Source: Bryobacteraceae bacterium CoA2 C42 (lineage in GTDB: Bacteria > Acidobacteriota > Terriglobia > Bryobacterales > Bryobacteraceae). Taken from it: a stretch of 47,767 nucleotides of DNA. Under the pieces are notes generated by a model. The model saw only the letters and a program-made list of their open reading frames with translations, was not told the DNA's origin and did not search any database. Made by a program: the position numbers and the translations under genes. The stretch's first letter is position 1, and the number at the start of each line of letters is the position of its first letter. The stretch is from assembly GCA_019931245.1 (NCBI GenBank), contig JAINDL010000048.1, positions 1 through 47,767 of the forward strand, read 5' to 3'. This document shows, in pieces, positions 1-47,767 of the stretch.

Positions 1-1
1 C

Positions 2-367
2 GACGCAGTGCAGCGGCCTCGCCCCCCCGGCGCCCCCGCCCCCCGCCCCCCGCAGCCTCCCCGCCTGCCCCTCGGCGGCCCCACCCCGCCCCGCCCCCAC
101 CTCCTCGTCCACGTCCGCGACCGCGGCCCCGGCATCCCCCCCGCCGACCTCGAACATCTCTTTGAACCCTTCTACCGCGGCGAACGCGCCAAAGCCGACC
201 ACCTCCGCGGCACCGGCCTCGGCCTCAGCCTCGTCGCCGAAATCGCCCGCGCCCACGGCGGCGCCATCACAGCCCAAAATCTCCCCGCCGGCGGCGCCGA
301 GTTCACCCTCCGCCTCCCCGCCGCCCTCCCGGAGCAATATGACGAATTCGCACATCCTGCTCGTTGA
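2..367 (+). CDS. Sensor histidine kinase, C-terminal fragment
   Basis: This is the 3' end of a two-component sensor kinase whose start lies before the window. The visible part is the C-terminal half of the HATPase_c ATP-binding domain: an N/G1-type box DRGPGIP, the F box around LFEPFYRG, the G2 box GTGLGLSL and the closing strand GGAEFTLRLP. The segment before it is proline-rich with C-rich codons, so the start of the domain is hard to judge. The gene overlaps the following response regulator by 29 bases, which indicates a co-transcribed cognate pair with the kinase gene first. The input domain and phospho-acceptor His are outside the window. Confidence 0.85.
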   Translation, partial: DAVQRPRPPGAPAPRPPQPPRLPLGGPTPPRPHLLVHVRDRGPGIPPADLEHLFEPFYRGERAKADHLRGTGLGLSLVAEIARAHGGAITAQNLPAGGAEFTLRLPAALPEQYDEFAHPAR

Positions 368-1028
368 AGACGAACCCGATATCGCCCTCATCATCGCCGA
401 CCTCCTCTCCGCCCAGGGCCACCACGTCGCCCACGCCGCCACCGGACCCGACGGCCTCCGCGCCGCCACCAACCACCGCTACGACCTCCTCATCCTCGAC
501 GTCATGCTCCCCGGCCTCGACGGCTTCGCCCTCTGCCAAAAAATGCGCCAGCAAGGCTTCGACGGCGGCATACTCATGCTCACCGCCCGCGGCCAGGTCG
601 CCGACCGCGTCCAGGGCCTCCACCTCGGCGCCGACGACTACCTCGCCAAACCCTTCGACCCCCACGAACTCACCGCCCGCGTCACCGCCCTCCTCCGCCG
701 CATGGGCAAAGAAGCCCTCACCCCCGTCACCCGCTTCCAGTTCGGCCCCGTCTCCGTCGATTTCTCCGTCCCCGCCGTCCACCGCCACGGCGCCCCCGTC
801 AACCTCGCCGCCAAAGAGATGCAGCTCCTCCGCTGCCTCATCGATCACCGCGGCCAGGTCCTCACCCGCGAATGGCTCCTCACCCAGGTCTGGAGCCACC
901 AGCCCTTCATCACCCCCCGCACCGTCGACGTCCACATCGCCTGGCTCCGCCAAAAACTCGAAGAGGAACCCCAAACCCCCAAACATATCCTCACCGTCCG
1001 CGGCGAAGGCTACCGCTTCACCGGCTGA
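339..1028 (+). CDS. OmpR/PhoB-family DNA-binding response regulator
   Basis: A 229-residue regulator with an N-terminal receiver domain (acidic pocket VEDE near residue 10, phospho-acceptor Asp54 in LILDVMLPG, conserved Lys in LAKPF) and a C-terminal winged-helix trans_reg_C domain (ending RTVDVHIAWLRQKL ... TVRGEGYRF). It should be phosphorylated by the kinase encoded just upstream and then bind promoter DNA. The ATG at 339 was chosen because GGAG lies 5 bases ahead and the receiver begins immediately after; the open frame continues upstream inside the kinase gene but encodes low-complexity sequence there. The target genes cannot be read from the window. Confidence 0.93.
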   Translation: MTNSHILLVEDEPDIALIIADLLSAQGHHVAHAATGPDGLRAATNHRYDLLILDVMLPGLDGFALCQKMRQQGFDGGILMLTARGQVADRVQGLHLGADDYLAKPFDPHELTARVTALLRRMGKEALTPVTRFQFGPVSVDFSVPAVHRHGAPVNLAAKEMQLLRCLIDHRGQVLTREWLLTQVWSHQPFITPRTVDVHIAWLRQKLEEEPQTPKHILTVRGEGYRFTG

Positions 1029-1052
1029 CCCCAACGCGATAAGCTGACAATC

Positions 1053-1436
1053 GTGAAGCTCCCCGAAACCATCCACGTCCCCGCCCTCCCCCCCGGCAAC
1101 CACACCTACCACCAGGCCACCCGCCTCGGCGACCTCCTGTTCGTCTCCGGCCAGCTCGGCATCCATCCCGCCACCGGCGAACTCGTCCCCGGCGGCCAGG
1201 TCGCCGAATACCGCCAGGCCCTCGCCAACATCAAAACCATACTCGAAGCCGCCGGTAGCAGCCTCGCCCAGGTCGCCAAAACCACGGTGTATATGACCAA
1301 CGTCGACGAACTCGCCGAACTCAACGCCCTCTACGCCGAATACTTCCCCCACGCCCCCGCCAAGACCGGCGTCGAAGTCCGCCGCCTCTCCTCCCGCGCC
1401 CACATCGAAATCGAAGTCATCGCCTCCGCCGTCTAA
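1053..1436 (+). CDS. RidA/YjgF/UK114-family protein (catalytic Arg replaced by Lys)
   Basis: A 127-residue cytosolic protein of the Rid family, with the usual pattern GDLLFVSGQLGI, an internal region around NIKTILEAAGSS and the C-terminal EIEVIAS strand. True RidA enzymes hydrolyse reactive enamine/imine intermediates and need an arginine (Arg105 in E. coli, in PARSCVEV). At the aligned position this protein reads PAKTGVEV, so the residue is Lys; Rid subfamilies lacking this Arg are not known imine deaminases. The start is GTG at 1053. The stop overlaps the start of the next gene by one base (TAATG), so the two are translationally coupled. A second Rid-family gene that keeps the Arg lies at 38605-39024. 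Confidence 0.9.
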   Translation: MKLPETIHVPALPPGNHTYHQATRLGDLLFVSGQLGIHPATGELVPGGQVAEYRQALANIKTILEAAGSSLAQVAKTTVYMTNVDELAELNALYAEYFPHAPAKTGVEVRRLSSRAHIEIEVIASAV

Positions 1437-2053
1437 TGCCCTTCGACCCCGCCACCGACCTGGTGATTCTCGCTACCGTCGACGCCGCCGTCGCCCAGTC
1501 CCACGCCCAGGCCGGCAAATGGATCGCCTGCCGCCCCGGCTGCAGCGAATGCTGCTCGGTCCTGTTCCCCATCACGCTCCAGGACGCCGCCCGCCTCCAC
1601 CGCGGCCGCCTCGCCGCCCCGCCCGCCGTCCGCGCCGATATCGAGCAGCGCGCCCGCCAACTCTGGCAGCGCATCGAACCCGACTTCCCCGGCGACCCCG
1701 CCTCCGGCCTCTTCCGCGCGAACGACGAATGGCAGGAGTGGTTCCTCACCCGCCACAAAGGCCACCCCTGCCCCGTCGTCGACCCCGCCACCGGCGCCTG
1801 CCGCCTCTACGAACACCGCCCCGTCGCCTGCCGCCTCTACGGTCATCTCATCCAAATCGGCGACGAACCCCAAACCATCTGCCACTACTGCTTCCGCGGC
1901 GCCACCCCGGCCCAGATCGAGGCGGCCCGCGTCCACGTCCCCCTCGCGGCCGTCAATCAGGACCCCCTCGACCCCGGCGAAACCCTCATCACCCGCGTCC
2001 TCGCTACTGCGGAATGGCCGCCATCCAATACCCCGGACGCAACCGCACCATAA
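1436..2053 (+). CDS. YkgJ-type cysteine-cluster protein
   Basis: A 205-residue protein with the CxxCxxCC-like N-terminal cluster (CRPGCSECCS, about residues 32-41) and later cysteines in TGACRLYEHRPVACRLYG and ICHYCF, the arrangement of the YkgJ/UPF0153 family of putative zinc or iron-sulfur cluster proteins of unknown function. It is coupled to the upstream Rid-family gene by a TAATG overlap. The last 17 or so codons, from about 2002, lie inside a repeat that copies the 3' end of the convergent VWFA gene, so the C-terminal tail is probably not ancestral. The family assignment rests on Cys spacing and is fairly secure; the biochemical role is unknown. Confidence 0.85.
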   Translation: MPFDPATDLVILATVDAAVAQSHAQAGKWIACRPGCSECCSVLFPITLQDAARLHRGRLAAPPAVRADIEQRARQLWQRIEPDFPGDPASGLFRANDEWQEWFLTRHKGHPCPVVDPATGACRLYEHRPVACRLYGHLIQIGDEPQTICHYCFRGATPAQIEAARVHVPLAAVNQDPLDPGETLITRVLATAEWPPSNTPDATAP

Positions 2054-2250
2054 CTCCCGCGCACCACCCGACCGAGCCTCGCCCCACCGCCCCCCCCACT
2101 CCTCCCCGCTACCGCGCAACAGCCACCCGCCAGACCCCCGGCCGCAACCGCGCTCGGACTCCCCGCCCCCACCCAACCGCGAATCACCCCGCCGCCTCTG
2201 CCCCTTCCCGCTACTGCGGAATGGCCGCCATCCAGTACCCCGGACGCGTC
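2002..2250. repeat. Degenerate tandem repeat of the VWFA gene 3' end (period about 105/102 bp)
   Basis: Three related copies begin at 2002, 2107 and 2209. The copy at 2209 is the genuine end of the minus-strand VWFA gene (codons for RPGYWMAAIPQ and stop). The copy at 2002 matches it over about 39 bases with one mismatch; the copy at 2107 is more decayed (about 35 of 46 positions match the first). The sequence after each core, up to the next copy, is also similar between copies 1 and 2. The 157 bases between 2054 and 2210 hold only this repeat, C-rich and with no gene seen. The repeat overlaps the last codons of the YkgJ-type gene. Confidence 0.75.
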
Positions 2251-3302
2251 CGCACCTTCAACCCCGTCCGCAAAACATCCACCGTAATCTGGTGAAATCC
2301 ACCCTCTTCCGTATTGTTCGGCGAATAGCTGATCAGATACTGGCTGTGCAGCTCCTGCCCGATGTCGGCAATCACCCGCTCGAGATCCTTGTAGGTCAGG
2401 AAGGAACGCTCCGTCCCACCGGTGAACTTCGTGAACACCTCCAGCTGGTTGTCCACGAAAATGCTCTTCACCTGCCGCAGAATCTCCACCGCCAGCGGCA
2501 CCACGTTGCCGTTATAAATCCCCGTCTGCTGGCTGATCGTCTCCGGCGTCGCCAGCGCCCCGGCCGGCAGGTGGCGCGCCCCCACCGGCAGCGGATCCGG
2601 CCGCGGCGGCTGCGCCTTCGTCAACAGCGAAGTCACCAGGCGATTGATGTTCACCGAATAAACGGCAATGTTGCCAAACTGCAGATCGAGCAGCGCCTGC
2701 CGTGTCTTCGCCTCGCTGCCTTTGTCCCGCGTCTCGGCAATCAGCAAAACCACCTTCCGGTGATCCGCCGGCCGGTTCCGCAGCATCCGCGCCGCCATCA
2801 CCACCGCATCGTTCATTGCCGAAGTCGTCGACCCGGCGTTGATCTTCGTCAAGGCTTTCTTGAACAGCGCCCCGTCGTTCGTGAAATCCTGCATCACGCG
2901 GACCCGGTGATCAAAGGCGAGAATCGCCGCCTGCCCCTTCTCGCCCAGCACGAGATTCTCAAGCAGCGGGCCAATCTGTTTGATCTTATCGAGCACCGGC
3001 TCGACGGTATTGTTCGCCTGAATGCAAACCACAATCTCCAGCGGCTGAAACGCCAGGTCCACCCGCAGCTTCTGCTCCTTGCCCCGGTCCACCAGCCGGA
3101 ACTCGTGCGGCTGAATGTCGCTCACGTACCGCCCGTCCTGGTCGGTCACTGTCGTCGGCGCCACCACGAACCGCACAAACGTGCGAATGGTCGCCAGCCC
3201 CTCCTGCTCTTCCGGGGTGAGGGCCGGCGCGGGTGGCTTCTCCTGCCCAAGCAAAGGCGCGCCCAAGGCGAGCGAAGAGAATATCCGGCGGGTCAGGCTC
3301 AT
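2211..3302 (-). CDS. VWFA-related acidobacterial exported protein (TIGR03436 type)
   Basis: A 363-residue protein with a signal-like N terminus (MSLTRRIFSSLALGAPLLGQ), a short beta segment containing VTDQDGRYVSDIQPHEF, a von Willebrand factor A-like domain from about residue 80 to 270, and the lineage-typical end QYLISYSPNN ... VRTRPGYW. Acidobacteria carry many paralogues of this family; the function is unknown, probably extracytoplasmic adhesion or assembly. The canonical MIDAS DxSxS is not present: the expected position reads VVCIQANNTV, so metal binding is doubtful. It lies 13 bases behind moaC on the same strand and probably shares that transcript. Copies of its 3' end lie immediately downstream. 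Confidence 0.88.
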   Translation of the reverse strand: MSLTRRIFSSLALGAPLLGQEKPPAPALTPEEQEGLATIRTFVRFVVAPTTVTDQDGRYVSDIQPHEFRLVDRGKEQKLRVDLAFQPLEIVVCIQANNTVEPVLDKIKQIGPLLENLVLGEKGQAAILAFDHRVRVMQDFTNDGALFKKALTKINAGSTTSAMNDAVVMAARMLRNRPADHRKVVLLIAETRDKGSEAKTRQALLDLQFGNIAVYSVNINRLVTSLLTKAQPPRPDPLPVGARHLPAGALATPETISQQTGIYNGNVVPLAVEILRQVKSIFVDNQLEVFTKFTGGTERSFLTYKDLERVIADIGQELHSQYLISYSPNNTEEGGFHQITVDVLRTGLKVRTRPGYWMAAIPQ

Positions 3303-3315
3303 AGCTACTCTGATG

Positions 3316-3798
3316 TTACCGCTTTGCTTTGGGTTTCACCCGGCTCCACACCCCGGACTTCCCCCCGGTCTTCTCAACGAGGTAAACGTCCTGAATCTCA
3401 ATCCCCTTATCGAGCGCCTTCGTCATGTCATAAACGGTCAGCGCCGCCACGCTCGCCGCCGTCAACGCCTCCATCTCGACGCCCGTCTGCCCCGCCGTCA
3501 CCGCCAGCGTCGTAATCGCAATCCCCTTCGCCCCCGGCGTCAGTTCCACCTCCACGTGCGTCAGCGCCAGCGGATGACACATCGGGATCAGCTCCCCGGT
3601 CTTCTTGGCCGCCAGAATCCCTGCCACCCGCGCCACCTCCAGCGGATCGCCCTTTGGGTTGCTTTTCAACTCGGCCAGCACCGCCCCGCTCATCTTCACA
3701 AAAGCGTGCGCCCGCGCCGTCCGCTGCGTCACCGCCTTCCCCGTCACGTCCACCATCCGCGCCTGCCCCGCCGCGTCATAATGCGAAAGCTTACTCAT
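3316..3798 (-). CDS. moaC: Cyclic pyranopterin monophosphate synthase MoaC
   Basis: A 160-residue protein, the normal MoaC length. MoaC converts the MoaA product (3',8-cyclo-7,8-dihydro-GTP) into cyclic pyranopterin monophosphate in molybdenum cofactor synthesis. Recognisable elements are the N-terminal [16 protein letters not shown] (about residues 66-77), [11 protein letters not shown] and [10 protein letters not shown], which carries the conserved Asp/Lys pair, ending in the family-typical EKTGGKSG. It follows moeA on the minus strand after a 254-base gap filled by repeats, and precedes the VWFA gene by 13 bases. The ATG at 3798 overlaps, by ATGA, the end of an open frame that continues the moeA frame through the repeats. 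Confidence 0.96.
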
Positions 3799-4052
3799 AT
3801 CTTCCTCTCAATCCTAACCATCGTCGCCCGCCCCGCATCCGCCACCACAAACACGCCCCCGCACCAGACCGGCACGTCCCCCCCATCCCGCTTCCACACC
3901 GGACGCTCCCCCTCCCCCGGCCAACACACCTCCCGCCCCGCATCCACGAACACAAACACGCCTCCCCGCACCAGACCCGGCACGTCCCCCCATCCCGCTT
4001 CCAAACCGGACGCTCCCCCTCCCCCGGCCACCACCCCCACCCTTCCCCCGCC
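3795..4052 (-). repeat. Two degenerate copies of the moeA 3' end between moeA and moaC
   Basis: The moeA-moaC gap holds two tandem units of about 105 bp (anchor positions 3827 and 3932 on the + strand) that resemble each other closely, with small indels, and both resemble the last 35 codons of moeA (about 4079-4185). Read in the moeA frame past its TGA, the region stays open down to a TGA at 3795-3797. It encodes motifs GDVP, VFVF/VFVV and WPGE that mirror GDVP, VFVV and LPGE of the MoeA C terminus. Its final TGA overlaps the moaC ATG. Indels inside the units shift parts of the copies out of frame, so they look like decayed duplications rather than a working domain. Confidence 0.75.
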
Positions 4053-5234
4053 TCATAAAATCGGCAAAACCTCAATCTCTTCCCCCGGCAAGTACACATC
4101 CCGCTCCGGGTCCGTCACCACAAATACATTCGCCCGCGCCAGCGCCGGCACATCCCCCGACCCCGAATACCGCACCGGAAACACCCCCGTCCCCCGCATC
4201 TCCGCCGGCAAAAACCGCGTCAACCCCGGCTTCAGCCGCAGCTCCCCCTGCAGCGTCCCCATCCATCGCACCCCCTCCCCCTCCGTCTCCCCCCCCAACC
4301 GCGCCACCGCCACCCGCGCCACCGCCGCAAACGTCACCATCGTCGACGCCGGATTCCCCGGCAGACCAAAGAAATACCGCCCCCGCGCCTGACCAAACAC
4401 CAACGGCTGCCCCGGCTGCATCCGCACCCGCGTAAAGAAAAACTCCGCCCCGTACTCCGCCAGCACCGTCTCCACCAGGTCATACTTACCCGCCGAAACC
4501 CCGCCCGAAAGCAGCAGCAGATCCTGCTCCAAACCCTCCGCAATCCGCCGCCGCGTATCCGCCAGATTGTCCTTGGCCACCGGCAGCACCGTCGGAATCC
4601 CCCCCGCCTGCCAAACCTGCGCCGCCACCGAATACGAGTTCGAATTCCGCACCTGCTCCGCCGCCGGCGCCGCCTCCACCCCCACCACCTCATCCCCCGT
4701 CGCCAGAATCGCCACCCGCGGCCGCCGGTACACCAGCACCTCAGCCTGCCCCACCGTCGCCAGCATCGCGATATGGTTGCTCCGCAGCCGCACCCCGGCC
4801 TCCACCACCACCTGCCCCGCCCGCGCATCGCATCCCGCCGGCGTCCAGTGGTCCCCGCTCATCTGCCGCCGCTCCGTCGTCATTACCCCCTCGGCCAGCG
4901 TCGCGTGCTCCACCATCACCACGCAGTCCGCCCCCGCCGGCATCGGCGCCCCCGTCATGATCTCTACGCACTCCCCCGGCCCCACCTCCCCCGCGAAACT
5001 CCCCCCCGCCCGCACCTCCCCCACCACCCGGAACGCCCCCGGCAGCTCCGCCGCCCGCAACGCATACCCATCCCGGATGCTCCGCGCCACCGGCGGATAC
5101 GCCCGGTCCGCGCTCACCGGCGCCGCCAACACCCGCCCCGCCGCCTCCAGCAACGGCACCCGCTCAGCCTCCCCCAGCGCCTGCACGCGCGACCGAACCG
5201 CCTCCACCGCGTCTGAATAAATCAATGCTTCCAC
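4053..5234 (-). CDS. moeA: Molybdopterin molybdenumtransferase MoeA
   Basis: A 393-residue protein, close to the family length of about 400. MoeA inserts molybdate into adenylylated molybdopterin in the last step of molybdenum cofactor synthesis. Visible signatures are SIRDGYAL near residue 50, EIMTGAPMPAGAD around 90-103, ILATGDEV near 177, LLSGGVSAGKYD around 242-253, and FGLPGNPAS around 287-295, followed by the small C-terminal beta domain. The start is uncertain: GTG at 5234 overlaps the divergent amidase start by 10 bases, and a TTG four codons later (5222) has a GGAAG just ahead. It probably forms one transcript with moaC. Two degenerate copies of its last 35 codons lie downstream. Confidence 0.95.
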   Translation of the reverse strand: MEALIYSDAVEAVRSRVQALGEAERVPLLEAAGRVLAAPVSADRAYPPVARSIRDGYALRAAELPGAFRVVGEVRAGGSFAGEVGPGECVEIMTGAPMPAGADCVVMVEHATLAEGVMTTERRQMSGDHWTPAGCDARAGQVVVEAGVRLRSNHIAMLATVGQAEVLVYRRPRVAILATGDEVVGVEAAPAAEQVRNSNSYSVAAQVWQAGGIPTVLPVAKDNLADTRRRIAEGLEQDLLLLSGGVSAGKYDLVETVLAEYGAEFFFTRVRMQPGQPLVFGQARGRYFFGLPGNPASTMVTFAAVARVAVARLGGETEGEGVRWMGTLQGELRLKPGLTRFLPAEMRGTGVFPVRYSGSGDVPALARANVFVVTDPERDVYLPGEEIEVLPIL

Positions 5235-6559
5235 TCTTTGAGTCTAATGGAGAAGTGAACCAGCTCCCCCTCCACCACCAACTCGCCGGCATCCGCGAAA
5301 AACAGTGGAGCCCCCGCGAACTCTGGGAAGCCCACCGCCGCGAATCCGACCCCTGCAACGCCTTCGTCTCCCGCTTCGACGACTTCGTCGAGCCCCCGCC
5401 CGGCCCCCTCCACGGCGCCATGCTCACCGTCAAAGACTCCCTCCACCTCGCCGGCCTCCCCACCTCCTGCGGCTCCCGCTACCCCCTCGCCCCCCGCCCC
5501 GCCCGCGATGCCGCCGCCGTCGCCAAACTCAAAGCCGCCGGCGCCACCATCCTCGGCAAAACCAACTGCCCCGAATTCCTCGCCAACTACGAAACCGATA
5601 ACGCCCTCACCGGCTTCACCGCCAACCCCTGGGACCGCTCCCGCTCCGCCGGCGGCTCCTCGGGCGGCGAAGCCGCCGCCATCGCCTCCGGCCTCAGCGC
5701 CGGCGGACTCGGCAGCGACGGCGGCGGCTCCATCCGCCTCCCCGCCCACTTCTGCGGCATCGCCGGCCTCAAACCCACCCCCGGACGCATCTCCGCCGTC
5801 GGCCACGTCCCGGAAATCGCCCACCCCGGCGGCCTCCTCGGCGTCGTCGGCCCCATGGCCCGCTCCGTCGCCGACCTCCAGCTCCTGTTCGACGTCCTCG
5901 CCGGCTACGACCCCGCCGATCCCTTCTCCGTCCCCTTCACCCCCCGGCCCTTCAGCCTCCGCGGCCTCCGCATCGGCGTCGTCGAATCCTTCCCCATGAC
6001 CCCGGAAACCGCCGCGGCCCTCCGCCAGGCCGCCGATCTCCTCGGCGGAACTGAAATATTTAATTTCAGTGGCTTCGTTTCGTCAAGTGCCTGCTGGCAC
6101 TTCTTTTTCAACGTCTTAACCGACCCCTTCAAACGCGAAATCATCGCCACCAACCCCGAACTCGCCCACTGGACCGGCCGCGAACTCCTCATCGAGCCCC
6201 CCGCCCAACCCTCCGGCGTCGACGTCGTCAAACAGCTCGCCCTCCGCGACAAGCTCCGCGCCGCCCTCCTCCGCCAAATGGAAGACGTCCCCGTCCTCCT
6301 CGCCCCCGCCTGCGCCGTCACCGCCTTCCGCCCCCGCGAACGAAACTGGAACGGCATCACCCTCGCCGATGCCATGTCCTGCCTCACTCCGTTTAACCTA
6401 TTGGGTATGCCCGCCCTCACCGTCCCCTTCGCCCTGTCGAGCGAAGGACTCCCCCTCGGCCTCCAACTCATCGCCCGCCCCTACTGCGAAGAACTCCTCC
6501 TCGCCGTCGGCCAACAACTCGAAGAACTCCGTGGATCAGACCTATGCGAACTCTCTTAA
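5225..6559 (+). CDS. Amidase signature family hydrolase
   Basis: A 444-residue serine hydrolase of the amidase-signature family, which cleaves carboxamide bonds with a Ser-cisSer-Lys triad. The lysine sits in MLTVKDSLH (about residue 63), the glycine/serine-rich signature is AGGSSGGEAAAI with the nucleophile in GSDGGGSIRLPA, and the C-terminal part shows GMPALTVPF and GLPLGLQLIA. The substrate cannot be predicted. The start may be ATG 5225 or GTG 5255 (behind GGAG). An AT-rich stretch at 6051-6108 inside the gene carries two inverted repeats, the second followed by a T run. The 3' end overlaps the first M16 peptidase gene by 16 bases. Confidence 0.92.
   Translation: MLPLFESNGEVNQLPLHHQLAGIREKQWSPRELWEAHRRESDPCNAFVSRFDDFVEPPPGPLHGAMLTVKDSLHLAGLPTSCGSRYPLAPRPARDAAAVAKLKAAGATILGKTNCPEFLANYETDNALTGFTANPWDRSRSAGGSSGGEAAAIASGLSAGGLGSDGGGSIRLPAHFCGIAGLKPTPGRISAVGHVPEIAHPGGLLGVVGPMARSVADLQLLFDVLAGYDPADPFSVPFTPRPFSLRGLRIGVVESFPMTPETAAALRQAADLLGGTEIFNFSGFVSSSACWHFFFNVLTDPFKREIIATNPELAHWTGRELLIEPPAQPSGVDVVKQLALRDKLRAALLRQMEDVPVLLAPACAVTAFRPRERNWNGITLADAMSCLTPFNLLGMPALTVPFALSSEGLPLGLQLIARPYCEELLLAVGQQLEELRGSDLCELS
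6085..6108 (+). terminator. Terminator-like hairpin inside the amidase gene
   Basis: The sequence AAGTGCC-TGCT-GGCACTT (6085-6102) forms a perfect 7-bp stem with a 4-base loop and is followed by CTTTTTC (6103-6109), the layout of an intrinsic terminator on the + strand. A second perfect inverted repeat, CTGAAAT-ATTTA-ATTTCAG, lies at 6051-6069. Both are inside the coding sequence of the amidase, whose reading frame stays intact. Whether transcription is attenuated here is not known. Confidence 0.4.
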
Positions 6560-7872
6560 CGCTCCTCCTCGCCGCCGGCGCCTACGCCGCGCCCCCCTCG
6601 AAAATCTTCCCCTACGGCTACGACCTCTACGACCTCCCAAACGGTCTCCGCCTCCTCACCATCCCCACCGACTTCCCCAACATCGTCTCCCTCTACACCG
6701 TCGTCAGCGTCGGCTCCCGCCACGAAGTCGAACCCGGCAAATCCGGCTTCGCCCACTTCTTTGAACACTGCATGTTCCGCGGCACCAAACGCTTCCCCCC
6801 GCAAAAATGGGAGGCCGTCATGAAAGCCGCCGGCGCCGCCACCAACGCCTACACCAGCGACGACCTCACCGTCTACCACGCCACCTTCGACAAGTCCGGC
6901 CTCGAATCCATCCTCGACCTCGAAGCCGACCGCTTCCAGAACCTCGAATACTCAGAAAGCGCCTTCCGCACCGAAGCCCTCGCCGTCAACGGCGAGTACA
7001 ACAAAAACAGCTCCGAACCCGCCCAACAGCTCATCGAAAAACTCCGCGCCACCGCCTTCGACCGCCACACCTACCGCCACACCACCATGGGCTTCCTCGC
7101 CGACATCAAGGACATGCCCAACCAGTTCGCCTACTCCAAACAGTTCTTCGACCGCTTCTACCGCCCCGAAAACGTCACCCTCGTCCTCGCCGGCGACCTC
7201 GACCCCAAGCAGGTCCGCACCATGGTCGAAAAATACTGGGGCCCGTGGAAGAAAGGCGCCGTCGCCCCCCAAATCCCCGTCGAACCACCCCAAACCGCCG
7301 AACGCAAAGCCCACGTCCCCTGGCCTACCCCCACCCTGCCCTGGATGATGATCGGCTACAAAGTCCCCGCCTTTGCCGAAAACATGCGCGACGCCGCCGC
7401 CCTCGACCTCATCGCCTCCCTCGCCCTCGGCCGCAACTCCCCGCTCTATAAAAAGCTCCTCCTCGAAGACCAGACTAACGACGTCCTCCAGGGCGGCTAC
7501 GAAAACCACGCCGACCCCTTCCTCTTCCTCGTCTACGCCCGCCTCAAAAAGGAAACCGACCTGCCCGCCGTCCAGGACGCCATCATCTCCACCCTCAACG
7601 GCTTCAAAGACAACCTCGTCGATGCCCAACGCCTCGAAGCCGTCAAAAGCAACCTCCGCTACAGCTTCGCCCTCGGCCTCGATAACAGCGAAGCCATCGC
7701 CGCCAACCTCGCCGGCTTCATCGCCCTCACCCGCACCCCGGAAACTCTCAACCAGGTCTACGACCTCTACGCCTCGCTCACCCCGGAAGACCTCCGCGCC
7801 GTCGCCCGCAAATACTTCGTCGCCTCCGGGCGCACCATCGTCACCCTCACCCATCAGAAGGAGGCCAAATGA
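6544..7872 (+). CDS. M16-family zinc metallopeptidase, catalytically intact subunit
   Basis: A 442-residue exported protein (signal MRTLLTLLLAAGAYA, cleavage likely after AYA). It carries the inverted zinc motif HxxEH as HFFEH (about residues 74-78) with the downstream ligand Glu in the EALAVNGEYNKN region, and the pitrilysin fold continues through a second, inactive-type repeat. M16 proteases degrade peptides inside a closed chamber, often as heterodimers of an active and an inactive chain. That arrangement is seen here because the next gene, overlapping by 4 bases, encodes an M16 relative without the zinc motif. It overlaps the amidase gene by 16 bases, suggesting a four-gene transcript. 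Confidence 0.94.
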   Translation: MRTLLTLLLAAGAYAAPPSKIFPYGYDLYDLPNGLRLLTIPTDFPNIVSLYTVVSVGSRHEVEPGKSGFAHFFEHCMFRGTKRFPPQKWEAVMKAAGAATNAYTSDDLTVYHATFDKSGLESILDLEADRFQNLEYSESAFRTEALAVNGEYNKNSSEPAQQLIEKLRATAFDRHTYRHTTMGFLADIKDMPNQFAYSKQFFDRFYRPENVTLVLAGDLDPKQVRTMVEKYWGPWKKGAVAPQIPVEPPQTAERKAHVPWPTPTLPWMMIGYKVPAFAENMRDAAALDLIASLALGRNSPLYKKLLLEDQTNDVLQGGYENHADPFLFLVYARLKKETDLPAVQDAIISTLNGFKDNLVDAQRLEAVKSNLRYSFALGLDNSEAIAANLAGFIALTRTPETLNQVYDLYASLTPEDLRAVARKYFVASGRTIVTLTHQKEAK

Positions 7873-9323
7873 AATCCCTCATCCTGCTGCTTGCCACCGT
7901 CACCCTGCTCCCGGCCATCGAACTCATCAGCCTCCCCGGCCAGTCCCCCATCATCAACTTCCGCTTCGTCTTCCGCTGCGGCTCCCTCAACGATCCCAAA
8001 GGCAAGGAAGGCGCCGCCGCCCTCACCGCCGCCCTGCTCGCCCGCGGCGGCTCCCGCTCCACGCCCTACTCCGGCATCATCGAAAAGTTCTACCCCATGG
8101 CCGCCAGCGTCGACGACCAGACCGACCAGGAGATGCTCACCATCACCGGCGTCACTCACGTCGATAACCTCGAAGCCTACTACTCGACGCTCCGCGACAT
8201 GCTCCTCGATCCCGGCTGGCGCCCGGAAGATCTCAAACGCCTCCGCGACGACCAACTCACCTCCCTCCGCGTCGCGCTCCGCCAGCAGAACGACGAAGAG
8301 CTCGGCAAAGAGGTGCTCTATAACGTCCTCCTCGGCACCGCCCATCCCAACGGCACCGTCTCCGCGCTCGAAAAGCTCACCCTCGCCGACCTCCAGGCCT
8401 TCTACCGCCAGCACCTCACGCAAGCCAACCTCACCATCGCCCTCGCCGGCAACTACCCCGCCGGCTTTGCCGACCGCGTGAAGAAGGACTTCAGCCGCCT
8501 CCCCGCCGGCCGGCCCTCCGCCGTCAAGCGCCCCGCCCTCCGGCCCCTCACCCAAACCCGCGTCACCATCGTCAAGAAACAGACCCGCGCCGTCGCCTAC
8601 TCCCTCGGCTTCCCCATCGCCGTCACCCGCGCCCATCCCGACTTCCCGGCCCTCCTCCTCGCCAACACCTGGTTCGGCCCTCACCGCTCGAGCACCGGCA
8701 ACCTTTACCAGCGCATGCGCGAAATCCGCGGCCTCAACTACGGCGACTACAGCTACCTCGAATACTTCCCCCGCGGCATGTTCCAGTTCGAGCCCGACCC
8801 CAATCTCGCCCGCCGCCAGCAGATCTTCCAGCTCTGGATCCGTCCCGTCGAGCCTCCCACCGCCCACTTCGCCCTCCGCCTCGCCCTCCACGAACTCGAC
8901 CGCCTCGTCGAAAAAGGCCTCACCGAAAGCGACTTTGAAGAGACCCGCGCCTTCCTCGCCCGCAACGTCAACCTCCTGCTCAAAACCAAAGCCAACGAAC
9001 TCGGCTACCGCATCGACAGCCAGTTCTACGGCATCGGCGAATATCCCGCCTACATCCGCTCCGCCATCGCCAAACTCACCGTCGACGACGTAAACCGCGC
9101 CATCAAACGCCACCTCCGCAAAGACCGCCTCGAAATCGTCGCCGTCGCGCAGGACGCCGAAGCCCTGCAAAAGGCCCTCCTCAGCGATGCCCCCTCGCCC
9201 ATGACCTACAACAGCCCCAAGCTCGCCGACATCGTCGAGGAGGACAAACTCGTCTCCACGCGCAAGCTGGGCCTCCAACCCGCCCAGGTCCGCATCGTCC
9301 CCGTCGACCGGTTCTTTGAGTGA
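7869..9323 (+). CDS. M16-family peptidase-like protein, non-catalytic partner
   Basis: A 484-residue exported protein (signal MKSLILLLATVTLLPA) with the M16 fold: RCGSLNDPKGKEGAAALTAALLARGG near the start, then the C-terminal segment typical of the second repeat (YQRMREIRGLNYG, YRIDSQFYGIG). Where the active subunit has HFFEH, this protein has AALTAALL, so zinc ligands are missing. It is probably the structural/substrate-binding partner of the 6544-7872 product, as in known bacterial M16 heterodimers. ATGA overlap with the upstream gene supports equal production. Its stop overlaps the msrB GTG start. Confidence 0.92.
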   Translation: MKSLILLLATVTLLPAIELISLPGQSPIINFRFVFRCGSLNDPKGKEGAAALTAALLARGGSRSTPYSGIIEKFYPMAASVDDQTDQEMLTITGVTHVDNLEAYYSTLRDMLLDPGWRPEDLKRLRDDQLTSLRVALRQQNDEELGKEVLYNVLLGTAHPNGTVSALEKLTLADLQAFYRQHLTQANLTIALAGNYPAGFADRVKKDFSRLPAGRPSAVKRPALRPLTQTRVTIVKKQTRAVAYSLGFPIAVTRAHPDFPALLLANTWFGPHRSSTGNLYQRMREIRGLNYGDYSYLEYFPRGMFQFEPDPNLARRQQIFQLWIRPVEPPTAHFALRLALHELDRLVEKGLTESDFEETRAFLARNVNLLLKTKANELGYRIDSQFYGIGEYPAYIRSAIAKLTVDDVNRAIKRHLRKDRLEIVAVAQDAEALQKALLSDAPSPMTYNSPKLADIVEEDKLVSTRKLGLQPAQVRIVPVDRFFE

Positions 9324-9811
9324 AGCGCCGCCTCTGCCTGCTCGCGCCCCTCGCCGCCTGCGCCCGGCGCCCGGATCCCCTCCCGGCGCCGGAAACGGTC
9401 CGCATCGCCGACCCGGCCCAGGGCATGATCACCGTCGAAAAGATCGTCCGCTCCAAAGCCGAATGGCGCCAGACCCTTTCGCCCACCCGCTACTGGGTCA
9501 TGCGCGAAGCCGGCACTGAACAGCCCTTCACCGGCGAGTACAACGACTACTCCGGCCCCGGCCTGTTCCGCTGCGCCGCCTGCGCCACGGCGCTGTTCGC
9601 GGGCGACCACAAGTTCGCCTCCAGCTCCGGCTGGCCCAGCTTCTGGCAGCCGCTCGCCCCGCAGAACATTCTCAAGCGCCCGGACGGCGACCGCACCGAA
9701 GTCCTCTGCATCCGCTGCGAAAGCCACCTCGGCCACGTCTTCGACGATGGCCCGCCGCCCACCGGCCTCCGCTACTGCATCAACTCCATCGCCCTCACGC
9801 TCACCACGTAA
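9320..9811 (+). CDS. msrB: Peptide-methionine (R)-S-oxide reductase MsrB, probable lipoprotein
   Basis: A 163-residue MsrB that reduces methionine-R-sulfoxide in proteins. The zinc-binding CxxC pairs are CAAC (about residue 92) and CIRC (about 138), and the catalytic Cys is in RYCINS close to the C terminus. The N terminus reads like a lipoprotein signal with lipobox LAAC (Cys14), so the enzyme is likely anchored outside the cytoplasmic membrane, where it would repair oxidised envelope proteins. The GTG start at 9320 overlaps the M16 stop. The 3' end overlaps the convergent enolase-superfamily gene by 11 bases. Confidence 0.95.
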   Translation: MKRRLCLLAPLAACARRPDPLPAPETVRIADPAQGMITVEKIVRSKAEWRQTLSPTRYWVMREAGTEQPFTGEYNDYSGPGLFRCAACATALFAGDHKFASSSGWPSFWQPLAPQNILKRPDGDRTEVLCIRCESHLGHVFDDGPPPTGLRYCINSIALTLTT

Positions 9812-11051
9812 CCGTGGTCCGCTTCTCCACCTTCGCCTCATCAATCGCAATGCCGAACCCCGGCGTCTCCGGCAGCGTGATCCGGCCGTTCGCCGGCGCC
9901 GGATTCCACTGCTCGAAGTGGTAGTAGCTGCTCATCTTCGGAATCAGATACTCCACCAGCGGGCACGTCATCGGGCTCTGCGCCGCCACCACGTGCAGCG
10001 CCGTATGCACGTTATGCCCGTGCGGAATTACCTGCGCATCGTAAGCGCTGGCAATGTGGCAGATCTTGACGAGCTCGCTCACCCCGCCGCACCACTCCGG
10101 GTCGGCCTGCACCACCGTTATCGCCTGCGCCTCCAGGTACCGCTTGGTCTCCCACCGGCCATAGAAGTGCTCGCCCGACGCCACCGGCACCGAAGTCGCC
10201 CGCCGCAGCGCCACGAAGCTCTCGAGCTTATCGACGGCAAACGCCTCTTCAATCCACCGTGGCCGGTACTGCTCCACCTGCTTCACCCATTGCAGCGCAT
10301 AGTTCAAGTCCCAACCCATGAAGGCGTCGAACATAATGTCGACCTCGTCGCCCAGCGCCTCGCGCAGGTTCCGCACAATCGCCACGTTCTTGGCCAGGCC
10401 CGCCGCCCCGTCGCCTGGCCCGTAGGGCAGAAACCACTTCTGGTGCAGAAAGCCCCGCTGCTTCAGCTCCACGCACCTCTTCCGCAGCAGCTCCGGCTCC
10501 ACGCTAAAGCCCAGGCAGCTCCCGTAGGCCTGCACCGCCGCCCGCGTCGGCCCGCCCAGCAGCTGATACACCGGCGCCTTGAAGTACCGGCCCCGCAGAT
10601 CCCACAGCACGTTATCGACGGCCGAAATCGCCATCATGTAATGGCTCGACCGCGCGTGGCGATTCGACCGGTACATCTGGTCCCACAGCGTCTCTCCCGC
10701 CAGCGCCTCTTTGCCCAGCAGAAACGGGCGCAGCTGCCGGTGCACCACCACTGCCGCCTCTTCATCAATCGGCCCGTAGATCGCCTCAAGCCCCGCGTCC
10801 GTCTTCAGCTTCAGGTACAGCGCCGTCACGCGGCTCTCGCCCGCCGCCCGGCCCTGCTCCCGGTACTCGGCCGGCCGCAGCGCGTCGTAGATGTGCAGCG
10901 GGTTGGTCTGATACTGCCGGTTGGCCGGCCCGGCCTCGTAGCGGTAACGGCCCTCGAGCCGCACAAACTCAAGCGCGGCGATCTTGCCCGCCGCCGCCGC
11001 GTTCACCACCGGATAGGCGGCCAGCCCCGCCAGTAACGTCCGTCTCGTCAT
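9801..11051 (-). CDS. Mandelate racemase/enolase-superfamily protein with Tat-like signal
   Basis: A 416-residue enolase-superfamily member, probably an acid-sugar dehydratase. Metal-ligand segments are IMFDAFMGWD, RWIEEAF and ASGEHF, and the C-terminal HGHN supplies a likely catalytic His; these resemble galactonate/rhamnonate dehydratase-like enzymes, but the substrate is not resolvable. The N terminus TRRTLLAGLAAYPVVNAAAA has a twin-arginine pattern, unusual for this normally cytosolic family and common in Solibacter-type exported hydrolases. ATG 11051 is preceded by GGAGG at ideal spacing and overlaps the prmA stop (ATGA). It is the last gene of a four-gene minus-strand operon. Confidence 0.88.
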   Translation of the reverse strand: MTRRTLLAGLAAYPVVNAAAAGKIAALEFVRLEGRYRYEAGPANRQYQTNPLHIYDALRPAEYREQGRAAGESRVTALYLKLKTDAGLEAIYGPIDEEAAVVVHRQLRPFLLGKEALAGETLWDQMYRSNRHARSSHYMMAISAVDNVLWDLRGRYFKAPVYQLLGGPTRAAVQAYGSCLGFSVEPELLRKRCVELKQRGFLHQKWFLPYGPGDGAAGLAKNVAIVRNLREALGDEVDIMFDAFMGWDLNYALQWVKQVEQYRPRWIEEAFAVDKLESFVALRRATSVPVASGEHFYGRWETKRYLEAQAITVVQADPEWCGGVSELVKICHIASAYDAQVIPHGHNVHTALHVVAAQSPMTCPLVEYLIPKMSSYYHFEQWNPAPANGRITLPETPGFGIAIDEAKVEKRTTVTW

Positions 11052-11854
11052 CTCGCCTCCGAAGGATCCTCCCAGGCCATGCAGACCCAGATATCGCGGT
11101 CCACGCGCTCCCGCAGCGTCCACTCCTGCGCGCCCAGCGCCTTAATCACCCGGTCGGCGTGCCGCGGCGGAATGCCGCCTACAATCAACCGTCCGCCCGG
11201 CTTCAACACCCGCTTCATCTCCTCGGCGTTATGCGCCACGGTCTCGGCATTGATGTTGGCAAAAATCACATCCGCCCACTGCGGCTCAATCGACCGCAGC
11301 GTCCCTGTGAACAACCCGATCTCGGGCGGCATATCCTCGCGCGCGGCGACAACGGCATCATGGTCGATATCGCAGCCATGCACCTCTCCCGCGCCCAGCC
11401 GCAGCGCGGCCAGCGCCAGAATGCCCGACCCCGTTCCGAAATCGAAAACCCGGTCCCCCGGCCGCACCGTCCGCTCCAGTACCTCAAGCGCCAGCTGCGT
11501 CGTCGTATCCGCGCCCGTTCCGAAGGCGATGCCCGGGTTGATCACCAGCCGCTCCCGCCCCGCCGGCGTCGGTTCCTTGCACCACGGCGGCGCGACAAAC
11601 AACCGCTCCCCCACCGGGCGCCCCGGCCACGCCGCTTCCGATTCGGCCTGCCAGTCCACCTCCGGCTCCTCGCTCCAGACGGGCCCGAAGCCGGCGAACT
11701 CGGCGGCGTCAAACGCCTCGGCGAAAAACGCCCGCAGGCTCACCCGGTTCGCCGTCAGATCCTCTTCGGTTACCCCAGCCGTCTCCAACTCCCAGAGCCG
11801 GCCCAGCAGTTCGTCCTTCTCCTCCTGCCTGCATTCGATGGTAAGAGAGTGCAT
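11048..11854 (-). CDS. prmA: Ribosomal protein L11 methyltransferase-like PrmA
   Basis: A 268-residue SAM-dependent methyltransferase. Motifs are NPGIAFGTGADTTTQLAL, SAM motif I FDFGTGSGILALAA, the acidic HGCDIDHDAV and FANINAETV, followed by LKPGGRLIVGGI; together these identify PrmA, which methylates ribosomal protein L11. ATG 11854 overlaps the stop of the acyl-CoA ligase by one base (TAATG). It sits inside an operon with a lipid-activation enzyme and secreted hydrolases, with no ribosomal gene nearby. Confidence 0.92.
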   Translation of the reverse strand: MHSLTIECRQEEKDELLGRLWELETAGVTEEDLTANRVSLRAFFAEAFDAAEFAGFGPVWSEEPEVDWQAESEAAWPGRPVGERLFVAPPWCKEPTPAGRERLVINPGIAFGTGADTTTQLALEVLERTVRPGDRVFDFGTGSGILALAALRLGAGEVHGCDIDHDAVVAAREDMPPEIGLFTGTLRSIEPQWADVIFANINAETVAHNAEEMKRVLKPGGRLIVGGIPPRHADRVIKALGAQEWTLRERVDRDIWVCMAWEDPSEAR

Positions 11855-13404
11855 TATCCTTGAACTCGTTTGACCTTGCCGGCCCAGAACGCTTCCTTCA
11901 ACTCCAGTTTGCGAATCTTCCCCGTGCCGGTCTTCGGCAGCGCCTCGGCGCGGAACTCGATAATCCGCGGCAGCTTGAAACGGCCGAGCCGCGCGCCCAG
12001 AAACGCGAGCAACTCCTCTTGGCCCAGCTCCGCCCCCGGCTTGCGCACCACCACCGCCACCGGCACCTCGCCCCACTTCTCATCCGGCGCCGCCACCACC
12101 GCGCATTCAAGCACCGCCGGATGCGCCGCAATCGCCCGCTCCACTTCAATCGAAGAGATGTTCTCGCCGCCGCTGATGATGATCTCCTTCTTGCGATCCA
12201 CAATCAGCACGTAGCCCTCGGCGTCCCACACGGCCATATCGCCCGTGTGGAACCAGTCGCCCTCCATCACGGCCGCCGTCGCCGCCGGCTCTTTGAAGTA
12301 CCCGGCCATCACATGGTCGCTGCGCGTGATGATCTCGCCAATCGAGCTCGCATCGCGCGGCACATCGTTCCCCTGCGGGTCCACCACGCGGATCTCCACC
12401 CCGGGCAACGGCCAACCCGTCATCGCCTGCCGCCGCTGCCGGTCGGCCTCATCGGCAAACACCACGCCCGGCTTCGGCCCGGCCTTGCTCAGCACCGGCG
12501 CCGTCTCCGTCAGCCCGTAGCCGGCCGCCGCCTCGCAGCCGAAGGCCGCTTCGAGCCGCGCGATCAACTCGGGCGAAGACGCCGCGCCGCCCAGCATGAT
12601 ATGCCGCAGGCTCGAGGTATCAAACTGCCCCAGTTGCGGACAGTTCAGCAGCGCGTTCGCCATCGTCGGCACCAGACACATATCGGTCGCCTTGTGTTCG
12701 GCGATCAGCGCCAGCACCGCCGCCGGGTCAAAGCGGCGCACCATCACTTGCTTCGTCCCCATCATCGCGCAAGCCTGCGGCATGCCCCAGCCGTTGGCAT
12801 GGAACAGCGGAATGGTATGCAGGTCCACCTTTGTCTTCGGATCATCGAAGGTGGTGGCCAGCGACATCGCATGGAGATAGAGCGTACGGTGTGTCAGGCT
12901 CACGCCCTTCGGCGTGCCGGTGCTGCCGCTCGTGTAGAACAGCTCGGCCACCTGGTTCTCGTCAATCTTCGTCCAGTCACAGCGCGCCGGCGGAGCGTCC
13001 AGCGCGAACTGATCCAATTGGATCCAATGCGCCACCGCCGGGCACTCGAGACTCCGCACCATGCCCGCGAACTCGCCCTCGTAGAAGACAATCCGCGCGC
13101 CCGAATGGTTCAGAATGCCGGTGATCTCGCCCGGGGTCAACCGCACGTTGAGCGGCATCACAATCCCGCCCGCCATCACCACGCCGTAGTAGCCTTCGAG
13201 CAACAGATGCGTGTTGAAGCTGATGTAGGCCACCCGGTCGCCCGGCTCCACGCCCAGCGCCAGCAACTGGCCCGCCAGGCGCTCGCAGCGCTCGGCGAAC
13301 TGCCCGTAGGTGAACTCTTTGTCGCCGCAGACAATGCCCACCCGGCGGGCGAACAGATCAGCGGCGCGGTAAAGAAAGCGGATAGGAGTAAGTGGCAGTG
13401 TCAT
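11854..13404 (-). CDS. Acyl-CoA synthetase (AMP-forming, ANL family)
   Basis: A 516-residue acyl-activating enzyme that should form acyl-AMP and then acyl-CoA. Core motifs are the phosphate-binding loop YTSGSTGTPKGV (about 168-179), AAGYGLTET, the GDWFHTGDMAVWD hinge region, and PKTGTGKIRK with the catalytic Lys near the C terminus. FHANGWGMP and general similarity point to medium/long-chain fatty acyl-CoA ligases of the FadD/AlkK type. The start overlaps the M28 peptidase stop by ATGA, so its translation is coupled. The exact acyl substrate is not predictable. Confidence 0.93.
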   Translation of the reverse strand: MTLPLTPIRFLYRAADLFARRVGIVCGDKEFTYGQFAERCERLAGQLLALGVEPGDRVAYISFNTHLLLEGYYGVVMAGGIVMPLNVRLTPGEITGILNHSGARIVFYEGEFAGMVRSLECPAVAHWIQLDQFALDAPPARCDWTKIDENQVAELFYTSGSTGTPKGVSLTHRTLYLHAMSLATTFDDPKTKVDLHTIPLFHANGWGMPQACAMMGTKQVMVRRFDPAAVLALIAEHKATDMCLVPTMANALLNCPQLGQFDTSSLRHIMLGGAASSPELIARLEAAFGCEAAAGYGLTETAPVLSKAGPKPGVVFADEADRQRRQAMTGWPLPGVEIRVVDPQGNDVPRDASSIGEIITRSDHVMAGYFKEPAATAAVMEGDWFHTGDMAVWDAEGYVLIVDRKKEIIISGGENISSIEVERAIAAHPAVLECAVVAAPDEKWGEVPVAVVVRKPGAELGQEELLAFLGARLGRFKLPRIIEFRAEALPKTGTGKIRKLELKEAFWAGKVKRVQG

Positions 13405-14948
13405 TTGGCGAATCGCTTGAAAAAGCTATCAGATTTCCAGGCCGGCCGCTGCGGCAGGTTCGCCGTACGGCCCACCAACGCGGCCAGATACTCGGTAAAC
13501 CGGCCGGCCGCCGGGATATCAATCGGCTGCGAGAGATCGTCCGAAACAGCATGGTAGCGGGTCTTCAGCCACTCGGCTTGCAGCTTCTCTTCGGGCGAAC
13601 CTTTCTGGTAGCCGAACTTAAACGCCAGCGATGGAATGCCGGCGCGGATAAAACTGTACTGGTCGCTGCGGATGAACCGCCGCTGCTCGGGAATCGGATC
13701 CGGCAGCACCGGCAACGCGAACTCCCCGGCCACCTCACGCGCCGTGTCGCCCAGCGTCGACTCATCAATACCAAGCATTGTCAGATACCGCAGCGCGTGC
13801 AGCGGCATGAACATATCCATGTTGCAGTTGGCGATCAACTGCCGGGCCGGCACGGTCGGGTTCCGCGCGAAGTAGCGCGATCCCTGCAGCCCCTTCTCTT
13901 CACCCGTCACGGCTACAAACAGCACGCTCCGTTCGAGCGGCTTGCCGGCCTTCAGCTGCCGGGCCACTTCAAGCATGGCCGCAATGCCGGAGGCGTTGTC
14001 GAGCGCGCCATTGAAAATGCCATCGCCGGCAAACGAGGTCGTCTTGCCGAGATGGTCGAGATGGGCGCTGACGACGACATACTCCTGCTTCCGCTTCGGA
14101 TGCGTCCCTTCTAGCTTGGCCGCCACGTTCGGGCTCGTCAGCTCGCCGCGCTTGACGGCAATCGTCGCCGCCAACTCCCCCTGCAGCGGAAACTTCGGCA
14201 GCGGCTTTTCGGCCGCCGCCAACTCGAGCAACTCCTTCACCGTATGGCCCGACCCGGCAAACAGCATCTCTGCGTGCTCCGGGTTGAAGACGATCGAAAC
14301 CTGCTGGCCCGCCTCATCCGCCACCGCCGTCATCGAAGCCTGCAGCCGGGCCGCCGACGCCCGCGGCCACGGCACCGTCTGCACCCGCGACAGCGTAATC
14401 AGCCCAATCGCCCCCTGCTTCCGCAGCGGCTCCCACCGCACATCGCTCGACTGCACATGCGCCGCCAGCGGTCCCGGCCACGCCTTCGGAGCCCCCGCCA
14501 GCATCACCGCAATCTTGCCCTTCAGGTTCAACCCCTTCAGGTCATCATGATTCTGCTCCGGCACCCGCAGCCCGTAGCCAACAAAAACCATCGACGCCCG
14601 CACCACCGGCGCCGGGTCCGTCCGCAGACCGAAGTAGGCCTGCTTGCCCAGCTCCACCGCCACCGCCTTGCCCTCGCGCACAATCTCCAGCTTCGAATTC
14701 GCTTCGTCAATCTGCCGCGTCGTAAACAGCACCGGCTGCAGATAGCCCTGCGTCCCCGCCGCCTTCAAGCCCAGCCGTTCAAACTCCGCCGCCACATAGG
14801 CCGCCGCCTGCCGGTGCCCCTCACTGCCCGTGTTCCGCCCTTCGAGCTTATCGTCGGCGAGAAACTGCACATGTTTCCACCATCGTTCCCCCACATTTTC
14901 CGCGAACAGAGAGCTGATGACCAGAGCAAAGCAGAACAGGCGGCGCAT
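13401..14948 (-). CDS. M28-family exported aminopeptidase with PA domain
   Basis: A 515-residue secreted zinc peptidase. It has a signal peptide (MRRLFCFALVISSLFA), a protease-associated insert (about residues 90-260) and an M28 catalytic domain with metal-ligand positions SAHLDHLG, GALDNASG, TGEEKG, the Asp in CNMDMF and the His in TRYHAVSDD. It probably removes N-terminal residues from peptides outside the cytoplasm. ATG 14948 has AGGA 5 bases upstream. It is the first gene of the minus-strand operon running to 9801 and is divergent from the gamma-glutamyltransferase gene, with 51 bases between the two starts. Confidence 0.94.
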   Translation of the reverse strand: MRRLFCFALVISSLFAENVGERWWKHVQFLADDKLEGRNTGSEGHRQAAAYVAAEFERLGLKAAGTQGYLQPVLFTTRQIDEANSKLEIVREGKAVAVELGKQAYFGLRTDPAPVVRASMVFVGYGLRVPEQNHDDLKGLNLKGKIAVMLAGAPKAWPGPLAAHVQSSDVRWEPLRKQGAIGLITLSRVQTVPWPRASAARLQASMTAVADEAGQQVSIVFNPEHAEMLFAGSGHTVKELLELAAAEKPLPKFPLQGELAATIAVKRGELTSPNVAAKLEGTHPKRKQEYVVVSAHLDHLGKTTSFAGDGIFNGALDNASGIAAMLEVARQLKAGKPLERSVLFVAVTGEEKGLQGSRYFARNPTVPARQLIANCNMDMFMPLHALRYLTMLGIDESTLGDTAREVAGEFALPVLPDPIPEQRRFIRSDQYSFIRAGIPSLAFKFGYQKGSPEEKLQAEWLKTRYHAVSDDLSQPIDIPAAGRFTEYLAALVGRTANLPQRPAWKSDSFFKRFAK

Positions 14949-14999
14949 GAGTATCCTTAAAGTTGCTGACGGAATCTCCATTATAGTGAGGGCATCTCC

Positions 15000-16832
15000 A
15001 TGAAGCGCATCTTCTTCGGTCTGGCTATTCTCGGCCTGTTCGGCATCGCCGTGGCGCAGCGGCGGGCCCCCTCCGAACCGCCTCAGCGCTTCGCCTCCCG
15101 CGGCACCCGCATCGCCATCGGCGCCGGCACCGACGCTTCGGCCGACGCCGGCATGCGCCTCGCTCAGAACGGCGGCAACGCCGTCGACGCCGGCGTGGCG
15201 GCCATGTTCGCGGCCAGCATCGTCGAATACTCCCACTTCGGCTTCGGCGGCGAAGCACCCATTCTCATTCGCACCAAAGAAGGCAAGGTCGTCTCCATCG
15301 CCGGTATCGGCACCATGCCCAAACTCGCCACGGCCGACCTGTTCCGCAACCGCCGCCTGCAACCCGGCGAGATTCAGAACCTCGAACCGAACGGCCTCAA
15401 AGGCATGGTCCCCGTCGCCGGCCTCATGCCGGCGCTCGTCCCCGGCATGGTTGAAGCCGGCCTCGTCGCCCTCCGCGAGTACGGCACCAGGTCCTTTGCC
15501 GAAGTCATCCAGCCGGCCATCGAACTAGCCGACGGCGCGCCGCTCGACGAAGTCCGCGCCACCTCGCTCGCCCGCTCCCGCCGCTTCTTCGAACTCTGGC
15601 CCACCTCGAAAGCCGCCTACCTCCCCCCCGGCTTCACCCCCCGGCCCAGCACCATCTTCGAACAGCCCGACCTCGCCCGCACCCTCCGCGCCATGGCCGC
15701 CGCCGAAGCCCGCGCCCTCAAAGGCGGCGCCGCCCGCCAGGCCGGCATCGACGCCGTCCGCGACTACTTCTACCGCGGCGACATCGCCCGCAAAATCGAC
15801 GCCTTCAGCCAGGCCAACGACGGCCTGCTCCGCTACGAAGACATGGCCGCCTTCCGCCTCACCCCCGAAGAACCCCTCTCCACCACCTACCGCGGCTACA
15901 CCGTCTACAAGCCCGGCTTCTGGAGCCAGGGCCCCATCTTCCTCGAAGCGCTGAACCTGCTTGAAGGCTTCCCGCTCGGCGACATGCAGCACAACTCCTC
16001 ACAGTATCTCCACACCGTCACCGAAGCCCTCAAACTCGGCTACGCCGACCGCGACACCTACTACGGCGACCCCAACTTCAACAAACTCCCCGCCGCTACA
16101 CTGCTCTCGAAAGAGTACGCCGCCGAACGCCGCGCCCAGATCGGCGACCAGGCCTCCCTGGCCTTCCGCCCCGGCCTGATCGACGGCAAGAAGGGCCAGC
16201 ACCCGTCAGAAACCGAAATCGTCCGCCACAAAATCGACGACGAACTCATGGCCCGCGACACCACCTGCATCACCGCCGCCGACGCCGATGGCATCATGTT
16301 CTCCGTCACGCCCTCCGGCTCCTGGCTGCCTTCGGTCGTCGCCGGCGACACCGGCATCCCCCTCACGCAGCGCGCCCAGAGCTTCCTGCTCATCCCCGGC
16401 CACCCCAACGAACTCGCCGGCGGCAAGCGCCCCCGCGTCACCCTCAGCCCCACCCTCGTCACCCGTAACGGCAAGCCGTTCCTGGCCCTCGCCACCCCCG
16501 GCGGCGACAACCAGGACCAGGCCCTGCTCCAGATGTTCCTCAACGTCGTCGACTTCGGCATGAACGCCCAGGCCGCCGTCGAAGCGCCCCGCCTGCAGAC
16601 GCGGCACCTCGTCTCGAGCTTCGACAACCACGCCATGAGCCCCGGCGACCTCATGCTCGACGAACGCATCTCCCCCAGCGTCATCCAGCAGCTCGCCCAG
16701 CGCGGCCACGATGTCAGCACGCGGTCCAAATGGTCCGGCGGCGCGGCGCCCGTCATCATCCGCTACGCACCGGGCGGCACCATCGAAGCCGGCGCCGACC
16801 CCTACGGCTACCGCACGGCACGGGCCTGGTGA
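15000..16832 (+). CDS. Gamma-glutamyltransferase family protein, exported
   Basis: A 610-residue Ntn-hydrolase of the GGT family, with a signal peptide (MKRIFFGLAILGLFGIAVAQ). Family signs are DAGMRLAQNGGNAVDAGVAA, GFGGEAPILI, VPGMVEAG and the autocleavage site ARDTTCITAADADG, where the second Thr (about residue 421) would become the new N terminus of the small subunit. Later, GGDNQDQALLQ and NVVDFGMNAQAAVEAPR fit the small subunit. The residue after the Thr pair is Cys rather than the usual His, so it may be a paralogue acting on another substrate. It overlaps the DUF72 gene by 4 bases. Confidence 0.92.
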   Translation: MKRIFFGLAILGLFGIAVAQRRAPSEPPQRFASRGTRIAIGAGTDASADAGMRLAQNGGNAVDAGVAAMFAASIVEYSHFGFGGEAPILIRTKEGKVVSIAGIGTMPKLATADLFRNRRLQPGEIQNLEPNGLKGMVPVAGLMPALVPGMVEAGLVALREYGTRSFAEVIQPAIELADGAPLDEVRATSLARSRRFFELWPTSKAAYLPPGFTPRPSTIFEQPDLARTLRAMAAAEARALKGGAARQAGIDAVRDYFYRGDIARKIDAFSQANDGLLRYEDMAAFRLTPEEPLSTTYRGYTVYKPGFWSQGPIFLEALNLLEGFPLGDMQHNSSQYLHTVTEALKLGYADRDTYYGDPNFNKLPAATLLSKEYAAERRAQIGDQASLAFRPGLIDGKKGQHPSETEIVRHKIDDELMARDTTCITAADADGIMFSVTPSGSWLPSVVAGDTGIPLTQRAQSFLLIPGHPNELAGGKRPRVTLSPTLVTRNGKPFLALATPGGDNQDQALLQMFLNVVDFGMNAQAAVEAPRLQTRHLVSSFDNHAMSPGDLMLDERISPSVIQQLAQRGHDVSTRSKWSGGAAPVIIRYAPGGTIEAGADPYGYRTARAW

Positions 16833-17782
16833 GCAATCTCTCCCTGTTCGCCGCCGAACCCTCGCCGCTCGCCGCCAAGCTGGCGCGCCTCGCTGCCCGC
16901 GGCATCCTGATCGGCGGCAGCTCCTGGAAGTACGAAGGCTGGCTCGGCCAGATCTACACCCCGGAGCGCTACTTCACCCGCGGCAAATTCTCGGCCAAGA
17001 AGTTCGAAGACACCTGCCTCGCCGAGTACGCCGAAACCTTCCCCGTTGTCTGCGGCGACTTCAGCTTCTATCAATTCCCCTCCACCGCCTTCTGGGCCAA
17101 ACTCTTTGCGAGCGCCCCGGACTCTTTGCGCTTTGCCTTCAAGGTGCCCGAAGAGATCACCGTCAAGGCCTTTCCCGCCCACCCCCGTTATGGCCACCGC
17201 GCCGGCCTCAACAACCCGAACTTCCTCGACTTCGCGCTCTTCGAGCAGATGTTTCTCGCCCCGCTGCAACCCTACGCCGGCCGCACCGTCGCGCTCATCT
17301 TCGAGTTCGGCCAGATGTCGCGCAAAACCATGCCCGACGTCGAAGCGTTCCTTGAAAAACTCGTCCCGTTTCTAGAAAAACTGCCCGCCGGCCCCCACTA
17401 CTCGGTCGAGCTGCGCAACGCCGAGTTCCTCACCCCCGCCTACTTCGCCGCGCTGCGCGATCACGGCGTCGCCCACGTCTTCAACGCCTGGACCCGCATG
17501 CCGGAACTCCCCGCGCAAACCGCCCTGCCCGACGCCCACACCGCCCGCTTCACCGTCGTCCGGGCGCTCCTGCGCCAGGGCCGCTCCTACGAAGACGCCG
17601 TCAAAACCTTCTCGCCCTACGACCGCCTCCAGGATCCCAACCCCGCCGCCCGCGACGCCCTCCGCGCCCTCATCAACCGCTCGCTCCGCCTCGGGCAACC
17701 CGCCAGCATTTTCGTCAATAATCGTTTCGAGGGCAATGCGCCCGCCACCATCGAAGCCCTAGTGGAGGAGATCGACCTATGA
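16829..17782 (+). CDS. DUF72 family protein
   Basis: A 317-residue TIM-barrel-like DUF72 protein (YecE family). Diagnostic segments are IGGSSWKYEGW near residue 30, the RYFTRGKF... and FYQFPS region, FAFKVPEEIT, and the C-terminal IFVNNRFEGNAP. The biochemical function is unknown. The GTG at 16829 is taken as the start because it overlaps the stop of the preceding gene and conserved sequence begins soon after; the open frame upstream is antisense-like, Arg-rich sequence. The 3' end overlaps the sulfatase start by ATGA. Confidence 0.92.
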   Translation: MSNLSLFAAEPSPLAAKLARLAARGILIGGSSWKYEGWLGQIYTPERYFTRGKFSAKKFEDTCLAEYAETFPVVCGDFSFYQFPSTAFWAKLFASAPDSLRFAFKVPEEITVKAFPAHPRYGHRAGLNNPNFLDFALFEQMFLAPLQPYAGRTVALIFEFGQMSRKTMPDVEAFLEKLVPFLEKLPAGPHYSVELRNAEFLTPAYFAALRDHGVAHVFNAWTRMPELPAQTALPDAHTARFTVVRALLRQGRSYEDAVKTFSPYDRLQDPNPAARDALRALINRSLRLGQPASIFVNNRFEGNAPATIEALVEEIDL

Positions 17783-19221
17783 TTTCGCGACGAGAACTGC
17801 TGGCCGCCCCGGCCCTCTACCAGCGCGTCCCCGCCCGCCGCAACGTGCTGTTCCTCATGGCCGACCAGCACCGCGCCGACTGCCTCGGCCCCACCGCCCA
17901 CACCCCTAACCTCGATCGCCTCGCCCGCGATGGCGCCCGCTTCGTCAACGCCTACTCCTCCACCCCCACCTGCACCCCCGCCCGCGCCTGCCTGCTCACC
18001 GGCCTCTCCCCCTGGAACCACGGCATGCTCGCCTACGGCCGCATCGCCGCCCGGTATCCCTACGAAATGCCGCGGGCCCTCAACGATCTCGGCTACTTCA
18101 CGGCCGCCATCGGCAAGCTCCACTACTCGCCGCAGCGCCACCTCCACGGCTACCAGATGGCCCTGCTCGATGAAAGCAGCCGCGTCGAAAGCCCCGACTT
18201 CCGCAGCGACTACCGCAGCTGGTTCGCCTCCCAGGCCCCGCTCCTCAACCCGGACGCGACCGGCGTCGGCTTCAACGACTACAACGCCAAACCCTACGTC
18301 CTGCCCGAACGGCTCCACCCCACGCGCTGGACCGCCGACTGCGCCGTCAATTTCCTTGAAAGCTACCAGCGCCCCGAACCCTTCTTCCTGAAGGTCTCCT
18401 TCGCCCGGCCCCACAGCCCCTACGACCCGCCGCAGCGCTGGATGGACTTCCACAAAGACCGTCCGCTGCCCGCCGCCGACGTCGCCCCGTGGGCCGACCG
18501 CCACCGCGCCCGCAACACGAGCAAGAACGATATCTGGCGCGGCGAGATGGGCGCGGCCACCGTGCGCGAATCCCGGCAGGGCTACTGGGGCGCCGTCTCT
18601 TTCATCGACGAACAAATCGGCCGCATCCTCGCCACTCTCGACGAGCGCGGCCTCGCCGGCAACACCCTGGTGATCTATACCTCCGACCACGGCGACATGC
18701 TTGGCGATCATCACCTCTGGCGGAAGTCCTACGCCTACGAAGGCTCGGCCCGCGTGCCGATGATCGTCCGCCTGCCGGGCGCGCCCCGCGGCCAGACCAT
18801 CACCCAACCCGTCGAACTCCGCGACATCTTCCCCACTGTCCTCGACGCCGCCGAAGCCACCCCCGCCCGGCCCCTCGACGGCCGCTCTCTGCTCGACCTC
18901 GTCCGCGGCCGCACCGCCGGCTGGCGCGAATGGATCGACCTCGAACACGGCGTCTGCTACGACAACTCGAACCAGTGGACCGCCCTCACCGATGGCCGTA
19001 CCAAATACATCTTCCACTCCTTCACCGGCGAAGAGCAGCTGTTCGATCTCACCACCGACCGCGCCGAACTCCGCAACCGCACCGACGATACGGCGCGGCT
19101 CCGCCTATGGCGCGGCCGCATGATTGCCCATCTCGAAGCCCGCGGCGAAGCCTGGGTCAAGGGCGGCCAGCTCGCCACCCGCGAAAAAATGGTCCAGTAT
19201 TCGCCGCTCTATCCCCGCTAG
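17779..19221 (+). CDS. Type I sulfatase, Tat-like signal
   Basis: A 480-residue arylsulfatase-family enzyme that removes sulfate esters. The formylglycine motif is CTPAR followed by ACLLTG (Cys about residue 71), with metal ligands in FLMADQHRADCLG and TSDHGDMLGDH, and an active-site His/Lys region in IGKLHY. The N terminus MISRRELLAAPAL has a twin-arginine pattern, consistent with folding and Cys maturation before export. No maturase (FGE or anSME) is in the window; the radical SAM gene at 30218 does not look like anSME. It is the last gene of the GGT-DUF72-sulfatase transcript. Confidence 0.94.
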   Translation: MISRRELLAAPALYQRVPARRNVLFLMADQHRADCLGPTAHTPNLDRLARDGARFVNAYSSTPTCTPARACLLTGLSPWNHGMLAYGRIAARYPYEMPRALNDLGYFTAAIGKLHYSPQRHLHGYQMALLDESSRVESPDFRSDYRSWFASQAPLLNPDATGVGFNDYNAKPYVLPERLHPTRWTADCAVNFLESYQRPEPFFLKVSFARPHSPYDPPQRWMDFHKDRPLPAADVAPWADRHRARNTSKNDIWRGEMGAATVRESRQGYWGAVSFIDEQIGRILATLDERGLAGNTLVIYTSDHGDMLGDHHLWRKSYAYEGSARVPMIVRLPGAPRGQTITQPVELRDIFPTVLDAAEATPARPLDGRSLLDLVRGRTAGWREWIDLEHGVCYDNSNQWTALTDGRTKYIFHSFTGEEQLFDLTTDRAELRNRTDDTARLRLWRGRMIAHLEARGEAWVKGGQLATREKMVQYSPLYPR

Positions 19222-19352
19222 CGCAGCCGCGCCGCGCCCGGCATCCCCGCAAGGGCCCGGCCACTCGCCAGACCGTCACGAGCGCCACCGGCCGGCCCAT
19301 CATCCGCCGCCAGCCAGGCCGCACCAAGCAACGCCCGCAAGCCAATACCCCG
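19222..19352. other. Intergenic 131 bp between convergent sulfatase and SDR, with a short repeat
   Basis: No gene is seen. The about 28-base stretch around 19211 (spanning the sulfatase stop, core CCCCGCTAGCGC) recurs around 19346 across the SDR stop, about 135 bp apart. Both gene ends therefore lie in near-identical sequence. The core contains the palindrome GCTAGC. Confidence 0.5.
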
Positions 19353-20105
19353 CTAGCGCCGCCGCCACCGCCCGTCGACAAACTCGGCTTCGGCCTCCCG
19401 CCACGGGCCAAACTTACACGCCATCTGCCCGCCGTCCACCAGCAGCGTTGTCCCCGTGATGTAGCTCGCCCAGTCGCTGGCTAGAAACACGGCCGCCTTG
19501 GCCACCTCCTCCGGCTCCCCGCCGCGGCCCATCGGAATCGCCCGAAAATACTCCTTAATCACGGACTCCGTGTTGAACGCCTCCGCCGTCAGCCGCGTCC
19601 GGATCAGCCCCGGATTCACCGCGTTCACGCGGATCCCATACGGCCCCAACTCATTGGCCGCCGTGTGCACAATCCCCAGCACCCCGGCCTTGGTCGCGTT
19701 GTAGGCGATCAGGTTCTCCTCGCCGTCATACGAGTTGGTCGAGGCGGTCAGCACAATCGCGCCGGGCCGGCCCGCCGCCCGCATCCGCCCCGCCGCCGCC
19801 TGCAGCGTCTCAAACGCCGCCGTCAGGTTCAGCGTCACCGTCTTGTCCCACACCTCGCGCGTCGTCTCGGCAATCGGCCGCACAAACGCCGTCCCCGCGT
19901 TGATCATCACGATATCCGGCGCCGGGCCGGCCGCAAACGCCGCCTCCAGGCTCCCCCGGTCCGTCACGTTCACCGGGGGCGAGGACTCCAGGTCAAAAAC
20001 GGTTACCGCCGCGCCGCACGCACTAAGCGTCTGCGCCATCGCGCGGCCGATGCCGTGGGCGCCGCCGGTCACGATAGCATGCCGGCCGGAGAGATCAATC
20101 TGCAT
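19353..20105 (-). CDS. SDR-family oxidoreductase
   Basis: A 250-residue short-chain dehydrogenase/reductase. It has the Rossmann motif TGGAHGIG (about residues 14-21), NAG, the catalytic Ser in LTASTNSYDG, YNATK (YxxxK, with Tyr about 150) and PGLIRT, then the closing ITGTTLLVDGG. It is an NAD(P)-dependent alcohol or sugar oxidoreductase of unknown substrate; its position between two sulfatases suggests a role in sugar use (inference). It is divergent from the second sulfatase, with 24 bases between starts, and convergent with the first across 131 bases. Confidence 0.93.
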   Translation of the reverse strand: MQIDLSGRHAIVTGGAHGIGRAMAQTLSACGAAVTVFDLESSPPVNVTDRGSLEAAFAAGPAPDIVMINAGTAFVRPIAETTREVWDKTVTLNLTAAFETLQAAAGRMRAAGRPGAIVLTASTNSYDGEENLIAYNATKAGVLGIVHTAANELGPYGIRVNAVNPGLIRTRLTAEAFNTESVIKEYFRAIPMGRGGEPEEVAKAAVFLASDWASYITGTTLLVDGGQMACKFGPWREAEAEFVDGRWRRR

Positions 20106-20129
20106 CTTCCTACGCTATCCTGTTCGCTG

Positions 20130-21458
20130 ATGCCCGGTCTAACCCGGCGAGGCTTTCTCGCCACCCCCGCCGCCCTCGCCCCGCCCGCCCCGGCGCCCGC
20201 TCCACCCAATATCGTCTTTCTCATCTCCGACGACCATACCGCCGCCGACCTCGGCTGCTACGGCAACGCCCATATCCACACCCCCCACCTCGACCGCCTC
20301 GCCGCCCGCGGCGCCCGCTTTGCAAACTGCTTCGTCACCTCGCCGCAGTGCAGCCCCAACCGCTCCGCCCTCTTCACCGGCTCGACGGCCCACACCACCA
20401 ACACCTCCCGGCTCCATACCCCCATGCCACCCTGGGAGAAGACCTTCCTCGACTCGCTCAAAGAGCGCGGCTACCACACCGGCGCCTACCGCAAAATCCA
20501 CCAGGGCGAAGCCTTCAACCGCCGCTTCGACTTCTACCGCCCCAACCCCGCCGCCTCCTTCGCCGAGTTCTTCGACCAGCGGCCCGCCCACCAGCCCTTC
20601 TTCCTCCACATCGGCTTCACCGACCCCCACCGCCCCTACCGCCCCAACGCCTTCCAACCGCCCCACGACCGCGCCAAAGTCCGCCTGCCCAACTTCCTGC
20701 CCGATACCCCCGAAATCCGCGAAGACCTCGGCCTCTACGCCGACTACATCGCCCGCATGGACGCCGAATGCGGCCAACTGCTCGACCTGCTCACCGCCCG
20801 CGGCCTCGCCCACAACACCATCGTCTTCTTCACCGCCGATAACGGCATGCCCTTTCCCGGCGCCAAAGGCACCTGCTACGACCCCGGCCTCCACGTCCCG
20901 CTCCTCGTCCACTGGCCCGGCAAGCCCCCGGGGGGCGTCCATCCGCATCTCATCTCCCACGTCGACCTCCCGGCCACGTGGCTCGATCTCGCCGGCGCGC
21001 CCGCGCTCCCCAAAATGCAGGGCCGCAGCTTCCGTGGTCTCCTGGACGGCTCCGGCTACCAACCCCGCGATGCCGTCTTCAGCGAACGCAACTGGCACGA
21101 CAACTTCGACCCCATCCGCAGCATCCGGACCACCCGCCACAAGCTCATCTTCAACGCCGCCCCCCACTTCCCCTACCGCCCCGCCTGGGACCTCGCCGAT
21201 AGCCTGACCTGGAAAAGCTACCAGCATCTGGCCCGCCAAGGCCGGCTCTCCGCCGTCCACAACCGGCTCCTTCAACCGGCCCGCCCCATGGTCGAACTCT
21301 ACGACCTCGCCGCCGACCCCGACGAGTTCCGAAACCTCGCCGGCCGCCCCGAACACGCCGCAATTCAAGTTGAACTGCAGAAAAAGCTGGGCGAATGGAT
21401 GGAGCAAACCTACGATTTCCTCCCGCCATCGGCCTCCGGTTGGCCCGCCCGGCTCTAG
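20130..21458 (+). CDS. Type I sulfatase (heparan-like/choline-sulfatase type), Tat-like signal
   Basis: A 442-residue sulfatase with N-terminal TRRGFLATPAALA (twin-arginine pattern), metal-binding FLISDDHTAADLGCYG, formylglycine motif CSPNR in SPQCSPNRSALFTG (Cys about residue 72), KIHQG, and TADNGMPFPG. The C-terminal LYDLAADPDEFRNLAG is the usual closing motif of this group. ATG 20130 is chosen because the signal begins there. Two sulfatases separated by an SDR suggest a small sulfated-glycan utilisation locus, although no glycoside hydrolase or transporter is present. Confidence 0.93.
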   Translation: MPGLTRRGFLATPAALAPPAPAPAPPNIVFLISDDHTAADLGCYGNAHIHTPHLDRLAARGARFANCFVTSPQCSPNRSALFTGSTAHTTNTSRLHTPMPPWEKTFLDSLKERGYHTGAYRKIHQGEAFNRRFDFYRPNPAASFAEFFDQRPAHQPFFLHIGFTDPHRPYRPNAFQPPHDRAKVRLPNFLPDTPEIREDLGLYADYIARMDAECGQLLDLLTARGLAHNTIVFFTADNGMPFPGAKGTCYDPGLHVPLLVHWPGKPPGGVHPHLISHVDLPATWLDLAGAPALPKMQGRSFRGLLDGSGYQPRDAVFSERNWHDNFDPIRSIRTTRHKLIFNAAPHFPYRPAWDLADSLTWKSYQHLARQGRLSAVHNRLLQPARPMVELYDLAADPDEFRNLAGRPEHAAIQVELQKKLGEWMEQTYDFLPPSASGWPARL

Positions 21459-21466
21459 TATTCACC

Positions 21467-21495
21467 TTGACGGGGGAGGCAAACGGTGATAGCGT
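21467..21495 (+). promoter_or_regulatory. Candidate sigma-70 promoter for the M23 peptidase gene
   Basis: TTGACG (21467-21472) is followed after 17 bases by TAGCGT (21490-21495). The -35 box is near consensus; the -10 box matches only three positions. It lies just after the sulfatase stop in one of the few longer gaps (107 bases) on this strand. Confidence 0.35.
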
Positions 21496-21565
21496 CGAAA
21501 TTGGGTTATTCCCATGGACATCGCCCTGTTTCGCCATGTCCCATGCTAGTGACTTTTTATCGAGC

Positions 21566-22456
21566 ATGAAACAACCACATTTCGTTGTCGTCATCGCCCA
21601 TTCCGTTCATGGACGCCTCCGCCGGGTGCACTTGTCTCACACGGTTCTGTACACGGTTCTTGGTCTGGCCGCAGTGGGGTGCTTTACAGTCGCCGGGTTC
21701 GTCGCTTCGTATGCCCGGATGGCGTGGAAAGTCGCCAATTACAACAACTTACGCGACGAGGTGAGTTCGCTCCAGCGCCGCTATCAGGATCTGCAGAAGT
21801 CCTCCGAACAGACCCGGGAGCAGTTGGCCACCCTGCAGATTCTCGCCTCGGAGGTCTCGACCGCCTACGGCATTAAGGAACGCATGGCCGGTCCGCGGTC
21901 CCTGGTGGGCGAAGGCAAACTGATGCCGACGTTCCAGGAATCGATTGAGCAGTACGATCTGCTGCGCTCCACCCGCCTGTTCAACCCCGGCACCCGCCGC
22001 ATCAATCAGATGTGGCAGCAAAACGTGGTTCCGAGCATCTGGCCCACCAACGGCCGCCTGCTCAGCTCCTTCGGCGCCCGGTCCGACCCCTTTACCGGTG
22101 GTTCGGCCTTCCACGCCGGCGTCGATATCTCCTGCCCCACGGGTACCCCCATCAAAGTGGCCGCCGATGGCATTGTCCGCTCCGCGCAGTGGGGCGGAGC
22201 CTACGGCAAGCTCATCGTGATTTCGCACGGCGGGGGCCTCGAAACCTACTACGCCCATCTGTCCGGCTTTGAGGTGATTCCTGGTCAGGAGGTGCGTCGC
22301 GGCCAGATCATCGCGCGCAGCGGCAGCACCGGGCGGTCCACTTCGCCCCATCTGCACTACGAAGTCCGGCAGGGCGGAGCGCCGGTGAACCCGTACAAAT
22401 ACCTCGCCAAGTCGCTGGTTCTCAAATCGTCCGTGCAAAAGGACCTGCCTTTCTAA
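21566..22456 (+). CDS. Membrane-anchored M23 peptidase (LytM-type)
   Basis: A 296-residue cell-wall peptidase with a short cytoplasmic start, one membrane segment (about residues 27-48), a coiled-coil-prone stretch (LRDEVSSLQRRYQDLQKSSEQ..., about 57-90) and a C-terminal M23 domain. Zinc ligands are in HAGVDI and HLHYEV, with TYYAHLSG and GSTGRSTSPH between. The architecture is that of EnvC/NlpD/MepM-like endopeptidases that cut peptidoglycan crosslinks, or of degenerate regulators; the ligands look intact here. ATG 21536 (ten codons earlier) is an alternative start. Confidence 0.92.
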   Translation: MKQPHFVVVIAHSVHGRLRRVHLSHTVLYTVLGLAAVGCFTVAGFVASYARMAWKVANYNNLRDEVSSLQRRYQDLQKSSEQTREQLATLQILASEVSTAYGIKERMAGPRSLVGEGKLMPTFQESIEQYDLLRSTRLFNPGTRRINQMWQQNVVPSIWPTNGRLLSSFGARSDPFTGGSAFHAGVDISCPTGTPIKVAADGIVRSAQWGGAYGKLIVISHGGGLETYYAHLSGFEVIPGQEVRRGQIIARSGSTGRSTSPHLHYEVRQGGAPVNPYKYLAKSLVLKSSVQKDLPF

Positions 22457-22492
22457 TAGAATCATCGAGGGTTGTAGAAGGGCCCCTATACG

Positions 22493-23518
22493 ATGAAATC
22501 GAACTCTTTGCGCATCTTGGCCGCCTCCGGAGCGGCGCTGTTACTCGTTGCCGCTGCTTACCGTACGGAGACGCCCCGCGTTATGTCCGACACCGCCACG
22601 GCGTTTCTCGCCTCCCTGTCCGCCGAACAGCGCGGCAAGGCCGTCTTCGCCTTTGCAGACGACGAACGGCTCAACTGGCACTTTATCCCGAAGGTCCGCA
22701 AGGGCCTGCCGCTCAAACAGATGGGCCACGAGCAGCGCGCCCTCGCCCATGCGCTCCTCAGCGCCGGCCTCTCCCAGCAGGGCTACATCAAGGCCACCAG
22801 CATTATGAGCCTTGAAGACATTCTCCGGCAGCTTGAAAAGGACACCACCGGCCGCCGCGATCCCGAACAGTACTTCTTCTCCATCTTCGGCACCCCCACC
22901 GAAAACGGCACCTGGGGCTATCGCGTCGAAGGTCACCACCTCGCTCTGAACTGGACCATCGTCAAGAATCGCGTTGCCTCGAGCCCCATGTTCTTCGGCA
23001 CCAACCCCGCCGAAATCAAGGAAGGGCCGCGCAAAGGCCTCCGTGTCCTCGGCCGCGAAGAGGACCTTGGCCGCGCCCTGCGCGTGGCACTGACGCCGGA
23101 GCAGGCCAAAACCGCCGTCGTCTCCGAGACCGCCTACAAAGACATCTTCACCATGGCCGACCGCAAAGCCGCCCTCAAAGGCCAGCCCAACGGCCTCTCC
23201 GCCACGAAGATGAACGCCCAGCAGCGCGCCCTGCTCGCCGCCCTGCTCGACGAATACGCCGCGAACGTTCCCGAACAGGCCGCCGCCACCCGCGCCGCGC
23301 AAATCAAAGCGGCCGGCAACAAGCTGTTCTTCGCCTGGGCCGGCGCGCCCGGCAAGGGCGAAGGCCACTACTATCGCGTCCAGGGCCCGACCTTCCTGGT
23401 CGAGTACGACAACACCCAGAACGGCAACAACCACGTCCACTCCGTCTGGCGTGATCTGGCCGGCGACTTCGGCTACGATCTGCTCGGCGATCACATCCAG
23501 GCGAGCCATAGCAAGTAA
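22493..23518 (+). CDS. DUF3500 domain protein, exported
   Basis: A 341-residue protein with a signal peptide (MKSNSLRILAASGAALLLVAAAY). Recognisable DUF3500 features are LSAEQRGKAVFAF, WHFIPK, KGLPLKQM, QYFFSIFGTP, WGYRVEGHHLALN, and the C-terminal GHYYRVQGPTFLVEYDNTQNGNNHVHSVWRD. The role of the family is unknown; the paired His residues in EGHHLALN and NNHVHSVWRD suggest metal binding (inference). It lies 36 bases after the M23 gene with a GAAGGG-like ribosome site. Confidence 0.9.
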   Translation: MKSNSLRILAASGAALLLVAAAYRTETPRVMSDTATAFLASLSAEQRGKAVFAFADDERLNWHFIPKVRKGLPLKQMGHEQRALAHALLSAGLSQQGYIKATSIMSLEDILRQLEKDTTGRRDPEQYFFSIFGTPTENGTWGYRVEGHHLALNWTIVKNRVASSPMFFGTNPAEIKEGPRKGLRVLGREEDLGRALRVALTPEQAKTAVVSETAYKDIFTMADRKAALKGQPNGLSATKMNAQQRALLAALLDEYAANVPEQAAATRAAQIKAAGNKLFFAWAGAPGKGEGHYYRVQGPTFLVEYDNTQNGNNHVHSVWRDLAGDFGYDLLGDHIQASHSK

Positions 23519-23537
23519 GCCAAGCTAAACTGGTGTT

Positions 23538-24620
23538 ATGCCTTCCCGCCGCGCGTTCCTCGCCCTGATGAGCGCGCGGCCCCTGCTCTCCGCCGCGGGC
23601 AAGGGGCAGGAGTCCCCCGGCGACATGAAGCGGTTTCTCGACGCGGCGACCGAATTCGAAGTCGTCCGCATGACGGGAACCGACTACGAGAGTATTCTCC
23701 CGTCCAACACCGGCCGCGCCGTCTCCCGCCGCGCCGAATTCTTCCTCTGCGCCTCCAACCGCGGCCAGGGCATGCAGGCCTACCGGATCGACGTCAAAAC
23801 CGGCAAGACCCGCCAACTGACCGAACTGGCCGCGCTCGAACCGGAAACCATGACCCTCGCCGGCAACGACCGCTGGCTCTACGCCATCGACGGCGTCCGC
23901 CTGCTCCAGATCAATCTCGGCAGCCTGCGCGAACGGCAGTTGGCCGAGTTATCCGGCAGCGCCCGCAAACTCAGCGTCTCCGAGGACGGCCTCAACGCCG
24001 TCTACGCCGAAAAAGCCGGCGACCGGACCCGCCTTCGCTTTCTCCCCACCGGCAAGCCCGTGCCCCAGACCGTGGCCGAATTCGCCGGCACGCTCACCGA
24101 AGTCGGCGTCCGGCCCCGGCGCGCCGGACTCTTCTACGTCCACGACAACGTTCTCTCCCTCGCCAGTTTCGACGGCCGCGAAAACCGCGAATTGAAGACC
24201 CCGCCCGGCCAGGTGCTCGAAGCCCAGTGGTCGCCCGACGGCCGGGCTATTCTCTACCTCCATAAACCGGAGGGCGAGGGCAAACTCAACGAAATTAGAG
24301 AAATCGTGCCCGACACCAATACGGACACCCTGCTGTCGAAAACCAGCCAGTTCGTCCGCTTCGCCCCCAACGGCGACGCCTCCGTGTTCCTCGGCGCCTC
24401 CGGCAGCAAAGCCCAACCGACGCTCCTGCTCCTGCTCCGCTCCGTCCGCCGCGAGTTGACCGTCTGCGAGCACAAATGCTCCGACGCCCGCCTCGCCAAC
24501 CCCACCTTTGCCCCCAACTCCCAGCGCATCTTCTTCCAAACCGACCGCCACGGCAAAATGGTCATTTACTCGATGGTCGTCGACCGCCTCGTCGATCCTA
24601 CCGAAGAACCCGCGCAATAG
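23538..24620 (+). CDS. Exported beta-propeller protein, oligogalacturonate-lyase-like
   Basis: A 360-residue protein with twin-arginine-like start (PSRRAFLALMSARPLLSAAG) and repeated WD40/TolB-like blades, for example SEDGLNAVYAE, SPDGRAILYLH, and APNSQRIFFQTD. The overall pattern, including SNRGQGMQAYRIDVKTGKTRQLTEL, resembles the seven-bladed oligogalacturonate lyase family (PL22), but the catalytic residues were not confirmed by eye, so it could be a non-enzymatic relative. It is 19 bases after DUF3500, and a perfect 8-bp hairpin starts at its stop codon. Confidence 0.75.
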   Translation: MPSRRAFLALMSARPLLSAAGKGQESPGDMKRFLDAATEFEVVRMTGTDYESILPSNTGRAVSRRAEFFLCASNRGQGMQAYRIDVKTGKTRQLTELAALEPETMTLAGNDRWLYAIDGVRLLQINLGSLRERQLAELSGSARKLSVSEDGLNAVYAEKAGDRTRLRFLPTGKPVPQTVAEFAGTLTEVGVRPRRAGLFYVHDNVLSLASFDGRENRELKTPPGQVLEAQWSPDGRAILYLHKPEGEGKLNEIREIVPDTNTDTLLSKTSQFVRFAPNGDASVFLGASGSKAQPTLLLLLRSVRRELTVCEHKCSDARLANPTFAPNSQRIFFQTDRHGKMVIYSMVVDRLVDPTEEPAQ

Positions 24621-24651
24621 CTATCCGGCCTGTAGGTCATAGACCGGATAG
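24621..24651 (+). other. Inverted repeat directly after the propeller gene
   Basis: CTATCCGG (24621-24628) pairs with CCGGATAG (24644-24651). One mismatch and about four further pairs extend the stem inward. There is no T run after it, so a rho-independent terminator is unlikely; an RNA-processing site, an operator or an attenuator for the following Hpt gene are possible. Confidence 0.5.
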
Positions 24652-24656
24652 AACCG

Positions 24657-24713
24657 ATGGCACTTGCGATGTTCAGGAATTTATTCAAAACTCAGAGCAA
24701 GAGGTCGAAATGA
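24657..24713 (+). CDS. Possible 18-codon leader ORF before the Hpt gene
   Basis: ATG at 24657 opens an 18-residue frame (MALAMFRNLFKTQSKRSK) ending in TGA at 24711-24713, overlapping the Hpt start by ATGA. The peptide is basic. The ribosome site is weak (GGATAG about 5 bases upstream). Placement between a hairpin and a coupled start is what a translational leader would look like, but the ORF is short enough to be chance. Confidence 0.3.
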   Translation: MALAMFRNLFKTQSKRSK

Positions 24714-25138
24714 GGATCGGGGAAGGGTTGCTCAGGCCGCCTTCGAGTTGTCCCCGCTCTTCCGAGGAGCCTTCTTTGCACTTTTCATCCCAAATCCAAC
24801 GTCTGAACTGTGCCGTGGCGCTAGAGCGTCTTGGGGGAGATGAGCAACTGCTGTGTGAAGTCGCGCAACTGTTCTTGGCCGAATGTCCGGAACTCGTTTC
24901 GCAGGTTCGTGCGGCCGTAGCCGACGGTAGCGCCGAAGCCCTGCAACACGCGGCGCACAGCTTGAAAGGTTCGGTTTCTAATTTTGGCGCCGAGGCCGCC
25001 TCCAACGCGGCTCTCGCGCTCGAAATGATGGGACGCACCGGGCAGTTGAGTCAGGCCGAAATCGGCCTTGCCGCACTCGAACAGGCCTTGGCCTATATCC
25101 AACCCGCGCTCGAAGAGTTGGCCGCTCACGTGGAATAA
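24710..25138 (+). CDS. Stand-alone Hpt (histidine phosphotransfer) protein
   Basis: A 142-residue protein consisting of about 40 unconserved residues followed by an Hpt four-helix domain. The phospho-accepting His is in HAAHSLKGSVSNFGA (about residue 84, HxLKG). Hpt proteins relay phosphate between a hybrid kinase receiver and a response regulator; no kinase or regulator gene is adjacent, so the partners are unknown. ATG 24710 has GAGG 5-6 bases upstream. The upstream gap holds a hairpin and a possible leader ORF. Confidence 0.88.
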   Translation: MRIGEGLLRPPSSCPRSSEEPSLHFSSQIQRLNCAVALERLGGDEQLLCEVAQLFLAECPELVSQVRAAVADGSAEALQHAAHSLKGSVSNFGAEAASNAALALEMMGRTGQLSQAEIGLAALEQALAYIQPALEELAAHVE

Positions 25139-25142
25139 TTCC

Positions 25143-25170
25143 TTGGAGAAGCCCCCCCGTTTGCTATAGT
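25143..25170 (+). promoter_or_regulatory. Candidate sigma-70 promoter before the MqnD-like gene
   Basis: TTGGAG (25143-25148), a 16-base spacer and TATAGT (25165-25170). Transcription would start near 25177, very close to the gene start, so the mRNA would be nearly leaderless if this is the promoter used. Confidence 0.4.
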
Positions 25171-25181
25171 AAAGGGTGCCT

Positions 25182-26018
25182 ATGGCATTCAAGGATATTG
25201 TTTGCGCGCACAGCCCGGATTCTGACGATGCCTATATGTTCTACGGCTTGGCAACGAAGAAGATTCGCTCCAAGCTGTTGAATTTAAAGCATGTTCTAAG
25301 CGATATCCAAACCTTGAACCAGAAGGCGATGGCTGGCGAGTATGAGTTGACAGCTATCTCTTATCATGCCTATCCCTATGTGGCCGATAAGTACTTTGTC
25401 ATGGCGTCAGGCTCGAGCATCGGCGATGGTTACGGACCGATGGTCGTCTCGAACCACCCCATGGCGCCGGAAGATCTCAAGGGCAAGCGGATTGCCATTC
25501 CCGGCCGGATGACCACCGCTTTTCTAACCCTCAGCATTTTCCAGCCCGATTTCACCCCCATTGAAGTGCCCTTTGACAAGATCCTCGATGCGGTGAAAGA
25601 TGGGGCTGCCGATGCTGGCCTCGTAATCCACGAAGCGCAGTTGACCTACAGCCGCGGCGGGTTTCATCAGATCATCGACCTCGGCAAGTGGTGGAAGAAA
25701 GTCCATGACATGCCGCTACCGCTCGGCTGCAACGTCCTCCGGCGTGACCTCGCCCCGGAGTTGCTTACCGAAAGCTGCCGTCTCATGCGCGATAGCATTC
25801 AGTATGCTCTCGATAACCACGAAGAGGCGCTCGCCTACGCCATGCAGTTCGCCCGCGACATGGAGAACGAACTCGCCGCCAAGTTCGTCGGCATGTACGT
25901 CAATCACTACACCGTGGACGCCGGCGACGTGATTCCGAAAGCCGCCCAGCAGCTGCTCGACATGGGTCACGACATCGGCCTGATCCCCAAACGGGTACAG
26001 CTCGAGTTTATCCGGTAG
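25182..26018 (+). CDS. MqnA/MqnD-family menaquinone (futalosine pathway) protein
   Basis: A 278-residue periplasmic-binding-protein-like enzyme of the VitK2 biosynthesis family. The start HSPDSDDAYMFYGL and later SYHAYPYVADKY, MGDGYG-like SIGDGYGPMVVS and PLPLGCNVLRRDL are typical of the MqnD-like branch (1,4-dihydroxy-6-naphthoate synthase), though MqnA relatives are close. It implies menaquinone production by the futalosine route. ATG 25182 is preferred over GTG 25176 because AAGGG lies 5 bases ahead. Base use is visibly less GC-rich than in the neighbours, and the gene lies where the strand skew is near zero. Confidence 0.8.
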   Translation: MAFKDIVCAHSPDSDDAYMFYGLATKKIRSKLLNLKHVLSDIQTLNQKAMAGEYELTAISYHAYPYVADKYFVMASGSSIGDGYGPMVVSNHPMAPEDLKGKRIAIPGRMTTAFLTLSIFQPDFTPIEVPFDKILDAVKDGAADAGLVIHEAQLTYSRGGFHQIIDLGKWWKKVHDMPLPLGCNVLRRDLAPELLTESCRLMRDSIQYALDNHEEALAYAMQFARDMENELAAKFVGMYVNHYTVDAGDVIPKAAQQLLDMGHDIGLIPKRVQLEFIR

Positions 26019-26049
26019 ACTTTTCGCGCCCGCGGGTCGTCCTACAGGT

Positions 26050-27324
26050 ATGCGTTTTGCGATCTTAGTACTGCTGTGTTCAGCCTTGCTGCCGGCGCAA
26101 ACTTCCACCCCCAAGGAGCGCCAGAAGTATGTGAAATCGCTCTCTCGCGAAGGTCAGGCGGGCATCGCCAAGCTGCTGCCCTACGCGCAGGACCCCGATG
26201 TCGAGGTGCGGCGCGAGGTGGTTCGCACCACGGTGGCCATCGGCGGCGCCGCCTCGCTCGCCCCGCTCACCGCGGCCTTGGCCGACACCGACGAAGAGGT
26301 CGTTGTCCGCGCCGCCGATGGCTTGGTGAACTTCTATCTGCCCGGCTATTGGGAGCAGGGCTGGGGCGGGTCGCTCAAGCGCGCTGGCAACAAACTCGTC
26401 AGCCGCTGGACGGATAAGAACGATCAGGTGGTTCCCGCCCACGTCGAAGCCCGGCCGGAGGTGGTGGCGGCGCTCGGCAAGGTGGTCAGCGGCAGCGGGC
26501 CGCTGCCGGCCCGCGCCAACGCGGCCCGCGCCGTTGGGGTCCTGCGGGGTCGTGGCGCGATCGACGATCTCATCGCCGGCCTTGCCTCGAAAGACAGTAA
26601 CCTGCTCTACGAGTCGCTCGTGGCCCTTGAAAAGATCCGTGACCCCCGCGTGGCGCCCCGCATTCACTATCTGCTCCGGGATCTCGATGAGAAGGTCCAG
26701 TTGGCGGCGCTCGAAACGGTGGGAATCCTCAAGAACCCCGAATCGGTTGGCCCGCTGCGCGAGGCCTACGAGAGGGCTCGCAACGACAAGGTCCGCCGCG
26801 GAGCGCTGAGCGCGCTGTCGCAGATTCCCGCCGAGGCCTCCCGTCCCTTGTTTACCGCGCAGTTGGACTCCTCGGACGAATGGCTGCGCGCCGGCGCCGC
26901 CGAAGGGATCGCCCGGTTGGGCCAGGCGGGGGATCGTGCCCCGCTGCGCAACCGCTTTGAGAGTGAGACGAAGATGCGGGCCCGCCTCGGGCAGGCCTTT
27001 GGCGCGGCGCTGCTGGGCGATGCCGTCATGGGCGAGTTCGACCCGCTCCGCTACCTCGTCAACACCTTGAATCAGAAGGCGTGGAAAGGTATCGCCGAAG
27101 CCTATCTGATTGAATTGGTGCGCAACGAGCCCATTCGCATGGCCCTCGCCCAGGTGGTGCCGGCCGCGACCAAGCCAGAAAAGCTGAGTCTGGCGATGAT
27201 CTTCGGCCGCAGCGGCGCCCCGGCGGCGGCTCCGGTGCTGGACGCGCTGGCGAAGGATTCGGACACCGATGTGGCCCGCGAAGCGCTCCAGGCGTTGCGC
27301 ACTCTGCGCGCGATGACCCCGTAG
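26050..27324 (+). CDS. Exported HEAT-repeat protein
   Basis: A 424-residue protein with a signal peptide (MRFAILVLLCSALLPAQ) and at least six HEAT/PBS-like helical repeats, seen in VEVRREVVRTTVAIGG, EEVVVRAADGLVNF, NLLYESLVALEKIRDP, EKVQLAALETVGILKNP, WLRAGAAEGIARLG and DVAREALQALRTLR. Such repeats form a curved protein-binding scaffold. No catalytic domain is seen. It ends just before a C-rich region carrying a tandem repeat. Confidence 0.88.
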   Translation: MRFAILVLLCSALLPAQTSTPKERQKYVKSLSREGQAGIAKLLPYAQDPDVEVRREVVRTTVAIGGAASLAPLTAALADTDEEVVVRAADGLVNFYLPGYWEQGWGGSLKRAGNKLVSRWTDKNDQVVPAHVEARPEVVAALGKVVSGSGPLPARANAARAVGVLRGRGAIDDLIAGLASKDSNLLYESLVALEKIRDPRVAPRIHYLLRDLDEKVQLAALETVGILKNPESVGPLREAYERARNDKVRRGALSALSQIPAEASRPLFTAQLDSSDEWLRAGAAEGIARLGQAGDRAPLRNRFESETKMRARLGQAFGAALLGDAVMGEFDPLRYLVNTLNQKAWKGIAEAYLIELVRNEPIRMALAQVVPAATKPEKLSLAMIFGRSGAPAAAPVLDALAKDSDTDVAREALQALRTLRAMTP

Positions 27325-27343
27325 ACGCGGTCACACCCGCCGT

Positions 27344-27540
27344 AGTGGGCCAACTGCGAGCAACCCCTCGCCTCCCCCTGCTCCACAGTCGCGGCGCCGG
27401 ACCGGCCGTGACCCTCGGTCGCCACGCACCCCCCCGCGATACCCTCTCCGCAGCGGGTCAACTGCGAGCAACCCCTCGGCCTCCCCCTGCTCTGCAGTCG
27501 CGGTGCCGGACCGGCCATAACCCTCGGTCGCCACCCGCCC
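27344..27540. repeat. Tandem direct repeat downstream of the HEAT gene (period about 108 bp)
   Basis: Two close copies start at 27344 and 27452. The conserved core runs about 85 bases with few substitutions and one single-base indel, from the AACTGCGAGC segment to CCTCGGTCGCCAC. The start of a third, poorer copy follows at about 27530-27560. No gene is seen between 27325 and 27620. The region may begin as a copy of the HEAT gene end, but that similarity is weak. Confidence 0.8.
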
Positions 27541-27571
27541 CGCGCTCTTGAAACCCGCAGTCCCCAACAGG

Positions 27572-27593
27572 AAAAGCCCCGCCGCGGCGGGGC
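27572..27593 (-). terminator. Rho-independent terminator for the 69-residue gene
   Basis: The perfect palindrome GCCCCGCCGCGGCGGGGC (27576-27593) is followed on the minus strand by TTTTCC. It lies 27 bases after the minus-strand stop at 27621. On the + strand the hairpin is not followed by T residues, so it acts mainly on minus-strand transcripts. Confidence 0.75.
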
Positions 27594-27620
27594 CCCTCAA
27601 GAGTCGCAAAAAGCGAAAAA

Positions 27621-27830
27621 CTACTTCGCCTTCTTCTGTTTCTGCTGACCGACGCGGACCTTGGTAATCGACGCTTTCTGGTCGTTCCAAGCCTTCCAGT
27701 CAAAACGGGCCGAGGCGTCCTTCAGAAAGGTGTCGTGGTCGGTACCCTTCGGCACCACAGCCATGAGGGTCGCCGTGTTGAGACCATCGGGGCTCGTGAT
27801 ACGGAAGCGCTTTACGTTCGGAATTGCCAT
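27621..27830 (-). CDS. Small basic protein of unknown function
   Basis: A 69-residue protein starting MAIPNVKRFRITSPDG and ending in a Lys-rich tail (GQQKQKKAK). No family recognised. ATG 27830 has GAGGAG just ahead, the reading frame is compact, and a strong hairpin terminator follows, so it looks like a real and well-expressed gene. Residues such as DHDTFLKDASARFDWKAWND suggest a small folded domain with a disordered cationic end, possibly nucleic-acid binding (inference). It is 23 bases downstream of the TIGR01777 gene and may also be read from that transcript. Confidence 0.75.
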   Translation of the reverse strand: MAIPNVKRFRITSPDGLNTATLMAVVPKGTDHDTFLKDASARFDWKAWNDQKASITKVRVGQQKQKKAK

Positions 27831-27853
27831 AACTCCTCTAGGATAGCACGCGC

Positions 27854-28750
27854 TCAGGTGAAAATGGCGTCCAAAGCGGGCCGCAGTTCCGGGTAACGGA
27901 AGGAAAAACCCGCCGCCTGCGCCGCCGACGGCTGCACGCGCTGCGAGGCGAACAGAATCTGCGCCATCTCGCCATACACCAGCTTCACCCCAAACTCCGG
28001 CGCCGGCAGCAGCGCCGGCCGGTGCAGCGCCCCGGCCAACTGCCGGGTGAACTCGGCGTTGGTCACCGGATGCGGCGCCACCCCGTTCACCACCCCGGAG
28101 ACCGCTTCGTTTTCGACGGCAAACTGAATCATCCGCGCCAGGTCGTCCACGTGGATCCAGCTCATCCACTGCTTCCCGCTGCCGAGCACCCCGCCCAAAC
28201 CCCAGCGGAACAGCGGCGCCATCGCCGCCAGCGCCCCGCCATCGGCCCCCAAGACGATACCGATGCGCAGCTTCACCACCCGCAGGCCATGCTCCCGCGC
28301 CTTGTCCGCCTCGGCCTCCCACGCCGTGCACACCTCGGGTAAAAAACCGGCCGCGGGCGGGGCGCTCTCCGTCAGCACCTCCTCGCCGCGGTGGCCATAA
28401 ATGCCTACCGCGGAGGCGCAAACCAGCGTCTTCGGCCGGTGCCGCAGCTTCCCAATCGCCGAAACCAGATGCCGCGTGCCGAGCACCCGCGAGTCGCGAA
28501 TGGCGGCCTTCACCGCCGGCGTCCACCGCTGCGATACCGGCTCCCCGGCCAGATGGATCACCGCCTCGGCGCGCCCGAGCAGTTCGCGGCTCGGTTCGCC
28601 GGCGACCGGATCCCAGTGGCCGTAATGAATCAGCGGATCGAGCCGCGGGTTCTTCCGCGCCAGCACGACCAGCGAGTTCTGGTCGGGAGGATAGAGAGCG
28701 AGAAGGCGCCGGCCGATGAAGCCGGTCGCTCCGGAGATGGTCAGGAACAT
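27854..28750 (-). CDS. TIGR01777-family epimerase (YfcH-like)
   Basis: A 298-residue NAD(P)-binding protein of the extended SDR type. Motifs are ISGATGFIGRRLL at the start, VIHLAGEPVSQRWT, SRVLGTRHLV, SAVGIYGHRG (YG in place of the usual active-site Tyr context), WEAEADKAREHG, and WIHVDDLARMI. This family (YfcH/SulA homologues) is widespread; its reaction is unknown. Its start overlaps the class II photolyase end by 10 bases, a pairing that suggests co-transcription. Confidence 0.92.
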   Translation of the reverse strand: MFLTISGATGFIGRRLLALYPPDQNSLVVLARKNPRLDPLIHYGHWDPVAGEPSRELLGRAEAVIHLAGEPVSQRWTPAVKAAIRDSRVLGTRHLVSAIGKLRHRPKTLVCASAVGIYGHRGEEVLTESAPPAAGFLPEVCTAWEAEADKAREHGLRVVKLRIGIVLGADGGALAAMAPLFRWGLGGVLGSGKQWMSWIHVDDLARMIQFAVENEAVSGVVNGVAPHPVTNAEFTRQLAGALHRPALLPAPEFGVKLVYGEMAQILFASQRVQPSAAQAAGFSFRYPELRPALDAIFT

Positions 28751-30168
28751 AAGAGCGAGGGTCCCGGGGCGGCATCCTGGCCCGTCCGCAGCATCTGCGC
28801 GATGTCGCGCAGATAGCAGTCAACGTCCGTTTTGCGCTTCATCCCGTCGAGGGACATAAATCGAATCATGCCAAACACGCTGCGCTCCTGCCACGGGCGG
28901 TCGTGCAGGCCGAAGCACCAGAGGATACCGGTGTAGGTATTCGGGTCGCGGCCGTCGAGGGCGTACAGGTCATGGCATTTGATCATCGTCCGCAGCGCAT
29001 CGGCGTGGGTGGCGGACCACTCGATGATCTTCTTACCCCAGTACATCCGGTAGTAGCCGTGGATCTTGCCGCGCAGGCGCATCTCCTGCTGGCAGGCGTT
29101 CCAGAGCGCGTCGTGGGTCTGGGCCGCCAGGAACTGCTCTTCGGTGTAGACGTAGTCGCGGCGATCGCCGGCGTGCTTAGCCAGGGTTTTGAGCGCCCAG
29201 TCGGGCAGGCATTCGAGCTGATCGTAGTTCGGGGTGAAGCGGGCGAAGTTGAAGGCGAGTTCGCGGCGCACAATCAGCTCTTCGAGAAACTCGGCGGCGA
29301 TCAGCTTGTGTTCGGCCGCGTAACCTTCGACAGCCAGGGCGATCTCGAGCGTGCTGATCATGCCGAAGTGCACATAGGGCGACAGTTCGCTGGTGGCGTG
29401 GTTGGACGGCGAGTTTTTGTCCCGGGCGTAGCGGCTCAGCCGGTCGATCAGAAACCGCTGCAGCGACCGCTCGGCCGCCGCGCGCCCGCCGGGGAAGGCG
29501 ATCGAGGGCGAAATCGTGTGGTCAATCGCGCAGCCCGCCACCAGGGCGGCGACGTTTTCCGGGGTGACCGTGACGTGCCAGCGGGGGCGGGGGGCCGTCC
29601 AGCGGTGCGCGGGCCGGAGCGGCGGCACCGGGACGAGGTGATCGGCCAGCATCCGCTTCACCTTCGGGCGCATCGAGTAGGCGGCCCACTCCCGCTTCTC
29701 GAAGCGGTTCATCGGGATGATGCAGCTCGAATCGACCGCGTGATACGCCAGACCCAGCTTGGCGGGCAACGAGGAGTTGTGCCAGGAGGCGATAAAGGTA
29801 GGGTAGTCGTCGGTGACCACCAGCGCCGCCCGCGCCGCCAGTTGGTAGAGCACGTCGTTGGGGTCCTCCGGCCGCTGCCGGAGATAGAAGCAGTAGCCGA
29901 TGCCGAGCGCCGTGAGCGCCTCCTGCGTCTCCGGCACGTTGGCAACCACGAAGGTGTGAATGCGGTCGTTCGCGTGCGGGTAGCTACAGGTGAGGCCTTC
30001 GTAGACCAGCACGGGCAGGCCCAGTTCGTTCGCCTTTTCGACGGCGTAGAGCAGCGCGTGGTTGGCCGCCACCCGGCGGTTCATCTGGCACCAATACAGT
30101 ACGTATTCAGCGCCGGAGGTGCGCAGCGGAGCGTCGTTGAGCGGGCGAACCCGGTGTTCCAAAATCAC
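28741..30168 (-). CDS. Class II CPD photolyase
   Basis: A 475-residue DNA photolyase that uses FADH- and blue light to split cyclobutane pyrimidine dimers. The N-terminal antenna domain starts VLYWCQMNRRVAANHAL, as in class II enzymes, and the C-terminal FAD domain shows EFLEELIVRRELAFNF, LRGKIHGYYRMYWGKKIIEWS and DGRDPNTYTGILWCFG. The proposed start is GTG 30168, but GGAG is only one base ahead of it; TTG 30162 has better spacing. It is upstream of the TIGR01777 gene in one transcript. A second, very different photolyase-like module lies at 41855-42990. Confidence 0.95.
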   Translation of the reverse strand: MILEHRVRPLNDAPLRTSGAEYVLYWCQMNRRVAANHALLYAVEKANELGLPVLVYEGLTCSYPHANDRIHTFVVANVPETQEALTALGIGYCFYLRQRPEDPNDVLYQLAARAALVVTDDYPTFIASWHNSSLPAKLGLAYHAVDSSCIIPMNRFEKREWAAYSMRPKVKRMLADHLVPVPPLRPAHRWTAPRPRWHVTVTPENVAALVAGCAIDHTISPSIAFPGGRAAAERSLQRFLIDRLSRYARDKNSPSNHATSELSPYVHFGMISTLEIALAVEGYAAEHKLIAAEFLEELIVRRELAFNFARFTPNYDQLECLPDWALKTLAKHAGDRRDYVYTEEQFLAAQTHDALWNACQQEMRLRGKIHGYYRMYWGKKIIEWSATHADALRTMIKCHDLYALDGRDPNTYTGILWCFGLHDRPWQERSVFGMIRFMSLDGMKRKTDVDCYLRDIAQMLRTGQDAAPGPSLLCS

Positions 30169-30217
30169 ACTCCATGGGATGCCGGCGGCGTGCCTTCCGC
30201 TGCAATAATGGAAGCAG

Positions 30218-31294
30218 ATGCGAATCTGGAATCGCGCGAAACTGCTGGGGGCCTACCTGCGCGGCCAGGAGCGCGTCAAGGCGCTGCCGGTGGAGTACAT
30301 CGTCGAGACCACGGCCAAGTGCAACCTCTACTGCCCCATGTGCCCACGCGAGACGCACAAGCAGCCCAAAGAGGACATGACCGGTGAGATCTTCGAGCGC
30401 CTCGTGCAGCAGGCCGGCCAGACCGGCGAGCATATGATGCTGATCGGGCTCGGCGAACCCTTCCTCGACCCCAGGATCTACGACCGCATCGAATACTGCG
30501 ACCGCCACCGCGTCTACACCCTGCTCTCCACCAACGGCACCCTGCTCGACGCCGCAGCCACCGAGCGCATCCTGGCGAGCACGCTCGAACACATCACCCT
30601 GAGCTTCGACGGCTCCACCAAAGAGAGCTTCGAGTTCTACCGCAAGGGCGCCCGCTTCGAGCGTGTCCGCGACAACTTCCTCCACTTCTGCCGCCGCAAG
30701 CACGAAACCGGCGCCCGGATCCAGGTAGTTGTCCAGATGGTCCGCATGGAGAAGAACTGGAACGAGGTCGATGACTTCCTCCGCTTCTGGTCCGCCGTGC
30801 CGGGCGTTGACCAGGTGCGCGTGAAGGCCGACGAAACCAACCTGATGCGGCCCGAGGCCGGCCACGCCGCCGCCGACTGGAGCCACGCCTGCCACTATCT
30901 CTGGCGCGGGGCGATGTACGTCAAGCACAACGGCGATGTCTACCCCTGCTGCCAGAGCTACATGCTCGACGGCAAGCCGGTCGGCAACATCGGCCGGGAG
31001 GAGTTGCCGGCTATCTTCAACTCCCCGGAGATGCAGCGCATGCGCCGGCTCCACCGCGAGCGCCGCGCCGGCGAGATCGACATCTGCTCCCGCTGCTGCA
31101 CGACGATTCCCCATCCGCTGCTGGTCGCCGGCAGCCTGCTCTTTCACGGGCGCACGGTGCGGAAGCTGCTGCCGGTGGTCGAACGGTTGGTTTATCTCAC
31201 CAAACTGCCCGGCCGCTGGCTCAAACCGCAGGCCCCGCAGCCGCCTCCCAAACCGGATCTCGTGCAGATCAGCGGGAGCCGAGAATCGCGCTGA
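30218..31294 (+). CDS. Radical SAM/SPASM protein
   Basis: A 358-residue radical SAM enzyme. The iron-sulfur motif CNLYCPMC lies at about residues 36-43, preceded by VEYIVETTAK, with a GLGEPFLDP segment. A C-terminal SPASM-like auxiliary cluster is suggested by HYLWRGAMYVKHNGDVYPCCQSY and by CSRCC near residue 290. The C-terminal 60 residues are basic with a hydrophobic patch and may contact the membrane. The substrate is unknown; it lacks the look of a sulfatase maturase. The 3' end overlaps the convergent nuoM gene by 26 bases. Confidence 0.9.
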   Translation: MRIWNRAKLLGAYLRGQERVKALPVEYIVETTAKCNLYCPMCPRETHKQPKEDMTGEIFERLVQQAGQTGEHMMLIGLGEPFLDPRIYDRIEYCDRHRVYTLLSTNGTLLDAAATERILASTLEHITLSFDGSTKESFEFYRKGARFERVRDNFLHFCRRKHETGARIQVVVQMVRMEKNWNEVDDFLRFWSAVPGVDQVRVKADETNLMRPEAGHAAADWSHACHYLWRGAMYVKHNGDVYPCCQSYMLDGKPVGNIGREELPAIFNSPEMQRMRRLHRERRAGEIDICSRCCTTIPHPLLVAGSLLFHGRTVRKLLPVVERLVYLTKLPGRWLKPQAPQPPPKPDLVQISGSRESR

Positions 31295-32705
31295 CCGGCT
31301 GCGCGAACCAGCCAAGCAGCGGGCCCGGCTGCAGCCCGAGCCAGAAGATGCCGGCGATGAACGGCGCCATGATCGCGAGTTCGAGCGGGCGCAGGTCCGC
31401 CATCCCCGTTGGCTTCGTTTCGCAAAACACGGTGCGCTGGTAGAGCCAGAGCAGGTAGGCCGCCCCGAGCAGAATCCCCCCCGCTACCCCGGCCGCCCAT
31501 CCGGCCGACACCGGGTAGACCCCCTGCAGAATCAGCACCTCGCCCACGAAGCCGTTCAGCGGCGGCATCCCCATCGCACTCAGAATCGCCACCAGAAAGA
31601 CGCCGCCAAACACCGGCATCGTCCGCCCCAGGCCCCCGTAGGCGGCGATCTCCCGCGACCCGTGGCGGTCGTACACGGCGCCCACCAGCAAAAAGAGCAG
31701 CGCGCTCGAAAGGCCGTGGTTGATCTGCTGCAGCAGCGAGCCGGTGAGACCATGGGGCGTGAAGGCGAACAGGCCGAGCGTGCAAAAGCCCATGTGGCTG
31801 ATGGAGGAGTAGGCGATCAGCCGCTTCCAGTCGGTCTGCATGAGGCATACGAGCGCCCCGTAAAGGATAGCGATGAGCGAGGCGGCGGCCAGCAGGCCCG
31901 CCGACTCCCGCGCCGCGTCCGGAAACAGCGGCACGGCGAAGCGAAACAGGCCATAGGTGCCCAGCTTCAGCAGCAGGGCGGCCAGCAGGACCGATCCGGC
32001 CGTGGGGGCCTCGGTATGGGCGTCCGGCAGCCAGGTGTGGACCGGGAACAGGGGGATCTTCACGGCAAAACCGGCCAGGAACGCCCAGAAGAGCCAACGC
32101 TGGGCTTCCAGTGGCAGCGGGGCGCCGGCAAGCGCGGCGAGCGCAAAGGTCCGCTGGCCGGTGAGCAGGAAATGCTGCTGGTGCAGCGCTACGAGTCCGA
32201 CCAGCAGCAGCACCGACCCGAGCACCGTGTAAATCAGAAACTTCATAGCCGCCTGCGGGGCGCGTTCGCCGCCGTAGCCGGCCACCAGGAAGTACATCGG
32301 AAGCAGGACGATCTCGAAGCAGAAGAAGAACAGCAGCAGGTCGAGGGCGAGAAAGCTGCCCAGCACAGCAGCCTCGAGCAGCAGGAACCAGGCGTAGAAG
32401 GCGCGGTCGCGGGCCGGGAGCAGGAGCGTCAGAAAACAGACGCCGGTCGAGAGCAGGACGAAGGCGAGGCTGATGCCATCGATGCCGAGCAGGTAGGAGG
32501 CGCCCCAGGAGGGGATCCAGGCGGCCTGTTCGAGGAGTTGGATCCCCCGCGCCGGATCGAAGCGGGGGATGAGGGAGACGGCCAGAGCCAGCTCCGCCGC
32601 GGCGACGGCGAGAGCCGTCAGCCGGGCAAAGGCGGCAGGCAGAGCCAGCACGAGCAGAAGACCGGCGAGCGGCCCGGCCAGCAGGGCCGACAGAGGATGG
32701 TCCAT
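31269..32705 (-). CDS. nuoM: NADH-quinone oxidoreductase subunit M-like, orphan
   Basis: A 478-residue membrane protein with about 13-14 transmembrane helices. The proton-channel residues of NuoM are present: Glu in FFFCFEIVLLPMYFLVAGYG, Lys in AGFAVKIPLFPVHTWLPDAH, and a second Lys in LLLKLGTYGLFRF. Complex I subunit M pumps protons in the membrane arm. No other nuo gene is in the window, and neither neighbour is related, so this is an isolated copy. It could serve another Mrp- or hydrogenase-type complex encoded elsewhere. Confidence 0.92.
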   Translation of the reverse strand: MDHPLSALLAGPLAGLLLVLALPAAFARLTALAVAAAELALAVSLIPRFDPARGIQLLEQAAWIPSWGASYLLGIDGISLAFVLLSTGVCFLTLLLPARDRAFYAWFLLLEAAVLGSFLALDLLLFFFCFEIVLLPMYFLVAGYGGERAPQAAMKFLIYTVLGSVLLLVGLVALHQQHFLLTGQRTFALAALAGAPLPLEAQRWLFWAFLAGFAVKIPLFPVHTWLPDAHTEAPTAGSVLLAALLLKLGTYGLFRFAVPLFPDAARESAGLLAAASLIAILYGALVCLMQTDWKRLIAYSSISHMGFCTLGLFAFTPHGLTGSLLQQINHGLSSALLFLLVGAVYDRHGSREIAAYGGLGRTMPVFGGVFLVAILSAMGMPPLNGFVGEVLILQGVYPVSAGWAAGVAGGILLGAAYLLWLYQRTVFCETKPTGMADLRPLELAIMAPFIAGIFWLGLQPGPLLGWFAQPVSAILGSR

Positions 32706-32717
32706 GGGGTAACTTTT

Positions 32718-32743
32718 AGTGTAGCTGGCCAGTGTAGCTGGCC
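32718..32743. repeat. Perfect 13-bp tandem duplication
   Basis: AGTGTAGCTGGCC occurs twice back to back (32718-32730 and 32731-32743) in the 48-base gap between the TIGR03437 gene and nuoM. Each unit contains half of a CTGGCCAG palindrome, and the two palindromes overlap the joints. It could be a simple slippage duplication or a double operator. Confidence 0.8.
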
Positions 32744-32753
32744 AGCGCAGGCC

Positions 32754-34472
32754 CTATTGGACGTTGACGCCTTTGAACGAGGTCGCCGAGTGCGTGGCCA
32801 ACCCGATGTCGAGGTTGTTGGCGGTGAACCGGACGGGATCGCTCGTCAGGCCGATGCCAACCTGGCCCGTGGGTGTCAGATCCCCGGCCTGGCCGGGCGC
32901 CGCCACGTTGCGGGGTAGCGCGAGCAGTACCGCGGCCGGGACGGTGAAACGGTTGGCGCTGCCGCGTTCGAGGCAGAAGAAGCCGCCGCCCGCGCGGGCC
33001 GCGGCGTCGAAGGAGAACCCGGAGATGGAGACCGTCGAATTGGTCCCGGCGCCGCTCCAGGTGAACTCCTGACCAGCGGAGCGGACGATGGTATTGACCG
33101 AGCTTTCGTTGGTCCAGGTGAAGTTGCCGGGGATGGTCAGTTGGGTTCGGAAACCGCCGACAAAGGCGCCGGCGCCATTGTCGATGGTAAAGGCGCCGGC
33201 ATCGAGAAACGGGCCGGCGCCGCCGCCCGGAAGGCCGGGAATGGGAGGCAGGCCGGGGATATTCGGGATGCCGCTCGAAAAGGTGGCGGAGTAGGAGCCG
33301 GAGGCCGCCTCGCGCAGCATCTCGCGCGTGCCCGAGGGACCGGTAACCGTCAGCTTGGGCCCTGCATCGAGCATCGTGCCCTGGATAGGATCCGGCGGCA
33401 GGCTGGTGGCCTGGTCACTGGACGAGAAGGTCAGGCAGCTGCCGAGCGGTAGCGCGCCTGCGGCGGCAAACTGCGAGGCGGTGAGTTGGGCAGCGGTGAA
33501 CCGCACGAACGAGGCCGAACCGTCATCGAACTTCAGCTCCTGAGTGCCGAGGGGACCCTGTGAGACCTTGGTGCCGGTGCGACTCAAATTGATGTTGCCG
33601 ATGCTCAGCGTGCCGCCACTGCTGACCTTCTGCAGGTCGGCGTCGGAGAAGGGCGTGCCGGCGGTGCAGCGGCCGCCGTTGGGGGTGATGGCGAGATAGG
33701 TGGAGTTGCTGACGATGTTGCCGATGCGGACCGTGAGCGGCACATAGCAGCCCTGGATGCCGGACGGAACGTCGAAGACGATCTGGTCAACGGCGGCGCA
33801 GCAGCCGGAGCGGCCGCGGTAGCGAATCGTTGCCGGGCGGTTGCCCACCAGCACTTCGAGGTTCGTGCCGAGGTCGCCGGGCGCGGCGCCGGCGGCATCG
33901 TCGCCGCTAATGGGGCCGAGGCCGGTGCCCCAGAGGGTGATCGTCTGGCCGGGGCGGGCTGCATTGAGGATGGAGTTGATGGGCTGGTCGGTCTGCGAGT
34001 TGAAGTTTTGCGCGATGGCCGGGCCGGTGCCGCCCTGATTCGCCGTGAAGATGCCGAAGCTCGAACGGACGATGTTGACAGCGAAGTTGGCGCTGGTCTG
34101 GCCGCCGAAGGAGACGGTGAGCTGGGCGGCGCCGACCGGGGTATTGGAGGGAATAATGGCGCCGACCTGGGAGGCGACCGAGTAGGTGAGAATCAGATCA
34201 TAGTTGGCGCCGCCGGCGGTGAGTCGCGCGGCGGTGCCGCCGAGGTTGCGCGGCAGGGGGAACGATTGAGCCAGCGCAATCGAGGCCGGGCCCAGGTTGC
34301 GTCCGAAGATGGCGATCATCGAACCCTGCGCGAGCGAGCCATTCGGCAGGCCCGACAGGGCGTAGCTGGCGGTATTGAGCGCGCCGGTAACCACCGGCTG
34401 CGCCGCGGCGGTGGTGGCCAGCAGGCCGGCCAAGCCGAAGAGAGGGAGAAAACGATTCATCATACAAGGCAT
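32754..34472 (-). CDS. TIGR03437-type exported protein (Solibacter group)
   Basis: A 572-residue secreted protein. After a signal peptide (FLPLFGLAGLLATTAAAQP) come two TIGR03437-like beta domains, recognisable by NTASYALSGLPNGSLAQGSMIAIFG and AARPGQTITLWGTGLGP with the QVGAIIPSNTPVGAAQLTVS type of strand. A long Gly/Ser/Pro-rich C-terminal half follows, including GLPPIPGLPGGGAGP. The domain is almost restricted to Solibacter-like acidobacteria and is thought to act outside the cell; no activity is known. Start ATG 34472 or MMNRF (34463) are both possible. It begins 9 bases after the ntrX stop and so is likely read through from ntrYX. Confidence 0.85.
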   Translation of the reverse strand: MPCMMNRFLPLFGLAGLLATTAAAQPVVTGALNTASYALSGLPNGSLAQGSMIAIFGRNLGPASIALAQSFPLPRNLGGTAARLTAGGANYDLILTYSVASQVGAIIPSNTPVGAAQLTVSFGGQTSANFAVNIVRSSFGIFTANQGGTGPAIAQNFNSQTDQPINSILNAARPGQTITLWGTGLGPISGDDAAGAAPGDLGTNLEVLVGNRPATIRYRGRSGCCAAVDQIVFDVPSGIQGCYVPLTVRIGNIVSNSTYLAITPNGGRCTAGTPFSDADLQKVSSGGTLSIGNINLSRTGTKVSQGPLGTQELKFDDGSASFVRFTAAQLTASQFAAAGALPLGSCLTFSSSDQATSLPPDPIQGTMLDAGPKLTVTGPSGTREMLREAASGSYSATFSSGIPNIPGLPPIPGLPGGGAGPFLDAGAFTIDNGAGAFVGGFRTQLTIPGNFTWTNESSVNTIVRSAGQEFTWSGAGTNSTVSISGFSFDAAARAGGGFFCLERGSANRFTVPAAVLLALPRNVAAPGQAGDLTPTGQVGIGLTSDPVRFTANNLDIGLATHSATSFKGVNVQ

Positions 34473-34481
34473 ACGCGTAAT

Positions 34482-35831
34482 TCAATCCTTCAAGGCGATT
34501 CCGAGCGCCTTCATTTTTCTATACAGATGACTTCGCTCGAGGCCGAGTAACTCAGCAGTGCGGCTGACATTGCCTTTCGTTTCTTCAAGCTTCTTAAAAA
34601 TGTATTCTCGTTCGGCGGCCTCGCGAACTTCCTGGAGGCTCGAAAACGTCTCGGCCGGGGCGCGCCGGCTGACCGGCAGCGGTACGTGCCGGGCGTCGAT
34701 GCGCATCTGGGGATTCATAATCACGATCCGTTCGATCAGGTTGCGCAGCTCCCGGACGTTGCCCGGCCAAGGGTAGTCCTCGAGCAGAGCCAGGGCATCG
34801 GGCGCGAACTCTTTGGCCTTGCGGCCGTAGGCGGTGGTGAACTCGTGCAGGAAGTGACGGGCCAGCAGCGGGATGTCCTCGACCCGTTCGCGCAGGGCGG
34901 GGACGTTGAAGGGGATGACGTTCAACCGGTAGAACAGATCCTCGCGGAAGTTGCCGCGGTCGATCTCCCGTTCGAGCTGTTTGTTGGTGGCGGCGACCAC
35001 GCGGCAGTCCACGCGGACGCTTTCGAGCGCGCCGACGGGTTCGACACGCTGCTCGTCGAGCACCCGCAGCAGTTTGGCTTGCGTGCGGAGGCTCATGTCG
35101 CCCACCTCGTCGAGGAAAAGCGTACCGCCGTCGGCTTTCTGAATCTTCCCGGTCTTGTCTTCGCTCGCTCCGGCGAAGGCCCCGCGCCGGTGGCCGAACA
35201 GTTCGCTTTCTATCAGGTCTTCCGGGATGGCGGCGCAGTTGACTTCGACGAACGCCTCTTTGGCCCGCGGGCTGAGGGCATGAATGGCATGGGCCACCAG
35301 TTCCTTCCCGGTGCCGCTCTCGCCGTAGATGAGCACGCGGCCGTTGGTGGCCGCCATCAGCGCCAACTGCTGCCGCACGGCCTTCATGGGGACGCTCTCG
35401 CCGATGATGGGGTAGCGGGTCGAGGGCTCGCCGAGGCGGCCGAGTTCCATCGCCATCCGCCGCTGTTCAATGGAGTTCTTGACGACAACGACGACCTTTT
35501 CAATCGTCAGCGGCTTTTCGAGGAAGTCGAAGGCGCCCATTTTGGTGGCCCGCACGGCCGTTTCAATCGTCGCGTGGCCGGAGATCATGACGACGGCCGG
35601 CCGTTCGGCCTCCGGGCGCTCCTGAATGCGATTGAGGACCTCCATGCCGTCGAGTCCCTGCATCCAGACGTCGAGCAGGACGCAGTCGAACGGGCTTTCG
35701 GCGAGGCGTGCGAGGCCGGCGGCGCCGTCGGCGGCCGCTTCGGCCAGGTATCCTTCGTCTTCGAGCACCGCGCAGAGCGTTTCGCGGATGCCCGGTTCAT
35801 CGTCGATTACTAGAATGTGGTGCCGCTTCAT
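34482..35831 (-). CDS. ntrX: NtrX-type sigma-54-dependent response regulator with GAFAGA variant
   Basis: A 449-residue regulator with a receiver domain (Asp54 in LLDVWMQG), an AAA+ domain (Walker A GESGTGKE about 170, Walker B TLFLDEVGD about 236) and a C-terminal Fis-type helix-turn-helix (ETKGNVSRTAELLGLERSHLYRKMKALGI). The AAA+ loop that contacts sigma-54 normally reads GAFTGA; here it reads GAFAGA, with the contacting Thr replaced by Ala. Known Thr substitutions often impair sigma-54 activation, so this regulator may act as a repressor or sigma-70 modulator. It overlaps ntrY by 4 bases. Confidence 0.92.
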   Translation of the reverse strand: MKRHHILVIDDEPGIRETLCAVLEDEGYLAEAAADGAAGLARLAESPFDCVLLDVWMQGLDGMEVLNRIQERPEAERPAVVMISGHATIETAVRATKMGAFDFLEKPLTIEKVVVVVKNSIEQRRMAMELGRLGEPSTRYPIIGESVPMKAVRQQLALMAATNGRVLIYGESGTGKELVAHAIHALSPRAKEAFVEVNCAAIPEDLIESELFGHRRGAFAGASEDKTGKIQKADGGTLFLDEVGDMSLRTQAKLLRVLDEQRVEPVGALESVRVDCRVVAATNKQLEREIDRGNFREDLFYRLNVIPFNVPALRERVEDIPLLARHFLHEFTTAYGRKAKEFAPDALALLEDYPWPGNVRELRNLIERIVIMNPQMRIDARHVPLPVSRRAPAETFSSLQEVREAAEREYIFKKLEETKGNVSRTAELLGLERSHLYRKMKALGIALKD

Positions 35832-37894
35832 GCGCGGGAGGCCGCCTCTTCCGGCACCAGGGCCGGAATCTCAATGATAAATCGGGCGCCGGCCGGGTCG
35901 TTATCCTCGACGCGGATCTGGGCCTGGTGATCGCCCAGGATGTGGTTGACAATCGCAAGGCCGAGGCCGGTGCCCCGGTTCTTGGTCGAGAAGTAGGGCA
36001 GGAATAGCTTTTCTTTATCTTCGGGCGAGATTCCGCAGCCGGTGTCGGCAATGGTCAGCTCGACGGTTTCGGGCGTGGGGGCGGCGGTGGTGATCAGCAG
36101 CCGGCGCAGCGGCGCACCCTCCATCGCCTCGGCGGCGTTGTCGACGAGGTTGACGATGACGCGTTTGAACTGCTCGCGGTCCAGGTTGACGGGCGGCAGG
36201 CCGGGGGCGAGTTGCCTGGAGAGCTCGATGTGGTCAAGGCGGCCGGCGAAGACGGCGAGAGCGGTTTCGATCACCTGGTTGAGGTCGGACGGCTGCGGCT
36301 GGGCGGCGGGGAGCCGGGCGAACTGCGAGAACTCGTCGACGAGGGTCTTGACGGTCTCCACCTCGTGCGCGATCGTCCGCGTGGACTCCCGGATGACGCG
36401 GGCGAACTCCTGAGTAGTCGGGGTCTTTTCAAGCTGCCGGGCGATGCGTTCGGCGCTGAGAGCGATGGGGGTGAGCGGGTTTTTAATCTCGTGGGCGACG
36501 CGGCGGGCCACCTCGTGCCATGCGGCGGCTTTTTGGGCGCGGAGGAGTTCGCTCGTATCTTCGAGCACCAGCACGAAGCCGGAGTTCAGGCGCTGGTCGA
36601 TGGGGGCGACGGTGACGGAGAGGTGGAGGGTGCGGTCGGGCCGGGTGAGATCGAGTTGGCGGGAGGCGACGCCGGTGCGGCGGGCGCGGTTCATCAGGTA
36701 GCGAAGTTCGGCGGCGTCTTCGGGGCCAAAGAGGTGTTCGAGGCGCAGGGTAGGGGAGAGGCGCAGGGTGGGGAACATCTGCTGGAGGGCGCTGTTCACC
36801 GTCTGGAGGCGGCCATCGGGGGCCACGCTGATCACCCCGGTGGGGATGGATTCGAGGATGGTTTCCGTGAAGCGGCGCCGTGCTTCGAGTTCGCGGCTGG
36901 AGGTTTCGAGCGCCTGCGTCATGTCGTTAAAGGCGCGGACGAGCGTGGCGAGCTCGTCGATGGCGCCCACCTGGACGCGGTGCTTCAGGTTGCCGCCGCG
37001 GACCTCGCGGGCGGCGGTGAGCAGGGCGATGATGGGTTCGGTGATCTGCCGGGCCAGGTATAGGGCGACCCAGGCGGCGACGAAAAGAATGAAGAGGGTG
37101 ATAAGGGCCAGATAGGTGAGGTAGAGCTGGCGGGTCTCTTTGCGGTTGATGCTGAGCTGGTCGTAGTCGGCGACGTAGCGGGAGATATCCCTCTCGGTGG
37201 TGTCGAGGTCGATGGGGAGGAGGGCGGCCAGCACGAGCGTCCCGCCGGCGGCGAGGGGGATGCGGAGGACGGCCGGTTTGCTGTTTTCGGCGCGGCCGCG
37301 GCTGTCGTAGGCGCAGAGGGTTCGCCGCTGGAGGTCGGCGGTGAGGATGTAGGCCTCGGCGATGTCGTTTTGCTCGCAGAAGCCATCAAAAACGCGGGCC
37401 GGGCGCTCGCCGCCGCCGGCATAGGCCGCGGTTTCGGGCAGACTGGCCAGCCAGTGTGCCTGGGCGGTTAAGCGCAGCAGGAACTGGTTCTTGATGGAGC
37501 TGCCCAGCTCAATCAACTCCAGCCGGACCCCTTCGGCGGGCCGGCTGAACCACTGTTTGATGTTGAGATTGAGCACCTGGTAGCTCCAGAGCACCATGAA
37601 GATGACCGGGAGAAAACTCAGAATCATGGCTCCCATCACCAGCTTGGCTTTGATCCCGGATCCTTCCCTCTCTTTGCTGCGCTCGATGTAGAGCTTGATC
37701 AGGATGCGGAACAGCAGGAAGGCCATCGTGACCATGAGCAGAAAAACGAAGGTGCTCATGGCCCAGAAGAGCAGCACCTGATCGGTGGACGAGGGGCCAA
37801 ATTTGCCCATGTTGAAGGAGCCTTGCCAGACGACAAGAGCCAGCAGCACGATCAAGGTGGCAATAGCCGCGAAGAGAAGCAGACGCTTCCTCAT
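35828..37894 (-). CDS. ntrY: NtrY-type membrane sensor histidine kinase
   Basis: A 688-residue kinase with several N-terminal membrane helices (two near the start, one near residues 85-105, and one before the HAMP domain), an extracytoplasmic region, HAMP (about 285-335), a PAS domain, and the kinase core. The phospho-accepting His is in RRVAHEIKNPLTPIALS (about residue 470); ATP-binding boxes are NLVDNAAEAM, IADTGCGIS and TGLGLAIV. It should phosphorylate the adjacent NtrX. The start is ATG 37894 or GTG 37903; neither has a strong ribosome site. PilZ lies 23 bases upstream. Confidence 0.93.
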   Translation of the reverse strand: MRKRLLLFAAIATLIVLLALVVWQGSFNMGKFGPSSTDQVLLFWAMSTFVFLLMVTMAFLLFRILIKLYIERSKEREGSGIKAKLVMGAMILSFLPVIFMVLWSYQVLNLNIKQWFSRPAEGVRLELIELGSSIKNQFLLRLTAQAHWLASLPETAAYAGGGERPARVFDGFCEQNDIAEAYILTADLQRRTLCAYDSRGRAENSKPAVLRIPLAAGGTLVLAALLPIDLDTTERDISRYVADYDQLSINRKETRQLYLTYLALITLFILFVAAWVALYLARQITEPIIALLTAAREVRGGNLKHRVQVGAIDELATLVRAFNDMTQALETSSRELEARRRFTETILESIPTGVISVAPDGRLQTVNSALQQMFPTLRLSPTLRLEHLFGPEDAAELRYLMNRARRTGVASRQLDLTRPDRTLHLSVTVAPIDQRLNSGFVLVLEDTSELLRAQKAAAWHEVARRVAHEIKNPLTPIALSAERIARQLEKTPTTQEFARVIRESTRTIAHEVETVKTLVDEFSQFARLPAAQPQPSDLNQVIETALAVFAGRLDHIELSRQLAPGLPPVNLDREQFKRVIVNLVDNAAEAMEGAPLRRLLITTAAPTPETVELTIADTGCGISPEDKEKLFLPYFSTKNRGTGLGLAIVNHILGDHQAQIRVEDNDPAGARFIIEIPALVPEEAASRA

Positions 37895-37917
37895 GGCTAC
37901 CACTGTAGCCGATTCGC

Positions 37918-38253
37918 TCAGGCCACAGCGTTCTTGGCCGTCCGGAACTCGTACTGCTGAATCTCCATGGCCGCCCGTCCTTCGTCATAGCGGATGATGC
38001 GGCCCCGGGCGACGAGCTTGAGGGCGGTCTGATTGTTCAGCTGTGCCGGCCAGCTGATGGCCAGCTCGAGGCGCCTGCCCGGCAGCAGAATGTGTTCCGT
38101 AGTGAAGTACACCCCTGTACTGCTCATGTTGACGGTTTGGCCCGCACCGATCTCGTCGGAGTTTTTCTTGTTCAGGACCTTGTAGCGGACCTCTCGGGCG
38201 ATTGGGAACCGATCCGCCGAGCGTCTCTCGTTTTGGCTTTTTTGTTGGATCAC
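37918..38253 (-). CDS. PilZ domain protein
   Basis: A 111-residue protein made of one PilZ domain, a cyclic-di-GMP receptor fold. The N-terminal RxxxR-type motif is in ERRSADRFPIAREVRYK, and the D/NxSxxG motif is NMSSTGVYF (about residues 43-51). GTG 38253 is chosen because AGGAG lies 7 bases upstream, better than the GTG codons further up. It precedes ntrY by 23 bases and is probably the first gene of the PilZ-ntrY-ntrX-TIGR03437 transcript, linking second-messenger and phosphorelay control (inference). Confidence 0.88.
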   Translation of the reverse strand: MIQQKSQNERRSADRFPIAREVRYKVLNKKNSDEIGAGQTVNMSSTGVYFTTEHILLPGRRLELAISWPAQLNNQTALKLVARGRIIRYDEGRAAMEIQQYEFRTAKNAVA

Positions 38254-38604
38254 TCTGAAACTCCTTCCGCCAGGTCTTCGACGAGACCCGTTCACCTGCA
38301 CCGACGTCGTGGGCGTTGTGAGGATTTCCTTACGTTTTCAATAGCTTGCTACGGAGCGTGCGTCGTAACAATGGAACCTCGGATTCATAATTGAGTGGTA
38401 CCTGTTTCGGCGAGCTGCGGGGCAAACACTAAAAGGGTGCCAAGCGGGCTCTGCGCGGGAAGGCATGGAATTGGGTAACGTGTTGATTATAGTAATACTT
38501 ACATGGTCTAGAGGTAGGGTGCTTTGGGGCATGGAGTAGTACGCCCGGATGGCCAAATTGTCCTAAGGTTATTGGCTTATAGCTGGGGTATGCTAGCAGT
38601 CACG
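38254..38604. other. Intergenic 351 bp between PilZ and the exported RidA gene
   Basis: The longest gene-free stretch here and clearly less GC-rich than its surroundings. It separates two divergent genes and should hold both promoters. A possible + strand promoter is TTGGGT (38471-38476), 16 bases, TAATAC (38493-38498), which would leave a leader of about 100 bases before the RidA gene. A TATAGT overlaps it at 38488-38493. No convincing riboswitch or terminator was recognised. Confidence 0.4.
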
Positions 38605-39024
38605 ATGAGAATTTTTCTACTGTTTTTTCTTGTGGGCAGTCTCTTGATGGCTGCGGATAAAAAAGTGGTGGCTCCGAAGGACACCAAACCGGGCCGTCCG
38701 TTCTCCCCGGGCATTCTGAGCGGGGGCACTTTGTACGTGTCCGGGCAGACCGGGGCGGACAAGTCGGGGAGCTATCCCGAGAAGTTTGAAGACGAGGTGA
38801 AGCAGACGCTGGCCAACGTTGAGGAGATTCTGAAAGCGGGCGGGCACACATTTGCGGATGTGGTGGCGGTGCAGGTTTATCTGACCGATATGGAGCTGTT
38901 TGGGCGGATGAACACGGTATACATGGCGACGATGCCGGAGCCGCGACCGACGCGGACGACGGTGGGCGTGGCGAAACTGGTGGGCAAGGCGCGGATTGAG
39001 ATTACGGTGACGGCGCGGAAGTAG
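38605..39024 (+). CDS. Exported RidA/YjgF-family protein
   Basis: A 139-residue Rid-family protein with an N-terminal signal (MRIFLLFFLVGSLLMAAD), so it likely works outside the cytoplasm, which is unusual for this family. The core shows GILSGGTLYVSGQTG, VKQTLANVEEILKAGGHTFADVV and the end RIEITVTA. The active-site Arg equivalent to E. coli Arg105 is present in PTRTTVGVAKL, unlike the paralogue at 1053-1436, so imine/enamine deaminase activity is possible. The Glu of the VEV motif is Gly here. An in-frame ATG at 38590 is an alternative start. Confidence 0.88.
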   Translation: MRIFLLFFLVGSLLMAADKKVVAPKDTKPGRPFSPGILSGGTLYVSGQTGADKSGSYPEKFEDEVKQTLANVEEILKAGGHTFADVVAVQVYLTDMELFGRMNTVYMATMPEPRPTRTTVGVAKLVGKARIEITVTARK

Positions 39025-39033
39025 GGCGGTCGT

Positions 39034-40311
39034 TTACCGTTTCGATGCGCGGATTTCGCGCAGGCGTTCGGCGATCTTCTTCTCGAGGCCCCGGTCGGTC
39101 GGCTGGTAAAACTCCCGGCCGGCCAGGGACGGGGGGAGGCACTCCATGCCGGTGACGGCATCGGCGAATTCGTGGGCGTGTTTATAGCCGGCGCCGTAGC
39201 CCATGCCCTTCATGAGGCGGGTGGGGGCGTTGCGGAGGTGCATGGGGACGGGTTCGGCGACGCCCTGGCGGATTTCGGCGCGGACGGTGTTCAGCGCGCG
39301 GTAGGCGGCGTCGGACTTGGCGGCGAGGGCAAGGTAGAGCGTGACCTGAGCGAGAGCCTGGTCGCCTTCGGGGATGCCGAGGAAGTGAGCGGTCTGCTGG
39401 CAGGCGATGGCTTGTTCGACGGCGCGGGGGTCGGCGAGGCCGATATCTTCGACGGCCATGCGGACGAGGCGGCGGGCGATGTACATGCGGTCTTCGCCGG
39501 CTTCGAGCATGCGGGCGAGCCAGTAGAGGGCGGCATCGGCGTCGGAGGCGCGGACGGATTTGTGGAGGGCGGAGACGAGGTTGTAGTGCTCTTCGCCGCC
39601 TTTGTCGTAAAGAAGGACCTTGCGGGAGAGGACCTCTTCGAGGATGGCGGTGGGGATGGCGGGGCCGTCGGCGGCGGTGGCGGCGAGGTCGAGGATGTTG
39701 TAGGCGGTACGGGCGTCGCCGTTTGCGAAGATGGCGATCTGCTCGAGGAGTGCGGCGTCGGCGGTTTTGCCGAGAAGGGCGAGGCCGCGGGCGAGGAGGG
39801 TGACGAGTTGGGCGGTGGAGAGCGCCTGTAGGGTGAAGACGCGGGAGCGGGAGAGCAGGGCGCCGACGACTTCAAAAGAGGGGTTTTCGGTGGTGGCGCC
39901 GATGAGGATGACGTCGCCTTTTTCGACGTAGGGGAGGAAAGCGTCCTGCTGGGCTTTGTTGAAGCGGTGGATTTCGTCGACGAACAGGACGGTGCGGCGG
40001 CCGAGGCGGCGGGTCTGTTCGGCGCGGGCCATGACTTCGCGGATCTCTTTAATGCCGCTCATGACGGCGCTGAAGGGGACGAACTCGGCTTTGGTCGTGC
40101 GGGCGATGATGGAGGCGAGGGTGGTTTTGCCGACGCCGGGGGGGCCCCAGAGGATGAGGGAGCCGAGTTGATCGGATTCAATGGCGCGGCGGAGGGGCTT
40201 GCCGGGTCCGAGGATGTGTTCCTGGCCGATGTAGTCGTCGAGTGACTGGGGGCGGAGGCGTTCGGCGAGCGGGCGGGTTGCGTCCGGCGGCGGGGCGTCG
40301 AAGAGGCTCAT
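39034..40311 (-). CDS. rarA: Replication-associated recombination protein RarA (MgsA)
   Basis: A 425-residue AAA+ ATPase that acts at stalled replication forks with SSB. Motifs are RPQSLDDYIGQEHILG, Walker A GPPGVGKTT (about 56-64), Walker B LFVDEIHRFN (about 108-117), sensor 1 GATTENPSFE, the RxxxR-like lid, and the family-typical end PTDRGLEKKIAERLREIR. It is coupled to the upstream trmH-like gene by ATGA and convergent with the exported RidA gene 9 bases away. Confidence 0.96.
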   Translation of the reverse strand: MSLFDAPPPDATRPLAERLRPQSLDDYIGQEHILGPGKPLRRAIESDQLGSLILWGPPGVGKTTLASIIARTTKAEFVPFSAVMSGIKEIREVMARAEQTRRLGRRTVLFVDEIHRFNKAQQDAFLPYVEKGDVILIGATTENPSFEVVGALLSRSRVFTLQALSTAQLVTLLARGLALLGKTADAALLEQIAIFANGDARTAYNILDLAATAADGPAIPTAILEEVLSRKVLLYDKGGEEHYNLVSALHKSVRASDADAALYWLARMLEAGEDRMYIARRLVRMAVEDIGLADPRAVEQAIACQQTAHFLGIPEGDQALAQVTLYLALAAKSDAAYRALNTVRAEIRQGVAEPVPMHLRNAPTRLMKGMGYGAGYKHAHEFADAVTGMECLPPSLAGREFYQPTDRGLEKKIAERLREIRASKR

Positions 40312-41078
40312 GGGCGGCTCCGCTGGCGGCGGGCTTCATAGAGGAGGATGCCGGCGGCGACGGCGGCGTTGAGGCTTTCGACGGTTTCGGTGGGGATGGT
40401 GACGGGCTGGCAGGCGGCGAGGATCTCGGGCCGGACGCCGCGACCTTCGCTGCCGATGACGATGCCGCAGGGCTGGCGCCAGTCGACGGCGTCGATGGGT
40501 TGGGCGGCGGAGGCGGCGGTGGCGTAGACGGGAAAATCGAAGGCGGGGAGTTCGGCGGCGGCGAGGAAGGGGAGGCGGAAGAGGGAACCGGCGGCGGCGC
40601 GGAGCGTTTTGGGGTGGTAGGGGCTGGCCGAGCCTTTGAGGAAGATGACGCCGGTGGCGCCGAAGGCTTCCGCCGAGCGGACGATGGCGCCGGCGTTGCC
40701 GGGGTCCTGGAGGCCGTCGAGCAGGACGACGAGGGCGGGGTGGCCGAGCAGGCCGGCGAGGGTCCATTCCGGCGGGCGGACGAGGGCGAGAATGCCTTGC
40801 GGGGATTCGGTGGTGGAGAAGGTGGCGAAGGTGGCGGGATCGACCGAGAAGAGGCGGGTTTCCGGGGGGCAGGAGTCGACAAGCGCCTCGTTTTGTAACG
40901 CCGCAGGGGTAGCGATCACTGTGCCGATGGGGAGACGGCTACGCCGGGCTTCCTCGAGCAGATGAAAGCCTTCGGCGACGACGAGTCCGTCGTCGGTGCG
41001 GACACCTTTTTGAATGGCCTTCCGGATGGTGGTGCAAAGCGGGTTCCGGGCGCCGAGCGGAGTAACGGGAGCGGCCAT
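40308..41078 (-). CDS. TrmH/SpoU-family RNA 2'-O-methyltransferase
   Basis: A 256-residue SPOUT methyltransferase with an N-terminal substrate-binding segment (LVVAEGFHLLEEA) and the SpoU knot: motif 1 LDGLQDPGNAGAIVRSAEAFGA, motif 2 GIVIGSEGRGV, motif 3 IPTETVESLNAAVAAGILLYEA. It modifies a ribose 2'-OH in rRNA or tRNA; the site cannot be read. ATG 41078 is used because upstream frame sequence is antisense to the divergent YdcF gene. Its stop overlaps the rarA start. Confidence 0.94.
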   Translation of the reverse strand: MAAPVTPLGARNPLCTTIRKAIQKGVRTDDGLVVAEGFHLLEEARRSRLPIGTVIATPAALQNEALVDSCPPETRLFSVDPATFATFSTTESPQGILALVRPPEWTLAGLLGHPALVVLLDGLQDPGNAGAIVRSAEAFGATGVIFLKGSASPYHPKTLRAAAGSLFRLPFLAAAELPAFDFPVYATAASAAQPIDAVDWRQPCGIVIGSEGRGVRPEILAACQPVTIPTETVESLNAAVAAGILLYEARRQRSRP

Positions 41079-41111
41079 TCCAGTAAAATGATAAGGATAC
41101 CGCACGGGCTC

Positions 41112-41699
41112 ATGAAACGAGGCATCCAATTCGGGCTGGTTCTGGCTGGGACGGTTTTATGTGCATGGCTGGGCTGGATTACGGTGGAGATCCGGAAGCA
41201 GTCGGTGATTGAAGAGGCGTCGCCGGCGGACGTGATTGTGATCATGGGTGCGGCGGAGTACCGGGGTCGGCCGTCGCCGGTGCTGCGGGCGCGGCTCGAT
41301 CATGGTTTGGAGTTGTTCGAGCAGGGCTTGGCGCGGCGGATTCTGACGACGGGCGGGGCGGGCGGCGACCCGGTGTTTACCGAAGGCGCGGTGGGGCGGA
41401 ACTACCTGATGAGCCACGGGGTGCCCCCGGAGGCGATTCTGCTGGAGGACGAGGGCGACAGCACGGTGCACTCGACGATTGCGGTGGCGGAAATAATGAG
41501 GCGCTCCGGGCTCAAGAGCTGCATCTTAGTGAGCGATGGGTATCATATCTACCGGGCCAAGAAGATGCTGGAGTTTCGGGGTCTTGAAGTGTTCGGCTCG
41601 CCGCGGTCGATCAAGCACGAGACGGGCTTGCAGGACTGGTGGCTCTACCTGCGCCAAGCGGCGGGGTATGCGCTGTGGACGGCCGGCATCACGATTTGA
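41112..41699 (+). CDS. YdcF-like (DUF218) membrane-anchored protein
   Basis: A 195-residue protein with one N-terminal membrane anchor (RGIQFGLVLAGTVLCAWLGW) and a DUF218/YdcF domain: DVIVIMGAAEYRGRPSPVLRARLDHGLELF, LTTGGAGGDPVFTEG, LEDEGDSTVHSTIAVAEI and VSDGYHIYRAKKM. The family includes SanA/YdcF proteins linked to envelope integrity; E. coli YdcF binds SAM in structural work. ATG 41088, eight codons earlier, is an alternative start. It lies 12 bases before the DUF2256 gene and appears to head the split-photolyase transcript. Confidence 0.88.
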   Translation: MKRGIQFGLVLAGTVLCAWLGWITVEIRKQSVIEEASPADVIVIMGAAEYRGRPSPVLRARLDHGLELFEQGLARRILTTGGAGGDPVFTEGAVGRNYLMSHGVPPEAILLEDEGDSTVHSTIAVAEIMRRSGLKSCILVSDGYHIYRAKKMLEFRGLEVFGSPRSIKHETGLQDWWLYLRQAAGYALWTAGITI

Positions 41700-41711
41700 G
41701 CGGCCCGGCCG

Positions 41712-41858
41712 GTGAAGGGCGTCAAGAAGCAGCACCTGCCGGAGAAGATCTGCCGGCGTTGCGGGCGGCCGTTTACCTGGCGCAAGAAATGGGAACGGGA
41801 TTGGGAGCAGGTACTTTACTGTAGCGACCGCTGCCGCGGGGCGAAGGGGAAGGGATGA
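41712..41858 (+). CDS. DUF2256 zinc-ribbon-like small protein
   Basis: A 48-residue protein, easily missed because of its length. It carries CRRCGRPF and CSDRCR, two Cys pairs (CxxC at residues 14-17, CxxxC at 37-41) separated by a Trp-rich basic stretch ([14 protein letters not shown]), the pattern of DUF2256. DUF2256 genes are often found next to, or fused with, cryptochrome/photolyase-type genes. The start is GTG 41712. The stop overlaps the next gene by ATGA, so the pair is coupled. A zinc-binding partner of the photolyase-like protein is the likeliest role (inference). Confidence 0.85.
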
Positions 41859-42622
41859 GGCGAGAGTTTAGCTCCCGCGCGGAGCTGGTGGAATATGTGA
41901 AGCAGGAGTTTCCGGAGTGCCTCCCGCACGGGGAACAGGTGAGTGAGACGCGGGGCGGACGGCGGGCGGCCGAGGCGCTGCTTGAGAAGGTGAATCCGGA
42001 CCGGTACGCGCGGTCGCGGAACTTTTTGAGCGGGGCGGTGACGCGTCTGGCGCCTTACCTCCGGCACGGGGTGCTGTCGCTCGGCGAGGTACGGCGGCGG
42101 GCGCTGGCCAAGCCGAACCACGAAAAGCTGGTGAACGAGTACGCCTGGCGCGATTACTGGCGGCGGGTGTACGGGCAGATTGGCGAGGGGGTTTGGAAGG
42201 ACCGTGAGGAGCCGAAGCGGCGCTGGCGGAGCGCGCGGGAGCTGGGCGAGTTGCCGGAGGACATCGCGGGTGCGCGGACGGGCCTTGCGTGCATGGATGG
42301 TTTCGTGACTGAACTGGTGACCACCGGGTACATGCATAACCATGCGCGGATGTGGTTTGCATCCTATGTGATCCACTGGCGGCGGGTACGGTGGCAGGCG
42401 GCGGCGAAGTTTTTCCTGACGCACCTGCTCGACGGGGACCCGGCGAGCAATAACCTGTCGTTTCAGTGGGTGGCGTCGACGTTCGGCGCCAAGCCTTACC
42501 TGTTCAACCGGGAGAATCTTGAGAAGTACACGGACGGCAAGTACTGCCGGGGATGTGCGCGGGCGGGCGATTGTCCGTTCGGGAAGTCGTATGAGCAGAT
42601 TGACCAGGAGCTGTTCCAATGA
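41855..42622 (+). CDS. FAD-binding domain-only photolyase/cryptochrome-like protein
   Basis: A 255-residue protein equal to the C-terminal helical FAD domain of photolyases, without the N-terminal antenna domain. Visible signatures are [59 protein letters not shown] and [25 protein letters not shown], the flavin- and DNA-facing elements. The C terminus has [12 protein letters not shown] (CxxCx5C), a possible metal or Fe-S site. It is coupled on both sides by ATGA overlaps: DUF2256 before, an antenna-like domain gene after. Together they look like one photolyase split into two chains in inverted order. Confidence 0.88.
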
Positions 42623-42990
42623 AGCCGGTAGTTTGGATGCACGAAGATTGTATGCGGCCGATTGTACCGGGGGCGCCGGCGATTTTCGTTTTTGAGAACA
42701 GTGGCCATTCGCTGAAGCGGCTGGTGTTTCTGTACGAGTGTCTGCTCGAGCTGGACGTGGAGATTGAAAAAGGGGAGATTGTGCCGCTGGTGCGGGCTTT
42801 TGCGGCGCGGCACGGGGCGAGTAAGATTGTGACGGCGTTTACGGAGTGCCCGCGGCTGATGGGTTACGCGAAGACGCTGGGGGCGGAGGTGGTGAACGAT
42901 GATCCGTTTGTGGCGGCGGCGGGGCCGTTCGATTTGAAGCGGTTTTCGCGCTACTGGCAGCGGATTGAGCGGCAGGCGCTAAAGCTTTAA
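42619..42990 (+). CDS. Stand-alone photolyase antenna-like alpha/beta domain
   Basis: A 123-residue protein that resembles the N-terminal Rossmann-like domain of photolyases: first strand PVVWMHEDCMRP (compare VVWFRRDLR), then IFVFENSGHSLKRLVFLYECLLELDVEIEKG, VPLVRAFAARHGASKIVTAFTECPRLMGYAKTLGAEVV, and a short helical end. It is shorter than the usual antenna domain. The overlap with the FAD-domain gene by 4 bases suggests that the two chains assemble into one enzyme. Assignment is by strand/helix pattern and context and is less certain than for its neighbour. It overlaps the convergent LytTR gene by 12 bases. Confidence 0.7.
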   Translation: MKPVVWMHEDCMRPIVPGAPAIFVFENSGHSLKRLVFLYECLLELDVEIEKGEIVPLVRAFAARHGASKIVTAFTECPRLMGYAKTLGAEVVNDDPFVAAAGPFDLKRFSRYWQRIERQALKL

Positions 42991-43764
42991 GAGCGAGCGG
43001 AGGCGCTTGGTCTGCACGCGGCTGACGGGGACTTCGGTGCCGCGCTTGTCATCCATTTTGAGTTGAAAACTGGACTTGAACCAGGGGATGACCTCCTTGA
43101 TGCGGTTGATGTTGACGAGCCAGGAGCGGTGGACGCGCCAGAACGTGTCGGGGTCGAGCGTGGACTGGAGCTCTTCGATGGTTTTGTAGGTGGATTCACC
43201 TTCGATGCCCTGGCAGACGATGGTGATGAGCCCGTCGTCGATGGTGGCGAAGATGATGTCCTGGGAGTCGACGATGAGGTTGCGGTTGTCGCGGCGGATG
43301 AGGACTTTGGCGCGGACGGGCCCGGTGCGGACGATGATGGGGCCTTCGGGGGCGGGTTTCTGGCGATCGGCGATGGTGCGGCGGGCGCGGTCGATGGCCT
43401 GCGCGAGGCGTTCCTTCTCGATGGGCTTGAGGAGGTAATCCATGGCTTCGAGCTGGAAGGCTTCGACGGCGTAGTGGTCGAAGGCGGTGGCGAGGATGAA
43501 GTGGGGGAGCGGGATCTCTTTTTCGCGGAGGCGCTTGATGACGCCGAGGCCGTCGAGGCCGGGCATTTGAACGTCGAGGAAGACGAGGTCGGGTTCGAGG
43601 TCCTCGATGAGCTTGAGGGCTTCGAGACCGTTCGAGGCGGTGGCGGCGACATCGATATCGGGGAACTCTTTGAGGAGGAAGGCGAGTTCATCGCGGGCGA
43701 GGGCTTCATCATCGACGAGGATGGCCGTAATGGTTTGCGGGGGAGCGGCGGCGCGGCTTTGCAT
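42979..43764 (-). CDS. LytTR-family response regulator
   Basis: A 261-residue regulator with a receiver domain (VDDEALARDEL; phospho-acceptor Asp in LVFLDVQMPG, about residue 64; Lys in YLLKPIEKERL) and a C-terminal LytTR DNA-binding domain (IIFATIDDGLITI, FWRVHRSWLVNINRI, VSRVQTKRLRSLL). LytTR regulators are usually paired with 5TM or LytS-type kinases; none is adjacent, so it is an orphan here. The start ATG 43764 has only a weak ribosome site (CGGA). Confidence 0.93.
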   Translation of the reverse strand: MQSRAAAPPQTITAILVDDEALARDELAFLLKEFPDIDVAATASNGLEALKLIEDLEPDLVFLDVQMPGLDGLGVIKRLREKEIPLPHFILATAFDHYAVEAFQLEAMDYLLKPIEKERLAQAIDRARRTIADRQKPAPEGPIIVRTGPVRAKVLIRRDNRNLIVDSQDIIFATIDDGLITIVCQGIEGESTYKTIEELQSTLDPDTFWRVHRSWLVNINRIKEVIPWFKSSFQLKMDDKRGTEVPVSRVQTKRLRSLLKL

Positions 43765-43802
43765 TCCGATGCTAGGATAGCAGGGCGGGCAGAGGGGTTG
43801 GC

Positions 43803-44786
43803 ATGAAGGTTCTGGTTATCGGCGGCACGCTGTTCATTGGACGGGCACTGGTGACGGAACTGGTGAAGGCGGGGCATGAAGTGACGGTGCTGCACCGGCG
43901 GGCGCAGCATGATCTGGGGGCGGTGGGCCGGAAGCAGATCGGGAATCTGATGGCGGACCGCAATGACCCGTCCCAGATTCGAGAGGCGTTGGCGGGGCAG
44001 CGGTTTGAGGTCGTGTTCGACAACGTCTACGACTGGGAGCGCGGGACGGCGGCGGCGCAGGTGGAGGCGACGGCGCTGGCGGCGGGAGATTCGCTGCGGC
44101 GTTACGTGTTTGTTTCGAGCGTAGCAGCCTACGGGGCGGGACTGAACCACCACGAAGGGGATGGACTGGCGGGGGAGGATCATCCGGACTCTTATGTACG
44201 GAACAAGGCCAACAGTGAACGGACGCTGTTTCGGCTGCATCAGCGTTACGGGCTGCCGGCGGTGACGCTGCGGCCACCGTACATTTACGGGCCGGGGAAC
44301 CCGTTTCACCGGGAGTCGTTTTTTTGGGAGCGGTTCCGAGACGGGCGGCGGATTATTGTACCGGGGGACGGGCGGCGGCTGATGCAGTTTGTTTATGTGC
44401 ACGACCTGGTGGCGGCGGCGATGGCGGCGATGACGGAGCCGGCGGCGGTGGGCCATGCGTTTAACGTGGCCAACGCGAAGGCGATTACGCAGACGGAGAC
44501 GGTGCGGGCGCTGGCGGAGGCGGCGGGGAAGCAGGATGTGGAGATGGTGAAGGTGCCGCGGGAGAAGCTGCTGCAGGCGGGGGGGCATCCGATGGGGCCG
44601 AAGCTATACTTCGGGTTCTATTTCGACCTGCCGCCGATTACGATGCAGGTGGGCAAGGCGCAGCGGATGCTGCGGTTCCGGCCGACGGCGTTTGCCGAGG
44701 GATTGACGGAGACCTACCGCGCGTGGCAGGCGGTGGAGGGGACGCTACCGGCGCCGGATTACGCGTACGAAGACAGTGTTTTGTAG
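43803..44786 (+). CDS. NAD-dependent epimerase/dehydratase (atypical extended SDR)
   Basis: A 327-residue SDR with Rossmann start VLVIGGTLFIGRALV (GGTxFxG variant), VFVSSVAAYG and the YxxxK pair in SYVRNKANSE, PPYIYGPGNP, and FVYVHDLVAAA. It resembles the CSP41-like branch of extended SDRs, nucleotide-sugar or RNA-associated proteins, so the substrate is open. ATG 43803 has GAGGGG 5 bases upstream, one of the strongest ribosome sites in the window. The 3' end overlaps the convergent HDAC gene by 28 bases. Confidence 0.9.
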   Translation: MKVLVIGGTLFIGRALVTELVKAGHEVTVLHRRAQHDLGAVGRKQIGNLMADRNDPSQIREALAGQRFEVVFDNVYDWERGTAAAQVEATALAAGDSLRRYVFVSSVAAYGAGLNHHEGDGLAGEDHPDSYVRNKANSERTLFRLHQRYGLPAVTLRPPYIYGPGNPFHRESFFWERFRDGRRIIVPGDGRRLMQFVYVHDLVAAAMAAMTEPAAVGHAFNVANAKAITQTETVRALAEAAGKQDVEMVKVPREKLLQAGGHPMGPKLYFGFYFDLPPITMQVGKAQRMLRFRPTAFAEGLTETYRAWQAVEGTLPAPDYAYEDSVL

Positions 44787-45649
44787 GCGCTGAGGGCGGT
44801 GTTCGTGTGGATGGTGACGGTGTCTTCGACGCGGCGGGCGTAGCCGCCGGCGAGGGTAACGATGACGGGGATCCGGCGGCGCATGGCGGCAGCAAAGACG
44901 GCTTCGTCGCGGGCGAGGAGTCCGGCGAGGGAGAGGTCGAGGCCGCCGAGTTGATCGTCGTAGTAGGGGTCGGCGCCGGCGACGTAGAAGACGATATCGG
45001 CGGGGAAGGTGGCAAGGGCGCGTTCGACGGCGGGTGCGAGGACGGCGAGGTACTCTTCGTCGCCGACGCCGTCGGCGAGGGGGAGGTCGAGGTCGGAGGG
45101 CGGTTTGACGGCGGGGTAGTTGTTCTGCTGGTGGATGGAGAGGGTGAAGACGGAGGGGTCGGCGGCGAAGATGGCGGCGGTGCCGTTGCCGTGGTGGACG
45201 TCGGTATCGATGACCATGGCGCGGGGAATCAGGCCTTCGGATTGGAGGGTGCGGATGGCGATGGCAACGTCGTGGAGGGCACAGAAGCCTTCGCCGTGGT
45301 TGGGGAAGGCGTGATGGAAGCCGCCGCCGATGTTGTAGGCGGCGCCGTGGGCGAGGGCGAGGCGGGCGGCGAGGAGGGTGCCGCCGGCGGCGAGGCGAAA
45401 GCCGTGAGCCATGGCGGGGCTCCAGGGGATTTCGAGGGTTTGGAGCTGGCGCGGGGTGAGGGTGCCGTCGCGAAGGGCGGTGGTCCAGGCGGGGGAGTGG
45501 ACGAGTTGGACCTGGGCGTCGGTAGCGGGTTCCGGGGTGTGGACGGGGGAGTCGGCGAGGCGTTCGCGGATGAGGCGGTATTTTTGGGCGGGGAAGACGT
45601 GGGCGCCGAGGTTGAGGTCGTAGGAGGGGTGGTAGACGAGGGGGATCAT
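44759..45649 (-). CDS. Histone-deacetylase-family (AcuC-like) hydrolase
   Basis: A 296-residue zinc-dependent deacetylase of the arginase/HDAC fold. It has the His pair in [17 protein letters not shown], zinc ligands in [12 protein letters not shown] and the Asp in [14 protein letters not shown], and a final LAGGYA. Bacterial members deacetylate acetyl-lysine on proteins (AcuC) or small amides such as acetylpolyamines. It overlaps pta by 4 bases. The pairing suggests linked control of acetyl-phosphate level and protein acetylation (inference). Confidence 0.92.
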
Positions 45650-46569
45650 GAGGCTTGGAGGGCGGTGACGAGGGCGGCGGCGTAGATGTCGTCGGCGGAG
45701 CAGCCGCGGGAGAGGTCGTTGAGGGGTTTGGCGAGGCCCTGGAGGAAGGGGCCGTAGGCGGCGGCGCCGCCGAGGCGTTCGACGAGTTTGTAGCCGATGT
45801 TGCCGCTGTTGAGGTCGGGGAAGATGAGGGCGTTGGCGTGTCCGGCGACGGGGGAGCCGGGGGCTTTGCTGGCGGCGACGGAGGCGACGAGGGCGGCGTC
45901 GGCCTGGAGTTCGCCGTCGATGCGGAGTTGGGGGGCGCGTTCGGCGACGATGCGGAGGGCTTCCTGGACTTTGGAAACGGCGGGGTGAGAGGCACTGCCT
46001 TTGGTGGAGAAAGAGAGAAGGGCGAGGGCGGGCTCTTCCTTCATGACGGCGCGGACGCTGGCGGCGGTGGCGATGGCGATTTCGGCGAGTTGGACGGCGT
46101 CGGGGTCGATGTTGATGGCGCAGTCGGCAAAGGCGTAGACGCGTTCGGCGGCGCAGAGGAACATGACGCTGGAGATGGTACGGACGCCGGGGGCGGGGCC
46201 GACGCAGTGGAAGGCGGCGCGGACGGTGTCGGCGGTGGTGTTAGCGGCGCCGCCGACGAAGCCGTCGGCGTCACCGGCGGCGACCATGAGGGAGGCGTAG
46301 AAGAGGGGGGTACGGACGACGGCGCGGGCTTCGAGTTCGGTGACGCCTTTGGCGCGGCGGCGTTCGTAGTAGAGGCGCCAGTAGCGGTCGTCCTGGGGGC
46401 CGCTGACGAGGATGGGTTCGATGAGTTCTTCGCGGCGGAGGCGATCGGTGGCGGCGAGGACGCGGGGGTCGGCGCCTTCGGGGAAGACGATGCGGCGGCG
46501 GGGCCGGAGGGCGCGGACCTGTTCGATCTGCTGAGCGAGGAAGCGCTGGGCGGTGACGGGAAGCGACAT
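45646..46569 (-). CDS. pta: Phosphate acetyltransferase (PTA_PTB family)
   Basis: A 307-residue enzyme of the phosphate acetyl/butyryltransferase family, which interconverts acetyl-CoA and acetyl-phosphate. Motifs are [61 protein letters not shown] and [23 protein letters not shown]. It is the short form without the N-terminal DRTGG domain. A butyryl-specific Ptb is less likely from the motifs. No acetate kinase gene is adjacent. It is first in a two-gene unit with the HDAC gene and divergent from the 46629 gene. Confidence 0.93.
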
Positions 46570-46581
46570 AGGTGCTTTTTT

Positions 46582-46587
46582 ATTGTA
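46582..46587 (-). promoter_or_regulatory. Candidate -10 box for the pta-HDAC unit
   Basis: On the minus strand, TACAAT (46587 to 46582) lies 12 bases before the pta ATG at 46569, in an AT-rich spot. No good -35 box is seen at 16-18 bases. The spacing would leave a leader of only about 5 bases, and no clear ribosome site is present, which fits near-leaderless initiation. Confidence 0.35.
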
Positions 46588-46628
46588 CGGTTGTGGAACG
46601 GAGGGGGCTTTGTTTGCGTTTTAGGGCT

Positions 46629-47450
46629 ATGCGGTTACTTGTGCTGGCGATGGGATTGAGCTGGGTGGCGTCGGGAGAGGACGTGAAGGAGATCTTCCGG
46701 CGAGCGGTGGAGAAGGACCAGAGGAACTACACGGTGCGGGATCAGTATACGTTCCGGGAGGAGTCGACAGTAGAGTTCCTCGAAAAAGACGGGCGGACGA
46801 AGTCGGTGCAGCGGGAGACGAAGGAGGTGCTGTTTTTTGACGGGACGCAGTTGGAAAGGGTGGTGGCGCGGGATGGCCAGCCGGTGAGTGAGCGGGAGGC
46901 GCGGAGGGAGAAGGAGCGGGTCGACAAGGAGATTGCGAAGATGAAGCGGGAGTCGGCGGCGGAGCGGGCGAAGCGGCGGGGGGAGTCGGCGGAGGCGCTA
47001 CGGGAGGAGACGGAGGCGCGGCGGCAGTTGGTGGATGCCTTTGATTTGACGCTGTTGGGGGAGAAGGTGGTAGCGGGGCGGCCGTGCTGGTGGATTCGGG
47101 GGACGGCGCGGGCGGAGTTTCAGGCTAAGGGGCGGCGGGCGGACCAGTTGCGGAAGTTCGCGGGGGAGGCTTGTATTGACAAGGCGACGTCGGACTGGAT
47201 GCGGCTGGAGTTGGGGACGACGGATACGATCTCGTTCGGGTTGTTCCTATTCCGGCTGCAGCCGGGGGCGACGGTGCGGGTGGAGCAGGCGCGGGTGAAC
47301 GATGAGGTTTGTTTTCCGTCGCAGGTGGACGTGGTGGCGAATGCGCGGGTTTTGGGGATGATGAAGCGGGTGCGGCTGGCGGTGCGGTACAGCGACTTTC
47401 GGAAGTTTGCGGCGGATTCGACGATTCGGTTTGAGACGGGGGCGCAGTAG
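46629..47450 (+). CDS. Secreted protein of unknown function
   Basis: A 273-residue protein with a signal peptide (MRLLVLAMGLSWVASG), a strongly charged middle region (SEREARREKERVDKEIAKMKRESAAERAKRR, about residues 85-120, probably a helix or coiled coil) and a beta-rich end with GRPCWWIRGTARAEF, ACIDKATSDWMRLELG and VCFPSQVDVVANARV. No family recognised with confidence; the layout recalls LolA/outer-membrane lipoprotein-sorting-like folds. ATG 46629 sits behind AGGG. It is followed directly by a repeat array. Confidence 0.75.
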   Translation: MRLLVLAMGLSWVASGEDVKEIFRRAVEKDQRNYTVRDQYTFREESTVEFLEKDGRTKSVQRETKEVLFFDGTQLERVVARDGQPVSEREARREKERVDKEIAKMKRESAAERAKRRGESAEALREETEARRQLVDAFDLTLLGEKVVAGRPCWWIRGTARAEFQAKGRRADQLRKFAGEACIDKATSDWMRLELGTTDTISFGLFLFRLQPGATVRVEQARVNDEVCFPSQVDVVANARVLGMMKRVRLAVRYSDFRKFAADSTIRFETGAQ

Positions 47451-47465
47451 GTTTGGGGGGCAAAT

Positions 47466-47767
47466 TGGCTTCGTTCGTAAAAAAAGAATCATCGGGAGGC
47501 TGCGCGGGAGGGCTGAAATTCTCCGTATTTGCTTGATTCTATTGGATAATGCCGTGATGTGGCGCGTGAATCAGTGGCTTCGTTCGTAAAAAAATTCGGG
47601 AAGCTGCGTGGGGGGCGGGAATTCCTCGTATCTGCTTGATTCTATTGAAGGCATCCCGTGATGTGGCTCGTGAACCAGTGGCTTCGTTCGTAGTAACGGC
47701 GAGGGGAAGAGTGGCTCTCCGGCTTGGTCCTTGCTTGTATCTGATTGATTCTATTGGGAGGCATGCC
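47466..47767. repeat. Tandem repeat array at the right window edge (period 109/104 bp)
   Basis: Three imperfect copies start at 47466, 47575 and 47679, each opening with TGGCTTCGTTCGTA. Shared later segments are CTTGATTCTATTG (with GATT in place of CTTG nearby in copy 3) and GTGATGTGGC.CGTGAA.CAG in copies 1 and 2. The third copy is cut by the window end. Base composition is much less GC-rich than nearby genes, and no coding frame is convincing. Confidence 0.85.

Follow-up and report, generated by a model that had tools for sequence, protein, structure and literature searches.

Probable two-subunit, domain-inverted DNA photolyase of Phr4/Phr5-like layout encoded behind a DUF2256 gene in a Bryobacteraceae genome

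We analysed a 47,767-nucleotide contig of Bryobacteraceae bacterium CoA2 C42 (JAINDL010000048.1; hereafter the window), in which three plus-strand genes are joined by two 4-nt ATGA overlaps. The first (41712–41858, GTG start) encodes a 48-residue DUF2256 zinc-ribbon protein (PF10013, E = 3.6e-22; 78.7 bits against a gathering cut-off of 25), the second (41855–42622, ATG start) a 255-residue FAD catalytic chain of the SPL/Phr4 type (PF03441, E = 1.3e-19) and the third (42619–42990, ATG start) a 123-residue, photolyase N-domain-like alpha/beta chain of the Phr5 type, assigned using its family profile, AlphaFold (AF2) and Foldseek. An earlier note on this DNA had described the three genes, their overlaps and the DUF2256 protein correctly, and its view that the FAD and antenna-like domains lie on two chains, in an order inverted relative to classical photolyases, was upheld by the open reading frames, Pfam and the family profile. 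None of the three genes has the classical class I/III arrangement of PF00875 followed by PF03441 in one chain, and PF04244, the N-domain of FeS-BCP/PhrB enzymes, matched neither the FAD chain nor the 123-residue chain. The neighbourhood search for DUF2256, FAD and antenna domains that the note had proposed recovered the trio, with DUF2256 first, the FAD chain second and the alpha/beta chain third, in all 7 genomes with the 123-residue chain among 151 genomes of the class; the layout is therefore beyond chance.

A YdcF/ElyC-like DUF218 gene (41112–41699, plus strand; PF02698, E = 5.7e-24) stops 12 nt short of the DUF2256 start codon and had been thought to lead the same transcript. Of 94 loci, 4 have it, each being the window or from its genus, and membership of the unit is unsupported beyond that genus; we therefore rejected it as a member and regard it as an upstream neighbour, probably outside the unit. 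On the other side, a LytTR-type response-regulator-like gene, named by reading (42979–43764, minus strand), converges on the alpha/beta gene, the two ends overlapping by 12 nt. No sigma-70-like promoter matched within 40900–43100, a consensus that says little for the host organism. The window genome has one other PF03441 gene above cut-off, on a different contig; L001, the second photolyase of this genome, falls below every NCBIfam cut-off. With regard to a possible 8-HDF antenna, this genome has two good matches to the cofH model, one of them MqnC, and both lie below the curated cut-off.

The PF03441 match covers profile positions 3–126 of 203, so the catalytic domain is shortened, and it bears out the reading of a photolyase FAD domain without the antenna domain. 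Against the PDB, the FAD chain matched 38 distinct sequences at E ≤ 0.01, including 1tez and 1dnp (best 2e0i, E = 1.2e-14). A scan of genome contigs confirmed at least 593 relatives, the best 80 of which were used; with the window and L004–L015 these gave an alignment of 93 rows, near-copies included. Y51, R99, N162, W180, D193, N199 and W205 are conserved in all 93 rows, E95 in 88, W98 in 92, M166 in 87 and D195 in 92. E95, W98, N162 and M166 align with 1tez and are positions that we take to bind the cyclobutane-type lesion (CPD). Position 203 (42461–42463), where a tryptophan would presumably lie next to FAD, is W in 88/93 rows and F in 5/93, including the window; F203 is common to the window and two loci of the same genus (L004, L005).

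In a tree made up of 94 FAD-chain relatives and six photolyases as outgroup, the relatives all fell on one side of a branch (SH-aLRT 98). The window FAD chain grouped with L021 and L024 (Chloroflexi) and with L017, not with L007–L009 and L045 from Bryobacteraceae (SH-aLRT 90), a placement that suggests transfer of the gene between phyla. L076, L032 and L090, whose MAG titles name Klebsiella, Tatlockia and Paceibacterota, grouped with other phyla; these titles may reflect binning errors. A second photolyase-like gene lies near the SPL-type gene on the same strand, downstream in L007, L047, L051, L054 and L077 and upstream in L017, L021, L030 and L074; it matched PF04244 in L021 and PF00875 plus PF03441 in L007 and L074.

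The FAD chain ends in a CxxCx5C motif (C231, C234 and C240; residues 231–240, 42545–42574, plus strand), from which a metal cluster had been considered possible; a fourth conserved cysteine, C146 (42290–42292, plus strand), was absent from that description. All four candidate Fe-S ligands are cysteines in 68 of the 93 rows, one is in 14 and none in 11, and a state with two or three was seen in 0/93. Because the four are conserved as a set, a metal cluster is likely, and the chain probably holds a [4Fe-4S] cluster. Four cysteines also occur in some SPL members. The window spacing of 85/3/6 equals that of C169/C254/C257/C263 in cyanobacterial Phr4, which have been likened to those of A. tumefaciens PhrB (PMC9426592).

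Searched alone, the 123-residue chain (P0003) matched nothing in Pfam or NCBIfam and gave a single chance match in the PDB (E = 0.51). A family profile built from 66 aligned relatives recovered 35 PDB sequences at E ≤ 10, of which 25, including the first 21, are cryptochromes or photolyases (best 8p4x, E = 2.1e-5); the matches fall within the first ~180 residues, that to the fusion construct 8dd7 lying at 264–360. PF00875 was matched by 49 of the 66 family members at E ≤ 1 (best 2.3e-7) but not by P0003 itself, Usp by 10 (best E = 0.002) and PF04244, weakly, by 6 (best E = 0.031); L018 and L061, scanned as full proteins, fell below the PF00875 cut-off. Profile–profile comparison of the family gave 93.7% with the N-domains of seven ordinary photolyases and 87.8% with two PhrB-like N-domains. 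AF2 predicted five strands and four helices (pLDDT 91.6, pTM 0.80). Foldseek returned 1235 PDB matches to this model at E ≤ 10, none at 0.001 or better (best E = 1.7e-3), and 47 of the 50 matches listed, including ranks 1–27 (TM 0.45–0.57), were cryptochromes or photolyases. The photolyase N-terminal fold, on which the earlier note had staked its reading of this protein, thus survived prediction and comparison; the family profile, the PF00875 matches and Foldseek rule out an unrelated small protein. R34, F37, G52 and W113 are kept in 66/66 members, followed by F109, E40, R108, an acidic residue at 26, Y39, W6 and H8. Several of these conserved residues would lie at strand ends, where a cofactor pocket might be expected, and in the last helix. 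A search of viral contigs for the family gave 17 pattern matches, 0 of them confirmed.

Among the best 80 of at least 593 FAD-chain relatives, the alpha/beta domain is encoded by the adjacent downstream gene in 61, lies C-terminally in the same chain in 10 and is encoded elsewhere in the genome in 8, with 1 locus cut by a contig end; a separate alpha/beta gene upstream of the FAD chain was found in none of these 80. Seven of the 10 fusions were recognized by the family profile (L078 ends at a contig end) and three, the Burkholderiales group L093–L095, by profile–profile comparison only (89.6% to the 123-residue family; 60 shuffled controls ≤1.6). The eight non-adjacent loci were scored as having no alpha/beta gene within 1.3–4 kb of downstream sequence. 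Whole-genome searches, which here and in the phylum-wide counts below score a restricted set of initial candidates in each genome and may miss some, found the gene for all nine non-adjacent or contig-end loci (13/13 genomes searched matched). In the one-chain fusions examined, the FAD part comes first and the alpha/beta part second. In Deinococcus plasmids the two parts are either fused, FAD first (L010, L011), or divided between two genes (L012). A quick tree of 100 rows requires at least six changes between the fused and the separate state, with long branches present and well-supported branches alone forcing fewer changes (2 for the label 'fused').

Of 194 cyanobacterial genomes, 34 have the FAD chain at E < 1e-100, and the alpha/beta gene at E < 1e-40 was found in exactly these 34 (raw counts, shared ancestry left in); one of the FAD-chain matches, in G425, contains an internal stop. 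The pairs lie within ~2 kb of each other in 19 genomes, on different contigs in 8 and, in 7, on a single contig with over 0.4 Mb between them. Six more genomes had weaker FAD-chain matches (E = 1e-54 to 1e-70) and no alpha/beta match at E = 1e-10. The C-terminus in one of these, G409, belongs with the L093–L095 Burkholderiales group (99.6%). Those of the other five, all small genomes (G490, G520, G544, G546 and G552), gave 81.1% to L014/L015 and 0.2% to the 123-residue family in profile–profile comparison, and are therefore NewPHL/Phr7-like, of the Z-domain type. In Acidobacteriota (247 genomes), 8 had the FAD chain (E < 1e-60) and 4 of those, and no others, had the alpha/beta gene (E < 1e-20). 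Three of these four pairs, from one genus, lie 0.97–1.45 Mb apart on a single contig. The other four FAD-chain genomes have longer frames, whose C-termini fall into a group formed by L126–L128 with L013 (87.4% to the 123-residue family) and one formed by L129 with L014 and L015 (4.3%), the latter again of the Z-domain type.

We used AlphaFold to predict the structure of one natural fusion, the 406-residue Methylotenera protein L081 (FAD part 1–254, alpha/beta part 283–405), from 91 rows, in 39 of which the aligner had misplaced 1–4 alpha/beta residues. The model (pLDDT 94.1) had a pTM of 0.92, which would imply that the placement of the smaller domain is not uncertain; this is an indirect measure of the interface, and comes from another species' fusion, not from the window pair. 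Foldseek aligned photolyases over about 190–280 columns of the model, taken as the FAD part. The best E value was that of Thermus 2j07 (3.4e-8), and the highest TMq among the 50 matches listed was that of PhrB (0.47–0.48).

The earlier note was not aware of a characterised example with this layout, and we rejected the view that it lacks precedent because two reports describe one. Two WH7803 genes, with diel expression like that of phrA, were suggested to form a heterodimeric photolyase (PMC3441193, 2012), and in the phr4 and phr5 genes of marine Synechococcus/Cyanobium the order of the FAD and photolyase domains is reversed, with phr6 as a fusion (PMC9426592, 2022). The cysteines are present in Phr4, and the choice between a frameshifted single chain and two subunits was left undecided for phr4/phr5 (PMC9426592). 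By sequence, the window can be assigned to the Phr4/Phr5 type: it has a FAD chain without an N-terminal alpha/beta domain, a separate alpha/beta chain encoded by the next gene, the inverted order and the identical cysteine spacing, and its relatives' fusions are ordered as in Phr6. It differs in belonging to another phylum, in its 4-nt ATGA overlap in place of the 7-bp gap of Phr4/Phr5 and in the DUF2256 gene that leads the set; neither PMC9426592 nor PMC3441193 is among the papers found to contain the word DUF2256.

Similarities to three further groups are partial. SPL (Xu et al. 2021) has been described as a FAD domain lacking the alpha/beta domain and proposed to be ancestral (via PMC9649867, PMC9178010 and PMC9498864). 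Like SPL, the window FAD chain has no N-terminal alpha/beta domain; unlike the described SPL, the best 80 of at least 593 relatives have the domain in trans or C-terminally (3 by profile–profile comparison only, 1 as a contig-end fragment). The relatives sampled do turn out to carry the domain, encoded separately or at the C-terminus, and this has a bearing on the evidence that SPL can provide on photolyase origins. NewPHL has an inverted topology with the catalytic domain first (via PMC13274461 and PMC9426592; further passages in PMC12083526 and PMC8948257). The window shares this topology and differs in dividing the domains between two chains. The NewPHL/Phr7 enzymes of Emmerich et al. 2020 are reportedly single chains that end in a Z-domain. 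FeS-BCP/PhrB-type (6-4) photolyases (PF04244) share with the window-type enzymes the four cysteine ligands, the top TMq noted above for L081 and a DUF2256 gene just upstream in five small cyanobacterial genomes, whereas their classical order, single chain of ~500 residues and PF04244 N-domain each set them apart from the window.

On the basis of these comparisons, we consider that the window genes encode a two-subunit, domain-inverted DNA photolyase with Phr4- and Phr5-like layout and motifs, within the SPL/NewPHL part of the superfamily (probability roughly 0.84). By homology, the 255-residue chain would hold FAD and the lesion pocket, and the 123-residue chain is the photolyase alpha/beta domain, provided in trans. 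This smaller chain most probably binds the FAD chain in the manner of the natural fusions, so that it would complete or cap it, and may also carry an antenna cofactor. Light would excite reduced FAD, which would pass an electron to a pyrimidine dimer; E95, W98, N162 and M166, together with published SPL/NewPHL work, point to CPD as first choice, perhaps in single-stranded DNA. Repair, metal binding and complex formation are what we infer for the window proteins. Several observations count against this reading. E. coli carrying phr4/phr5 genes from RS9916 survived UV-C better with a non-significant light dependence, and a phr4 mutant, whose UV-C survival was 20–30 times less, was normal under UV-B (PMC9426592). 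F203 and, for the 123-residue chain, the lack of a Pfam match and of a Foldseek match at E 0.001 or better, as well as the low TM of its first 27 Foldseek matches, weigh on the same side.

If ribosomes shifted frame at the junction, the two genes could yield one functional chain, as Haney et al. suggested for phr4/phr5; this would fit the one-chain fusions found in nature and the constant 7-bp spacing in their strains (PMC9426592). Among the 61 adjacent pairs, however, spacing varies, the frame relation is spread 37/15/9 over the three frames, and each downstream gene has its own candidate start codon, with an overlap of 4 nt in 28 pairs. Frameshifting is excluded for far-apart pairs, such as those of 7 cyanobacterial and 3 acidobacterial genomes, because the genes are unlinked; intact separate open reading frames were present at three unlinked pairs. 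Separate chains must therefore serve in those cyanobacterial genomes, which settles the one-chain or two-subunit question for them in favour of two chains. A frameshifted product is hardly credible for the window.

The same domains are common to cryptochromes, and F203 could alter photoreduction in the window protein, so that a light sensor might be envisaged. Against this, the FAD and lesion-pocket positions are conserved across the family, another photolyase-like gene flanks 14 of the best 80 of at least 593 loci (8 on the same strand), and phr4/phr5 have UV-C phenotypes (PMC9426592); we regard a sensor as very unlikely and repair as the more likely function. What is repaired may be argued from the same data: Haney et al. 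predict a (6-4) lesion from the Fe-S cysteines, which the window shares with PhrB-type enzymes, and a phenotype under UV-C with none under UV-B (PMC9426592) agrees with that, as does the PhrB match to the fusion model. The putative CPD-contacting residues shared with 1tez, each conserved in 87–93 of the 93 rows, nevertheless make a (6-4) photolyase unlikely, and we favour a two-subunit CPD photolyase.

DUF2256 adjoins the FAD chain in 20 of the best 80 of at least 593 loci, upstream in 16 and downstream in 4. In cyanobacteria, it is present in 89/194 genomes, among them each of the 40 that gave an SPL-type match and 55 of the 58 with PF04244 (one of the 58 a 48-position fragment). Counted together, 72 of 75 genomes with an SPL-type or PhrB-like photolyase have DUF2256, compared with 17 of the 119 that have neither type (odds ratio 144, Fisher p = 1.5e-32, ancestry uncorrected). 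In five small cyanobacterial genomes, DUF2256 precedes the PF04244 gene by 30–133 nt, both being on one strand. The link is not exclusive, since for 8 of the 11 DUF2256 genomes among 119 Acidobacteriota a search at E 1e-30 gave no SPL-type match; six of these eight are of one genus with longer forms, the others being G198 and G259. A single literature search on DUF2256 returned two papers, neither of them about photolyases to judge by the titles, and its tracking of SPL-type and PhrB-like enzymes is possibly new. The DUF2256 protein probably acts as a small zinc-binding helper of window-type and PhrB-like photolyases, and through this association a widespread small protein, so far without a known function, acquires a role that can be tested. 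A broader proposal, which we hold tentatively and at somewhat less than even odds, is that SPL and PhrB-like photolyases of bacteria generally have DUF2256 as an accessory subunit, that the window genes thus specify a light-driven repair complex of three parts (FAD/Fe-S chain, trans alpha/beta chain and zinc-ribbon helper), and that its 'short photolyase' branch represents a two-chain or inverted enzyme and not a domain-less ancestor. In the 1.9-Mb cyanobacterial genome G520, genes for DUF2256, a PhrB-like photolyase, a peroxiredoxin-like protein (named by reading) and a NewPHL/Phr7-like protein stand in a row (L237, 1032–4476).
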